From Sorex araneus (taxonomy: Eukaryota > Chordata > Mammalia > Eulipotyphla > Soricidae): a DNA stretch of 64,000 bases. Location of the stretch: NCBI RefSeq assembly GCF_027595985.1, contig NC_073302.1, positions 15,866,311 to 15,930,310 of the forward strand, written 5' to 3'. Within the stretch, counting starts at the first letter, position 1. Every line of letters begins with the position of its first letter. A model generated the notes under the pieces. It was not told the DNA's origin, ran no database searches, and saw nothing but the letters and a program-made list of their open reading frames with translations. Shown one piece after another: positions 1 through 64,000 of this stretch. Position numbers and translations under genes: made by a program.

Positions 1-514
1 TTCTGTGGTCCATGGTTCAAATAGAAACATTGACCTAGAATGGTATGAATCACCATCCCCTATACCATCTGACAGGCCAATTTGTACATTTTCCACCACA
101 GTTTAATGCCTGTTTGAATTTCTCTTTGTGTAAAAGGCCCATAACTGCGTGCTCCCATCTCCACTGCCCAAGAATTATTTAAAATATTGTGAAAGACAGG
201 TTGAGATTAGCAAAGACATTCCAGGGATTATTATTAATTAGATATTAAATGGGGATACACAGAATGTGCACCATTTATAACGTCAGGGAAATAAAAGAAG
301 ATAGGATACAAGGGAAGGAGAGAGAAAAAGGAAACAAGATATTTTCAATGTTTTGTGTCGGAAGGAAATAGGTATAAATGTCAAAAGACTCTGAAGTACA
401 GTAATCCCGACATAATGTGACTCTCCCACATGCTTGACAGGGCAATGAATATGGTATAAATCTCTTCTCTACTAGTATAAAACAACTGTGTACTCCATTC
501 CTGACTTAATTGGA
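1..514. other. Unannotated, no gene recognised
   Basis: AT-rich sequence with stops in all frames. I see no repeat that I can name and no exon-like segment. Confidence 0.4.
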
Positions 515-835
515 TGGTTTCACACTCAGTAAAGTGAATCAGAAAGTAAAAGAGAAATACTGAGTGATCTCATTTATATTCAGTGTATAAAGAAACAAAA
601 AAAAGGATTAGACAGTCCCCAGTGGAAACAAACTCTAAGATATGATTAATAGAACAGGGAACTGAAGAGGTGAAAGGAGCAGGAGGTTGAAGGGATTTGG
701 GGGCAATGTTGGAAGGGTCTTAAGACAGAGGTCAAAGAAATGATGTAGCAACAGTGACTGGTATAAAATCTATGACTTTAGTACTATTGTAAACTATGCT
801 GCTTGATAAAAAGTAAAAATTGTAAAAGAAAAAGA
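515..835 (+). mobile_element. L1 3' end fragment
   Basis: The stretch around 530-600 reads like the end of a mammalian L1: a GTGAATCAGAAAG start, a TGATCTCATTTATAT motif, then TATAAAGAAACAAA. A purine-rich, G-rich segment (650-720) and an A-rich end follow, as in L1 3' UTRs. It is diverged and has no open frame. Boundaries are approximate. Confidence 0.6.
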
Positions 836-1082
836 ATTTTGAATTCTTAGAGTAGAGTAGTCATTAAGGCAATCCTGAGGAATTCTCACGTATACTGAAC
901 TCACATTTAGGATAAAGATTTTAACTCATCTTGAGGAATATATTACACTTCCTCTAATGGGCGACATGGGAAAAAGAAAAGGAAAAAAAGAGCTAAAGAA
1001 AGAGAATTAGGTGTCAGAGAAAGAGAAGAGAGCTTCATTTGCACATGGTCCCAAGCCCCATCTTGATTTTCTAAATCATTAA

Positions 1083-1165
1083 TCCTGAAGACAGAGCCAG
1101 GAATAAGCCTTGAGCACTACCACTGTGACCAAAAGTCATTCCCTGTCTCAAATAAAAAAAAAAAG
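1083..1165 (+). mobile_element. Old SINE 3' fragment (family A relative)
   Basis: The segment carries the 3' half of the A body in diverged form (ACAGAGCCAGGAATAAGCC, then GAGCACTACCACTGTGACC) and ends in an A-rich tract. The younger SINE at 1168 inserted into or beside that tail. Confidence 0.5.
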
Positions 1166-1167
1166 AG

Positions 1168-1350
1168 GGGGCTGGGGCTTTTAGCACAGCAATAGCACAG
1201 CAGGTAGGGCGTTTGCCTTGCATGCGGCCGACCCGGGTTCGAATCTCAGCATCCCATATGGTCCCCTGAGCACCGCCAGTAGTAATTCCTGAGTGAAGAG
1301 CCAGGAGTAACCCCTGTGCATCGCTGGGTGTGAACCAAAAAGAAAAAAAA
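1168..1350 (+). mobile_element. SINE family A (SOR-like)
   Basis: tRNA-like head with a recognisable B box (GGGTTCGAATC), then the CATATGGTCCCCTGAGCACC body and an A-rich tail. The head has a short internal duplication (AGCACAGCAATAGCACAGC). A-rich sequence ending AAAAGAGG lies on both sides and is the probable TSD. Confidence 0.85.
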
Positions 1351-1420
1351 AGAGGCCATACTAAAAGTGTGTAAGAAGTAAATCTAGACTAATTGTGCTT
1401 CTCTAAATCCATCCCTACTC

Positions 1421-1790
1421 TGATAGTTTAAGACAGATTGTGCTTCTCCTCCAAAAGAAACTCATATGAAGCCTACATTCAAATTTCATGGTATTTGGCA
1501 TTGGATCTTTAGGAGGTAATTCAATCTTATTGTGGGATTCTATTGAATGAGACAAGTGCATTATGAGAAAGCCATGCAAGATCATGTCTCCCTTTCTTTA
1601 CCATGAAGGAAGACACAGGGAAAGAGGACCATTTGCAAGCCAGGAAGATGAATCTCAATGTCATCTTTCTGATCTGCCACATCATTGATCTTACCCTTCC
1701 CAACTTGCAAATGTTGAGAAATGGTTGTTGTTTAAGACAAGGGTCTTTTACTTGCTGTTAGAGCTACCCAAACTTGACAGACTAAGACAG
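1421..1790 (+). mobile_element. MaLR-type solo LTR (MST/MLT1-like)
   Basis: Landmarks of mammalian MaLR LTRs occur in the expected order: TGATAG start, CTCATATGAAGCC, ATGGTATTTGG, TTTAGGAGGTAATT, GAAGACACAGGGAAAG, TTGCAAGCCAGGAAGA, TTGTTGTTTAAGAC and an ACTAAGACAG end. No internal retroviral sequence is attached. It is diverged, consistent with an old insertion. The exact subfamily cannot be set by eye. Confidence 0.8.
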
Positions 1791-2728
1791 ACTCCAACCC
1801 ACATGAGACTTTTCTGAATCATCGAGTCTCACAATTTTCTCTGTGTTATTTTCCCCAATTCAGCTACAATCATCAGTGGGGAGAAACGTGCTTTAAAGGA
1901 AATGTGTTAAATCAGCATGGGTGAGGCCAGTGTAGAAACTGGGAAGAGGGGCTGTCTAGAGAATGGTGGGTGACAAGAACACAGCGTCCTGTGAGTTGCC
2001 ATTGCTTTCCATGGAGAGACCTTCAGCATGAAGAGGGCATAAAGATTTGTGACCAGTGAAAATTACTGGGATTTGGTGCAGTTTTCAACTGTGCCCTCCC
2101 CTACCCCCTCATGAGAAACTCTTCATGCTTTTTCTCCTCTGACAAAGATTGTTCACACTCTTTGTTTCTTGGTGTCTTCAGAATCATGGGAAAATAAGGG
2201 CCAAGTCAGAAAATTCATTTGGACTTCTTTCTCTTTTGATCCACATAAAGAATGGTTCACACTTTGCTGCCTCCTACCTAAGTTGACAATTTAGTAGCTA
2301 TTTCTGCTCCAAGAACTGGAGACAGTGATCAACTTAAGTGATGCTTATGAAATATCTCTATGTTCATAGGCATTTCACCAGACTCCTCCTCCCCTTTTCT
2401 CCCATCCTTAATTTTTTTCATAACTTCCTGATTTTCAAATTACTAGACTTTAGGGATGTGTATAATATGGTTTCTATAACAGTTAAAGTTTGCCCTTCTC
2501 CCACTCACCATCAAATGTCCTTTAACTGCAGTTTATTTGCTACTCAGTCACAATTGCATTACCTCAAGAAGTTTCCCTCAAGATATTTTTTTTTCCCCAG
2601 AATGCTGCAGACTCTTTGTAAAAGCTAATGATGTTTTGGATCTTTGCATTTTTCCTTTATGTCATGTAATTTAATTGTAATTAAATTAACAATATCAGAC
2701 TTAATAGTTACTGTTAAATTCTCTTGTA
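1791..2728. other. Unannotated, no gene recognised
   Basis: Probably unique sequence. A 96-codon open frame at 2338-2628 has no recognisable domain and I regard it as chance. Confidence 0.4.
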
Positions 2729-2820
2729 AAATGTCAGCTCCATGAATATAGGGAACTACTTTGTGTTCACCATTTCCAGAATTTAATATGGTGTCAGGAG
2801 TCCAATAAGTAATTTAGTTT
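2729..2820 (+). repeat. Ancient MIR/L2-type 3' fragment
   Basis: The order AGCTCCATGAATATAGGGAACTA, TTTGTGTTCACCATTTCCAG, GGTGTCAGGAGTCCAATAAGT resembles the shared 3' ends of old mammalian repeats (regulated-amount, tissue-type phrase ending in CAATAA). Short and diverged. Confidence 0.4.
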
Positions 2821-3854
2821 CAAGAATAGCAAATTGATGTGAAGAGGCTCATTAGCAAGACCGTGTTGGTTTCCTTTGGTCTTCAATTAAAATGTATTAC
2901 AAGTATACCTAAATCAGTAGGTCAGGGGACAGTCTATCTGGTCATCACACATAAAGAGACCCCAAATCTGTTGTCTTAGATATCTGAAAGCACACATCCC
3001 CTTTAAATGTTTTCTATACACTTTTAGAAGCTTTCAGACATTTCCACCACCACCCCTACCCTAGGATTTTGACCTTTTAGTCTCTGTTTCCAGATCAAAT
3101 TCTCCCCTTCGTACCACTACAAAAATTTAGACCTAAGACTCATATTCTGTCTCTGACTTTACAAATATGTCCAATTATCACAACCATTCCTGAATATTGG
3201 CAATATTACTTTGGCAATATTACAATATAATATTGGCAATATTATTTTCAGGGACAGATGGAAACAAATGCTTATATCAGAGAATACATAATGCAAAGTC
3301 TCTAGTATTACCCGCTTCTCCTATGAAGTCCTCTTACAAGCATGTAGACTCCCTACCACTCACATACTCCACAGCAATGTAATTTTCTGACTACATACCT
3401 GTTATCTGCTCATTTCATCATATTTTCCAAACCTTCCTAAGATGTTTCTTTTTCTAATTTTTCCCCCTATTTCATGTCCTCTATTTGGTTTTAGGAATGT
3501 CACAGAATATATTCTCTTATTGTCAAACTGATGAATTTTCCCCATCATTTAATACCATATTATATTCCAAATAGGAATCTGAGTCATTTCAAATAGTGTT
3601 TTGTGTTATTTTTCTATACAAATACAGATTTCTTCCCAAGATGAATCTAATTGTTATGTGATAAGATGTTGCTTATTGTTTTCATCTTACTGTTATCTCT
3701 TCTTTTAAAAAAACTCAATTTGTGTCATTTTTTTTCCCAAATGACATATACTATAGAAATCAGAGTGAATTTTTCCAAGTGAAAACCAATGTAACAATAA
3801 AAATCAGATATAGTACTTAAACCATATAGCTAGGGAGGCATATAAATCTGGGCT
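2821..3854. other. Unannotated, no gene recognised
   Basis: AT-rich sequence with one short tandem repeat near 3199 (listed separately). No coding signal. Confidence 0.4.
3199..3244. repeat. Short tandem repeat
   Basis: The word TTGGCAATATTA occurs about three times with an ACAATATAATA spacer. The repeats account for the small open frame that starts at 3197. Confidence 0.6.
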
Positions 3855-3995
3855 AACATCTCCTTTAGTCTACAAGCTGTGGGACTTCAGGTAAGTTATT
3901 TAAACTCTCAAATATTCCATTTTCCAACTGTAAAATAAGAATTACAATGCTCCTGATTATTTTAGTTACATAAGATAATAAATCACTTCATTGTT
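3855..3995 (+). mobile_element. MIR SINE
   Basis: The MIR core is readable: CTACAAGCTGTGGGACTTCAGGTAAGTTATTTAAACTCTC, followed by CCATTTTCCAACTGTAAAATAAG and a TAAGATAATAAAT end, in the usual order. Diverged, as expected of this ancient mammalian family. Confidence 0.75.
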
Positions 3996-4224
3996 TAAAC
4001 CAATTTGAAATGGTTTGTTTCTTGCTTCCCATCAAAAGCTTGATAAATCACCCACTGTTATTAACACATGCATTAATATATGACTTTCTCTATTTCAGTG
4101 ACTTCTTTTCTGCTCTCTTGATCTATGTTTTTACATTGACTATAACACCACAGCTTGAGACTTAGATAAATCCTCAACAAATATTACTAATGATTATCAT
4201 AAAATGAAATGTACTACTATTTTA

Positions 4225-4385
4225 TTTTTTTCTTTTACTATTTTTTAAGATACCATGATTTACAAAGTTGAGTTGTTTCAGACATACAATGTTCTAACAA
4301 TAATCCCTTCACCAGTGTTTCCCTCACTCCATCAATGTCCCCAGTTTTCCTCCTACCCTCAAACTTGCCCTCTTGGCAGGTGTAT
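4225..4385 (-). mobile_element. L1-type 3' end
   Basis: On the minus strand the segment reads CACTGGTGAAGGGAT, then AGAACATTGTATGTCTGAAAC and a poly(A) end. The same signature ends the retroposons at 36485, 39229, 59762 and 60822. Only the terminal part is present. Confidence 0.6.
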
Positions 4386-4667
4386 AATAAATCTATTTCA
4401 TATTACTTGCTCAAACAAAACTTAAATGAATAACAAATGTAATTATAATAAAATTAGATCAGTAAGAGTTAATCAGTGATGATTGACTCTTTTTTAAGTA
4501 ATATAAATAAAAATATAATTCCTTATTGAAAATTTGGAAAATATCTTAGAAAGTTAGGAGTAAAGATATCTTTCTTAATTTAGTAGAGGCCAATAATATG
4601 CACAGTTCGTGTTGTACTCAAGGCCACATGTTGGGAAATTTGCCTGTTTAAAGGTCTTTTAATGCTT

Positions 4668-4844
4668 TTTTTTTTTTTTTGCTTTTTGGGTCACACCTGG
4701 CGATGCACAGGGTTTACTCCTGGCTCTGCACTCAGGAATTACCCCTGGCTGTGCTCAGGGGACCATACGGGATGCTGGGAATCGAACCCGGGTCGGCCGC
4801 GTGCAAGGCAAACGCCCTACCCGCTGTGCTATTGCTCCAGCCCC
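4668..4844 (-). mobile_element. SINE family A (SOR-like)
   Basis: Near-consensus full-length copy. TSD TCTTTTAATGCTT lies at 4655-4667 and 4845-4857. The poly(A) tail (poly-T here) adjoins the left TSD, and the tRNA-like head with an intact B box is at the right. The low divergence suggests a young insertion. Confidence 0.93.
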
Positions 4845-4869
4845 TCTTTTAATGCTTCTTACATAACTG

Positions 4870-5990
4870 TTTACAAGGCTATGAATTCCCTACACTCTTG
4901 CCTGTCTTTGAAGCTCTGTATTATTCCTTAAAATCTGAATGGTAATCTAGTTTAAAGAGTGTTCTTGGTGAGGTGTTTATTTAGTTGAGTTTTTGAAATG
5001 TATCCTTTCTTACTCTCATGCTCTCTGGCTTATGGAATTTCATTTGATAGATCTGCTGTATATCTTATAGATTTCCTTTGGATGTAAGCTCCTTTATTTA
5101 AAAAAAAATCTTGCTTCTTCAGTATTCTGCTCTATCTTTGGGCTGTGTCATTTTGAGTGCAATGTGTCTGAGTTTTTCTAGTTGAGTGTATTTTTGCTGA
5201 GATTCTTTGGTCCCATGGATCTTGGTTCATGCAGTCCTCAATTCTGGAAAATTCTATTGGTGATTTCTTTACCTATTGGTTCTTCAAATGCCTCTACCTG
5301 TTCTTCAAGGACACTCATGATTTTTTTTTCAGGAATTACTCCTGGCGGTGCTCAGGGGACCATATGGGATGCTGGGAATCGAACCTGGATTGGTTTCGTG
5401 CAAGGCAAACACCCTACTTGCTGTGCTATCGCTCCAGCCCCAAGGACACTGATGATTCTTATATTGTTCCTCTTGAAACCATCCTATAGTTCTCTGGTAT
5501 GTTGTTTGTTTCTTTGCAGACTATTTTGCACCTTCTTTTTCCTAGTGCTTTCCTTCTTCTTATGGCAGAGTTTGTCCTTTTTTTCCTTTTTCTTTTGCTC
5601 AGCATTTGTTATTTGTTATCATTTTAAATCACTGACCATATTCTTCATTTATGCCATTGCTGATTGTAGTGTTGTTTGTAATTTTGACTCTCTATATGAC
5701 TCTGCTGAATACATGTGATATTTCTTTAAATTCATTCAATATCTTCATCACGGTGTCACTAAAAACATGGTCTGAGTGAGGACTCACTGGTGTCATTCAT
5801 GTCTTCGGTAATGTTGTGTTCACTTATTGAACTTGGCAAGTTTCTACATGGTTTCTAGTGTTTTTGGTTTTCTAGTGTTTTGGCTGTGCTGGAGTGAGTT
5901 TTTTTATAGTTAGACTTGGAAGATGCTGAGGATTTAAGCTAAGGTTATTTGCTGTCTTCTCTCTCTGCCTTCACCAAATGACAGGAAGAA
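4870..5990 (-). mobile_element. HAL1/L1 ORF1 relic
   Basis: The reverse complement aligns by eye with the plus-strand relic at 28040-29345 over several blocks. These include a CTCATCCACAGC-like block, a GAAGACAT...AACAC block, TTCAATGAGTTCAAAG-like sequence, CTCAAAATGACA and GGAAAGATATACAGC. These blocks belong to the ORF1 coiled-coil and C-terminal region of L1 or its ORF1-only relative HAL1. The frame is broken. It is interrupted by the SINE at 5323. Confidence 0.65.
5323..5440 (-). mobile_element. SINE family A, 3'-shortened
   Basis: A copy with a 17-bp TSD (CAAGGACACTCATGATT at 5306-5322, one mismatch at 5441-5457). The A tail directly follows the AATTCCTG position of the body, so about 50 bp of the normal 3' end is missing even though the 3' side is TSD-bounded. 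It inserted into the HAL1/L1 relic. Confidence 0.88.
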
Positions 5991-7319
5991 TAACTGTGAA
6001 CATAATGTAATATTTTTGAGCGGATCTGTTGCTTTGGGCATATTTATATGGCACAGATTGGGTGTGGAGGCTGCTGAAAGCTATCTGGAATGATCATTTA
6101 ACTATTTAAATAATGTTACTTTTTAATTATTTGAAAAATACTACTTAGCACAGGCTTACCCTATAAGTATCTTTCAATTGTATTACTTTAGATAAAATTA
6201 TAATCATATATTACACGTAAATAGAAATAAAAGTTATTTCTTCCTTCTTGATATGCAAGTTTCTCACAATCATATCAAGATTTCCCCCCACCCCGGAAGT
6301 CATCTTCTCTAATTGCATAGTAAGCAGATAAGAAATAGGACTGATTTTAGTAAAATGCAGTGCAAACTACACAATGTGCAGCATTTTCCTGGTCATGATG
6401 TTGGTTCATACATTTAGTGTATTTAGAGTCAAAATAGAATAATATGCTTTGTAATTATGGGAATCCATGGGCTTCCGTGGACAGGAATAAGGAAGCACTA
6501 TGCTAATGTAACCATTTTGCAGACCTGAGGAAGTCTACCGGACATGGAGAAGATGACAAAGAAAAAAGAATCACAAAAAAAGAAAGAAAGAAAATATACT
6601 TGACCAAACTGTTCCTAAGTCCACATGTTTTATTTATGCAGTCAATCCCTCTTTATCACTGACACATCAATCACAAGGGCTTGTAGAAACAACCTACTCA
6701 AAGAAATCTAAACAATACACTCTTAGTATCTTTGTGATAACATACTTTCTACTCAATTTCATAGTTTTATGCTTTTATATTTGCAATAATATAGTTCTTT
6801 TTATTATCTGATAAGAATAGAATATTATAATTGATATTCTTTCATTGAAGATAAGACCTGTTCACCTACTTACATTTACAAATTAATCTAAGATCACTTA
6901 ATTAAGTTTCAAAGATAAGATGCTTTGGATTTTGAGTCAAATTAAATTAAATTTAAAAATCGAGGTTAACAGATAATTTTCCAATATTTTCCTAATTCCA
7001 TTCTGGAATGTAGTGTATTCAACCATTTAATCAAATCTTCTTTAAATTCTCTCTAATATGGTTTTATAGATTTATTTATGACTACATATTGCACTTTCAA
7101 TTTATGTCTCAATATTTCACATTTTATTGCTATTATGAGAGGCTGCCTAAGTGTGTTTTCCAAATGGTAACTGTCATTTATAAGATGAAATTGTTATTAT
7201 ACTAATATTCCATAATATTATAATATATAACTCTATATAAGAATATTCTATATAATGTCATAATACTAATATTATACCAATGCTTTCCTTAACAGTTTAA
7301 ACTCATTTTCAGAAGCTCA
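5991..7319. other. Unannotated AT-rich block
   Basis: Very AT-rich, with many short TAATATT-type runs near 7190-7280. No gene or named repeat recognised. Confidence 0.4.
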
Positions 7320-7545
7320 GCATATTGAAAATAGACTACCTGGTTCTAATCATAAATCCAACACTAATTACCATTATGTCCTTGATCAATTTACTTACCC
7401 CTGAGGGGCTTCAAACCCCCATTTGTAAATTATAACATTACTCATGTGTATGTTATGAATATTAATTAGAGGTACAATAAAAAAGATGAAGATACTACAT
7501 AACACATAGTAAATCTTCTATAAATTTTAACTCATCATTAATTAT
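7320..7545 (+). mobile_element. MIR SINE
   Basis: Readable MIR order: CACTAATTACCATTATGTCCTTGATCAATTTACTTACC, CCCATTTGTAAATTATAACATTA, ATGAATATTAATTAGAGG, then ACATAACACATAGTAAAT. Well diverged. Confidence 0.65.
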
Positions 7546-8112
7546 TGTTATTCTTGTTATTAATGCTATTCACATAACCAGTCTTAATTAATTTTACAAA
7601 TCTGACCTTGATTGATATATCCAAATCTAGCTAGCTGGCTAGGACATCAACTATTCTCTCCCTTAATACTTCCCATGTTCATGAACTTCTAATTATGCAA
7701 ATTTTGTAAAAATGACAACAGTGTTAGTGGACATGATGCTTTAATGATAATTTCAAAGAAAGTACCTATCTGATTTTATTATTTGATTTAAAAGTATTTC
7801 TTTATTATTTCAAGTACAAAGTTTTTTCTTGTCTTTTTTTCTTATTTTATTTCTGCATTTCTTCTTTCTAAGTGGTACATAGATATGAAATTTTCATATG
7901 AAAACAACAAATTGGAAACAAGTGAAAAATTTTTCTTCAATACTCATACTAAATGTCCCACTACCTATTAAGTTTACCAATAAATAATTTGTCTTTTAAG
8001 TTTTCATCTGCATGTATGTATGTAAATTCACATAAATATCATTTGGAGGTGTTGCTTTTCATGCAAATGCATTGTTTTCAAATCTGTTATTTTTGTACAA
8101 ATTTACTTGTAT
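7546..8112. other. Unannotated, no gene recognised
   Basis: AT-rich flank of the RTE insertion. An open frame that begins at 7953 runs into the RTE copy only by chance. Confidence 0.4.
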
Positions 8113-8124
8113 ATCCTTTTAAAT

Positions 8125-9775
8125 TACCAGATGGATCTATCACATCTTCCAGAAGGGCAATGGAAAAGGTTATCGATGACTTCTACTCGGATCTCTTTGA
8201 TAGCCACGTCCACTTGCCCGCATACCAAATTTCTCAGGATGAATATGTCATTCCCAGAGTTCTCCCTTTCGAAATCCAACACGCCATTTCATTGGTAAAG
8301 ATGGGTACAGCACCGGGTCCAGACAAGGTCAGACACCTGAACACCTGAAGAATCTGCTGCCAGTTCTCGTCAATACACTGGCTCGGCTCTTTACACGCTA
8401 CCTGTCTGAATGCAAGCTTCCTTCCCAGTGGAAAACCAGCAGGACCGTTCTGTTGTACAAGAAGGGAGACATCCACGACATCGGCAACTATCGCCAATCT
8501 GCCAGTTATCCGTTGTCTGCAAGTTGTTCACTCAAGTAATCCTGAATGAAATAGGCAGAACAGTAGATGAACAACAACCAAGTGAGCAAGCCAGGTTCCA
8601 AAAAGGAGTCAGCACAATCGACCATACCCACACGGTGAACTAGCTCATTGAGGTCTCGAGAGAGTCCAGGTCCATTGATTTAAAGAAGGCCTTTGATTCT
8701 GTTGAGACTGAAGTGGTCATCGAAGCCCTAGCCAAATAGGGTGTTTAAACTCAGTACATCAAGATCCTCCACGAGCTGTATTACAGATTCACCACCAGGA
8801 TCTCACCATTCTACAAAGAAGTGTTCATTGACGACATAAAGAGAGGGGTTCGGCAGGGCAACACTATTTCACCGAAACTCTTCAGTGCCATCCTTGAGAA
8901 CATCATAAGACGAGTGGAATGGGAAGGAATGAGAGAGAGGATAGACTGTCAGCAACTACACAACCTCCACTTCGCTGATGACATCATTCTAATCACACCA
9001 AATATTAGCCAAGTGGCACTCATGCTAGCCAACTTTGACTGTGAGTATGGAAAGGTCGGACTGCAGCTGAATCTTATGAAGACAATGTTCATAAGAAATG
9101 AACTAGTTCCTGATATTCCATTTGCCCTCAACGGAATAAACATCTCCGAATGCAACAGTTATGTGTACCTAGGTTGAGAACTTAACATGACAAACGATCT
9201 GGCACCTGAACTGCGCAGGAGGAAGAGAGCAGCGTGGAAGGCCTTCAAGAGCATCGAAGAAGTAGTTAAGAGGATGAAGAACCTATGGCTCTGAGCATAT
9301 CTTTTCGACTCCACCGTTCTTCCTGCACTAACATATGCCTCAGAGACTTAGGTCCTACAGAAACATGATGAGAACACTATTCGGGTATTCCAAAGAGGAA
9401 TCAAAGGAGCTATGCTTGGAGTATCACATTCCACTCAAGTGAGAGAAGGAATCCGGAGTTCCAATCTCCGTCAATGATCAAGAATCAGGGATGCTGTCTT
9501 GTTTGCCAAGGAGTCAAAAATCAGATGACCGCTGGACTAGAGCTGTTACTGACTGGATTCCATGGGAGGTCAAAAGACCTCGTGCACAGCTGCCCACCTA
9601 GAAGATGGTCAGACTTCTTCACCAAGACCCTGAATTAACCGTTTGAGGCTTTTCGTGTTCCTGGAGCAAGAAGACACCATTGGGCTACACTAGCATGCGA
9701 CAGAGATGAATGGAGACGTTACTGGAGCTCGCTCGAGCTAATAGATGAATAACAGGGTGACAAGTGATACAAGTG
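8125..9775 (+). mobile_element. RTE-clade LINE, 5'-truncated
   Basis: A 1.65-kb non-LTR retrotransposon copy. The left TSD ATCCTTTTAAAT (8113-8124) and right TSD ATCCTTTTTAAAT (9776-9788, one extra T) bound it. It starts in the region just before the RT domain, so the endonuclease half is absent, as in 5'-truncated insertions. The 3' end is a GATACAAGT-type tandem repeat, not poly(A), which is typical of RTE elements. The terminal module 9709-9775 recurs at the 3' ends of all family B and C copies here. Family assignment is from remembered RT motifs and the tail type. Confidence 0.88.
8131..9751 (+). pseudogene. RTE reverse transcriptase remnant
   Basis: The broken ORF encodes an RNA-dependent DNA polymerase that would reverse transcribe the LINE RNA at the target. 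Motifs occur in order: APGPDKV (8310-8330), IDLKKAFDS with a catalytic Asp (8674-8700), GVRQGNTISPKLF (8846-8884), the FADD catalytic pair (8971-8982), GLQLNLMKT (about 9058-9084), then SYVYLG and a C-terminal block ending EWRRYW near 9720. Damage includes a repeated ACACCTGA word near 8333-8346 that shifts the frame and in-frame stops at 8641, 8738 and 9176. Further stops lie beyond 9290. The endonuclease domain is missing. It cannot make active protein. Confidence 0.87.
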
Positions 9776-9788
9776 ATCCTTTTTAAAT

Positions 9789-10553
9789 ATTGCATGATCA
9801 TTCCATGAATAGTTATTCAAAGCAGTGTAATATAGTAATTTATTTGACCTTCCCTATGAGAGATTTTAATTTTTATAAATTGAGCCATAGTGAATACCCT
9901 TATGTATATTATATATTTACAAATGAAAATGAATTATAAAGGAAAAATAGTTTTAACTAATGAAATATAATCATTTTAATAAGGTGTTAAATTACTCTTT
10001 ATTTTCTAACACTAATAATTTTATTTTTAAGCTATTCATAAAAAATTTCTCCTTGAGTGTACATTTCTTTTGATGTACTTTAATAGATGCCTATATATGT
10101 TTTGTTCTCCATATTTTGTTTTCTGTGGTTTACATCAGTGTATTTATTGAATTAAGTAGTTAATGTTTTCCTGTCTAAAAATAATAGGCATTTTGAAAGA
10201 TAATAAATTTATAGATAAATGGGATAAAATGAAATATTGATAAAACCCAATAAATGGAAGTGTTTTTTTACTTTAAATTGCAACTAAAAGTTTGAAAAAT
10301 ACCTAATTGAATGTTATTCAATTTTGTACCTAAATTATGAAAATATCGTAAGAGGTAAAGACAAAAGTATAAAATATTTTAATGTATTTAATGGTTATGC
10401 ATTTCATTATGTTTTTGTGATATAGTAACTAACAATTATATTAAAATAATAATTAACTCTTCCATAATGAGTTATTCTCAATGTCATAAAGATCTGTAAT
10501 ATTGTGACCATTTTGTTGCTAAAACAAATTGCAAATCATAATGCCCCAAGGAA

Positions 10554-10560
<7 letters not shown>
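9789..10560. other. Unannotated AT-rich block
   Basis: About 770 bp of AT-rich sequence without a recognisable repeat or coding signal. Confidence 0.4.

Positions 10561-10589
<29 letters not shown>
10561..10589. repeat. (GA)n microsatellite
   Basis: Uninterrupted GA dinucleotide run, preceded by GA-rich sequence. Confidence 0.95.
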
Positions 10590-10590
<1 letters not shown>

Positions 10591-11250
10591 CCCCTTTAAG
10601 ATTTTCTCCTCTCTGATACAGGCTGCCGGCCCCTCACCCTCCTATCTCCCCCCCCCAAAAAAAAAAAAATCTTCCCAGACAGACTGAAGAATCAAGTAGG
10701 GCTCACTTTCCCAGACAGATGGACAAGCAAGTACAGGCAGGTCTCATAGGACCAGACAGGGACAGAATACAGTTAGTGTCCAGATGTCCAGGAAAGTTAA
10801 GATTCAGTGAGGGCTTGCGTGCTCAGTTGGATGCTCAGGCAGGGACAAATACTGAGTCCAGGAGTCTCACCCATGGATACCAGGGACTTGGCTGGAGAAC
10901 TGTTAGGGTTCAGTTGCGAGGCCCGGTGAGTATACAAAGCACGGGGATGGTGCACAAACACGTGGCCTTGGACAGGCTGAGGAAACCTAGGGAAAGACAT
11001 CAGGGAACTATCGCGATATAGTTCAGGAAAACCCCAGGGTCATGGGTTCAGTCTACGGAGTGTCCATGGGCTAGAGAGCTGTGGAGGGTCAGACCTGGCC
11101 ATCAAACACTAAAGCTGAATAGATGGTGTGAGATGGGACTTGAATATCATATGTGGGACTGAGCAGCGCCCGTGACAGTACGAGTGACGTCATTCATGGG
11201 TAAAAGAGGCCTGATCATTTGAGGAGGGACCCAGACACACTTAAATTATA
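10590..11250. other. GC-richer patch of unknown origin
   Basis: This block is clearly richer in G+C and CpG than its flanks and belongs to no repeat family that I can name. It contains a C9/A-run at about 10649-10669, two CCCAGACAGA words, an imperfect palindrome around 11005-11024 (GAACTAT / ATAGTTC arms) and a perfect TGACGTCA palindrome at 11185-11192. Open frames of 100 and 67 codons cross it on opposite strands without recognisable domains. It could be an unrecognised LTR or a regulatory segment. Confidence 0.35.
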
Positions 11251-12898
11251 TAATAAACTCTAACTTAATCTCCCACGTTTCATATGCAAATCTTTCATAC
11301 ATTCTCAAGAATCTGCCAGCTCAAGAAAATTTCTTTCTTGCTAACTGTGTGATTCCCTCTTCCTGTAATATCTCCCTCCTCTCCCCTGGCCCATCCCCCT
11401 TTGTCTGGTTGACTCTTCCTCACCTCTCTTGGTGCTACGCTGGTATCATTGCCCTAAGCAAATCTTTTCCATACACTTTTTCAATTAGCCTTTTCTGAAG
11501 CAGTAAACAGGTTATTCTTACTTATATGTTTCTCTATATGGATGAATAATTTTTCTCTGTACCACTCATCTTCAAAAGTGAATACTTCTCTCTGAGGATA
11601 AGAATTGTGTCTCAGTGTTCAAGGCTGTATATCAGGGAGAATATTTGTCTGTATTCAATCAGGGACCAGCATAAGAAACTGCTTCCTTGCAGACTGACAA
11701 TAAATGATATATTTTTAATGATGCAAAAGATACATGTTCCATTTTTTGAAAATACATGTAGTGATCATCTACTACTAAATTTTCTCTCATTCAAAGCATC
11801 AAGAAGCGATGCTTTCAATTCATCTATTTAATTCATCCATTCAATTCATTGAATGGTCACTCATTCAATTCACCACCATTTTCTAGCTTGAGCTTTCAAA
11901 TGGGCAGTATTCCTGCCTTGGGGAAACTTATATTGTAGTTGCAGAAACTAATAAATCAAATGAAGTCTATCCTACAGACCAACACTTGGATGAATTAGAA
12001 CTGACTATTTTCTGGTGAAAAAGTAGAGGTTTCCGGTGATGAACAAAATCTAAAATATGCGAATTTTTAAAAAATAAACTGAATCAGCTCTTCAGTGATC
12101 AGTAAAAACCCCTTCCTACAGAGCAGATTTCTGTAACATGAGCTAAATTTTAAAGAGCTCTGCAGAAGGCTGGATAGAAAATCCTTTAGAACATCTGTCT
12201 TTCCATCTTGCATGGGGGTGGAAAAGGACTTTTGAGTGCGTCACTGCTGATAATTCCATGCCTCAGCCTTTCGTTGCTTCACACTGAGCTCACTGTAACT
12301 TTAAATATTGATATCCAGGCTCATAGATCATAGAGGCTAGAGAATGACAGTTTCAGCACATAATGGCTAAAGCTTTCCACAATAATCAGATATTCAATAA
12401 TTCATGAAAAAATATCCTCCCAAATCAAATTGGAAGCTATTTTGTGTAATATATTATTTAAAATTCAATATTATAATGCACACAACTCCTCCTTTGCCGG
12501 AGGAGGACCATTTCAAAATGTGATTATGTGCGGACTCTATTTAAAAGTGACAATTTTGCTTTTCATTTGTTTAACGTCTTCAGTGGAGGTGCTTGACTAG
12601 AACTAAGTGATCTGACAGCAAAACCAGCATGGCCACAAGCAACTTTCTAAAAGTGACAATAGGTCCGTTAAAAATGCTCTTGTATCTGAGTATGAAAGAC
12701 ATGTGTATTTAGGGATAGGGATTCTAATTTTTTTAGGTACTATTTCACCATGTTCTCAAATACTACCCTACAAATTAATTGTCAATTGTCATCATTGCAA
12801 GATACATTGTGAAAGGTTAATTCTGACAGTCAAGAATCACCCAATATTGCAACAGTCATAGTTACTTTCAAAGCCACTGTTTCCTTAGTATAATTACT
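11251..12898. other. Unannotated; possible ancient repeat near 11810-11960
   Basis: Mostly unrecognised sequence. The part at 11810-11960 (ATTCATCCATTCAATTCATTGAATGG, then TTCCTGCCTTGGGGAAACTTATATTGTAG) resembles a common old mammalian repeat phrase, too diverged to classify. Confidence 0.35.
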
Positions 12899-13147
12899 AT
12901 CACTGTCATTGCCACTGTCATCCCGTTGCTCATCAATTTGCTCGAGCAGGCACCAGTAACATCTCCATTGTGAGACTTGTTGCTGTTTTTTGCATATCGA
13001 ATATGCCAGGGGTAGCTTTCCAGGCTTTGCAGTGCGGGCAGGATACTCTCGGTATCTTGCTGGGCTCTCTGAGAGGGACAGAGGAATCGAACCTGGGTCA
13101 GCCATGTGCAAAGCAAATGCCCTACCTGCTGTGCTATCACTCCAGCC
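12899..13147 (-). mobile_element. SINE family B (RTE-tailed)
   Basis: Full-length B copy. Right to left: tRNA-like head (GCTGTGCTATCACTCCAGCC reversed), B-specific middle (CTCTCTGAGAGGGACAGAGGAATCG) and the RTE 3' module. The tail is CACTGTCAT type, the reverse complement of ATGACAGTG repeats. Confidence 0.9.
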
Positions 13148-13953
13148 TGAAATGAGATGAAATAAAATAATAGTTGTCACCGGTGGCCATGTTACTATAA
13201 AAAGCCATATTGCTGAGTAGAACAAGAAAATGGCCTCATGAGCAGAGGGTAGAGTTGGAATTTTGGTTTTGTTGTCTTGGAAATTTTCTTCCATATCTTT
13301 CCTATATATCTGAAACCTTCTTTTAAGGAATATGTATTACATTGAGGGAGGCTTTCCCTGCTCTGCAAGGCAACTATACTTCATCTTTTATTCAGAACAG
13401 TTGCAGTGGTGATTCTCTGCAACCCTCACATTACTCTACTGGCCATCACTTAGTATTAACTGCTGTTCAGATATCAAGCCCATATAATGTTGCCAGCATT
13501 ATTTTAATTAGACATTGTCCCACAGTCAGAGGGGAGGAAAATGAGTCCCACTGTTCCATGAATTGTTCTAGAACGCAATTATTTCTCAGCATTTTACTAG
13601 CCATGGCCCACTTTGGATCTTGAATATACTTGGAATATTCTGGGGACTCCTAGGGGAGCCACATGGCCCCAGTTGAGAATCATTATTCTCAAATTCAAAT
13701 CAGGAAGTAGCAATGAGGAAAAGTCTTAGCTGTTTAGTTTAACTGAACCAGAGTTCAGTGTGTCTAGAATGATGTCTGCCACAGAGTAAGGGCCCCGTTG
13801 TTGTCTACTGTCTAAAGCAAGAAACAAATCCCTGAGCATTTAATTATAAAAATCTAATGCTGTGTTCTTACCTTGCAGTCAAAAGTGTGGGAAGAGATTG
13901 ACAGTACTTTCATTTTAGTTTTTCGCTTCCCTTCCCTCTGTTGTAGATTTAAG

Positions 13954-13956
<3 letters not shown>
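13148..13956. other. Unannotated, no gene recognised
   Basis: No named repeat. A 93-codon open frame at 13342 has no recognisable domain. Confidence 0.4.
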
Positions 13957-13994
<38 letters not shown>

Positions 13995-13995
13995 A
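13957..13995. repeat. (CA)n microsatellite
   Basis: About 18 CA units, one interrupted by T. Confidence 0.95.
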
Positions 13996-14239
13996 TTGGA
14001 CTATGGTGCTTGCACACTTGATTGTTCTACTGCTGGGGTTGCATATTGGGTTGTGGTGCTTGGACACTTTGCACTGGGTACATCAGATACCACACCCTTT
14101 TCCTTGAAGTGTTTTACATATAATTGCTGGGATTCATACTCTGTTAGTTGTGGTGATTCACACATTTTGGTAGTCATGCTTACCAGGACTCACTGTGAGG
14201 CTGGCACCCAAGTTCCTTGGATTTTGTACTCTAGGCCGT

Positions 14240-14425
14240 AGTTTTTAGTTTCAGTGATCACCAGGAGTGGCACTTGAAATTGTTTGTTCTGTTGGTATTC
14301 CATAGGGAATACCAACAACACAGCTGCCAGGAGTAGGTGTAATAAACGTTGGCAGCCATCAGATTGTAACTTGTGGCTTCAAGCTTGCAAGGCAGGTGTC
14401 CTTTACCACTGACCTACTCACCAGT
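14240..14425 (-). mobile_element. Old tRNA-headed SINE-like repeat
   Basis: On the minus strand it starts GGGGACTGGTGAGTAGGTCAG, then GGTAAAGGACACCTGCCTTGCAAGC, resembling a diverged A-type head. The body differs from A. It includes a perfect 11-bp hairpin at 14291-14316. The family is not known to me. Confidence 0.4.
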
Positions 14426-14545
14426 CCCCCAGCATCATTATTTTAAATGAAATGGTATTACTCACAGAAGAATAAGCACTGTATGTAGGTATTTGATGAC
14501 CTGTCAACATCTGGTTGCTGGCAACTTACAATAGTAGAAATTTGA

Positions 14546-14578
<33 letters not shown>

Positions 14579-14880
14579 CATATATATATCTGTCACTGTC
14601 ATCCCATTGCTCATTGATTTGTTCGAGTGGGCACCAGTAATGTCTCTCATTGAGACACTTATTGTTACTGCTTTGGCATATCCAATATGCACGGGTAGCT
14701 TGCCAGGCTCTGCCATGCGGGCTCGATATTCTTGGTAGCTTGCCGGGCTCTCCGAGAGGGGCGGAGGAATCGAACTCAGGTTGGCCATGTGAAAGGCGAA
14801 CGCCCAACCGCTGTGCTATTGCTCCAGCCCATATATATATACATATATATATATACATATATATGTATATATATATATAC
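14546..14880. repeat. (TA)n microsatellite split by a SINE
   Basis: TA-rich tracts at 14546-14589 and 14831-14880 flank the B SINE at 14590-14830, so the SINE landed in a TA microsatellite or the TA run expanded around it. Confidence 0.9.
14590..14830 (-). mobile_element. SINE family B, young subfamily
   Basis: Near-consensus B copy with the tail next to the left TA tract. It shares diagnostic head changes with the copy at 40796 (GGTTGGGCGTTCGCCTTTCAC on the element strand) and a GTCTC-AATGA-GAGAC segment before the RTE module. This supports a recent subfamily. Confidence 0.92.
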
Positions 14881-17497
14881 TTTCTGGTTCTCTGTATTGT
14901 CCTCTAAAGTAACTTTAGTCTATTCTATAATAAGAACGGTTCCCTGAAGCACAATAGAATTGTGACTATAAGTGTAGGCTCTAGACCATGAAGGCCAGGT
15001 TTAGAAATAAGCCTCAACCTGCAAAAAAAAAATACATATAGGCAAAGTGCTTCTTGTATCTGTGTCTCTTGTTCCATATGTGAAAATTTTGTATAAGAGT
15101 CTCCCTGAGGGGCTTAGATTTTTACCTTGTCCTACATGAAAGCCCCAGTGAACAGTGCTAAATACCGAGATCTCAGGAAACAGTGACTGTATATTATGTC
15201 CATATAATTCATAGAATGCAACACATATAGTAGCTCCTTGGAGAATGACTTCCTTTTTTTTTTCTTAACACTTAAAAAATTCACTTTACTATGTTGGAAC
15301 TCAACTTGCCTCATTTATTAAATTAGAGTCAGAAAGCTGACCTTTCTGCAAATAGCAGGGCTAACTGACATTTTAATAATATTTTCTACTCTAAGAGACC
15401 CGTAACAGGCATATGGTCCAGAATTTGTAAACTGTAAAAGGCAAACGTCATCTACAATCAAAGAATGGAATGATAGAAGTCATGAAGTCAAAGTTATATA
15501 TGAATGCAGAGAAAACACCCAGAGAATATAGCTTAAAACATTATGGGAAGCACAGGTATAAACATAGATAGATAAAAATATGTATGATGGAAATATTACA
15601 AAATAATAGAAGCTGAGTTTACTTCACATAGATTTCTGCCAGGATTTCATCAAATACTAACTGGGTCATAGAATTTAATTACATATTGCAAGACAGTGTA
15701 CCCCGAGAAAGAGAAGAACTTAATAAAAACTTCATCATCATTTCGTTCCTTATTAGTTGTCTGTTATAATCTGCGTTGGGACTTTATTATTCTAAATTAT
15801 TTTATTTACTTTGTGTCAGATGAAATATTTTCCACCCAGGAATTGGGGGACAGGAGATGCAACAAGGTCAAGCAAGACATTGTGGGAAAGATGGAGAAGT
15901 GGGTGGGAGGCAGGCTCAGATGTGAACCCAATAAAGCATCAGATCTCATGGCCACCCTCTCTAGGTTTCTGGCTATATTGTTTGAAATGATTATGAGTTT
16001 AATGGATTAAAAATATTATTAAACATGCCCTTCTCCAGAAGACTCCATTAGCATAATGAAAATATGCAAATTATTAATTTTAAACCATCTCAACAACAGC
16101 AGCCACATTTTTCTCCTGCCAGGGAACACCAGCTTAATGAGATTGGACTGGCCAAGAGCTATGGATGCCTAAGTCAGGGGGAAAAAAGATATCTTAGGGG
16201 TAAAGGGTGTAGCTGGCTCTACCCCAGCACTTTTGAATAGTATACCAGTGCTTTTTCCATGGACTGATGCCAATGTGCAAACTTTCCTGCCCATTTGAGA
16301 CAAAGGCATTGCTATTGAACACATGTGATGCCTAGATGAAATGTCCACCTTATGATATTTGATTTAAAAGTGAATTCACAAAATACATTATAAATGAGAG
16401 TTTTTATTTTTGTCTTAGAGGCAAGAGAACTATTTCCATTTTGCCTGGTCCACCGGTGTAAAAATGATGAAAACCACTTGACAAACAATAGAATATTCAT
16501 AGGAAGCCAAGCGATTTCAGCTGTAAGCAGGGATTACAGTCAATAACCTACTCACAACCTCACTGAGGGTCCATAAGTAAATTTAGCTTTCATAAAAATG
16601 ATCAACCTTCATTTTTTCTTGTCCGGTTCAAAGTATAAAATACCAAACAATTTATTTCTATTTTTATTCCTTCTTTATTTCCAATTACTTTTAAGCACCT
16701 TACCTGCTCTAATCAACTTACTATATACTTTGAACCATTAAAGAATCTTCATGAAATATGATTATTGTATTTATTGAGTTTATGATATTATACTCTGAAA
16801 GGTAAACAAGTAAGACAAAATTATAAAACATATAATGTTACACATAAATCATAGAAAATTACTTAAATATTTATTTGAAAGCAAGTTTAGGCCTGAATGA
16901 AAAATAGGAGATAGATTGATAAGACTTATAAGATAGATTGATATGTGTACAATTGTAAGAGCGAGTTGCAGAAAGAGGAGAGAGAATTGGGTAATAATAA
17001 GCTCGAAGTTTGAAAATATATATGTTCTAGATAGAAAAAAAGAACAAGAGGTGCAAAATTTTGGCAGTGAGGGGTAAAAAGAAGAGAAATTTTCCAAAAT
17101 AATATAAAATTCACAGTAAATTTGCGTATGGCATTTTCAGTGTGAGTTAAATGGATTCACATGCAGAAGACAGACCCATCTGGTAAGTGAGATTCAGAAC
17201 ATGTCAATGCTGATGGTGTCTCTTTGTTTAGAGGCAGTCGGAGGCCATTAAAGGCAGCAAGAGGTTATTGAGAAATTGTTAGATATTAGAGAGATCTGTG
17301 ACAATGTTTTGAAAGAAAGCGATCCTTGTGACTGCAGAGCCTTGGGGAGGGAAGATTTATTGCAGAGCAAAATAGATTATGTGAAGATTTTTGGTAAAAT
17401 GTGAAGATTTTACTCAAAGATGTCTCTTTCACTTCTTCCATGATCTTACCTGAAATATCCTAAAGGAGACATCTTTATGTCCTATAACTTGGAAGAC
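14881..17497. other. Unannotated, no gene recognised
   Basis: About 2.6 kb with no repeat I can name. Open frames of 60-104 codons occur on both strands without recognisable domains or splice-supported structure. This is the longest SINE-free stretch in the window. Confidence 0.4.
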
Positions 17498-17742
17498 TGG
17501 GCTGGAGCGATAGCACAGCAGAAGGGCATTTGCCTTGCAGGCAGACGACCAGAGTTCAATTCCTCCATCCCTCTCAGAGAGCCCGGCAAGCTACTGACAG
17601 TTTCTCTCCCGCATGGCAGAGCCTGGCAAGCTACCCGTGGTATATTCAATATGCAAAAAACAGTAACAAAAAGTCTCAAAATGGAGACATTACTGGTGTC
17701 CACTCTAGCAAATCGATGAGCAATGGGATGACAGTGACAGCA
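17498..17742 (+). mobile_element. SINE family B (RTE-tailed)
   Basis: GGGCTGGAGCGATAGCACAGC head, B middle and the RTE module ending GGGATGACAGTGACAGC. Mildly diverged and full length. Confidence 0.9.
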
Positions 17743-18055
17743 AACTTGGAAATCTCAAGGGTTTTCAAAGGCATTTCAATATTTGTGATACTCTCTTTGC
17801 CTGAGACATGAAGAAATTCCTCTTGGACCTAAGTAGCACAATTATGAATAGTAACATACATCACAGAAAAACTTGACCAACTGAGAATCATTCTGTAGAG
17901 CAAAGCAATTGATGCTTTCATAAATTCATCTGGCTCTTCAAGTGACCACCCAACAATATACCTTAATATGACTTGCTGTAGTTCCCATATAATGTTTTTA
18001 GAGCTTCATATAGGAAAAAGTGAGGTATTCCAAGTCTTCTCTTTCCCTGTGGTTG

Positions 18056-18230
18056 ATCTTTTTTCTTTTTTGGGGTCACACCCAGCGATGCATAGAGGTT
18101 ACTCCTGGCTCATGCACTCAGGAATTACTCCTGGCAGTTCTCGAGGGACCATATGGGATGCTGAGAATCGAATCTGGGTTGGCCGCATGCAAGGCAAATG
18201 CCCTACCTGCTGTGCTATTGCTCCAGCCCA
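18056..18230 (-). mobile_element. SINE family A (SOR-like)
   Basis: Full-length copy. TSD TCTTTCCCTGTGGTTG at 18040-18055 matches 18231-18246 with two mismatches. The A tail is on the left. Confidence 0.92.
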
Positions 18231-18246
18231 TCTTTCTCCGTGGTTG

Positions 18247-18905
18247 TAAGAGAACATCCAACCAGGAACACAAATAGTAGTTCCAAGTTTGCATCTGTAT
18301 AATGAAGCAAGAAATCTCTTTTGTTAAGAGTGAATGTGGGGAGGTCTCCATTTGGAAAACAACTAAACAAATGACTCAACTAAACTACATAAGAGAGTCA
18401 CATTTGAAGAAACCCTCCCAGTCCATCTTCCAGGCCCTCATAGTAACTTTCTTTTCTGAACTGGAGATTTACCCAATGTTTCTGGTAAGAGTTCACCTTA
18501 TGATAATTACAATTCCTGCATAGCTGGCAGTGCCTTGAATAGAAGTTATCAATGACCTCACAGTTCTGGAGGATAGATAGCACCATCAGAGTGCATTATG
18601 TTTGGGGATTTGATGACACTTGACTTCTGGACTCGCTGAAGGACATTTGAAATGTCCTCAATGTGATGTGTGTGTGGTTGGAAGTATGAGTATGAGGGTA
18701 AGTGAGGGGGATAAGTGGAGGCAGGGAAGGAATAAAACAATGTTGGGGGTTCTTCTCCAAAGGACACTAATTCGGTAAGATCAGCTTGGATCTTGTAGAG
18801 TGCTCCCACTTCCCTACTCAAACTTAAATTTTTCTTTTCCTGCCTCTTTTCAAAAAATTATTTTAATTGTATGCTTTTATTAATTGAGATTCTGTGGTTC
18901 ACAAT
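18247..18905. other. Unannotated, no gene recognised
   Basis: Probably unique sequence between two SINEs. No domain in the small open frames. Confidence 0.4.
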
Positions 18906-19146
18906 GGGCTGGAGCAATAGCACAATGGGTAGGGCCTTTGCCTTGCATGTGGCCAACCTGAGTTCGATTCCTCCATCCCACTTGGAGAGCCCAGCAAGCT
19001 ACTGAGAGTATACAGCTCGCACGGCAGAGCCTGGCAAGCTCCCCATGGCATATTTGATATGCCAAAAACCATAAAAAGTCTGACAATGGAGATGTTACTG
19101 GTGCCCACTTGAGCAAATTGATGAAGAACAGGATGACAGTGACAGT
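18906..19146 (+). mobile_element. SINE family B (RTE-tailed)
   Basis: Full-length B copy with GACAGTGACAG tail. The flanking words GTGGTTCACAAT (left) and GTAATTCACAAT (right) are a probable TSD. Confidence 0.88.
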
Positions 19147-19149
19147 AAT

Positions 19150-19640
19150 TCACAATATTGTTAATAATGATTTGTATGCACATAATTCCAACATCACATT
19201 CACCTCCCTCCAACAGTGTATTCACCTCCCTCCACCAAAACCCCCAGAATATCCCCCCTTCACCTACTTACCCCATCAACTCAATTATGTGGGTCATTTC
19301 CCTCAATACATTTTCTTTGGTTCTTTGTTGCTATTGTGCTGTGTATCTTTAAGTCCTGCATATGAAAGAGAGCATTCAGTATTTATCCCTTTTCTTCTGA
19401 CTGACTTTACTCAGTGTGATGTCTGGTTGCAGAAAATTGCATGATTTTGTTCTTTCCTGGAGCTGCATAATATTCCATGGTGGATATATGCTACACCTTC
19501 CTGATCCATTAATCTATATCTGAGCATTTGGGTTTTTTCCATAGCTTGGCTATTATACTGAGTGCAGTGATGGGGATAGGTGTGCAGTTGTACTTTCAAA
19601 TTAATGATTTTTGTGTTTGGGAAGTAAATAAATAATTTTT
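19150..19640 (-). mobile_element. L1 3' region
   Basis: The part at 19380-19640 reads as minus-strand L1 ORF2 end (ATTCCATGGTGGATATATGC, then ATCCATTAATCTATATCTGAGCATTTGGG). The part at 19190-19260 has two TTCACCTCCCTCCA words and resembles a G-rich L1 3' UTR on the minus strand. Confidence 0.65.
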
Positions 19641-20699
19641 CTGCATCCGACTGTAGTTCTCTTCCTGCTTTTTAAATTCTTTAAGGCAAAGTATCAGTCA
19701 CTTCATTTATATTTACTTGTTTCCAGGGCCGGCTCCATAAACTATTGTGGGCACACAGGATTTTGTGCTTGAAAGAGTAGTGATTGATCTCATGCTCTAC
19801 TTAGTACATTATTAAAATGTTTAGTACTTCTTGAACGAGAAATCTTTCCGCTTGTGACCAGACTATGAAAAGTATGTAATTGGCCTTACTTGCTGCTATT
19901 GTAAACCGCCACCCCATCTCATTCACACATATGTTAGAAACCGTCTCTGGCTTCCCTTGTGCTCCCATTGTATTCTGGGTGAACACACATTTATTCAGAG
20001 CTCTCCTGCTTTAACTTCCTAGTGATTTAACTTCTTTAGCTCTTACCGTCTTCTCTGATATATTTTATTGATCCCCAAGAAGAATGAATCTTTGAACTTC
20101 CTCTTTGAGGTCTACAAGGTGAAGAGAGGTAGAAGGTGCCACTTCTTGCTCTGGTGTTTATATCCCAAATTCATGTATTCTTAGTTATACTGATTCCAGT
20201 GATTTCCAGCCCTCCTCAAAACATACAGTTGACTCATAATATCATTCACTTTCTTGTTATGAAGCATTTGCTAACTACTGAAAAATACCAATATATAAAT
20301 ATACAGACAATTATAAAATAGCTTTCAGGAATATCCCATTTAACTTGAAAAGCAAAATTTCCAAATTACTAAAATTAACTATTCCTTATTAAATTTTTCT
20401 CCCTCCCTCCTCTCTTTTTCCTTCCAGAAATATTTTCCCTAAATTACAAATAATATGATTACAATTTCTTCTTTTTATTTTTACACACTCTATGGTTCCA
20501 CTCTTATCCAAAAGTAGGCAACTCCTATAAAATCTTTCCTCAATCAAAGTGGTAAGAGCAGATAAACAATCACCATGGATGTATTTGAAAATTAAAGTTG
20601 ACCATTGTCAAATCTAAAAGCTAAGCTTTCAATTCACAACAGTAACACATGAAATCTAAATAATACCAACATAGAGTAAATATATGAATCACATCACGA
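19641..20699. other. Unannotated, no gene recognised
   Basis: AT-rich, with a pyrimidine-rich patch near 20400-20430. No named repeat. Confidence 0.4.
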
Positions 20700-20705
20700 A
20701 TACAG

Positions 20706-21157
20706 TGTGGAGCATGGCAACAGGCTTCAGAGCAGATAAGATCTGTCCCTGCATAGCAGATTAGACCTGTCCTTGCATAGTGACCCAGTAGGGATTATCT
20801 GGGCACAATTGACAAGCACCAGATATGGGCCTTGAGTCTCACCCAACCCTCCAAGAATTGCCACCTACGCTTAGCAAGTCATTCCTAACTGCAGCATCTA
20901 GCCCTGATCAGGATTGCGCCACAAAGCAGGGTTGGAAAAGTGATAGGTAAGTAATGTTAAACTTTATGTGATTGAACGATCCTCTTAAGCCAAGACCCTC
21001 TATAAAATATGTGTGTATTTGGCAATAAAGTGAACAGCCATTTGGCTATCTCCTGGAATGGTTTCTCCAAGCACCCATCATCCTTCTTCACCCCACATCT
21101 GCTCGGACACAATGTGCAATGTGTCTGGGCATGTTGAGGAAAAACTGTTCCCCAACA
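20706..21157 (+). mobile_element. Solo LTR of an endogenous retrovirus
   Basis: A 452-bp segment begins TGTGGAGC and ends CCCCAACA. It has a TATAAAATA box near 20999 and a GCAATAAAG polyadenylation signal near 21021, giving U3-R-U5 order. Candidate 6-bp TSDs are ATACAG (20700-20705) and ACACAG (21158-21163), one mismatch. A 6-bp duplication would fit a class II (beta-like) retrovirus. No internal genes are present. The subfamily is unknown. Confidence 0.68.
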
Positions 21158-21316
21158 ACACAGAATATCAAAAGTAGGAACAATGTATATATAGTTTCAC
21201 TTTAAAGAATCAGGAGACCAATGAACACATAAGAAAGATGAGAGTTGGAGATAATAGTGTGTTTGGTCAGTCATTGAAGGCAGCTGTGGCAATCACTTAA
21301 CAGAACCTAGACATCT

Positions 21317-21757
21317 AATCTGGAGTGATAGCACAGCGACTACTAGGGCGTTTGCTTTGCACGCCGCCGACTGGGTTCGATTCCTCTGCCCCTCTCGCTG
21401 GCTTGGCAGAGCTTGGCAAGCTCCCTGTGGTATATTTGATTTTTTTAATTATTTTTTCTTTTTGGGTCACACCTGGCAATGTACAGGAGTTAATCCTGGC
21501 TTTGCACTCAGGAATCACTCCTGGCAGGGTTTAGTGATTCCCTGCATATGAGATGCAGGGAATCGAACTCGGGTTAGCCGCATGCAAGGCAAATGCCCTA
21601 CCCTCTGTGCTATTACTCCAGCGCCCCTTTTTAAAATTTTTTTCTCCTGTGGCATATTTGAAATGCCAAAACCAGTAACAAGTCTCACAATGGAGACGTT
21701 ACTAGTGCCTGCTTCAGCAAATCAATGAACGGGATGACAGTGACAGTGACAGACATC
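21317..21757 (+). mobile_element. SINE family B interrupted by an A copy
   Basis: The B head and middle occupy 21317-21439 and the rest (GCATATTTGAAATGCC through the RTE module and GACAGTGACAGTGACAG tail) resumes at 21644. The A SINE between them carries a TSD copied from the B sequence itself (CTCCCTGTGGTATATTTGA at 21421, CTCCTGTGGCATATTTG at 21644). B was therefore already in place. Confidence 0.9.
21440..21643 (-). mobile_element. SINE family A nested in B
   Basis: Minus-oriented A copy with an A-rich tail at the left and the tRNA-like head ending near 21626. A short T/A-rich stretch (21627-21643) between its 5' end and the TSD is unexplained. Confidence 0.88.
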
Positions 21758-22796
21758 TATTAAAGTACTGTTTCACTCTAAGTTCTTGAGAACTCTTTTT
21801 AGATGATTCTGATATCTTAGAATACATCTACCTTATATGTATGCATATATATGTGATATATGTGTGCAAATATATTTAAAAAATCAAAATAAAGCACAGA
21901 TGCTTATATAAACAGTTCAAAACTATAGTATCCTCAGGCTGAATGTAGTTCACGTAAGAAGAAATTTGATGAAACTGCTCAGAAATACTGCATGAAATGC
22001 AAAGCCTATTTCAAAATCTGAACTATAACTTTGCCTTTTGATTTTTGCTGTAGAAACAGATAGCCTCCTAGTATGTTTTTCAGTTAGTGAAGAAGATGTT
22101 AATCAAAATCTGAAAACCAAAGTAACATAATGACAACTTTTGTAAAGCAGGCAATACTCTGCTTTACAGTATTCATATACCAAAGTGATATAATACACTA
22201 TGTAAAGTTGTACATATCCTATTTAAAATTTGATATATCCATTAAGTGGATCAGTTAGCAGTAGTTTATCTCAGGTGCATAACCTGGTATTGGAATGTGG
22301 ATAGTTGGATTCTGCAGGTTCATTTTTTCAAGATTATGTCTGATAGTTTCTCAAAAAGCTTATATTAATTTTCATCCCACCAGAAGTTTGTAAACATTCC
22401 TTTTTATCTATATATTTCTACTAAAATAATTGTAACTTATATTGTTTTAGTAATAATTTTGTAGTTCCTGATAACCCACAGTTATCAGTACTTCACAGTA
22501 CTTGGATGGTTGTCACAGCATGTAATCCCAGAAATAATTATTTGAAATTATATTTCCTTTTAGTGAAATGTCTGCTGAAGTTTTTAGCAGTTATGCAAAT
22601 ACATTGCCTTTTGTCCCTTTTAACGAAGTTCTTTACATATTCATATTCAAGGTATTCCTTTAAGAAGATATGATCATCCAAATTGTGGTACATCTTTTAA
22701 CTTTAGGGATATTCTTTGAAAAACAGATTGTTTATTAATATTAATGTGATCAAATAATCAGTCATTTTCTTGTAAAGAAACACTGATTAAGTCTTA
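21758..22796. other. Unannotated, no gene recognised
   Basis: AT-rich. The part near 22260-22660 may be old L1 debris, but I cannot show it. No coding signal. Confidence 0.35.
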
Positions 22797-22810
22797 AGAG
22801 ATGTTTCACA

Positions 22811-22990
22811 CTGGGGGCTAGAGCGATAGCACAGTGGGTAAGGCGTTTGCCTTGCACACGGCTGACCCGGGTTCGATTCCCAGCGTCCCATATGGTCCCC
22901 TGAGCACCGCCAGGGGTCATTCCTGAGTGTAGAGCCAGGAATGACCCCTGAGAATTGCCGGGTGTGACCCAAAAAGCAAAAAAAAAAAAG
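22811..22990 (+). mobile_element. SINE family A (SOR-like)
   Basis: Near-consensus full-length copy with TSD AGAGATGTTTCACA at 22797-22810 and 22991-23004. Poly(A) at its end. Confidence 0.94.
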
Positions 22991-23004
22991 AGAGATGTTT
23001 CACA

Positions 23005-23509
23005 TTATCAAAGTCATAAAGATATTCATGTACTATTTCTTCTAAAAAGTTAAATTTTAAGTTTCAGACTTAAAGTTTAGACTGATTTTCAAAAATCTCT
23101 TATCAATCTGCAGATGTATAATTTAGTATAAGAAAATTTATTGATATACAATGAGGAGAAATGTATGGAATTTTACAAATTTAAGTTTCCTGAATCATTG
23201 TCACAATAAAAAGTAGACTATCTTTTAAAATTATTTATAATTAAGGTAATGTTTTGACAGTGGCATTGACAATGATGGTCTTGGTATATATTCTGCTACC
23301 ACATTGCAAGACAACCAGAATGACCAAGATCCCCTAATCCTGTCCCTATGCCACCTTCAGTCCACATATTTCGACTAATTGGGTCTTTTCACTTTGCACT
23401 CCAGTTCTATTTGTGAGCTAAGTGTTTTCATTGCTCCATGTACCCAATACATCATGAGCATCATCTTACTGATTAAATTAATAATGCTGAAACTTTTGTA
23501 TTAAAATTG
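23005..23509. other. Unannotated, no gene recognised
   Basis: AT-rich, possibly the start of the L1 debris that becomes clear at 23510. Confidence 0.35.
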
Positions 23510-23660
23510 GATTGTTATATGGAACTCTCATTCATTGTTAGTGAAATATCAATGGGTTTTGCCTCTATAGGAAACAATATGGGAAGTCCTAAGAAAATTA
23601 AAACTGTTTACCATATAATCCAGCAGCTCCAAGATTATATTTCAAGTCTGTGCTTTCCCT
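23510..23660 (+). mobile_element. L1 ORF2 fragment
   Basis: Reads like the late ORF2 region of an old L1: AACAATATGGGAAGTCCTAAG, AAATTAAAACTGTTTACCATATAATCCAGC. Stops interrupt the frame. Confidence 0.65.
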
Positions 23661-23764
23661 TGAATTATTATCTTGTTTGCTTACTTCTATGCTTCTTTGT
23701 TTAACCAGTTCTACTCAGGAGAAGACTCTCTCTTTTTCTCCTCTCACATATTTCTAATACATTT

Positions 23765-23934
23765 TATTTATTCATTTATTTATTGAAACACAGTGAGATA
23801 TACTGTTACAAAATTGTTTATGATTGGATTTCAGGTCAAAGAATCTTCCAACACCAGTCCTTTCAGCTGTGTACACCACCAGTGTCCCCAATTTCCTCCC
23901 TCCCCCTGTCCTCCTCCCACATCTACACAGGGAC

Positions 23935-23988
<54 letters not shown>

Positions 23989-24130
23989 ACTCTCTGTCAC
24001 TCACTCGTTCACTCGCTTGCTCTTACTCTTTCTCTTCCTCTCTCTCTCTCCCTCTCATTTTGGGCATTATGGCTTGCAGTGCGAATACTTTTTAGTATCA
24101 ATATTGCAAACCACAATACCCAAAAGGAGA
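23765..24130 (-). mobile_element. L1-type 3' UTR
   Basis: The minus strand ends in the CATGAACAACTTTGTAAC-like motif seen at 36485 (here degenerate: CATAAACAATTTTGTAAC), and carries GGTGTTGGAAGATTC and CACTGGTGGTGTACAC. A long CT tract lies inside it. It separates the L1 fragments at 23510 and 24480. Confidence 0.6.
23938..24060. repeat. (CT)n microsatellite and CT-rich tract
   Basis: A nearly pure CT run at 23938-23996 continues as an imperfect CT/CACT-rich stretch. The reverse strand accounts for the Arg-Glu repeat in the antisense frame. Confidence 0.95.
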
Positions 24131-24479
24131 GATATACAGAGAAGGAGAGACAGAGACAGAGAGAAAGAGACATAGAAAAGAAATTTACAAAATTGTCAAA
24201 AAGAATTAATGAAGAAAATCTAATTATAGTATGGTACAGCTTACCAATTATGTCAACTTAAAAACTATGCAAGACAGTATTTTGATTTCTCATGGATACA
24301 AACAAATATGTTTAAAATTATCAAAAATGAAATTATTAAGAATAAATTGGGGGAAATAAAGAAAGATTATCTTTAATATCCCCTTATGTAAACACTCACT
24401 TACAACACCAGTCCTTTCCAGAATGATCACTTACAACTTCTAAATATGAGTTAATAAAATATTTTCTTGATTCCCTCCA

Positions 24480-24870
24480 CAGAGGAAAATTCAGAAACTT
24501 TCTTTGTATACATCCTGGATACATCCATATACCTATACCAGTCTATATAAAAGCAATAATTCAGATACATATTTATAGAAACATCCATTTTCATTATAAT
24601 TTTGTTTATACACATAACATTTGGAAACAACCCAAATACTCAATAAGGAATTATTGGAAAAAATATTTGATAAATATACACAGTGTACTATTATGCAACT
24701 ATGAAAGAAGATGAAATATGTCCTTTTACTATAATATGGATATAACTAGATATGATCAATCTAAGCAAAACTAGCTAAAGGATAAAGACAAAAATCATAT
24801 CTCATTAATTAGTTGTATATAAATAAATAAAGCAAAGGGACAGACAACATCTAATGAAAACCAATCCTTA
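24480..24870 (+). mobile_element. L1 ORF2 end and 3' UTR fragment
   Basis: Classical L1 order: CATTTGGAAACAACCCAAATACTC, AATATACACAGTGTACTATTATGCAAC, GAAAGAAGATGAAATATGTCC, ATATGGATATAACTAG, CATATCTCATTAATTAGTTG. It is probably continuous with the fragment at 23510. Confidence 0.8.
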
Positions 24871-25335
24871 CTCTCAAATCACAATGTGAGTCTTATAGAA
24901 GATTATAGAGTGAGTTAAGAGTTTAGTGTACCGTAGAAAAAGGATTTGACATTGTGGTAGTTGATTTGGGTTCTTAGTGCCCGTAAGGAATAGATACATT
25001 TTTGTTCTCATAAAACAATGTCACCCCAATATAAAATAAATTTTTAAAAGATAAAATATATTTAAAATAAAATTTAATGTATCTAGCAGATACAGTTCAC
25101 CAAACATATTCTTAAAAAGTGTATTAGTGCTATTACTAATGTATATAAAATTAGGTTCGGTTTGTCAAGCTATGCCAAAAAAACTTGTGACAATTATTGC
25201 AATAATGTTTGTAATAAATATTAATTTCAAGAAGATGTTACCAATATTTAGTTATTTAGTTAAATTAATGAGTAATTTATACTGGTTCATTTACTTAGGT
25301 CTTTATTTTTCTTGTTTTCGTTTATAATCATAGCT

Positions 25336-25336
25336 C

Positions 25337-25389
<53 letters not shown>

Positions 25390-25427
25390 ATGCATGAGAG
25401 AGAGAGAGAGCAAGAGAGAGAGAGAGA
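25336..25427. repeat. (TG)n then (GA)n microsatellites
   Basis: A TG run at 25342-25388, a CATGCATG joint and then GA repeats with one CA interruption. Confidence 0.95.
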
Positions 25428-25626
25428 TGAGATTTTGGGCTCACCTAGAGAAAACAAAGGAGGTACGGATAGGTATTAAGAGATTTATTTTAAAGCAACC
25501 TTTGACCTAGGATCATGGAGCTGAAAATGCCAAGTGGGAGACAGAAATGGAGTTGGGATAGAGGTGAGAGAATGATGATGCAGACTACAAGGAACATAAA
25601 GACATTGGTTAAAGGTCTTGAACTTT

Positions 25627-25808
25627 TTTGTTTGTTTGTTTTTTGGGTCACACCCAGCAATGCACAGGGGTTACTCCTGGCTAATGCACTCAGGAATTAC
25701 TCCTGGCGTGCTCAGGGGACCATATGGGATGCTGGGAATTAAACCCGGGTCGGCCACATGCAAGGGAAACACCCTACCTGCTCACTGCTGTGCTATTGCT
25801 CCAGCCCC
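25627..25808 (-). mobile_element. SINE family A (SOR-like)
   Basis: Full-length copy with a small head duplication (TGCTCACTGCTGTGC). GGTCTTGAA on both sides (about 25614 and 25810) is the likely TSD. Confidence 0.9.
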
Positions 25809-25889
25809 GGGTCTTGAATATTTTTAGTGGTAAAAACGATGAGTCAACTGTCCACATCAAAATGCTTGAACACTGTTGTAAGAACATGA

Positions 25890-26045
25890 TCCAGGCTGCC
25901 TAGATAGTGCAGTGGTTAAGATGCTTTTCCTGCTTATTACCAAATTGGTTCAAACCCTGGGACTACATATGGTCCCATGAACAGCACCCTGAATGATCCC
26001 TGAGCACAGAGCCAGAAGTAAGCCCTTGATAGTGTGGGATATCCC
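25890..26045 (+). mobile_element. Old SINE, A-related
   Basis: Diverged tRNA-type head (GATAGTGCAGTGGTTAAGATGC, then GGTTCAAACCC) and an A-like body (CATATGGTCCCATGAACAGC, GAGCACAGAGCCAGAAGTAAG). An older subfamily than the A consensus. Confidence 0.65.
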
Positions 26046-26350
26046 TCCCCTCCACCCAAATGAATTGATCCAAATTATAATTAAATGCGTTTCCCAAGGG
26101 GGTAGGATGAGGAATTTTAGGAAACCTTGAATCACTTGCTAAAGGCTAAATGACAGTCATGATTGGTATGAAGCTGAGTTACCATACTGCATACTTGGAC
26201 CTAGAACTATATTATAACAGTATTGCAAGGTATGATGCCTAAATAAAAATTAAAAGAGAAGACAGAATAGACCTGAAAGAGAGGAAGGATATTCTATTGC
26301 AAGGAATCATATTATATGTTTTCAGTGCTCTTTAAGAAATCCAAAAATCT

Positions 26351-26506
26351 GGGGCTGGAGCAATAGTACAGCAGATAAGGCATTTGCCTTGCATGCAGCC
26401 TACCCAGGTTCGGTTCCCAGCATCCCATATGGTCCTCTGAGCACCACCAGGGGTGATTCCTGAGTGCAGAGCCACAGTAACCCCTGTGCATCGCCGGGTG
26501 TGATCC

Positions 26507-26534
<28 letters not shown>
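26351..26534 (+). mobile_element. SINE family A (SOR-like)
   Basis: Full length with a long poly(A). AGAAATCCAAAAATCT (26335) and AGAAATACAAAAATCT (26535) form the TSD. Confidence 0.93.
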
Positions 26535-26537
<3 letters not shown>

Positions 26538-26551
26538 AATACAAAAATCTG

Positions 26552-28039
26552 TAGCAAATATACCTAAGAAAGACAAAGTTATCAGGAAAAAAATACTAAA
26601 ATTTGGGTGATGAAAAAATAGTTGTTTACAGTGGGTGTTTTTCTTATTGAAAAAGTTTTTAGCTCTGTTCTCAAGGTCTTCTAACTGACTGAATAAAGTC
26701 CACCTGCATTATCTTCAATCTGCAACTTAAATTGACAGCCTTAAAAATCTGAAGACCTTTGTAACAACAACAAAAAAGTAACTGTGTCTGTATCCTAAAT
26801 AACATAAGATAAATTTGTCACTAAAAACATTTCCATTAGCAAAAATCAAAATAAAGGTGATGTCTTTACATTGTGATTTCTATAAATTCAGTGTTTCAGT
26901 GATTACAAGAGAAGATTTCAATAAATTGAGAAAGAGAGGCACCAAAAACATCACAGAATTTAATGGATAATAGATGATTAGGAACTATGAACATAAAAAC
27001 TCCTTTCTCATATAAATGTAAGATTAATAAGCATGGAACTCACTGTAAAGCATATGTTATACATCTACCTTATAGTTATCCACCCGCCTTTCATTTGTAT
27101 ATGTTTGCCAAAAAAAAAATGGATGACCTGCAAAAGGTAATAATTGCTAATTTCCTAAATCAACTCTCTGTGGCTCTAAATTTGTACCAAGATGAAGAAA
27201 GTTACAACAACCACAAGAATGCAAGCTATAGTGTCGAATTTTATTTTTATCTGTGATCACAAGGATATTATAAAGCAAAAAAAAACTTCAAGGGTAATTT
27301 CCATGGGTCATTCATGGAGGATATTGTGCACATTAGTTTACAGAAAGTAAAACTAAGATCCATAAAAGAAATTTGCCATACCGCCAGAAATATTTTCAGT
27401 CCCTGGCAAGTATCAATTTATTATTACTCCAGAATAATGACTACTATCTGTTTACTTTCTCAATTTTCAGAATATGGTTTTTATTTTAACACCAGTACTT
27501 CCTCCTACCTCATGATATATTAGAGAATTGAGGAATTATGAACAAAACATCATATTTTGTGTTTATTAATATGTTTCTAGACATTCCAAAGCCACCACAA
27601 GAGGATGTACATAATATTTTTCCTTCTGATTGGTTGTGATATAACTCTCATTTTCCCATAGGCAGGCATTGATTATACAGAATATAGGTGAACAGTAGTG
27701 GCTAGAGACTGGATAGTGATACAGAAGAGTTTTTTTTCAGAATGCATTTAATATTATTATTGTTCAACCTTGTTGCCTTTTCTTGGTTTGAAAATGTACA
27801 TTATTATTGTTCATGAAAATTTACTTCCTTTACTTACTTCATCTGTTCCACTATGCGAGTTGAAGCTTGCTTCTGGGTGGTATCTCTGAGCCTATTCCAA
27901 ATGGGAGCCAGAGGCCCTCTGTCTTGTGTGAACTGCAGAAGCCTCCACACCAGACCAGCATCATATTAAGGTTCCACACCACAGTTCCTGAAATGCACAG
28001 CTGCTTTTACATCTGCTCAATGTAGATTTACTCAACAAA
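26552..28039. other. Unannotated, no gene recognised
   Basis: AT-rich. Open frames at 26987 and 27314 have no recognisable domain. No named repeat seen. Confidence 0.4.
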
Positions 28040-29345
28040 TTATATGCTGCTCACAGTTACTTTTCCTGTCATTCGATGAGGACAGGCAGAGAACACAGAG
28101 AGCAAGCTCTAGCTAATCCCTCATCACTTTTGAAGGGGGGAGGGTTTAACCACAAAAACTCATCCACAGCACAATGGGAAAAATACGTAGAAAACCAATC
28201 AACTTGAACGAGAGAAAATACCACTGAAGACATAAACAACACTAGTGAATGCTCAGAGAGTGTTTTTAAAGATACAATGATGAGGATATTCAATGAGTTC
28301 AAAGAAACAATAGCACAGGTAGTCAGCAAAGTACAAGAAAGTATGAGACCTTAAATGGAAAGGCTATTGTAGTCAGAAGTGACAGAAAAGAAGAACATGG
28401 TAGGTAATATATGTGTATTTTTAAGTCAATTGAAGCTCTTAACAAAAGAATAACAGAAACTGAGTAAAAGATTGAGAATTTCCAAGATGAGAAAGAGGAA
28501 ACTGTTAGAAAACAGCAGAAAGTGAAAAATAGTCTGAAAAAAATGAAAAGCATATAAGACAACTCTGGGATGAGTTCTTGAGAAACAATCTAAGAATCAC
28601 TGGAGTTCCTGAAGAACAGGAAAGCAAATGTGAAGAAACGATAGTTAGAGAAATTATTGAGAAGAGCTTCCCAGAGTTGAGATTATAGGCACTGAGATGC
28701 AATAGGTCTCAAGGGTCCCAGTGAAAATAAACCCAATTTGGAAAACTCCAAGAGATAGCATACTCAAAATGACAAAATCTAAATGTAGAGACAAAATGTT
28801 GAAAGAAGCAAGATTTAAAAAATGAGCTTATAAAGGAAAGATATACAGCGGATCTTTCAAATGAGATTACAAACCAGAGGAATGTGAAAAGATATAGGAT
28901 AAAAACCTCTGAAACGAGCAACTTACCAAAAAATACTCCATCCAGCTAGATTGTCAATCAGATTTGAAGAAACTAGAGCGATAGCTCAGCGGGTAGGGCG
29001 TTTGCCTTGCACACGGCTGACCTGAGTTTGATTCCTCTGTCCCTCTCCGAGAGCCTGGCAAGCTACCGAGAGTATCCCACCCACATGGCAGAGCCTGGCA
29101 AGCCACCTGTAACATATTGATATGCCAAAAACAGTAACAACAAGTCTCAGAATGGAGACATTACTGGGACTTGCTCGAGCAAATTGATAAAAAACAGGAC
29201 GACAGTGCTACAGAGCATCATGGATGGACAATAACTCAGGGAATTCATAGCCTTGACCAGTTTTGCCAGAAACGTTAAAAGAGCTTCTTTAAGGACAAGA
29301 GAATCTTACAATCATGTGGTATTGAAAATGATACTTACTAATTTT
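28040..29345 (+). mobile_element. HAL1/L1 ORF1 relic
   Basis: Translated in shifting frames, it gives a coiled-coil-rich region (28230-28560), a block like the ORF1 RNA-binding core (EFLRNNLRITGVPEEQ at about 28573-28620) and a late basic block (SKCRDKMLKEARF, 28768-28812). These match L1/HAL1 ORF1 proteins, which bind the element RNA. Frameshifts and stops show that it is dead. A B SINE interrupts it at 28968. The relic at 4870 is a second copy on the other strand. Confidence 0.68.
28968..29215 (+). mobile_element. SINE family B (RTE-tailed)
   Basis: Full-length B copy inside the HAL1/L1 relic. Head CTAGAGCGATAGCTCAGCGG, B middle, RTE module and GACAGTGCTACAG tail. Confidence 0.9.
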
Positions 29346-29399
29346 GCCTATGTGGTTGCCTTCTACAAGATAAAAGAAAGGTTAAAAATATATACAAAC

Positions 29400-29745
29400 T
29401 AATCACCACAAATTGACTTTTATTGATTTATTTTCTAATAATTTTATTTGCCATTTTAAAGGTTTTTTGACCAATTTATATCATCATCATCATCATCATT
29501 AAAAATTGGTCAAGAAAAGAAAGAGTCTCTTGCCATGCACCTGGCTGTCTTCTCCGGGGGCCCCTCAGAGGGGATGGGCTCTAGCTTCCCTCCTCGCCCC
29601 GAGCAGAGCACCTGGTGGCCGAAGACCTCTGGAGCCTAGCCACAGCCCTTCTCCACACGTTAGGATGAGCCTCATGCATGAAGGTACGAGCAGAGGAACC
29701 AGAGTGTGACAAATATATATGAAATAAATTTGTTATATGCCTGCA
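29400..29745 (+). mobile_element. L1/HAL1-like 3' end split by a family C piece
   Basis: The flanks 29405-29478 and 29705-29745 resemble 30250-30395 (ACTTTTATT...ATTTATTTTCT, AATAAATTTGTTATATGCCT), so both are copies of one old 3' end. The C-type insertion at 29479 splits this copy. Confidence 0.45.
29479..29702. mobile_element. Family C fragment with (ATC)n
   Basis: The part at 29515-29702 matches, on the plus strand, the 5' part of family C (TTGCCATGCACCTGGCTGTC, CACACGTTAGGATGAGCC, AGCAGAGGAACC). An (ATC)7-like run lies on the left, where a minus-oriented copy would have its tail. TTGACCAATTT (29467) and AAATTGGTCAA (29503) form an inverted repeat around the run. This arrangement fits an inverted 5' end, but a simple truncated copy is also possible. 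Confidence 0.6.
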
Positions 29746-29922
29746 AAGGGTGCAAAAACAAAATGAAGCCTCATTTATGTATAGAACACTTGTATTATTA
29801 CTGCAATAAGGTCCAAAATACAAAGGAAACAAATAATGCAATATTTTTCAGATGCCAGAGTTGAAAACTTAGTTATGTAAATGAGAATAGGCAGTATACT
29901 ATAATGTATTAAATGGTTTGCA

Positions 29923-30196
29923 GAAACCAAACCAAAGCATTAAAACAGTACTGCCTATACTAACGCTGGAGTGGGTAGGGCATTTGCCTTGCACGTGGCC
30001 TATCCATGTTCGATTCCTCCACCCATCTCGGAGAGCCCAGCAAGCTACTGAGAGTATCTTGCCCACATGGCAGAGCCTGGCAAGCTACCCATGGTGTATT
30101 TGATATGCCAAAAACAGTAACAGCAAGTCTCACAATGGAGACGTGACTGGTGCCCACTCGAGCAAATTGATGAGCAATGGGCAGACAGTGACAGTG
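29923..30196 (+). mobile_element. SINE family B with altered 5' end
   Basis: A perfect 15-bp TSD (ATTAAATGGTTTGCA at 29908-29922 and 30197-30211) encloses the copy. The tRNA head starts only at about GCTGGAGTGGG (29965). The first roughly 40 bp between the TSD and head are not SINE sequence. Part of the A box region is lost. Confidence 0.88.
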
Positions 30197-30244
30197 ATTA
30201 AATGGTTTGCATTTTCTTATTTAGATAGGTTAAAATCATATAGC

Positions 30245-30540
30245 AATTAATCATTAAAATTGGCTTTTATTTATTTATCTTCTGATAGTTACATTTATTT
30301 ATCGCATTATCAAATTGTGATTTGATAATTTCCATTTCACAGTTTTGTTGAAACAACTTATATGGAATAAATTTGTTATATGCCTCCCAAGGGGGCAGGC
30401 TAGGGGCTAGAAGGGACCTTGGGGACATTGGTGTGAGACTAGTGTTGCAAATTTATATGCCTGAAACAATTCTATTTTGAATAGTTTAGTAGCAAATCAC
30501 CATGTCCTTAAAAAAATTAAAAATTAGAGATAAAAAAATT
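30245..30540 (+). mobile_element. L1/HAL1-like 3' end
   Basis: AATAAATTTGTTATATGCC, a G-rich AAGGGGGCAGGCTAGGGGC stretch, ACATTGGTGTGAGACTAGTG and an A-rich end fit an old L1-type 3' UTR. It resembles the split copy at 29400. Confidence 0.45.
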
Positions 30541-30871
30541 AAGTTTACTTCCTTAATTTATACTTATGTTTGACCACGTATCAGTCTGATAGAATGCAAT
30601 TGCAAATAATCTGTACACTTTCCAGCTCAACTTACTTAAAATTAAACTATTTTCTTCAACTGTACCCACATTTCTGCTGATAGTAAAATGGAAATAATTT
30701 GCTTCACAGACTAAACCTATACTCTGATAAAAGTAAACACAACCACGAGTCTAGCTCCTGAATTCTACAGTAGGGAAGAATCACCTGGAAATTTCTAAAC
30801 TATTCAAAGAGAAGTCATCTTTACATGATTTGAACTATTGGAAAAGACCAGATAAACATCATGTAGCTCTT

Positions 30872-31048
30872 TTTTTTCTTTTTTTGCTTTATGGATCAAA
30901 CTTCCGATGCACAGGGGTTACTCCTGGCTCTGCACTCAGAAATCACCCCTGGTGGTGCTCAGGGGACCATATGGGATACTGGGAATCAAACCCAGGTGGG
31001 CCGCGTGCAAGGCAAACGCTCTACCCTCTGTACTATTGCTTCAGCCCC
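30872..31048 (-). mobile_element. SINE family A (SOR-like)
   Basis: Full length with an exact 18-bp TSD (AAACATCATGTAGCTCTT at 30854-30871 and 31049-31066). Confidence 0.94.
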
Positions 31049-31066
31049 AAACATCATGTAGCTCTT

Positions 31067-31721
31067 ATGAAATGAACCCTCACATACAGGGATACTACTA
31101 AATCGATTTTAAAATTCTACAAAATATGTACTACACCAAGACTCTGCTAATTTGAACAAAGAGGAATATTGAAACAGAAAAAAATGACAGTGGGTATGTG
31201 AACTTTCCATTGTGATGACTTTCATTAGATATCATGCCATAAGATTTTATAGAACCCACAGTTTTATTGGAATTAAAAAATAAAGCATTCAATGCTGTTG
31301 CAAGCAATTATACTATTAGAATGTGTGGAGAAAAAAGTCTCGGGAAGGACAGATTAAGGGAAAGCAAGCAATATGTTCTTTGTAGAAAATATTCAACAGA
31401 TAAATTTGCTAAATTCTATGTTATGTATATATCCAACAGAATTCTAGCAAGCCAACTATGGTTATATGAGTTTGAGTTTACACAACACAACTACCTGTTG
31501 AAACAAAATACCAATAACATAACTCAATGACTCTTAAATGCAAGCTCATCCAGAGTCTTTACAATTGCTTATTGACAATGTTCAGGACTCTAAAATATTA
31601 ATCAAATTACAAATATAAAAATGTTACTCACATTAAAGGGAATAGAAGATTAATGGAAACTAACCTAGATTAATTATTCTAACTCTGCTCAAGGACATAA
31701 GAGAAAATATCCTTATAATAA
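31067..31721. other. Unannotated, no gene recognised
   Basis: AT-rich. An 87-codon frame at 31267 has no recognised domain. Possibly old L1 debris, not demonstrated. Confidence 0.35.
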
Positions 31722-31969
31722 ATAACACTGTAGCACTGTTGTGCCGTTGTTCATCGATTTGCTCGAGTGGGCACCAGTAACATCTCCATTGTGAGACTTG
31801 TTACTATTTTTTTCATATTGAATAAGCCATGGGTAACTTGTCAGGCTCTGCTGTGCAGGCAGGATACTCTTGGTAGCTTGCTGGGCTCTCTGAGAGGGAC
31901 AGAAGAATCAAACCCGGGTTAGCCGCATGCAAAGCAAACACCCTACCTGCTATGCTATCACTCTAGTCC
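31722..31969 (-). mobile_element. SINE family B (RTE-tailed)
   Basis: Full-length minus copy with CACTGTAGCACTGT tail (element strand ACAGTGCTACAGTG), RTE module, B middle and tRNA head. Confidence 0.9.
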
Positions 31970-32783
31970 AATAATAAGTAAACAATGGAATATTTCAACA
32001 GATATATATATATATAATGTATATAATTTTACACCAGTAGTCAAAAACTACAAAACCTGAAATAAAATCTACATAAAATAGCTACAACATTATTTGAAAC
32101 AATGGAAGAAGTAAATGAAATAGGTCAATAGAAATGCATGTGATGAAAAAAATAAACTCTAAATCTCCTTAGAGAAATACTGAGTAGTTCGACACGTGTA
32201 TCATTGGTTTTCCAGGAAAGAAAATAACTTGTGGTAGAAAAATATCTAACAAGGTAAGTTTATTTTTCCCCCAAATCACTGAAGACATATCTTTATAGCA
32301 TTCAAATTTTAGTGATTGCCAAAAATGAGGAATAGAAAGAAAACTATGTCTAGCATAACAATTACAATTAAAACTAAAAATTATTTCCAGAATTAAAACA
32401 TCACGTTAAAAATATTTTAAGCTCAGAAAATAACGACGTGTGACACACAAAAGAACACTAGTTTGAATGATAACTAATCTTTAAAATTTTTATTTTTTTA
32501 AGGAATTGAAAGAAAAAAAAATAGCAATCATGGAATCTGTAAATCTAGATCCAATAAAATAATTTATTCAAAATGAAGATAAAACAAGAACTTTTAGAAT
32601 AGATGGAAACTAGAATAGTTTTATGCCTTTAAATCTGTACCAGAAGGAACTCTCAGAGGCATACATCAGTCTAAAAGGACATAGTAGTAAACTGAAATCT
32701 GAATCCTTAGAAGAAAGGAAAAATAGTGATCATGCTGTGGAATAAGAAATTACAGGGACAATTTTAAAATATGATATATTTTT
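31970..32783. other. Unannotated, no gene recognised
   Basis: AT-rich with a short TA run near 32002. No named repeat or coding signal. Confidence 0.4.
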
Positions 32784-33869
32784 TGTCTTTTTGGGCTTTA
32801 TTCATTGTAGGATAACATAGCCTCAGGTAGTTTAGGTTTATTGGGTTACTCCCGTCACAGTGCTCCCATTCCTCTGTGTTTATTTGTAGCTTCTTTCTTC
32901 GTGTTCTGTTGACTTGTAAATATTGTTTTTCTCTTCTCCTTGAGTCCTTTGCATAGTTTATTCAGAGCAATGTCCTTTTTGTATGGACACAGGAAGACTT
33001 AGCAAATGCTATGCTTTTGTAACCTGGGAGTCATTTGACTCTACATGATATTTTCCTCCTGGGCATCTGTTCTCTTGAACTAAGCCTCAGCTGCCCTTAC
33101 TTCCTAGCACCCCCAAAAGCAGGGTCCCAACGAAGGACAAGATGGACCCAGGGCAGGCGGTGAGTTGTGTGCTACCCTGGCATCGAGATGGGTCTGGCCA
33201 AAGTGCCTAATGCTTAACTATAAGTTAAGAGCTTGATCATGGACAAATGTTGTCATGATCCAAACAGTGATAACTAGATTTGGACCCTGCTAGGGTGAGG
33301 AATGATTAATCTGGCCTGAGTGCTGTGGTCTGAGTCTGTGGCAAGATGTTGCCAGGAGAGCTGCCTTGCAAGCTTCAATGTATCTCTTACTATATCCATA
33401 CAAAAATAACTAATATTAAGATGTTAATGAGTGTTTGGAATAAGGAGAGGAAAAAAATCCCTTTAGAGGTATCTTGCCTACTGGCAGTCAGGAAGTTTGG
33501 AATGCCCCTAGGTTGTGTTCCCTTTGAACCTGACAGCCCTCAGGAAGGGCTTTATTATGTTGATTTTGCTACCTGGAGGTGTGTAACCTAGGGGCAAGGG
33601 TGAGAGAGGAAAAGGGGAGGAGAGAGATGGGAGAGAGGTGGCAGTAGATCCAGAGAGAGGCTGGAGCTTGGAGTGCGGGAGATGAGAAAGATGAAAGATT
33701 GAATAAATGATAACTAATCAGCAACCAGCTTGGTCCTCATTCTTCCTTCGCCTGTCCTTGGCCAATGGCCGTCCCGGATCCAGTCCACACACAGAGGTTC
33801 CAGAGCACCGAATGCTGGCGGCGAGACAGAGCCGCCCGGAGAGTCCATGAGTGCACGCGCCCATCAGCA
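32784..33869 (+). mobile_element. LTR-like element
   Basis: A 1.1-kb segment of moderate GC content has the layout of a retroviral LTR on the plus strand. A long possible U3 is followed by a GAATAAATG polyadenylation signal at about 33702. A GC-rich stretch with a CTTGGTCCTCATTC start (33729) then resembles R-U5. A G/A-rich tract precedes the signal at 33590-33700. No TSD or internal retroviral gene was found, so the ends are guesses. An 81-codon frame at 33346 is not recognised. Confidence 0.5.
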
Positions 33870-33954
33870 TGCTTTAGTTTTTTACAATTCATCTTATTGA
33901 AGTGTTTTACAAGAAGAGCTCAATATGATATCTTAACTTGTGAAAATATTTACT

Positions 33955-34135
33955 TCTTGGAGAGCCCAGCAAGCTACCGAGAGTATCTCGCCTACACACC
34001 AGAGCCTGGCAGGCTCCCTGTGGTGTATTCGATATGCCCAAAACAGTAACAAGTCTCACAGTGGAGACGTTACTGGTGCCACAGGGAGCAAATTGATGAA
34101 TAATGGGATGACAAGGATACAGTGATACAATGATA
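33955..34135 (+). mobile_element. SINE family B, 5'-truncated
   Basis: Begins in the B middle (TTGGAGAGCCCAGCAAGCTACC), without the tRNA head. It keeps the RTE module and a GATACAGTGATACAATGATA tail. Confidence 0.88.
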
Positions 34136-34337
34136 TGTTTAAGCAAACATTATAATATTTATATATTTAATATAAATATATAATATAATATTTACATATT
34201 GTGATTTCTCTGGCATATTTATATATCTAAGAACTACACATAAAGGAAAAGAATGTACTAAGTGGTCTTAAACTGTTACAAATTTCTTATATTTTGCTTG
34301 TAGTCATGCCATGCTAACTTTAAATGTAAACAAATAT

Positions 34338-34509
34338 AGGGTCTGAAGAGCTATTACGGGGGTAAGGCACTTGAATGCAGTCTGTCAAACCCAGGTTCCA
34401 TCTCTGCCACCACTTATGGTCCCCCAAGCAGTACTGCCAGGAATGTTTCCTGTGTGGAGCCAGGATTAAGCCCTGAGATGTGTGGTCCATAATAAAAAAA
34501 AAAAAAAGA
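34338..34509 (+). mobile_element. Old SINE, A-related
   Basis: Diverged head (GGTCTGAAGAGCTATTACGGG, CAAACCCAGGTTCC), A-like body (TTATGGTCCCCCAAGCAG, GAGCCAGGATTAAGCCC) and poly(A). Confidence 0.65.
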
Positions 34510-34564
34510 AAAGAAGAGGAAAGATATTAGATGAAGAGTTAACAATGTATGTTGCAGTCTCAAG

Positions 34565-34815
34565 TAGAGTGTATTAGTTTCCTTAAGGCAATGGCAGCAA
34601 AGTACCACAAATTGGGTGCCAAAACAACAGAAATTTACTGCCCTGTAGTTCTAAGGATGAGACATCAGAAATCAAAGTCAGAGAAGGATTCTGTCTAGCC
34701 TGGCATAACTTCTTGTAGGTTCTGAAGTTCCTTGCCTTAAGGCAAATCCTCCTCTTGTCTTCACTCTTCAAAATATCTTTGTACCCAACTTTCCCTCTTG
34801 ATAAAGACAGTAGCC
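34565..34815 (+). repeat. Ancient interspersed repeat
   Basis: GTATTAGTTTCCTTAAGGC, CAAAGTACCACAAATTGGGTG and AACAACAGAAATTTACTGCCC, then CAGTTCTAAGGATGAGACATC. This is a familiar old mammalian repeat start; I am not certain of its class. Confidence 0.6.
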
Positions 34816-35599
34816 TTATTTAAATCATTGTATGTTAGAAAATGCTTCACACTAAAATTTAGCATGTATGCTAAAAAAGCAATAGAGTTACCATCATCTC
34901 CATTTCACTGGTGAAACTCCTCAGGTCCTTGCAAATTAAGTACACTGCTCAAGTTTTCACAACAAGTGGGTTATGTATTTTTTTTTTGTATTTGTGATTT
35001 CCAAGCATTTTTAATTATAACTTTTTAAATTTTTTTTTTTTACTTACCTCAATAGTATTATGAACAATGTAGCCTCAGGTCAGAGGCCTACCTAAAATTG
35101 AACCAAAAATAGAATACAGGAATTTTGACTCTCAGGCCAGACACCTTTGCTCAATAGCAGTCTATGTCCTCTCTTTTTCAGTTTGCAGCGGCCTTTACAA
35201 TAGACCTCCAAGAAGAGCTCATGCTTAATGAAGTTGATTAATATTTTAAAGTAGGTAACAGTCACTATAGATATAATTTACTTGGATTTCTAGTCAGTTT
35301 CGATAAAATGCACATCAAAAGTTAATCCATAAGGTTAATGTAGAGAGAGTTGTGGAGAAAATAGCCAGTTAGATAAACATTTAACAAAGGTACAGGAATG
35401 GAAGGCATAAGATCTCTAGAAAGTGGCCTTGGCTCAGATCAAACAGATTAATCAATGTTAAGCTTAATCTAACTCATGAAACAGTTATCTGGAAATGTTA
35501 AAAACCTGCTGTCTTTTAAAGAAAGAAAGCATAATATTTTGTTTGGAATAAGAAACACGTCTTCTAAGAAACTTCATAGAGAAATAATTTTTAGTTTAG
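34816..35599. other. Unannotated, no gene recognised
   Basis: AT-rich with T-runs near 34979 and 35029. No named repeat shown. Confidence 0.4.
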
Positions 35600-35784
35600 T
35601 TTTTTTTTTGTTTGTTTAGTTTTGGGGAGCCACACCTGGCATTGCTCAGGGTTGGTTACTCTTTGTTCCGAAGTTGAAATTACTACTGGCCTTCTTTGGA
35701 GGAACTACGGGATGTCAGGGAACGAACATAGGTCACTCTCATGCAAGGCAAGTGCCCTATCCACTATGCTATCACTCCAGCCCT
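35600..35784 (-). mobile_element. Old SINE, A-related
   Basis: Minus-oriented diverged copy. It keeps CACACCTGGCATTGCTCAGGG, GGAACGAACATAGGTCAC (degenerate B box) and ATGCTATCACTCCAGCCC. Confidence 0.65.
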
Positions 35785-36484
35785 GCTGTGTAGAATAGAA
35801 TATTTTGATCTCTTATTTTTTAAATAGGGGAGCTGAGAATCAAAAGTATTGAGTGATATGATTGAGAGTCATCAGTTATTAAATTATAAATTTTTAAAGC
35901 TTGAATTAAAAAATTTAGGTTTGTTAACTCCAGGACTCCTATTTCAAACCACAATGCTATATACATTTTACATATTGGATTTTCTTAAAGGTATCAAAAT
36001 TTTTATTGAGGACTAGAATTGGTTGTAGAGCTGATCCCCCTCTAGATCTGCTAATGTGACCCTTCCAAGAAATACCTGCTTCCTTGATATTTTCTTAAAG
36101 TTCTCAATAGGGAAAAATAAATGAATGTGAAATCTAGAAAGCACCTGTTGGGGATTATTAGAAAATATGACAGAAACAAAAATCAAATGTATGTGAAGAA
36201 ACTTTTTGATTCATCTCTTTAACAGAATTCTCGAGAACTGGTTCCAAATCCTGACGCTTTGTTTAAACTATATATTTATTGGAAGAGAGTCTTGTTTTAT
36301 CCATACCTCCGTTTTTGTACTTTAAAGTGTAGCATACGATTCAGATGATCAAATCTAAGTGATCGAGTAGCTCTAAAGTTCTAGAATTCTGTGGTTATGT
36401 GCTGTGAAGAGGGAAAAGAAATAATGAATTACTGGGTGATTATCAAAACATGCTCATTTGGTTCTTTAGTTTTAAGAACATTAA
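35785..36484. other. Unannotated, no gene recognised
   Basis: No repeat or exon recognised. Confidence 0.4.
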
Positions 36485-36858
36485 CATTTATTTCTGATGG
36501 GTGGTCCAGACTTCAGACCTTCAGACATAGGTGATTGGAGCTTCTCATCCCTGTTGGAGGTCCAGTATTTTTTTTAATGTGCATATACTTTCCATAAAAG
36601 AACTGATTTATAGCTGAATGAATAACTAGAGCAAGAGAAGGAAAGTGTCTGCCACAGAGCCATAGAGGCAGGCTTGGTGGGTGGAGGGGAGGATGAGGCA
36701 GCTGGTGGCAGGAGAGAAACAGGAAACTGGGGTCACTGGTGGTGAGAAATGGACACTGATGAAGGGATGGGTGTTGGATCATTGTATAACTGAAACTGAT
36801 CATGAACAACTTTGTAACTGTGTATCTCATGATGACTCAATTTAAAAAAATTAAATTA
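36485..36858 (+). mobile_element. L1-type 3' UTR
   Basis: Purine/G-rich segment (GGTGGGTGGAGGGGAGGATG), then GGGATGGGTGTTGGATCATTG and CATGAACAACTTTGTAACTG, followed by a short A-rich end. The terminal motif is shared with the U6-linked copy at 39229. Confidence 0.7.
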
Positions 36859-37222
36859 GAAAAAAGAAAGAAAAGTAGCAGATAAAAATAGCCTTTCGTC
36901 TTGCCATTCATAGCAGAATTAAATGTTTGTTCCCGAGCATATCATATTAAAATAAAGGCAATATTATGAGAAATTGTAGGGGTAAAAAAAAATCCCCTTT
37001 TCTTTTTCTTTATTTTTTAAGTAAAATGGTTTTATTTCATTAGTCTGAGAGAAGAAAATTACACACCACAAACTAAGATGTGGACTATTCCAAAGTAGAA
37101 TTTATTCCTTTTCAAACAATTTTCATGTGTGATCCAGCATTCAGACATTACGTAACCATGAAGTCTCGAGTTATGGGGAGAAAGCATTATAAGTTTAGGC
37201 ACATCTAATAGCCAGAAATTTT
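36859..37222. other. Unannotated, no gene recognised
   Basis: AT-rich spacer between an L1 end and an old SINE. Confidence 0.4.
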
Positions 37223-37404
37223 TTTGTTTAAATTTTGGTTTTGGTTTTGGGTCACTCATAGTGGTGCTCAAGTATTCATCCTGGTTCTGCACCCAGCATT
37301 TACTCCTAATAGTGCTCGAGGGACCACATGGGATGCAGGTCATCAATCCTGGATCAGCCGCTAGCAAAGTTAAGGCCTTACCTGCTGTACCATCTCTCCA
37401 GACC
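37223..37404 (-). mobile_element. Old SINE, A-related
   Basis: Diverged copy with GCTCGAGGGACCACATGGGATGC and CTGTACCATCTCTCCAG. The flanking CCAGAAAT words may be its TSD. Confidence 0.65.
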
Positions 37405-37654
37405 CAGAAATGTTCTTCTGTGTCTTTCTTACAATTCTTCGTTATTATATTTTATTTAATGATATAAAGAATCTATGGTAGACATGTATATATGTTCAGT
37501 GGAATACTATTCTGTCTCTAAAGTATATAAAATCAACCCTTTTGAAACAAATCAAACTTGAGCCAATTGTTATGCAAGAATATTTAAGAATTAGTTAAGA
37601 AATAATGTAGAGAACAATTACTGAGTGATTTCTCTCCTGTGTAGAAATTTAAAT

Positions 37655-37852
37655 CGCTGTCATTGTCACTGTCATCGATTTGCTCAAGCGGACACCAGGA
37701 ATGTCTCCATTGTGGGTAGTTTGCCATGCTCTGCCATGTGGGTGAGATACTCTCAGTAGCTTGCCGGGGTTTCTGTGAGGGGTGAAGGAATCGAACCCAG
37801 GTTGGCCACGTGCAAGGCAAACACCTTATCCGCTGTGCTTTTGCTCCAGCCC
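37655..37852 (-). mobile_element. SINE family B, internally deleted
   Basis: The copy lacks about 45 bp between the RTE module (TGTCTCCATTGTG) and the middle (GGTAGTTTGCCATGC). The flanks AGAAATTTAAAT and AGGAATTTAAAT form the TSD. Confidence 0.88.
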
Positions 37853-38155
37853 AGGAATTTAAATTATTAAAGAAAATTAAATGCCATAAACGTAAACAAA
37901 GAATAAAATAAAACAATGCCTAAACCTCAGTCTTTTTGAAAACCCTGATGGTTACCAGACGAACACAAGCTGGAAGGAAAGGTGGGTAGAAGGTTCTGTC
38001 TGGTGAAGTCCCACTGAGGCTTTGTATGGGCGCTACACATCCTAATGCCCATATAGTTATGAAGTTCTACTCCTAAAATCTTATACGAGTTTGTAAAATA
38101 GTGATAAATCAATTTAAAAGGGGAGAAAGTCAAGTAACACCAAAATATTTTTTAA

Positions 38156-38411
38156 CTGTAGCACTGCCATGCACTGTCATCCATTGTTCATCACGTTGCT
38201 CGAGCGGGCACCAGTAATGTCTCCATTATGAGACTTGTTGTTACTGTTTTTGGTATATTGAATACGCCACGAGTAGCTCACCAGACTATGCCATGTGGGC
38301 AGGATACTCTCTGTAGCTTGCTGGGTTCTCTGAGAGGGATGGAGGAATCAAACCCTGGTCAGCTGCATACAAGGCAAACGCCCTACCCGCTGTGCTATGG
38401 ATCCAGTTCAA
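38156..38411 (-). mobile_element. SINE family B (RTE-tailed)
   Basis: Full-length, mildly diverged minus copy with head, middle, RTE module and CACTGTCAT-type tail. Confidence 0.9.
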
Positions 38412-38447
38412 GAGAGAAGCGGAAAATATGTAGTTTAGAATTAACTT

Positions 38448-38735
38448 GTATCACTTGTCATCCGTTGATCTTCGATTTGCCCGAGCAGGTGCCAGTAACA
38501 TCTCCATTTGTCTCTGTCACGTGCTAGTCTAGCCCAATGGTATCTGCTTGCTCCAGGAACTCGAAGAACCTCAGACCATTTGTTCAGGGTTTTGAGGAAG
38601 AAATCTGACCATCTCATAGGTAGGTGGTCTTTGGACGTTCCCTGGAATCCAGTCGTAACAGCTCTAGTCCAGTGGTCATCTCTAGATCACATTGTGTCCA
38701 GCCCATCTGATTTTCAATGCCTCGGAGAATGAGAT
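38448..38735 (-). mobile_element. RTE LINE 3' fragment
   Basis: Its reverse complement continues the element at 8125 upstream of the shared module. It contains counterparts of GGTCAGACTTCTTCACC, CTGGAGCAAGAAGACACC and the ATTGGGCTACACTAGC segment before the GGAGATGTTACTGG module, with a GTGATACAAG tail. It is a 5'-truncated sister copy and confirms the RTE 3' structure. Confidence 0.9.
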
Positions 38736-39103
38736 TTTTAACTGACTTTTCGATGTTTTAACTGAAAACTGAAAACGTATTTAACTTGCATCAGATTTCA
38801 TTCAGCATTCACCAGCTTCTGGTGCTATTATTAGTTCTTTACTTCCACTAATAGGTGCCCAGGAATTGAGTTTTAAGCTCCCTTTGTTTGACTTTACTTA
38901 TCCAATTGAGCAGACATTTCAAAAAGTTCACTTATGAAGTGACTTCCTAGTTTAAACCCATTGAAATTGATCCTCTGAGGTCTAGGATATCAGAAGGTAA
39001 GATTTCCTGGATTGACTTGAGATAGCTACAAAGCAATTCTCATTCCTGCTTCTGCCAGATCACACTTGCTTGTGGCAAAGTGAGCCCGCATTCTCGTTGA
39101 GTT
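38736..39103. other. Unannotated, no gene recognised
   Basis: No repeat recognised up to the TSD of the U6-L1 chimera. Confidence 0.4.
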
Positions 39104-39121
39104 AAAAAACCTTAGATTTCT

Positions 39122-39228
39122 CTGCTCTCTTTGGCACCAAATTTACTAAAATTAGAGCAATACACAGGAGATTAGCATGGCTCCTTGCAAGGATAAGATG
39201 CAATTTCTTGAATGTTTTCATGTGTTTT
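39122..39228 (+). pseudogene. U6 snRNA retropseudogene
   Basis: The segment follows U6 from its first nucleotides: TGCTCTCTTTGGC, ACTAAAATT, GATTAGCATGG, CAAGGAT, and a CAATTTCTTGAATG-like 3' stem region. Many substitutions and small deletions remove function, including changes in the invariant ACAGAG box (read ACACAGG). The normal T-rich end is replaced by L1 sequence. Confidence 0.88.
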
Positions 39229-39317
39229 GTACACTGTTGAAGGGCCCAGTGCTGGAACATTATATGACAAACCATTCAAGAACAACTTTGTAACTATCCT
39301 ACTGTGATTTTATTTTT
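39122..39317 (+). mobile_element. U6-L1 chimeric retroposon
   Basis: A U6 snRNA copy (39122-39228) is fused directly, in the same orientation, to the terminal ~90 bp of an L1-type 3' end (GGAACATTATATGAC, AAGAACAACTTTGTAACTAT) and an A-rich tail. An 18-bp TSD flanks the whole unit: AAAAAACCTTAGATTTCT at 39104-39121 and AAAAAATCTTAGATTTCT at 39318-39335. The unit therefore inserted once as a chimera, consistent with template switching of the L1 reverse transcriptase from L1 RNA to U6 RNA. Confidence 0.88.
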
Positions 39318-39565
39318 AAAAAATCTTAGATTTCTTTAGTGAGAGGGGTTAGTGGACTCCCCAGGCATTGCTCAGGAGGTTCAGGGTCTCCACTACTAAT
39401 TCTCTGCCAACCATGCCTGCTATTCAATGCCAGGGATGGATGATTTGGTGTTCTATGTTGCCAGGGGATATCAGCACCATCCTGGCAAGTTCTGGGGTAT
39501 TCCATGGCAAAACTACACCAGATGCACGTTAACCAGGAGCTTCAACTTTGGTGTTACAAAAAGCA

Positions 39566-39724
39566 ATTCTTTTTTTTTTCTTTTTTGGGTCATAGCCAGC
39601 AATACACATGGGTTATTCCTGGCTTTGCCCTCAGGAAGTACTCCTGGCAGTGCTTTGGGGACAAATCCCAATAGGCAGCGTGTAAGGCAAACACCCTACT
39701 CGCTGTACTATAGCTCCAGCCTCT
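39566..39724 (-). mobile_element. SINE family A, internally deleted
   Basis: A tail on the left, A body and head on the right; about 15-20 bp between the body and the B box (GGACCATATGGGATGCTGGG part) are lost. Confidence 0.82.
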
Positions 39725-39860
39725 CTTTCATTTTTTTCTTTTGTATGTCAAATGTCTTTTGGTGTAGACAAATATGTCTTTACAATGGCAAGCTTGAGGA
39801 ATTATCTGTAAAGGTAAATTTATGCACCAGCACAGAACTTTTAAAAGTACTTCCCTCTTT

Positions 39861-40046
39861 AGGGGCTGGAGCAATAGCACAATGGGGTAAGTCACTTGCC
39901 TTGCATGTGGCCGACCCAGGTTTGATTCCCAGCATCCCATATGGTCCCTTCAGCACCACCAGGGGTAATTCCTGAGTGCAGAGCCAGGAGTAAACCCTGT
40001 GCATCAATGGGTGTGACCCCAAAAAGCAAAAAAAAAAAAAAAAAAA
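39861..40046 (+). mobile_element. SINE family A (SOR-like)
   Basis: Full-length copy with a long poly(A). The flanks AGTACTTCCCTCTTT and AATACTTCCCTTTTT form the TSD. Confidence 0.92.
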
Positions 40047-40101
40047 GAAATACTTCCCTTTTTCACTTCATAAATACTTTTAAGAATTTGAACTCTCATC
40101 A

Positions 40102-40540
40102 CATCATCATCATTATCATAATCCTGTTGATCGTCAAATTTCTTAAGTGGTCTCAGTAACGTCTCCATTCGTCCTGGCCCTGAGGTTTCAGAAGCCTCTC
40201 TTTATGAGTCCTTTCCAATGGTGCCACATTGGAGGCTCTTTCAGGGTCATGGGAATGAGACCCATCATTGTTACTGTTTTGATATATGAATAAGTCACGG
40301 GGAGTTTGTGAGGCTCTCCCATGTGGACAGGAGACTCTCAGTAGCTTGCCAGGTTCTCCTAGAGGGAGAACTAGGCTAAAAGATGTCGCTTTCGGGAGCT
40401 TGGTTTTATAGTCTCTGGATGTTGGCCATTGGTGGGATTACACTGTGCCAGGGGCAGTCCCTGGGTGTGACCGCCTAGCTACTGGAAAAAGGGGAATTTT
40501 GGCGGAAGATGTCCAGACCTGATCTGAGCAGGTTTGGCTC
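40102..40540 (-). mobile_element. Family C element, 5'-truncated
   Basis: Left to right on the plus strand: an ATC-rich tail, the RTE module, the C-specific segment (GGCTCTTTCAGGGTCATGGG), the segment shared with B (CTCAGTAGCTTGCCAGGTTC), then C 5' sequence up to CTGATCTGAGCAGG. The first ~180 bp present in the longest copies are missing. Confidence 0.8.
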
Positions 40541-40795
40541 ACTTTATTTCTAAAGTCAAAGAATAGGGTAGTCTAAGAATTGTCTAATTGTCTAATAAAT
40601 GCCTCCATATTAACTACATAAAAATCAGATTTAAGAGTTATTTTTCAATTTTCTCATTGTAGATGCATAGAAGGGGTATAGCTAGATCCATCAATACCTC
40701 TTTGGCTCTCCCTTTGTCCTTTAATGATAGGAATTATTTTGTGTGTTCTTTCTTCTTCTTCTCACACTAATTAGTATGATTATAGTGAAGATATC

Positions 40796-41048
40796 CATAT
40801 CCAATATGCACAGGTAGCTTGCCAGGCTCTGCCGCGTGGGCTCGATACTCTTGGTAGCTTGCCGGGCTCTCCGAGAGGGGCAGAGGAATCGAACTCAGGT
40901 CGGCCACGTGAAAGGCGAACACCCAACCGCTGTGCTATCGATCCAGCCCTGTTTTTGGATATGCCAAAAACAGTAACAATAAGTCTCAATGAGAGACGTT
41001 ACTGGTGTCCACTTGAACAAGTTGATGAGCAATGGGATGACAGAAATG
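40796..41048. mobile_element. SINE family B with inverted 5' half
   Basis: The 3' half (40957-41048: middle end, RTE module, GGGATGACAG) is on the plus strand. The 5' half (40796-40950: head and first part of the middle) is on the minus strand immediately upstream. The halves meet near the same element position, both containing GGATATG. This is the layout expected from twin priming. Subfamily changes match those of the copy at 14590. Confidence 0.88.
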
Positions 41049-41149
41049 GTGAAGAAATTGTTGGCGGTAATTAATGGCAAGAACACATAGTAAATGTGCT
41101 ATGTAAATGTTTTAATATAAAGAAATATGTCCAACGAAGTGAAACAGAT

Positions 41150-41338
41150 GATAAGGCCATAGAGATAGTACATTGGGTAAGGCACTTGCTTGCCTTTCAT
41201 GTGGCCAACCTACATTTGATCCCCAGCATCCCACAAGGTCCCTGAAGCACTGCCAGGAGTAATTCCTGGGTGCAGAGCCAGAGTAACCCCTGAGCATTGC
41301 TGGGTATGGCCCCCAAAACAAAACAAACAAATAAACAA
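41150..41338 (+). mobile_element. SINE family A (SOR-like)
   Basis: Moderately diverged full-length copy (ATAGAGATAGTACATTGGG head, CATCCCACAAGGTCCC, GAGCCAGAGTAACCCC), ending in an AAAACAAACAAAT-type tail. Confidence 0.82.
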
Positions 41339-41459
41339 GAAGTGAGATGATATGTCAAGGTCAGAACATTAAAACAGGTATCAATCCATCCCATTAATTA
41401 CAATTCAACACAAAAACCCTAAGTTGTATTTCTGGGACCAAATCCTTCTCTTTCCCATA

Positions 41460-41635
41460 CTTGCTATGGCCAATTTGAGAAAGCCACTTAGAGGTTTTTT
41501 AACCCCAGTTTGATCCTCTTTGAGATGGGAACATTTTTAGTGAAAATTTCAACGTGTTTGCGTGACAACCAAAGGAGATTATTTGTGCAAAACATTTAGC
41601 ACATAGTGGTCAGTGTTTGGTAAGTTGTGACTAAG
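41460..41635 (+). mobile_element. MIR SINE
   Basis: Order TTTGAGAAAGCCACTTAGAGG, CCCCAGTTTGATCC, TTGAGATGGGAAC, CCAAAGGAGATTATTTGTGC, ATTTAGCACATAGTGGTCAG fits the MIR core and 3' end. Confidence 0.6.
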
Positions 41636-42545
41636 ATTTTAAAAAATGAAGAAAACGCTAAACACTCTGCCAGTGGATAAATGAACACAACATGTGGAAG
41701 GGATTTTGCCCTGAGTTTAGCGAAGCCATCCTGTGCTCCCAAATGATGTGGAAAGCAGCCACATAGGCTTCTGCATGATTTCTTTTAGCCAGCATGCTTG
41801 CAAGTAACATTAAAAAAAAAGTGCTGTCCAAGCTGTTATCTGGAATTGAAAGATACAGTGATGGTTAGAGGGCCCATTTAGTAAGAGCAGAAAAATGCAC
41901 TGGGAGTGAATCATTTGTCTGGACACAGAAGGCTGAGTCAGGGATAATGGGCTATCACGTAGGCAACTTGGGCTAAAGCCAACAACACTGGGCAATGATT
42001 GCTCTGAGGAACAATTTCAAACCAGGACTTAATACTGTACCCCTGCCCTGTCTCCACTCCCTAGTTCAGGGGCCTTAAAATGTTCCCTCAGTTAAAACTC
42101 CAGGGAAGGGATCACAGGCTGGCAGGAGACGGAGAAACTCATTTTGCTGTCCATTGAATTACTAATGACACTGGGTTTCCTGTTCAACAAGCTCTGCATG
42201 ATAGGGAAAAATATCAATTCAATATGAGAAACAATATGCCAAAGCTTATGATTCTTTAATGACAGAGAATCCAACTTTAAGAAGTTGTGAGTTTTCTATA
42301 GCTAAAGGGTTCATAGACACATTGTATAAGTGCTCAAGACAGGCTATCATGCCAATTTGCTCATTGAAGAGGAGCCTTATTCTGTTCATCTTCAATCCAG
42401 GTTCCCCATCATTTTACATTCTGGATTGAAATGAGAGTTACTAATCAGATATTTAGTTTTACTGGATTATAAACTAGACACGGTACCTGAAGTCAAGGTA
42501 AAACTAATCGCATAATTAATGCATAATTTACTTTATTTTTAAGTA
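41636..42545. other. Unannotated, no gene recognised
   Basis: Mixed base composition without a named repeat. Antisense frames of 60-61 codons have no recognisable domain. Confidence 0.4.
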
Positions 42546-42750
42546 TCCATCTGTCTTGCACGAAGCCAACCTGGATTTGATTCCTCTATCCCTCTTGGAG
42601 AGCCCAGAAAGCTACCAAGAGTATCCCGCCTGCATGGCAGAGCCTGGCAAGCTACCCGTGGCATATTTGATATGAGAAAAACAGTGACAAATTTCACAAT
42701 GGAGACATTATTGGTGCTCGAGGAACAACAGGGAGGCAGTGCTACAGTGC
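42546..42750 (+). mobile_element. SINE family B, 5'-truncated
   Basis: Starts within the head (TCTGTCTTGCACGAAGCC) and keeps the B middle and RTE module. The module has lost about 15 bp (GGTGCTCGAGGAACAACAGGG). Tail GGCAGTGCTACAGTG. Confidence 0.85.
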
Positions 42751-43069
42751 TTCCCATATGCAGGTATCTATAGCTTAGTATTAGGTAGGCTAGCAAGTTG
42801 CATTAAGCATAGTCATTGTTCTCAGAGCTAATGGAAGGAACGGGGGAGAACATATTTATATATTACCAAAAAATTTTAATTTGACAGCATTACAACATTA
42901 TGTTTCCATCCAATGCAAATGTAATTAATGTGTAACTATTCCAAGCTTTCTTCTTACAATCTGAGATAAAACAGCGCAGGCAGGTCAAGAACTGTTTCTA
43001 TGAGGATATGCATTGCATATATTTATGTACATATAAATATATTCATTTACAAATCTATAGTTATTTCTA

Positions 43070-43362
43070 TATTATTAGAAATATACTTATATACTAGAAA
43101 TATATATTTATTTATATGTTATTAGAAATGTACTTATATATAGCATAATAGTAACAATAGGTCTTATTCCCCTGACCCTGAAAAAGCCTCCAATCTTTGG
43201 GAAAGGAGAGACTGCTAAAATCTCAGGGCTGAGTGTAATAGAGACTTTACTGTTGCCCACTCAAGTAAATCAACAAACAACAGGATGACAATGACACAGT
43301 GATACTTATATACTAGAAATATATATTTATTTATATATTTATATTTAAGGATATATATATAT
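43070..43362. repeat. Local AT-rich tandem duplication
   Basis: A unit of about 47 bp (starting ATTAGAAATATACTTATATA) occurs at 43074 and again at 43121. The second copy is interrupted by the C fragment at 43141 and resumes at 43303. A TA-rich run follows at 43340-43362. Confidence 0.65.
43141..43302 (+). mobile_element. Family C 3' fragment
   Basis: A 162-bp 5'-truncated C copy: AATAGTAACAATAGGTC, ATTCCCCTGACCCTG, GACTGCTAAAATCTCAGGGC, a diverged RTE module and GATGACAATGACACAGTGA tail. TSD TACTTATATA lies at 43131-43140 and 43303-43312. Confidence 0.82.
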
Positions 43363-43960
43363 TTAACTGGGAAGTCCAGAAATAGAAATAGAAAACATTT
43401 TCACTTTAAGTCCATATTGTCATCCAAAAAAGGACCCAGAGGTAAGTGTCTTTATGAAAATTGATATTATCTATGTGAGGTGAGGAAGGAAGCAAGAATA
43501 GACAAGAGCTCAGGTGGTTAATTAGAGTGGATATTACAAAACTATGTTAAAGATTTTGAATGTTATATTGATATTTAAGGAGAACCACTGACCACTCTTC
43601 AGAAAAGAGGTATCACTAGTCTGATGTTTTTTAAAGATTTTGAGTGCATGAAGTAGAATAAAAGATTTTTTAAAGCAAGTATGTAAGATGTTCTAGGTGA
43701 TATAGTATTATAATTGTGAAACTAAGAGAAAAGTATTGAATCAAACACTGATTGTGTTTGATTCCTAAGTCCTCTCTTATATGTGGTCTTGGATGGAAAT
43801 CTACAGAATTTGCTAATACCATTTCTCCTCATCCAGAAGAAATAAGAATAGAAATACCTACACTAAGAGATTAACAAAGAAAATGCTACAAGGCATGTTA
43901 TGTGTTGACTATAATGCCTTGCATATGCTTATTACTATTGTGAGGAATTATGAACTAAGT
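43363..43960. other. Unannotated, no gene recognised
   Basis: AT-rich sequence without a named repeat. Confidence 0.4.
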
Positions 43961-44636
43961 ATCACTGTATCACTGTACCACTGTCATCCCGTTGTTCATT
44001 AATTTTCTTGAGTGAGTGCCAGTAATGTCTCCATTCATCCTAGCCCTGAGATTTTAGCAGCCTCTCTTCATTCATCCTTCCCAACGGTGCCACTTTGGAG
44101 GCTCTTTCAGGGTCAGGGGAATGAGACACATCATTGTTACTGTTTTTGGCGTATGAATACACCACAGGGAGCTTGCCATGCTCTGCCATGTGGGCAGGGT
44201 ACTCTAAGTAGCTTGCTGAGTTCTCAGAAAAGGAGGACTAGACAATAAGAGGCTGCACGGCCACATTTGCTTCTGGGAACTTTGTTTTATAGTCTCTGGA
44301 TCTTGGTCATTGATGGAATTACATTGCGGGAGCAGTTTGTGGGTGTGACTGCAAAGCTACTGGAAAATGGGGCCTCTGGGTGGTGAAGGCCCAGTCCCTA
44401 TCCAAGCAGGCTTGGAGATCTCAGCCCCAGGTCCTGCACACCCAGGTTCCTCTGCTGGTTCCTTCATGCATGATGCTCATCTGAGCATGTGGAGAGGGGC
44501 CTTGAACACGGCTGTGGCTGGGTTCTGGAGGTCTTCGGCTGCCGGGGCTCTGCTCAGGGTGGGGAAGGAAACTCAACCCGCCGTCCTTCGAAGATCCCTG
44601 GTGAAGACAGCCAGGCACGGGGGCAGGAAACTCTAA
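43961..44636 (-). mobile_element. Family C element, near full length
   Basis: On the minus strand: a 5' part of about 330 bp with no tRNA box (starts near AGTTTCCTGCCCCCGTGC), the segment shared with B (about 44225 back to 44145), a C-specific block (CCCCTGACCCTGAAAGAGCC, CTGCTAAAATCTCAGGGC), the RTE module and a GATACAGTGATA tail. It has no useful ORF. It is non-autonomous and probably depends on the RTE LINE. Confidence 0.8.
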
Positions 44637-44682
44637 TTATAAATATAATAAATATTATATAATAGTATATTAGCCCTAATAT

Positions 44683-44792
44683 TACTTGTATCACTTGTCA
44701 TCCAGTTGTTCATCAATTTTTTCGAGCAGGTGCCAGTAACATCTCCATTCATCCCCATAACATGATAGTGTACCCCAATGGCATCTGCTCTC
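44683..44792 (-). mobile_element. RTE LINE 3' fragment
   Basis: Shows ACTTGTATCACTTGTCATCC (RTE tail), the 3' module and the adjoining RTE coding part (CCCAATGGCATCTGCTC, which matches the RTE copy at 38448 and not families B or C). A 110-bp 5'-truncated copy. Confidence 0.85.
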
Positions 44793-44831
44793 ATATTTCC
44801 TAACTAAAACTGTTTCACTTAATTCAAATAA

Positions 44832-45028
44832 TTCTTGCTGGAAAGATGGTACAGCAGGTAGAACACTTGCCTTGCACATGGCCAAGTCAGGTTTGATTCC
44901 TGGCACCCCATATACCCTGTTCCTCTTCTCCAGCCCAGCCATGCCAGGAGTGATCTCTGAATGCAGAGCCCTGAATATTCTCTGAACACTGCCTGTTATG
45001 ACCCTCAAGCCAACAAATCAAACAATGA
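44832..45028 (+). mobile_element. Old SINE, A-related
   Basis: GCTGGAAAGATGGTACAGCAGG head, GTCAGGTTTGATTCCTGGC B-box region, and an A-like 3' part (GGAGTGATCTCTGAATGC), with an extra pyrimidine-rich stretch near 44920. Confidence 0.65.
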
Positions 45029-45269
45029 AATAAAGAGTAATCATGTTCCCAGATCAGATAATTTACCAAATCTCTCCTCTCCTTCATGCAAACCCCAAAT
45101 CATACACACTCTACTTTGGGACTGTAGGGAAACTGATATACAATCCTCAAGGATGGGGTGGGCCCTAGGGGTGCCACTCAGCAGTGCTCAGAGGCCAGTC
45201 GCACCTTGAAGGAATTAGGGGGTGACCACAACCAGATGGTCAGCCTGAGGTGGGAATGAACAGTGGAAC

Positions 45270-46035
45270 AGCGGAAAAGATGATGGAGCTGGAGGATGTG
45301 CAGTGGGGAAGGAGGATGACCAGCCATGGAGTTGAATGGTGGAACTGTGAGGGGATGGTAGAGATGGAGATGGGGGAGGACAGGTAGTGGAAGATGGAGC
45401 TGCCAGATGATGGGGCTCTTGGGTGATGGAGCTACTGGATGATAGAACTACTGGATGATAGAGCTGGTGGATGATGGAGCTGCTGGGTCATGGAGCATCT
45501 GGCAGCTCCATCATCCAGCAGCTCCATCATCCAGCAGCTCATCATCCAGCAGCTCCATCATCCAGCAGCTTCACCATCCAGTAGCACCATCATCCAGAAG
45601 CTCCGTCATCCAGCAGCTCTATCATCTAGGAGCTCCATAATCCGGCAGCTCCATCATCTGGCAGCTCCCTCATACGGCAGCCCCATCATCCAGAAGCTCC
45701 ATCATCCAGCAGCTCTATCATCTAGGAGCTCCATCATCTAACAGCTCCATCATCTGGAAGTTCCATCATCTGGAAGCTCCATCACCCTGCAGCTCCATCA
45801 TTCAGGAGCTCCATTATCTGGCAGCTCCATCATCCAGCAGCTCTATCATCCAGTAGCTCCATCATCCATCAGATCATTCATCCAACAGTTCTGTCATACA
45901 GCAGCTCTATCATCTGGCAGCTCTATCATCCAGCAGCTTCATCATCTGGCAGCTCTATCATCCAGCAGCTCCATCCAGAAGCTCCATCATCCAGTAGCTC
46001 CTTCATCCAGCAGTTCTATCATCCGGTAGCTCCAT
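45270..46035. repeat. Minisatellite, 15-bp unit, with orientation switch
   Basis: From about 45270 to 45497 the unit reads ATGGAGCTGCTGGATG-like on the plus strand, increasingly degenerate to the left. From 45498 to 46035 it reads CATCCAGCAGCTCCAT-like, the reverse complement, for roughly 35 units with few changes. The junction is near GCATCTGGCAGCTCC. The 15-bp unit is a multiple of three, so it leaves Ser/Ala/Pro-rich open frames of no likely meaning. A large hairpin could form around the switch. Confidence 0.93.
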
Positions 46036-46355
46036 GAACTAAGTATTAATTGAAAATTAGACATACATGTGCATAATTGCAGAGGTAGTTAGTTATTTCA
46101 AACCAAGACTTAGTACTGAAAATAGGTATAGAACTTAATACATAAAATTATATTCATATATATGTGTATACATAATTATAGAGATGCTTCAGAAAATGGA
46201 TTTTAATTGACTGCCTGGAAAAAGGCAGACTTAGATGCATCATTGGTATTAATTAATCCATATAATATTCTCTCTTTTTTTCACACATACACACTTTCAA
46301 ATCCAGGTGCACTAAATTAAAAGATGCTTCATATGCAAACTACTCTAATTATAGA
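46036..46355. other. Unannotated, no gene recognised
   Basis: AT-rich spacer between the minisatellite and a C element. Confidence 0.4.
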
Positions 46356-47005
46356 TCATCATCATCATCATCATCATCACCATCATCCCGTTGATTGTCG
46401 AATTTCTCGTCCTAGCACTGAGATTTTAGAAGCCTCTCTACTCATCCTTCCCAATGATGTGCATTGGAGGCTCTTTCAGGGTCAGAATGAGACGCAGCTT
46501 GTTACTGGTTTTGGCATATTAATACACCTTGAAACCTTGCGAGGTTCTCCCATGTGGTCAGGAAACTCCTGGTAGTTTGCCAGGTTCTCCCAGAGAAGAA
46601 GTAGGCTATAAGATATTGCACAGCTTCAAAGAGGCCGAGCCCTTCCAGGAGCTTGCTTTTAAGTCTCTGGATGCTGGCCGTGGATGGAACTACACGGCGC
46701 TGGGAGCAGTCCCTGGGTATGACCACCTAGTTACTGGGAAGTGGGAAATCTGGGCAGAACAGACCCAGTCCTGATCCGAGCAGCCTTGGAGGTCTCAGCC
46801 CCAGGTCCCACACACCTAGGTTCCTCTGCTGATACCTTCATGCGTGTGGCTAGTCCGAACATGTGGAGAGGGGCCATGAACATGGCTGTGGCTAGGCTCC
46901 GGAGACTTTGGATGCAGGGAGCTCTGCTCAGGGTGGGGAGGAAAGCTGGACCCTATCCCCTCCGAGGTGTCCCGGGGAAGACAGGCATGCAGGCAATTGT
47001 CTCTC
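46356..47005 (-). mobile_element. Family C element, near full length
   Basis: An (ATC)9-like tail at the left is followed by a shortened RTE module (the GTGCCAGTAATGTCTCCATT part is deleted). Then come the C-specific block, the B-shared block (CTGGTAGTTTGCCAGGTTC), and the 5' part to GAAGACAGGCATGC. Its tail, (GAT)n on the element strand, differs from the ACAGTG tails of other copies. Confidence 0.82.
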
Positions 47006-47099
47006 CCCTTTCAATTGTCTTACATTCATTTATGATACTAGAGAATTGTATGGATGCAGTTTAAAACTCTATATGTGTATAGAACTCATTACACAGACC

Positions 47100-47485
47100 A
47101 CCAAAACTACAATGCCATTTGCAGTACCAAAAATTCCCTCAATCCATTATTTCCATTCTTCCTCCCCCCTCTGATAGCTAGCAAAGTTTTAACAATATAG
47201 GAGTTAATTTTGTTGTTTGATGACAATTACTATGCTTGAGTTAATTATATTCCAGTAATTGTCTATAACTTTCCTATTTAATTCATTTAAAGCAATCACC
47301 TAATCTTCTAAATGCCATAATTCATCTTTCTTGTAGCAGAGAAATATTCTATCGAGCACATGAACAGCAATCTTTTTATTCAGACATCTGGGTGAGCTTT
47401 TAGGTGGATTCCATGTTTGCACAATTGTGAATAATGCTGCTGAGAATATTAGTGTGCAGCTGTACAGGGATGTGGAGGAGGTCAC
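47100..47485 (-). mobile_element. L1 ORF2 fragment
   Basis: Typical antisense ORF2-end phrases: AGACATCTGGGTGAGC, GGTGGATTCCATGTTTGCAC, AATTGTGAATAATGCTGCTGAG, GTGCAGCTGTACAGGG. Confidence 0.72.
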
Positions 47486-47609
47486 CCATCCTGACTTCGA
47501 GAAGGCTTGGAATTTTTAGCCAAAATACCCATTAGGTTCTCTGGAGAGCTCAGCCCTGAGGCGGTGGAGTCTGCCCAGAGGCATGGTGGCGGCTGCCAGG
47601 GCTTTGGTA

Positions 47610-47765
47610 GGGCAGGATCTGTTCTGTCGGGGACTGTTTTTGACTCTGTGCTCAGGACTCAATCTCAGTGGTACTCCGGGGACTATATAAAGTGTTTGGG
47701 ATTTGAACCAGGGCAGGACGCATGCAAGACAAGTGAGTTATCTTCTGTACTATCTTTCTGACCCT
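47610..47765 (-). mobile_element. Old SINE, A-related
   Basis: Keeps CTCTGTGCTCAGGACTCA, TACTCCGGGGACTATAT, GGGATTTGAACCAGGGC (B box reversed) and CTGTACTATCTTTCTGACCC. Confidence 0.6.
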
Positions 47766-48279
47766 CTTTGCTAGATCTAAATTTCTGCCTCAGTAGTGAG
47801 TACAAATTCCCTCCATCACAGTCTATGCATATATCCCAAAGCATCACTTTCCATGCTGAGGTAGGACCTCATTCCCTCTTGAATTGCAGCTGTTCTGGTG
47901 ACTTTTCTGACATGAATATAACAGAAATGATGATGACTTTTCTGTAGCTTAAATCTCACCAGGCATTGGAGTTGCTGGTGGCATGTGGGTGCTGCATTGA
48001 CCTTCCCAAGCCAAGAAGTTAGTGAATTACCTAGGAGGGGGAGTCGCCCAGCATGAGGTGTTCAGGTGTGTGTGCGCACATGCGTGTCTGTGCATGTGTG
48101 TGCACTCAGACTTTTTTCTTTGGGACCTTTATTCTGTTTCCTCCTTGCCTTCCCTTTGTTATGTGATCGCTGGTGTTCATATGCTTTGTCACGGTGCATT
48201 TGGATGTCACACTCTCATTTGAGTTCTCACACACATTTGGTCACAGGGGTGGCAGAGTGGCACCATTTTTCTTACACTA
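47766..48279. other. Unannotated, no gene recognised
   Basis: Contains a short TGTG-rich patch near 48065-48105. No named repeat. Confidence 0.4.
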
Positions 48280-48527
48280 TAGCGGGTAGGGCATTTGCCC
48301 TGCATGTGGCTGACCCGGGTTTGATTCCTCTGTTCCTTTCGGAGAGCCCAGCAAGCTACCAAGAGTAGAGAGTATCCCACCTGCCCAGCAGAGCCTGGTA
48401 AGCTACCTGTGGCGTATTAGATATGCCAAAAACAGTAACAACAAGTCTCACAATGGAGATGTTACTGGTGCCCACTCGAGCAAATCAATGAGCAATGAGC
48501 AATGGGATGACAGTAATACAATGATAC
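48280..48527 (+). mobile_element. SINE family B (RTE-tailed)
   Basis: Starts slightly inside the head (TATAGCGGGTAGGGCATTTGCC). The middle has a small AGAGT repeat, and GAGCAAT is duplicated in the RTE module (ATGAGCAATGAGCAATGGG). Tail ATACAATGATACAG. Confidence 0.88.
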
Positions 48528-49754
48528 AGTTTTTATGTACTTCAGATTAAATAAGATGCTTTTACAGACATAACAAAGAAAGAAACCAGAAAGAAAAGCA
48601 TTGCAATTGAAATAAGATCAGAAAAGATAGCACCAAATATTTGAAGAGAAATATCTGCCAATAATTCCTTTACTTATTCAATACATATTTACTGAGCATA
48701 ATCTACAAGTCAGGAGTTTGCTAAATATTGGGAGTAAAGTAAGGAACAAAACTGAGTTCCTTCATCTTCAGAAATGCATTATGTTGCAGATCCAGAGTTA
48801 GTTTTAACCCAGTAAAAACTCTTTAAAAAATTTCTCCTTTATTACATGTCATAGTTACCACTGATGGTAAACCCAGATCCCTGTTACCTGGTACATTCAC
48901 CTATTTCCCAAGATTTGCAAAAATTTACTGCCTATGATTCATTGATATGCTTCCTTCAGTTGCTAGGAGTCCCTTTGCCAAAAGAAACTTGAGAAGTTGT
49001 ATCAACCCAAGATTATACAGATGAGAAGTGCTGATTGATACATAATGAGATTTTAAAGAGGAAATAGTTAGATGTCAGTTCTTGTTTCAAAAGGGAAAAT
49101 AGCACTGTGATGCAACTCATATTCCAGAGATTCCCTGGAGTCAGGTTGAAGTTAAACTTCTACTAAAACTACACTTTAACTTAGTATCCCATAAACTCCA
49201 GAGACTCCTATGAGATTTCCTTCAGTGACTTGTTTTTTCTGCATCCACATGCAACTCAGTTTCTGATTCTAAGAAACTCCATCTAAGGCATTATCAGTTT
49301 TCACTGTTTGCTTTCTTCAGTCTTAGCCCTTGTTCCACACCTCAAGGTGTTTGTGTGTGTTGATTAAACTAAAGACCTCTACATGGGTCACAGGCATCTC
49401 AGAATCAGAGATTTCTAGTTATTAGTCCATGCAGCTTCCATTACTCCATACGGAGGAAGATTTTTGCTCTATTTTACTGCCACATAGTTGCTTTTATGTT
49501 TTGCTGTTATGACTTTCCAGTGTAAAACAATTTGATCACTATTTGTCTATACCAACAAATCAGATATTTTGGATCTCTCCACTCCAAATGAATTGGGCAA
49601 CAATCCAAGAATCAGGAAACCTTTAAAAGTCTGATTACTAGGTGCTGCAATAACCATGCAAATGATCTATGAACGCAATGTAGGTCAACTTTCATTACAG
49701 GGAAATCTGTAATCAAACCACCAGTGTCTGGTCGTAACCCAAAGAAGACACAAG

Positions 49755-49800
49755 TTTCTCTAGGAATTACCTAGAGAAAGAGTAAGCCACTCTTTCTCTA
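49755..49800. other. Two overlapping perfect inverted repeats
   Basis: Stem 1 is TTTCTCTAGG (49755-49764) with CCTAGAGAAA (49770-49779), loop AATTA. Stem 2 is TAGAGAAAGAGT (49772-49783) with ACTCTTTCTCTA (49789-49800), loop AAGCC. They share TAGAGAAA, so only one can form at a time. No function is known to me. Confidence 0.8.
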
Positions 49801-49835
49801 TTGAACAGAGTTGAGGTGATTGTCTGTTTTTGGGG

Positions 49836-49864
49836 ATATATATATATATATACATATACATATA
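49836..49864. repeat. (TA)n microsatellite
   Basis: TA run with a CA interruption. Confidence 0.9.
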
Positions 49865-50261
49865 GCTTGACATAATTCTGTTGCATAAGTTTGAATGCTT
49901 CTGACATAATTAATTTGAAACAATAACTTAATATAATTCAGCACACATTTACCAATGAAGGTTTGGAGCATAAAAAAGTTCTGTTGAAGGTAACAAATAA
50001 TAATTGATCTTTCTAAAAGTATAGATGACCTTCAGGATCTATATCCACCTGACTATTCCATACACCTAGTTAGCATTCATTGGATGTTTTTTTTATGTGA
50101 ATAGCAGACTATTTGAGTATCTTTGTTAGTTCAAAACAACAAAAAAGATTTTATCTAAAACTTATGAACATACCATATGATGCAAAACCAGGCACAAAAT
50201 TGTCAAAAGCCTTCAACAAAGTAGTGAATTTTGCATTCTATAAAAATTAACGTTTTAGTTC

Positions 50262-50410
50262 TTGGACTACACTGGGCAGTGTTCAGGCTTCCTGACTGCA
50301 CTCAAGGGTCACTCTTGGTGGTCTTGGAGACCAAATGCGGTATGGGGATCAAACCTGGGCCTTCCACATGTAAGGCAGGAGCCCTACTACTACACTATTG
50401 CTATAAACCC
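50262..50410 (-). mobile_element. Old SINE, A-related
   Basis: Diverged minus copy with GCACTCAAGGGTCACTC, GGGGATCAAACCTGGGCC (B box reversed) and ACACTATTGCTATAAACCC. Confidence 0.6.
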
Positions 50411-50589
50411 ATATTATAAAATTCTATTTGAAGACCAACCCATATGCTAAATAGCATGGAAGTCATCATCATCTCAAAATAAATTGTTTTCTAATGATAT
50501 GCATCTGTGCAGAATGAAAAGACATTTCAAGACAAAGTTTGCCTTCAGCATCAGAAAATTTAGGCTGCCTCCTCAAGCATAATTTTATG

Positions 50590-50685
50590 CTGTGCAACTA
50601 ATTGGGTGTGTGGAGCTGGCAAGTACCTTAACTTCTCTGGTTTTGAGTCACCCTGAATATAAAATTAGAGGTCAAGTCAGGTGTT
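50590..50685 (+). mobile_element. MIR SINE fragment
   Basis: GAGCTGGCAAGTACCTTAAC, TTCTCTGGTTTTGAGTCACC, and TATAAAATTAGAGGTC match the MIR core order. Confidence 0.55.
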
Positions 50686-51204
50686 GGGGTATTCCTTAAT
50701 AGCTTCATGAAATGTTAGCATTCTTTTAACTGAACTCGAGTTTCTCTCGTGTAGAAGTTTCTCTGGCCCTAAAAAGCATTCCTAAGGGGTTTGAGCTCTG
50801 TTAAAACACCTTCTAAAGGAAGTATGCATTTCTCCTACACATAGAATTTGGTGATGGGCAGGATGCCTGAGAAGATATTTCACTGCAATTAGCTTTCTTT
50901 ACTCCCTGACAGAAGGTTTCAGAGCCCAGAGGCAACTTCCACCAGGATAAAAATACTTTGCACCATCAGTACAGATATTCTTATATAACACATGCTGACT
51001 TCTTTCCCCCATTTTACAAGAACTCGGAGAAATGATGGGCTTGGCTGACATCCTCAAGCAGGTCATCAGGCATTAAAGCTTTCCTCCCCTGTCTGATATA
51101 ACTAGAACATTGCTGATTTAAACAATCTCTGAGCAAGCTACTGAAAAGAATGTTAGGTCAAGGATAAGTTTTATCCTTGCTTTTATTTATAAATATTATG
51201 TACA
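50686..51204. other. Unannotated, no gene recognised
   Basis: No repeat or coding signal recognised. Confidence 0.4.
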
Positions 51205-51345
51205 TTTTTTGTTTGTGGGTCAAACAGCAGTGCTCAGGGCTTACTCCTGGTGCTGTACTCAGGGTTCACTCCTGGCAGGGCTCCGGGGACCATATGTGTC
51301 CCTGGATGGAACCTCACTTGGCCACATACAAGGTTTGCATTTAGG
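51205..51345 (-). mobile_element. Old SINE, A-related, 5'-truncated
   Basis: Has the 3' and middle parts (GGGTCAAACAGCAGTGCTCAGG, GGACCATATGTGTCCC) but the tRNA head is degenerate or lost. Confidence 0.65.
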
Positions 51346-51742
51346 GGTCAGGGATACCACTGAAGTAGGAAAGACCATGTTAAAAAGAGTTATAGTAATC
51401 AAAAAGAACCTTTTATATGTCCAAAGAAATAAAGGTGTTGATACCCTGCAACAACACTCACTTGAGGTCACTAAAATCCTAGTAAAGAGAGGGCTTTTAA
51501 AAACAGTTTATTGGAGAGCATAATAAGAACAGAACCTTATTCTTAACTTTACTTTTCTCCTAAGCCCCCAATATGTAATAAATAATTCTAGCTGCACAAT
51601 AAGATATTACTCAATCCCTGAGGCATATTCCTCTCTTTTTTGTTAAGTCTCCTTAAAATTCATACCCTAAGACCTAAAGACTGGAGAGGGAGAGAATCTA
51701 TACGCCCTCCAAGACTGAGTACTTTATTTTATTTATTTTCTT
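51346..51742. other. Unannotated, no gene recognised
   Basis: No repeat recognised. Confidence 0.4.
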
Positions 51743-51758
51743 AAATTTCAGGTATTTA

Positions 51759-51926
51759 GGGACTGGAGTGATAGTACAGCTGGTGGGAGCTTGCCTTGTA
51801 TGCTACCAACCAGGGTTCAATCTCTGGCATCATATATGGTACCCCGAAACCCACCAGGAGTGATCTCTGAGTGCAAGAGTCAGGAATAAATCCTCAGCAC
51901 TACCAGGTGTGGCTCTGTCAAAAATA
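51759..51926 (+). mobile_element. SINE, A-related
   Basis: Diverged head (GGGACTGGAGTGATAGTACAGC) and body. TSD AAATTTCAGGTATTTA (51743-51758) and AAATTTCATGTATTTA (51927-51942) has one mismatch. Confidence 0.82.
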
Positions 51927-51942
51927 AAATTTCATGTATTTA

Positions 51943-52367
51943 TTTAGTTTGTATCCAGAGTCCAATGAACTTTGATCATAATACTTGCTCAGAAAATGTT
52001 TCTGGACAGGCTTATAGTATGCACTATTTTTCTTTGCTATTTTATACTGTTCATTATTATAAATTATGTTTTCTGTCATTATAAAGTTTCTCTCTGAAAA
52101 ATAATGTAATATATCAAATAGCTAGAGAAAAATTAAAAATAATTTACAAGTTGCAATAATTATTAAAATATAAAATATCCAACAAAGTTTCTCACTATAA
52201 GCTTCTTTTTTCTATGTATCTTATCCATTATTACAGTTTAGGTCAATTTTTGTCTTTTTTTAAAATTAAAATCACATTATAAATGTTTTAATCTTTATGT
52301 TTGTGCTTTCCTATTTGCCATATTATGACAGTAGAAGAATCTTTTGGGTTTATGTACTGCAATATAT
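51943..52367. other. Unannotated AT-rich block
   Basis: No repeat recognised. Confidence 0.4.
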
Positions 52368-52384
52368 ATCATTTTCCTGTTTTT

Positions 52385-52554
52385 TTTTTTTGGGGTCACA
52401 CCCGGCGATGCACAGGGGTTACTCCTGGCTCTGCACTCAGGAATCACCCCTGGTGGTGCTCAGAGAGAGGACCATATGGGATGCAGGGAATCGAACCCAG
52501 GTTGGCCACGTGCAAGGCAAACGCCCTACCCGCTGTGCTATTGCTCCAGCCCCC
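52385..52554 (-). mobile_element. SINE family A (SOR-like)
   Basis: Near-consensus copy with an AGAG insertion in GCTCAGAGAGAGGACC. TSD ATCATTTTCCTGTTTT is exact at about 52368-52383 and 52555-52570. Confidence 0.94.
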
Positions 52555-52659
52555 ATCATTTTCCTGTTTTGAATCTTTTAGGCTATTTACAATGTATTTT
52601 CTTATTTTAATTCCTTTTCTTTTTTTAAATTTTAGGATGTAAATTACTAGATCAACTGA

Positions 52660-52834
52660 ACAAATTTTATTTTATTTTTATTTGGGGCCACACCCAGTGG
52701 TTTTCAGGATGTACTCCTGTCTCTGTGCTCAGGAATCACTCCTGGTAGGCTCAGGGGGAGGCAGGGATTCAAAGCTGGGTTTATTCTGTTCAAGGAAAGC
52801 ATTCTACCCACTGTACTATTACTCCAGCCCCCAA
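52660..52834 (-). mobile_element. Old SINE, A-related
   Basis: GGGGCCACACCCAGTGG, CTCAGGAATCACTCCTGG, CTGTACTATTACTCCAGCCC. The flanks share ACAAAT words. Confidence 0.75.
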
Positions 52835-53298
52835 ACAAATATTTTTAGGCTTTCATTTTCCAAAAGTTCTTAGAAGTAATGAAAACTGAAATATCTTTTA
52901 AGTAATGATCATGGTCACATCAAGGTGTTTTGGGGCTACAAAGATACATGAAAGGACTTGGGAACATGACTTGTATAAATATGATGCCTAATTCTGATCC
53001 CCTCCATCACATGACTGCTGACCACTGCAAGTGTTATCTCTAGTGGTCCTTTGTAAATCCGGGCCTGTGCATACTGGGCCCAAACATGGAATCAACATGT
53101 TCAGTACTTCCAGGAGTCCCACAAGCAAATTTAGGAGATCCTCTAAGAAGTATTTTCTAACTATGATATATATGTATACACACATATACAAATGTATCAT
53201 GGTGTGAAATATATTTTATTATATTATTATATTAATTAATCATACAATTAATTAATTGTAATATATAATTTATATATTACACATGATTTATATTATGT
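52835..53298. other. Unannotated; AT-rich end
   Basis: No gene. 53165-53298 is a low-complexity TA/TAATTAAT tract. Confidence 0.4.
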
Positions 53299-53419
53299 AG
53301 CACTGTAGCACTGTCGTCCCATTGTTCATTGATTTGCTCAAGTGGGCACCAGTAACATCTCCATTGTGAGACTTGTTACTGTTTTTGGCATATCAAATAT
53401 GCCATGGGGAGCTTGCCAA
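53299..53419 (-). mobile_element. SINE family B, 5'-truncated
   Basis: Only the tail (CACTGTAGCACTGT), RTE module and end of the B middle (up to GGGGAGCTTGCCAA) are present, in a very AT-rich site. Confidence 0.87.
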
Positions 53420-53496
53420 ATTTATAATATATTTATGTAATTTATTTATATACAAAAATTTTTACATAATTTATATATTGAAAACATATAAATTGC

Positions 53497-53662
53497 TTTG
53501 TTTGGGGGCCATACCAAACAGTGCTTGGCATTTACTCATGAGTAAACTTTGTACTTATTCCTGGCAGTGGTTTGGGTATCATATGGGATGTCAGGGATCA
53601 AAACCAGTTTGCTTGCATGCAAAATAAATATCCTAACTGCTGTAGTATCACCCTGGTCCAAT
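53497..53662 (-). mobile_element. Old SINE, A-related
   Basis: GGGGGCCATACCAAACAGTGC, GTATCATATGGGATGTCAGG, GTAGTATCACCCTGGTCC; strongly diverged. Confidence 0.65.
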
Positions 53663-53722
53663 ATATAAAATTTATATCTCATATAATTTGTATCTCAAGA
53701 AAACTAAAATAATGAAAAATAT

Positions 53723-53747
53723 CACTTACATTTAGTAAATGTAAGTG
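53723..53747. other. Perfect palindrome, 12-bp arms
   Basis: CACTTACATTTA and TAAATGTAAGTG flank a single central G. No feature explains it. Confidence 0.85.
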
Positions 53748-53879
53748 TAAGTGTATGAAAATAATCACTTTTAATAAAAATTATCTTGTATGGGGGAAAA
53801 AAAAGACCCTGACAACAGCATGATTCAATTTTAGGTATATTGATTTTGTGTCTCTCATTTAAAATAAATTTAAAAAGTA

Positions 53880-54420
53880 TGGAAGCACTTGTTCGCGCTT
53901 CCCGCCTCAATCCACATTCTCCCCCTCTGGCACAGGAGAGATGAGGGGGTGCAACAGTCACATCAGCCTTCTAGAACATTCCTGAAGAACTCAAGTTACT
54001 ACACCAACAGCAGCAGGCTCTGGGGTGCGTCCCCACAGGGTCCTCGGGATCAGAAGGGGCTGGAGGTGAAAGAAGCATCAAGATTTCCTCAGGGGGCGGG
54101 AGGGATCCTGAGATTGGACAGCCAGGCGCGCGCCACGAGCAGAACTGGGGTTTGGGCTGGAATCTGACACCGGATTTGTGCATTAGTCTTGGACTGTGCA
54201 CTGTCCCTCAGGTGGCGCAGGGATGTCCCTTCTGTGGGTCCCCAAGAAAGTGACCCCGAATCTGTCCCTGTAACTTCAGGGAAATATGAAGACTTTGAGG
54301 AAGAACTTAGACCCTGAAGGACCAACTGGAGCCCGGGGCTTAGGGTCACTGTCCACTCAGGGGGGGTAAAAGCGTTGACCCCAGGCTCCACTGGGGGGGT
54401 GAAAGCATCGAATCCAGATG
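53880..54420. other. GC-rich segment of unknown origin
   Basis: About 540 bp with CpG sites (including GGCGCGCGCC near 54125) in AT-rich surroundings. Open frames of about 70-100 codons run on both strands without a domain I recognise. Its end carries an imperfect tandem duplication with two G7 runs (54360 and 54395; GGGGGGGTAAAAGC and GGGGGGGTGAAAGC). It could be a diverged LTR, a processed pseudogene of an unrecognised RNA, or a regulatory island. Confidence 0.35.
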
Positions 54421-54479
54421 GTAGGAATATATCGCTCCAATGCTGTTAAATTTCATTTCAATTTTATTTGTGTAGATTT

Positions 54480-54705
54480 GGGGACTGGAGCAATAGCACA
54501 GTGGGGAGGGCGTTCGATTCCTCCATCCCTCTCGGAGAGCCCGGCAAGCTACCGAGAGGATCCTGCCCTCCTGGCAGAGCCTGGCAAGCTCCTTGTGGCG
54601 TATTCAATATGCCCAAAACAGTCACAACAAGTCTCACAATGGAGACGTCATGACTGGTGCCCGCTCGAGCAAATCGATGAGCAACGGGATAACAGTGACA
54701 GTGAT
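54480..54705 (+). mobile_element. SINE family B, head deletion
   Basis: Low divergence. The segment between the A and B boxes is missing (GGGAGGGCG joins GTTCGATTCC). The middle, RTE module (GCCCGCTCGAGCAAATCGAT) and GACAGTGACAGTGATG tail are almost consensus. Confidence 0.92.
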
Positions 54706-54837
54706 GGAAGAACTAAGTAAATAAGCATGGATTATTTACTCTTTATAACTCACCAAAATATGTGTATTTCCAGACCAAAAACAAGAGGCTACCTAAATTA
54801 TTTCATTTATATGTCTATAATATTTTTTAAAAAATCT

Positions 54838-55005
54838 TATATCTGGAATGATAATACAGCACGTAGGGTGCTTGTCTTGCAAGCTGCCAACCAAAATTCT
54901 ATTACTGGCACTACTCGAACGTCACCAGAAGTGATCCCTGAATGCAGGGCCAAGAGTAAGGCCTGAACAGTGCCAGGCATAGGCAAAAAGAAGAAAAAAA
55001 GAAAA
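54838..55005 (+). mobile_element. Old SINE, A-related
   Basis: ATCTGGAATGATAATACAGC head, degenerate B box, GTGATCCCTGAATGCAGG, and an AAAAAGAAGAAAA tail. Confidence 0.7.
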
Positions 55006-55984
55006 ACAAATTATATCATAAATTCAATGAAAAGTCAGGTTTGTGTATAATACTATGTAGCATTTCAAATATCCTTATGAATTGATCCAAATCTCTACAG
55101 AAGGTAAAAAGTGGGGAAAAAAACCACTGTGATACATCATGTCAAAATGAATAGCAGAATTTTGTGCTCAGAAGTAACTATTTGTTAGAAATGGTACACT
55201 TTTTTTCAACAAATAATTTGAAATTCTAACATTGGGTTATTTTGTCTTCATACCCATTCCATCCTCCACCCTCTTAGCCTGGGCTATAGTGAATTGTCCC
55301 TTGTTTCTAGAACACTATATTTTTCCTTAATCACTGGAAAAGCCAAATTAATAGAGATTTGAGAAATTTTGGCAGCTACATAGAAGAGTGATGAAGCATT
55401 AGAAAATATACAATTCAATACCTAGAAAGACTGGAGAAAGTTCAGTAGGACTGATAATACAAGTAGTATAAGATTGTAAAGTTCCCAAACAAAGACGCAT
55501 TTCACTAAATATTAAATGAGCATACACAGAAACAATTATTTCTTCATCATTTAGCAAAAATATGCTCATTTTATAGAAGACTTATCTCTTTTGTGGGCTT
55601 TCATTTTCTACATTCTTCCAAACAACAATATTTTTTGATGATAGAATGCATATCTCATTCATTTTGCTGATCCCCATGACACATGATACAAAGCATTAAA
55701 TATAGTAACTTCCCATTAAATAGTTTTACTGAAATGACAAGTGAGTGACTATTTACTGGCGACTGCAATTAAAGACATGGCAGAGATGTTATTCTTTCCA
55801 TTATGCAGATTATGTCTGCAAATGCATGGCTTAGCTAGAAGGTTACTGAGAGCAAAGCATTCTGATTTCTACAGTTTTCAATGTCCCATAAAAATCTGAA
55901 ATTAGTGTAAATTTTCAAGGGGAAGAAAAAAAACAGAAAGGGGTCGAACAAAGAGTTTAGTAAAGAGGAATACCATGGACTGGT
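55006..55984. other. Unannotated, no gene recognised
   Basis: AT-rich without a named repeat. Confidence 0.4.
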
Positions 55985-56280
55985 ATGGTCTGTGTCAATT
56001 TTCTACTGCTGTATAATGAATTTCTCTGAAATGAAGGGGCCCAAAATCATAAACAACATCTCATAGGATCAGGAATACAGGTGGTCACAAAGTTTCTCAT
56101 GGAGTTAGAATGAAAATTCCAAAGGAACACTTCAGTTATGCCAGAAAACAAACAGGAAAAGATCTTCTAAAGGTTACATGTATGACAGAAGACACCAGAT
56201 CTCCCCACCAATGACCAGGGATATCATGTACTAACTACATGGAGTTTTTCATGGATAGAGGCAGGGTACTGAGAGCAAGA
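55985..56280 (+). repeat. Possible ancient interspersed repeat
   Basis: TGTCAATTTTCTACTGCTGTATAATG, CATAAACAACATCTCATAGG and TCAGGAATACAGGTGGTC recall the start of the repeat at 34565 and its relatives. Weak. Confidence 0.3.
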
Positions 56281-56701
56281 AGAGCAAGCAAGATAAAAGT
56301 TATTGTCTTTTCATGACCTGATCTTAGAGAGGACATTGCAGAACTCTTATCAAAACCTGTTCACTAAAAGTTAGTTATTGGACTCAAGGGAAGCATACAA
56401 GCTCAAGAACCATTTTAGAAATACCCATACCTGGGGTTAGAAACAAATATTCAAACGCTGCTAGTGAAAAAAAAATGTTTAGAGAAAGTCAGAAAAAAAC
56501 GGAGCTGGTGGAGAGAAATTGCTATAGGTAGGAAAGAGGAAGAATAAAGTCTAAATTTAGAAAGATTGAAGGAGGAAATATGTAAAATAGTCTTCATTCA
56601 CACATTTCCCATTTTATACTAAACATCTTGTTTTGTTTTTCCTCCTGTGGTTGCTCAAATGAGACTAACAATTCCTCCTTAAAGAAATTGTCTTTAGTAA
56701 C
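56281..56701. other. Unannotated, no gene recognised
   Basis: No repeat recognised up to the C element. Confidence 0.4.
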
Positions 56702-56708
56702 AATCTCC

Positions 56709-57131
56709 CAGTCCCAGAACCTGGGTCTAAGATCTCCAAGCCTGCTCAGATTGGGACTGGGCCTCCTCCACCCAGATCCCCCATTTTCCAGTAGCTGCCC
56801 CCTGTCCCGTGTAATCCCATCAATGCCCAAGATCCAGAGACCTGGCCTTGCAACCTCTTATTGTCTAGTTCTTCCTCTTGGAGAACCTGGCAAACTACTG
56901 AGAGTATTCTGCCCACACAGCAGAGACTGGAAAGCTCCCCGAGTGGTGTATTAGAGATGCAAAAACAGTGACAATGAAGGGTCTCACTCCCCTGACCCTG
57001 AAAGAGCCTTTAATGCAGCACCATTGAGGACGAGTGAAGCGAGGCTGCTAAAATCTCAGGACAAATGGAGATGTTACTGGTGCCCACTCGAGCAAATCGG
57101 TGAATAACAGAATGACAGTGATACAGTGATA
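56709..57131 (+). mobile_element. Family C element, 5'-truncated
   Basis: Plus-oriented: C 5' part from AGTCCCAGAACCTGGG, then the B-shared block (GGCAAACTACTGAGAG), the C block (GGTCTCACTCCCCTGACCC), the RTE module and a GACAGTGATACAGTGAT tail. AATCTCCCA on both sides (about 56702, 57132) is the likely TSD. Confidence 0.85.
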
Positions 57132-57945
57132 AATCTCCCAAGTTGTGGATGGTGTCGGGGGCAAGGTGTGTGTGGGGGGGGTGGGGGAGCCAGGTGGACA
57201 CACATCACTGCAGAGGACACAGGCTGCTGTTTGTATGCTATATCACGACCGACTGTCTCATTGGACCCAGGACAACCTTTCTAAAAAGATGTTTTGATCC
57301 TGTTTCCTGGGGAAGAATGTGCTTCAAAATCCTTGACCTTTTCCAGTGTTCCTAGGGGCCAAAAGTGCTTAGAGAAGTGAAAAATTCAATTTCTCCGCTT
57401 GGCTTGTCATTCAGACTTCGAAAAGAATAGACAAACCAGTGCATAGATTCCCCATAGTTTAGCTTTGAGACCCTAGGGAACAAAAATACTGGGAGCTAGG
57501 AACTACCCAATGGCTTCATGCTGAACAGAAATAATAGAGTCATCCTTGGACAGGGCTACACATTTATCCCATGGTTCTCTTATTATTTTTCAACAAGTAA
57601 ACCTTAGTTATTCTAATATTACACCAGATTATCATCTCTGTATTATTTTTAAAAAGTAAGAAATTTTATAGTTTTATCTGAAAGCAAAGAGCAAACCTCA
57701 AACTTTGATCTCAAGTCCTAACTGTTCCCTTGTTACTAGATTACTTTATCACAAGAACAAAGCAAATTCCTATCCACTCATAGTTTTAAACAGAATAAGA
57801 AATTAACGTGTCTGTATCACAAATGCTAATGAAGGTCTCTACTGTGAAATCTCTATTTCATACCAGTTTACGCCAATATTTTAAAAAATCAACCATCAAC
57901 AAAAATAGTTGCAAATATGTCTCCCATCATTTAAGTTGCTTCCTT
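57132..57945. other. Unannotated, no gene recognised
   Basis: Includes a G-rich stretch at 57166-57191 (GTGTGTGGGGGGGGTGGGG). No gene. Confidence 0.4.
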
Positions 57946-58108
57946 GGGACTGAAGAGATAGTGTAGAGGGTATGATACTTGCCTTGTATGTGGATAAACA
58001 AAATTCCATTCCTCCACCCCATATGGTCCTCCAAGCATCACCTGGAGTGTTCCCTAAGCACAGAACAATGAGTAAACCATGAGAATCACTAGGTGTGACC
58101 CCCAAACC
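57946..58108 (+). mobile_element. Old SINE, A-related
   Basis: GGGACTGAAGAGATAGTGTAG head, CCCATATGGTCCTCCAAGCATC and CACTAGGTGTGACCCCCAAA end. Confidence 0.75.
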
Positions 58109-58229
58109 AAAATTTATAAGTGAATATAAAAATATTGTTTCTGATAGCTTGCTCTGCTAGGATTTTTTTCTTGTCTTAAGAATATCAGCATTAATTTATC
58201 TCCAGAATCTTTCTGCCCACACCTCACTT

Positions 58230-58399
58230 ATTTTTTTGTTTTGGGTCACACCCGGCGATGCACAGGGGTTACTCCTGGCTCATGCACTCAGGAATCACTC
58301 CTGACAGTGCTTGGGGGACCATATGGGATGCTGGGAATTGAACCCAGGTTGGCCGCATGCAAGGCAGACACCCTACCCACTTTGCTATCGCTCCAGCCC
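58230..58399 (-). mobile_element. SINE family A (SOR-like)
   Basis: Full-length, near consensus. TSD CACACCTCACTT at about 58218 and 58400. Confidence 0.93.
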
Positions 58400-58411
58400 C
58401 ACACCTCACTT

Positions 58412-59737
58412 TTGATCAGACTAAACTTTACAAGTGTTTCTGAGCAGAAACAAAATGTATAATGAGAATAAAAGTGGAGTGCTATCTGTAAATTATCAAT
58501 ATTTAGTATAGTGCCTTCCTCATACTACCTATCTATTGTAAATTTTTAGAATAGAGAATAACATAAATTAGATATAAAACCAGTTTTAAAACTGTTAGAT
58601 TAGAAAATATAATCTCTTAGTTTTTTTTCCAGGCTTTCTTTGTGAAGAGTCATATCTGCCAAGTTGGCAATGCACAAGTGTACTTTATTACCTGGTCATT
58701 GGGATATTTATTAGAAGCAAGGAACTAGGTCAACTTACACAGAAAAGAAAGGAAATGCACACAGGTATGAATGCATGCCAATGGGTGGAATGAATATCTT
58801 ATTTTCACCTGAGGCAATTACATTATATCACAAGGGAAATGCAAATGCAATCTTAGATATCCTACTGAGTTTCTATTGCCTAATTGAATTGAACTGAGTA
58901 CTGGGACCCAACCAAGGCAGACTTCATCACACTACATGTAAATAGGAAAGATTGATACCATTCTTTGAAAAGATCAGTGGGCAGAGGCTCTGCTAACAGC
59001 CAATTCGTATGATTGCAGGTTTTCATTGAACTCCATCTGTTTAGAATGTCAGAGTGCCAGCCACTGGAGATTGAAAAAGGCTCTGAAGATCATAAAAGGA
59101 ATCTTTTTATCCATGTCCATCCAATAGAGTTCCAAACCTATTTGATGCTGGGTAGGGGTTTAGGGGTGGTTTGAATCAACTGATCTTCAATTATGGCCAT
59201 GATAGTATATCTCAAACCCAATTCAACAGAGAACATCAAAGTCAATGTAAACATATCTTGAAAATAAACTGGACTCAGTATATCATTTTGGTGCTGAGGA
59301 AATTTAAAACAATGGCCTTTATGAAAAACTTCTGCATGCTAAGAAGAAGATGCATAAATAATCACATGAAGATAACATTTGGTTTGAGAATTCAGGAAAA
59401 AATTTTTATTTCTTGATGTGCTGTAATTGATTTTTGCTCTTGATGATAATGCAGTCTTCTAACTGTAATACAAACATATATGTGTGTCTAATATGCACAA
59501 CTTGTCTAATTATATATCTGAGTTGCTTTAAAATGTACACATATGCATGCATACCTCTATATGTTCCTATGTGCATATATATTTTTGTATACATATGAGC
59601 ATACACATAAGTAAATGTACATTTTTGTACATACAGATTTAGAGATATGTCCTTTCATATAGGAATGGGTCAGCTATTTTGTTTTATAAGGTTTAGAAAA
59701 AATTTGCCTGGCTTCAGTGAGATTTCAGAATTCATGA
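58412..59737. other. Unannotated, no gene recognised
   Basis: Probably unique, AT-rich. An 81-codon frame at 59171 has no recognised domain. ATATGCATGC-type low complexity lies near 59475-59640. Confidence 0.4.
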
Positions 59738-59761
59738 GAAAGTTTGACTTACACAATTCTT

Positions 59762-60453
59762 TTTTTTTAATTTACACTTATTTATTTTCTAAATAAGTCT
59801 CTAAATAAACTTCAGCAACATCTTCCCATTACTCTTTTTTTTTACATAGTTCTCAGGTTTATGTCTCAGTTATACAATATTCAAACACCCATCCCTTCAC
59901 CAGTGCCCATATTCCACCACCAAAAACCCCAGTATACCCCCCGCCCCCTCCTCCACCCCCAACTGTATAATTGATGAATTTCACTTCATTTTCTCTTTAC
60001 CTTGATTACGTTCCATATTTCAACACAAAACTCACTATTGTTGCTGGAGTTTCCCCCCAAGAAAGACAGCCCTACTACCAAGGAAGCTTTGATAATTAGT
60101 TTTCCATTGCTGAGAATGAAGAGATATGTAGCCCCACTGCTCCAAGTACATAACTCTTTTTTTTTCGTTTTTCCTTTTCCTTTTTTTTTTCCCTCATCCC
60201 CCTTCCCGCGCCTCATAGTATGGTGGACACCATGCCGAATTTCTCCCTGAAAATGGGAAACAACCAGGAAAGAGGGATATTTCCTCTTCTCAGCCCGTGT
60301 AGGGCTGTTGCTTAGTTCACAGTCCAGAGAAGTGGCTGCTACTTTAATAACCGTCAATATTTCAACAAAAACTCACTGTTATTATTCAGAGATTCACCCC
60401 AAGTCAGACCTGTTAAAAAAGAACCGTTTCACATTGCTGACAATTATAGATGT
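59762..60453 (-). mobile_element. L1-type 3' retroposon with long TSD
   Basis: A 692-bp insertion flanked by a perfect 24-bp direct repeat (59738-59761 and 60454-60477, containing GTTTGACTTACACAATTC). On the minus strand it ends GCACTGGTGAAGGGATGGG, ATATTGTATAACTGAGAC and an A-rich tail. G-rich tracts and a repeated AAACTCACTRTT-like block lie upstream, so it is a 5'-truncated L1-type 3' UTR. The 82- and 123-codon frames across it have no domain. Confidence 0.85.
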
Positions 60454-60477
60454 GAAAGTTTGACTTACACAATTCTT

Positions 60478-60802
60478 ACCAGTTTTTGTTTAGTCACTAT
60501 TATTTATGATACTGTTTAAAGTTTTAGCTATATGCCACATTGACCACCAGAGCATCAGCATTCCTCCCTCACTGTCTTTAAGTCCCTTCTCACTGTCCAC
60601 CCCCTTGGAAGCCTCCTTGAATAAGCCTCAGGATATATTATCTTTGGCCATATCTGAGTCCCTTGCTATGTTTCTCCATGTTCTATTCTGAGAGAAATCA
60701 TTTAGCATTTGTGCTTTTTTCCTTTGATTCACTGAGCTCTGCATTTTTTTAATCTTTTCTTATACCTGAGTGGTATTTCATGGTATATATAGACAGTTGC
60801 TT
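60478..60802 (-). mobile_element. L1 ORF2 fragment, left part
   Basis: Antisense L1 phrases (AGAAATCATTTAGCATTTG, GAGTGGTATTTCATGGTATATATAGAC, TTGCTTTATCCACCC). It continues at 61853 across the insertion at 60822. Confidence 0.7.
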
Positions 60803-60821
60803 TATCCACCCAAATTTTCTT

Positions 60822-61833
60822 TTTAATTTTTTAATTTTTTGTGGAATTATTTATTTATTTATTTTTATCATATTTTTTCCAGTCTCAGTCATATAATTAT
60901 CAAACATTTATCCCTTCACCAGTGTACATGATCCACCACCAAGAACCCCAGACTCCCTCCCTCCCTCTCCCCCTCTGCCTGTGTGGCAGATGATTTTCAA
61001 TTAGCTCTCTCATTGCTATGATAACATTCAATTTTTGGCTGAAAACTATCATTATTTGGAGTTTCCCCCCCAACAGTCAGACCTGTCAGAATGGCATCAT
61101 TAGATCGTATGTTTTCTATTGTTGATAACAATGAGCATATGATGTTGCACGGTTGTGAAGTTGGCCGCCTAGTTTGGGGATTAAGTCCAGAGGTATTTCT
61201 GCCAACAGCTGCTGCATTCCGAGATTGGTTTGTGTGCCTCTGGGGTCATGGCTGTTCAGGAGCGGGGGAGCTGTTTGTCAGAGGCCACTGGGGTCTCATT
61301 TGGGCCGGAAGGTTCTGCCCCCGCTCCCATCATGAGATTCCCCATGCATTCCATCATTGCAAGCTCTTACTTCTCTGTCCAATTGGCACTAAACGGTGGT
61401 GGTCGCCCTGCTGCCGAGAGGGGAAAAGGACAAGGACAAAAACCCTTTCCCTCCCAGGGCTGCACAGGACCATAGTTAAGTTCAAAGTCCACGAGTGTAG
61501 CTGCCAGCAGCCTCTGGGGTTCTGTGCCTCTGGTATAATGGCCGCGCAGGGGTGGCGGAGTTCCTGAGTGTTTTCTTTGGATATCAGGAAATGTTTGGAG
61601 AGATATCCCAGTCCCACAAACTGGAGCCGTGTTAGTAAAAGCTCAGGGTCGCCAGAACTCCATCTGGAGAAGGCGGAGACTCTGCATCTTCTCCGTCTGG
61701 CGCCCCGGTGTTGTTGGCCCCGTCAGACGTCCGGAGCATTCTCCGGCTTGTGGTGCCAAAGGCCCGGGTTCTTTGTAACTGTTGTGGCAAAATGGCACAG
61801 AGGGCAGGTTGAGAGCGTAACTTCTGGCAGCAG
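60822..61833 (-). mobile_element. L1-type 3' retroposon with 19-bp TSD
   Basis: A 1012-bp insertion flanked by exact TATCCACCCAAATTTTCTT (60803-60821 and 61834-61852). On the minus strand the 3' end has the G-rich GGGAGGGAGGGAG tract, CACTGGTGAAGGGAT and an A-rich tail like the insertion at 59762. The 5' two thirds is GC-rich with CpG sites. Frames of 158 and 116 codons on the opposite strand have no domain. Most likely a 5'-truncated young L1 with a long 3' UTR; an unknown chimeric retroposon is possible. Confidence 0.83.
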
Positions 61834-61852
61834 TATCCACCCAAATTTTCTT

Positions 61853-61945
61853 GGGCACTTGGATTGTTTCCAGATAGTGACTATTGTTAATAGTGTTGCA
61901 ATAAACATAGGACTGTAAAACTTTCCATAAAGATACAACCTTTAT
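61853..61945 (-). mobile_element. L1 ORF2 fragment, right part
   Basis: Continues the antisense phrase interrupted at 60803: GGCACTTGGATTGTTTCCAG, CTATTGTTAATAGTGTTGC, AATAAACATAGG. Confidence 0.75.
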
Positions 61946-62035
61946 GCCAAACAGTATGGAGATTTCTCAACTAATTAAGAAGTAAGCTTCCATATGACTC
62001 AAAGATATTAATTCTTGAACTGCTTGAGCCTGAGA
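61946..62035 (+). mobile_element. L1 ORF2 fragment, opposite strand
   Basis: CCAAACAGTATGGAGATTTCTC, AACTAATTAAGAAGTAAGC and TTCCATATGAC read as plus-strand ORF2. Adjoining the minus-strand fragment, it suggests an inverted L1 copy or two insertions. Confidence 0.55.
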
Positions 62036-62880
62036 ACCCAACATGGTTAACATTACTGTTTTGCAACAGTATAAATCCAGTAGAAATGCATGCAGTTAAA
62101 ATTTCTTGTGAAGCCACCTATTCTTCCACTGAGTTTTATGAACTAAAGGAGATGCTACTCAAATGAAGAGTATGATGGGAAAAATACTAAGAGAGACCAT
62201 GATCTCCTGAGCTTTAAGGTCAAAGAAAATAAACTGCATAGTGTAGGGCTTATCAAATCCAGGTTTTCAGGACAATTGTTAGCATTGAATATTGATTCTT
62301 CCATTGGCAACCTTTCACAGGCAAATATGAATACATGTAAAATGTTCATTTGTTTCGACTTGAAAGTTGGCTGTGATAAGTTACATCCATGATGTATTTA
62401 AATTCTGCCCCAGAACTTGTTCTATTAGTGTTAGCCATTGATCTTACTATTATGATAATCATTATTGTTATGGCTCCTCTACCATTGTTATAGCTCCACT
62501 ACCACTGCTATATATTAAATATTTTAAGATAAAAATAATTCAATAAATGGATCTTTGATATTCTCTTTTCTGGAGTACTTTCCTGGATATCCACATAGTA
62601 TGTTCAAAGGTCTTTATTATAGCAGAAGTGGTATTATTTTAACCATTCATAGCCTCATCAAATTATGAATTTCTTAGTATAATGATTGCATTTTCTTCTT
62701 TAACGATTATAGCACTAATTAACAGCCTTGCAAATACTCTGAAACCATTTTTCTTTCTGTTTCTCACTAGATACTAATTTTGGGATTGTATCAGGAGTAC
62801 CTCCAAGGCCTGTTGGGACAAAAATTAAAATCACAAGAATTATTATATTTAACTCAGTATTACCTTTCATTATGTACTTA
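62036..62880. other. Unannotated, no gene recognised
   Basis: AT-rich without a named repeat. Confidence 0.4.
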
Positions 62881-62882
62881 AC

Positions 62883-63600
62883 TGTATCACTGCCATCCCA
62901 TTGTTCATCGAATTCCTCGAGCAGGCACCAGTAACATCTCCATTCGTCCAAGCCCTGAGGTTTTAGCAGCCTCTCCTTACTCATCCTTCCAAATGGTGCT
63001 GTATTGGAGGCTCTTTCAGGGTCAGGGGAATGAGACCCTTTATTATTACTATATTTGGCATATTGAATATGCCACTGGGAGCTTTCCAGGCTCTGCTGTG
63101 CGGGTGGGATACTCTCAGTAGCTTGACTCTCCAAGAGGGACGTAGAATGTGCATAAGAGAATAGAAACAGGTATGTTAAAACCAAACACATGCATGCTGC
63201 TAAGAATATCAGTGAACTAGAGTATAAGAGGTCACGTGGCCGCAAATGTTTTATAGTCTCTGGATCTTGGCTGTTCATGGGATTACAGGGTGCCCAGGGG
63301 GCAGTTTGTGGGTGTGATTTCGAAGCTACTGGAGGATGGGGGATCTGGGTGGAGGAGGCCCAGTGCCAGTCTGAGCAGGCGTGGAGATCTCAGCCCCAGG
63401 TCCCACATACCTGGATTCCCCTGCCAGTTCCTTCTTGCATGAGGCTCATCCGAGCATGTGGAGAGTGGCCCTGAGCATGGCTGTGGCTGGGTTCTGGAGG
63501 TTTTCAGCTGCTGGGGCTCTGCTTGGGGTGGCAAGGGAAACCCAACCAGGCCCCCTCCAAGGGGCCCTGGTGAGGACAGCCCAGTTCGGGGGCAGGAGAC
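62883..63600 (-). mobile_element. Family C element, longest copy
   Basis: Contains all C parts from the 5' end (near CCTGCCCCCGAACTGGGC on the minus strand) through the 5' part, B-shared block and C-specific block to the RTE module and ATACAGT tail. About 80 bp near 63140-63215 has no counterpart in the other copies. A 187-codon frame on the minus strand crosses its 3' half and is not a gene. Confidence 0.83.
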
Positions 63601-63632
63601 TTACATACTTATTTGAAAATTTCTAAACAGCA

Positions 63633-63810
63633 CATTTTTTTTGGTTGTTTTTGAGAGCCATGCCTGGCAATACTCAGGCTTACTCTTGAATTCATGCTCA
63701 AGGGTCATTCCTAACTTGTTCTAAGGATCGTATGCAGTGCTAGGATCTAACTGGGCTCAACTTCCTGGAAGGCAAATATCTTGATTCCTGTACCATTATT
63801 CTGGTTCCTA
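63633..63810 (-). mobile_element. Old SINE, A-related
   Basis: GAGAGCCATGCCTGGCAATAC, CATGCTCAAGGGTCATTCC, GGATCTAACTGGGCTCAAC and TGTACCATTATTCTGGTTCC; strongly diverged. Confidence 0.6.
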
Positions 63811-64000
63811 AGCTTAAGATTTTTTAAATCATCATAATCATCATTCCTGCTAAGATTTGTAAAGAACTTAGTATGTTGAATAATAGACTCATGAGATCAC
63901 TAATTCATTCATAAATGCATTCTACCACAAAGAAGAAAAGGAGAATCATTTTTCCTTAAAGAATGTAGCAACTATATGGGCTAAAATTCAATCTGCAAAC

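Follow-up and report, generated by a model that had tools for sequence, protein, structure and literature searches.

A strongylid-type RTE LINE and its candidate SINE parasites in the genome of the common shrew

In the common shrew, Sorex araneus, a decayed RTE LINE copy ends in a segment that recurs in two non-autonomous repeat families (here called B and C), which raises the questions of whether the LINE could have mobilised these families and how such a relationship would have arisen. We addressed both within one contiguous stretch of 64,000 nucleotides (hereafter, the window), whose elements are listed in Table 1. Our best overall explanation, to which we assign a probability of about 0.8, is that a strongylid-type LINE would have given rise to C and C in turn to B, with both presumably mobilised by the reverse transcriptase (RT) of the LINE.

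Table 1. Coordinates of the LINE, B and C elements in the window
Feature	Position	Strand	Remarks
RTE LINE copy, decayed, 5'-truncated	8127..9777	+	RT domain to 3' end; tail end ACAAGTGATACAAGTGAT
Shared 3' module	9710..9777	+	Final RT-ORF codons and repeat tail; search matches, C-terminal motif in homologues
B SINE	12913..13147	-	tRNA head, body, module; piecewise scans
B SINE	14594..14830	-	Within (AT)n tract
B SINE	17495..17742	+	9-bp direct repeats AACTTGGAA at 17486-17494 and 17743-17751
B SINE	18907..19141	+
B SINE	21320..21742	+	Split by antisense family A element (about 21460-21622)
B SINE	28973..29207	+
C head alone	29520..29709	+	Without 3' end; piecewise scans
B SINE, truncated head	29923..30196	+	15-bp exact direct repeats at 29908-29922 and 30197-30211
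B SINE	31734..31968	-
B SINE	33953..34113	+	Without tRNA head
B SINE	37657..37851	-
B SINE	38172..38407	-	Adjoins LINE fragment
RTE LINE 3' fragment	38447..38790	-	Matched by homologues in tblastn, lowest E 6e-18; module 38507-
C element	40121..40539	-	(GAT)n-like tail just outside; leader 57.5% to Haemonchus P0009
B SINE, complete	40796..41043	.	5' 154 nt inverted relative to 3' 89 nt; 9-nt overlap TTGGATATG
B SINE, decayed	42589..42740	+
C element, 5'-truncated	43147..43300	+	Between 35-nt direct repeats at 43083-43117 and 43302-43336
C element, near full length	43974..44660	-	Leader 61% to P0009
RTE LINE 3' fragment	44690..44800	-	tblastn, E down to 2e-7; module 44748-
C element	46355..46996	-	Damaged module, (GAT)n tail; piecewise scans
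B SINE	48275..48514	+
B SINE, 5'-truncated	53309..53419	-
B SINE body and module	54526..54697	+	Damaged head upstream
C element, 5'-truncated	56711..57131	+	9-bp direct repeats AATCTCCCA at 56702-56710 and 57132-57140; leader 55%
C element, near full length	62888..63620	-	Leader 61%, E 3.6e-11

The window also contained a U6 snRNA-like sequence (39122-39227; full model covered, 55.6 bits, E 2.8e-11), either a gene or a pseudogene, and, at 45388-46035, a minisatellite with a 16-bp unit whose two abutting blocks run in opposite directions (TGGATGATGGAGCTGC, then its reverse complement).

The LINE and its 3' module

The limits of the LINE given in the initial annotation (8125..9775) were corrected to 8127-9777. 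The read-through protein of this copy (549 aa, with X written at stops and shifts) carried an RVT_1 domain (Pfam E 9.6e-22), and the copy is flanked by a candidate duplication with one indel, spotted by eye (CCTTTTAAAT at 8115-8124 and CCTTTTTAAAT at 9778-9788). From 7970 scored candidates, 1384 relatives of the protein were retrieved at E ≤ 0.001. Among the best 120 of these 1384, the species-named relatives were all strongylid nematodes, and the top two had no species name; within the same 120, identity to the strongylid relatives reached 69% despite the decay of the LINE, and the AP-type endonuclease domain PF03372 was present in many homologues, the LINE copies in the window being 5'-truncated. 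A 28-row tree placed the LINE protein inside a 24-row strongylid group (support, 100/100), on a long branch, and resolved its position no further than this group. The element is read as a dead RTE-clade copy of the strongylid-nematode type and, because of this affinity, most likely belongs to the RTE1_Sar family, as judged by protein affinity rather than by consensus DNA. A published study describes RTE1_Sar as a case of horizontal transfer linking strongylids with the common shrew, with transfer from nematode to shrew favoured, without proof, as the direction; nine nematodes were found to carry it, S. araneus was the sole carrier among the mammals that the study covered, and it is reported as undetected in hedgehog, mole, and solenodon (PMC6542046). 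The species-named kin of the LINE came mostly from genera treated in that paper, whose main text, as a point of difference, does not contain the word SINE.

When positions 9709-9760 were used as the sole query, 22 matches were obtained in the 64-kb window at E ≤ 0.05, and none in any of 20 dinucleotide-shuffled windows. An iterated profile yielded 26 rows at E ≤ 1, which were sorted into 24 module copies, one remnant, and one row counted as spurious (38545+, E 0.09). The 24 copies comprised three LINE ends (9710+, 38507-, and 44748-), 16 B elements, and five C elements, while the remnant lay in a sixth C element (46409-). The recurrence noticed in the initial annotation, with TGGAGACGTTACTGG at 9711 and CTCGAGCTAATAGATGA at 9732 lying where they had been placed, thus exceeds chance and covers the terminal ~50 bp of the LINE in B, C, and two further LINE fragments. 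The 16 B and seven C copies counted at the outset hold as elements, but the module itself was present in 16 of 16 B and only five of seven C (one remnant, one absent), the seven being made up of six leader-bearing copies and one head-only piece (29520-29709).

In the reading frame of the LINE, the module encodes the C-terminal stretch of the RT (DEWRRYW..LE.IDEQ.DD), with a stop directly after it and then the repeat tail. A loose pattern for this motif matched the C-terminus in 38 of the best 120 homologues. The translation of the SINE module after restoration of CpG sites by the author (WRRYWCPLEQIDEQRDD) shared 15 of 17 residues with the C-terminus of Nippostrongylus P0015. Since the module translates as an RT C-terminus that matches the homologues, the SINE tails are, by this translation, a piece of nematode-type coding sequence. 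The suggestion that the LINE end serves as a shared module therefore stands in an altered form: the module is coding sequence, and B and C share more than their 3' end. Folding of 21 module copies lent no support to a conserved RNA structure: 7 pairs were obtained, and none showed compensatory change.

Structure and kinship of families C and B

The protein P0009 of Haemonchus contortus has an N-terminal extension ahead of the usual start, and four C copies in the window matched this extension at 55–61% over 36–40 aa (best E, 3.6e-11, or 5.7e-8 once corrected for composition). The extension occurred only in P0009 and, partially, in P0121, both from H. contortus. The corresponding leader of C directly abuts the DEWRRYW end; the frame is kept in the copy at 40168-, and the C consensus has a stop codon in between. 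With leader and RT end joined in this way, C is read as a non-autonomous, internally deleted LINE derivative that has kept both ends. Upstream of the leader, no nematode match to the B/C body was found; the three hits that it gave, short proteins P0122-P0124, were rejected as nematode relatives of this body, as they themselves resemble B or C copies. The C head had a GC content of 0.52–0.57 in three copies, compared with 0.38 for the window, and no Rfam match at gathering score; the patterns used detected no A- or B-box-like motifs in three C heads, and C was not assigned a pol III head. The 35-nt repeats around the C copy at 43147..43300 are exact, the second starting directly after the C tail and the first being overlapped by a tandem repeat, and they may represent a long target duplication.

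The head of B is of the pol III type, A-box-like and B-box-like motifs each being present in seven of eight heads checked. It was 91% identical over 65 nt to the head of family A, which we take to be the SOR SINE of shrews (17 A and 12 B among 30 head matches, one head without a body match being excluded). Families A and B share this head and differ in body and tail, that of A being A-rich and B having no A-run of 8 or more. The Sor SINE is reported to derive from the shrew genome (PMC11240701). One B copy (21320-21742) contains a family A element, so that A was active after the insertion of that B. The B and C consensus sequences were 89% identical over 102 nt of body and 93% identical over 44 nt of module. 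B is without about 100 nt of the leader present in C, and its link to the LINE 5' region is thus indirect only, through the body common to B and C.

The terminal repeats differed from copy to copy (ACAAGTGAT, ACAGTGAT, ACAGTGCT, GACAGT, and GAT). Endings in short tandem repeats, as originally described, were confirmed for the clearest tails but not for the many copies with only one or two units. All three LINE ends finished in ACAAGTGA-type repeats and held ACAAGTGA itself, which was found in none of 22 B and C elements (one B, at 34061, has ACAAGG); this places the direct source outside the window, and the three LINE fragments within it are, by their tails, not the exact source of B and C. 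The shorter unit ACAGTG was present in 13 of 16 B, three of six C, and none of the three LINE ends. Two C copies had (GAT)n-like rather than ACAGTG-type ends (40098-40127 and 46355-46387).

These patterns bear on whether B and C could be independent parasites, each having captured the LINE 3' end separately. Such an origin would suit their different heads and the (GAT)n tails on two C copies, but it is improbable in view of the well-conserved stretch of body common to both and of the ACAGTG unit, which they share with each other and not with the LINE. A single lineage shaped by head exchange and deletion is preferred, because it accounts for the body and the tail-unit pattern more simply than two captures would. 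The two families initially described as sharing one module therefore appear to be one lineage with different heads.

Proposed origin and mobilisation

Under the single-lineage reading, C would have been born when an internal deletion joined the 5' leader to the last ~17 RT codons and a very short repeat tail, in front of which C carries about 400 nt of head sequence of higher GC content. B would then have arisen from the C lineage through deletion of ~100 nt of leader and exchange of the C head for a family A-like, tRNA-derived pol III-type head. The LINE RT would bind B and C RNAs, since these end like the LINE RNA, and would insert new copies of them elsewhere through target-primed reverse transcription. 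Mobilisation by the RTE of the window or a close relative is favoured by the 3' end that the families have in common with the LINE, by tails free of poly(A), by the overlapping ages, and by the two-ended LINE-derived tail. We infer trans-mobilisation, the order of C before B, and an origin of both families later than the horizontal transfer.

Half the mean pairwise non-CpG distance was 0.114 for C, 0.096 or 0.113 for the LINE, and 0.064 for B, in small samples of five of seven, two or three, and 11 of 16 copies, respectively. Within the limits of these samples, copy ages overlap, so that the objection foreseen in the initial annotation, namely B and C copies lying before or after all RTE activity, does not apply. 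Flanking duplications were detected at a shuffle p ≤ 0.01 for five of 15 elements, three with clear exact repeats (B30135, 15 bp; B17681, 9 bp; C57065, 9 bp) and two doubtful (B14649, in (AT)n, and B37710, mismatched and at some distance from the element), and the other 10 showed none beyond chance. Between its 15-bp repeat and its truncated head, the B copy at 29923..30196 has about 40 nt of other sequence (29923-29962). An inversion with a short overlap, as in the B copy at 40796-41043, is the mark left by twin priming in L1 copies.

The same distances are relevant to the idea that the bipartite C was born in a nematode and arrived together with the LINE, only B being of mammalian making. 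Divergence among the C copies equals or exceeds that among the LINE copies, and internally deleted RTE derivatives have been called common (PMC7245038). We nevertheless consider this history unlikely: no nematode copy of C came to light, in DNA searches that covered viral and prokaryote contigs, and these contigs contained no kin of the LINE at either the DNA or the protein level. As to tails, the reported lack of poly(A) was upheld: no A-run of 8 or more occurred in any of 25 module elements, versus eight of 20 family A copies hand-picked from 24 bodies (Fisher p = 0.0006). That L1 machinery copies B and C, the RTE-like 3' end being a passenger, is therefore very hard to credit, even though the SINEs of placental mammals usually depend on L1 and the similar head of family A goes with A-rich tails, given that the B and C tails resemble the LINE terminal repeats.

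Returning to the derivation of C from the LINE and of B from C, we put the chances at somewhat better than even that it amounts to a two-step parasite chain within a mammal, in which the nematode-derived LINE gave rise to C, and a resident L1-type SINE head then switched helper by way of the C body and tail, forming B.

Related systems and significance

The bipartite design of RTE SINEs is already known; the point of interest here is that the partner LINE, although in a mammal, is of nematode type. Gogolevsky is said to have described, in 2008, Bov-B SINEs with a bipartite LINE part. A parallel in setting is provided by the AviRTE SINEs, whose bipartite tails derive from the LINE 5' and 3' UTRs and are combined with tRNA, 5S, 28S, and GC-rich heads; the likeness lies in an RTE shared with nematodes and in the two-ended LINE-derived tail, and the differences in the RTE itself, the nematodes (filarial), and the hosts (birds) (PMC4844689). 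Bov-tA, AfroSINE, and Ped-1/2, tabulated as SINEs of Bov-B and RTE1, likewise join a tRNA or 5S head to an RTE tail (PMC3747384), but have other partner LINEs and are set beside B and C by description, not sequence. MAR4, RTESINE1, RTE1-N1_LA, and Bov-A2 resemble C in using an RTE/Bov-B 5' end as promoter part without a tRNA (PMC3747384), whereas C has its extra head of about 400 nt. Hagfish SINE1-1_EBu and its kin also have bipartite LINE-derived tails, and the published model for them, in which an RTE is first deleted internally and the head is then exchanged, resembles our proposal for B and C, with 7SL and tRNA heads and hagfish RTEs as the differences (PMC7245038). No shrew is named in the mammalian rows shown of the SINE table in PMC3747384, and no shrew RTE-SINE pairing was found in the literature searched, which lay outside Repbase and most subscription papers, where it may be catalogued.

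The SINEs use both LINE ends, and the closest kin of the LINE are found in parasitic roundworms; it thus seems that an element borrowed from roundworms has sustained parasites of its own inside a mammal. If true, the system would be the mammalian counterpart of AviRTE, in which SINEs were born after a LINE had been acquired horizontally, and the date of the transfer would set an upper age limit for the B and C SINEs. B would offer a testable case of a resident SINE switching its helper. The elements of the chain make up 14% of the window, so that what a foreign element has spread at second hand, via native SINEs, may far exceed the LINE itself; if so, LINE counts alone would understate the sequence that a genome gained from one transfer.
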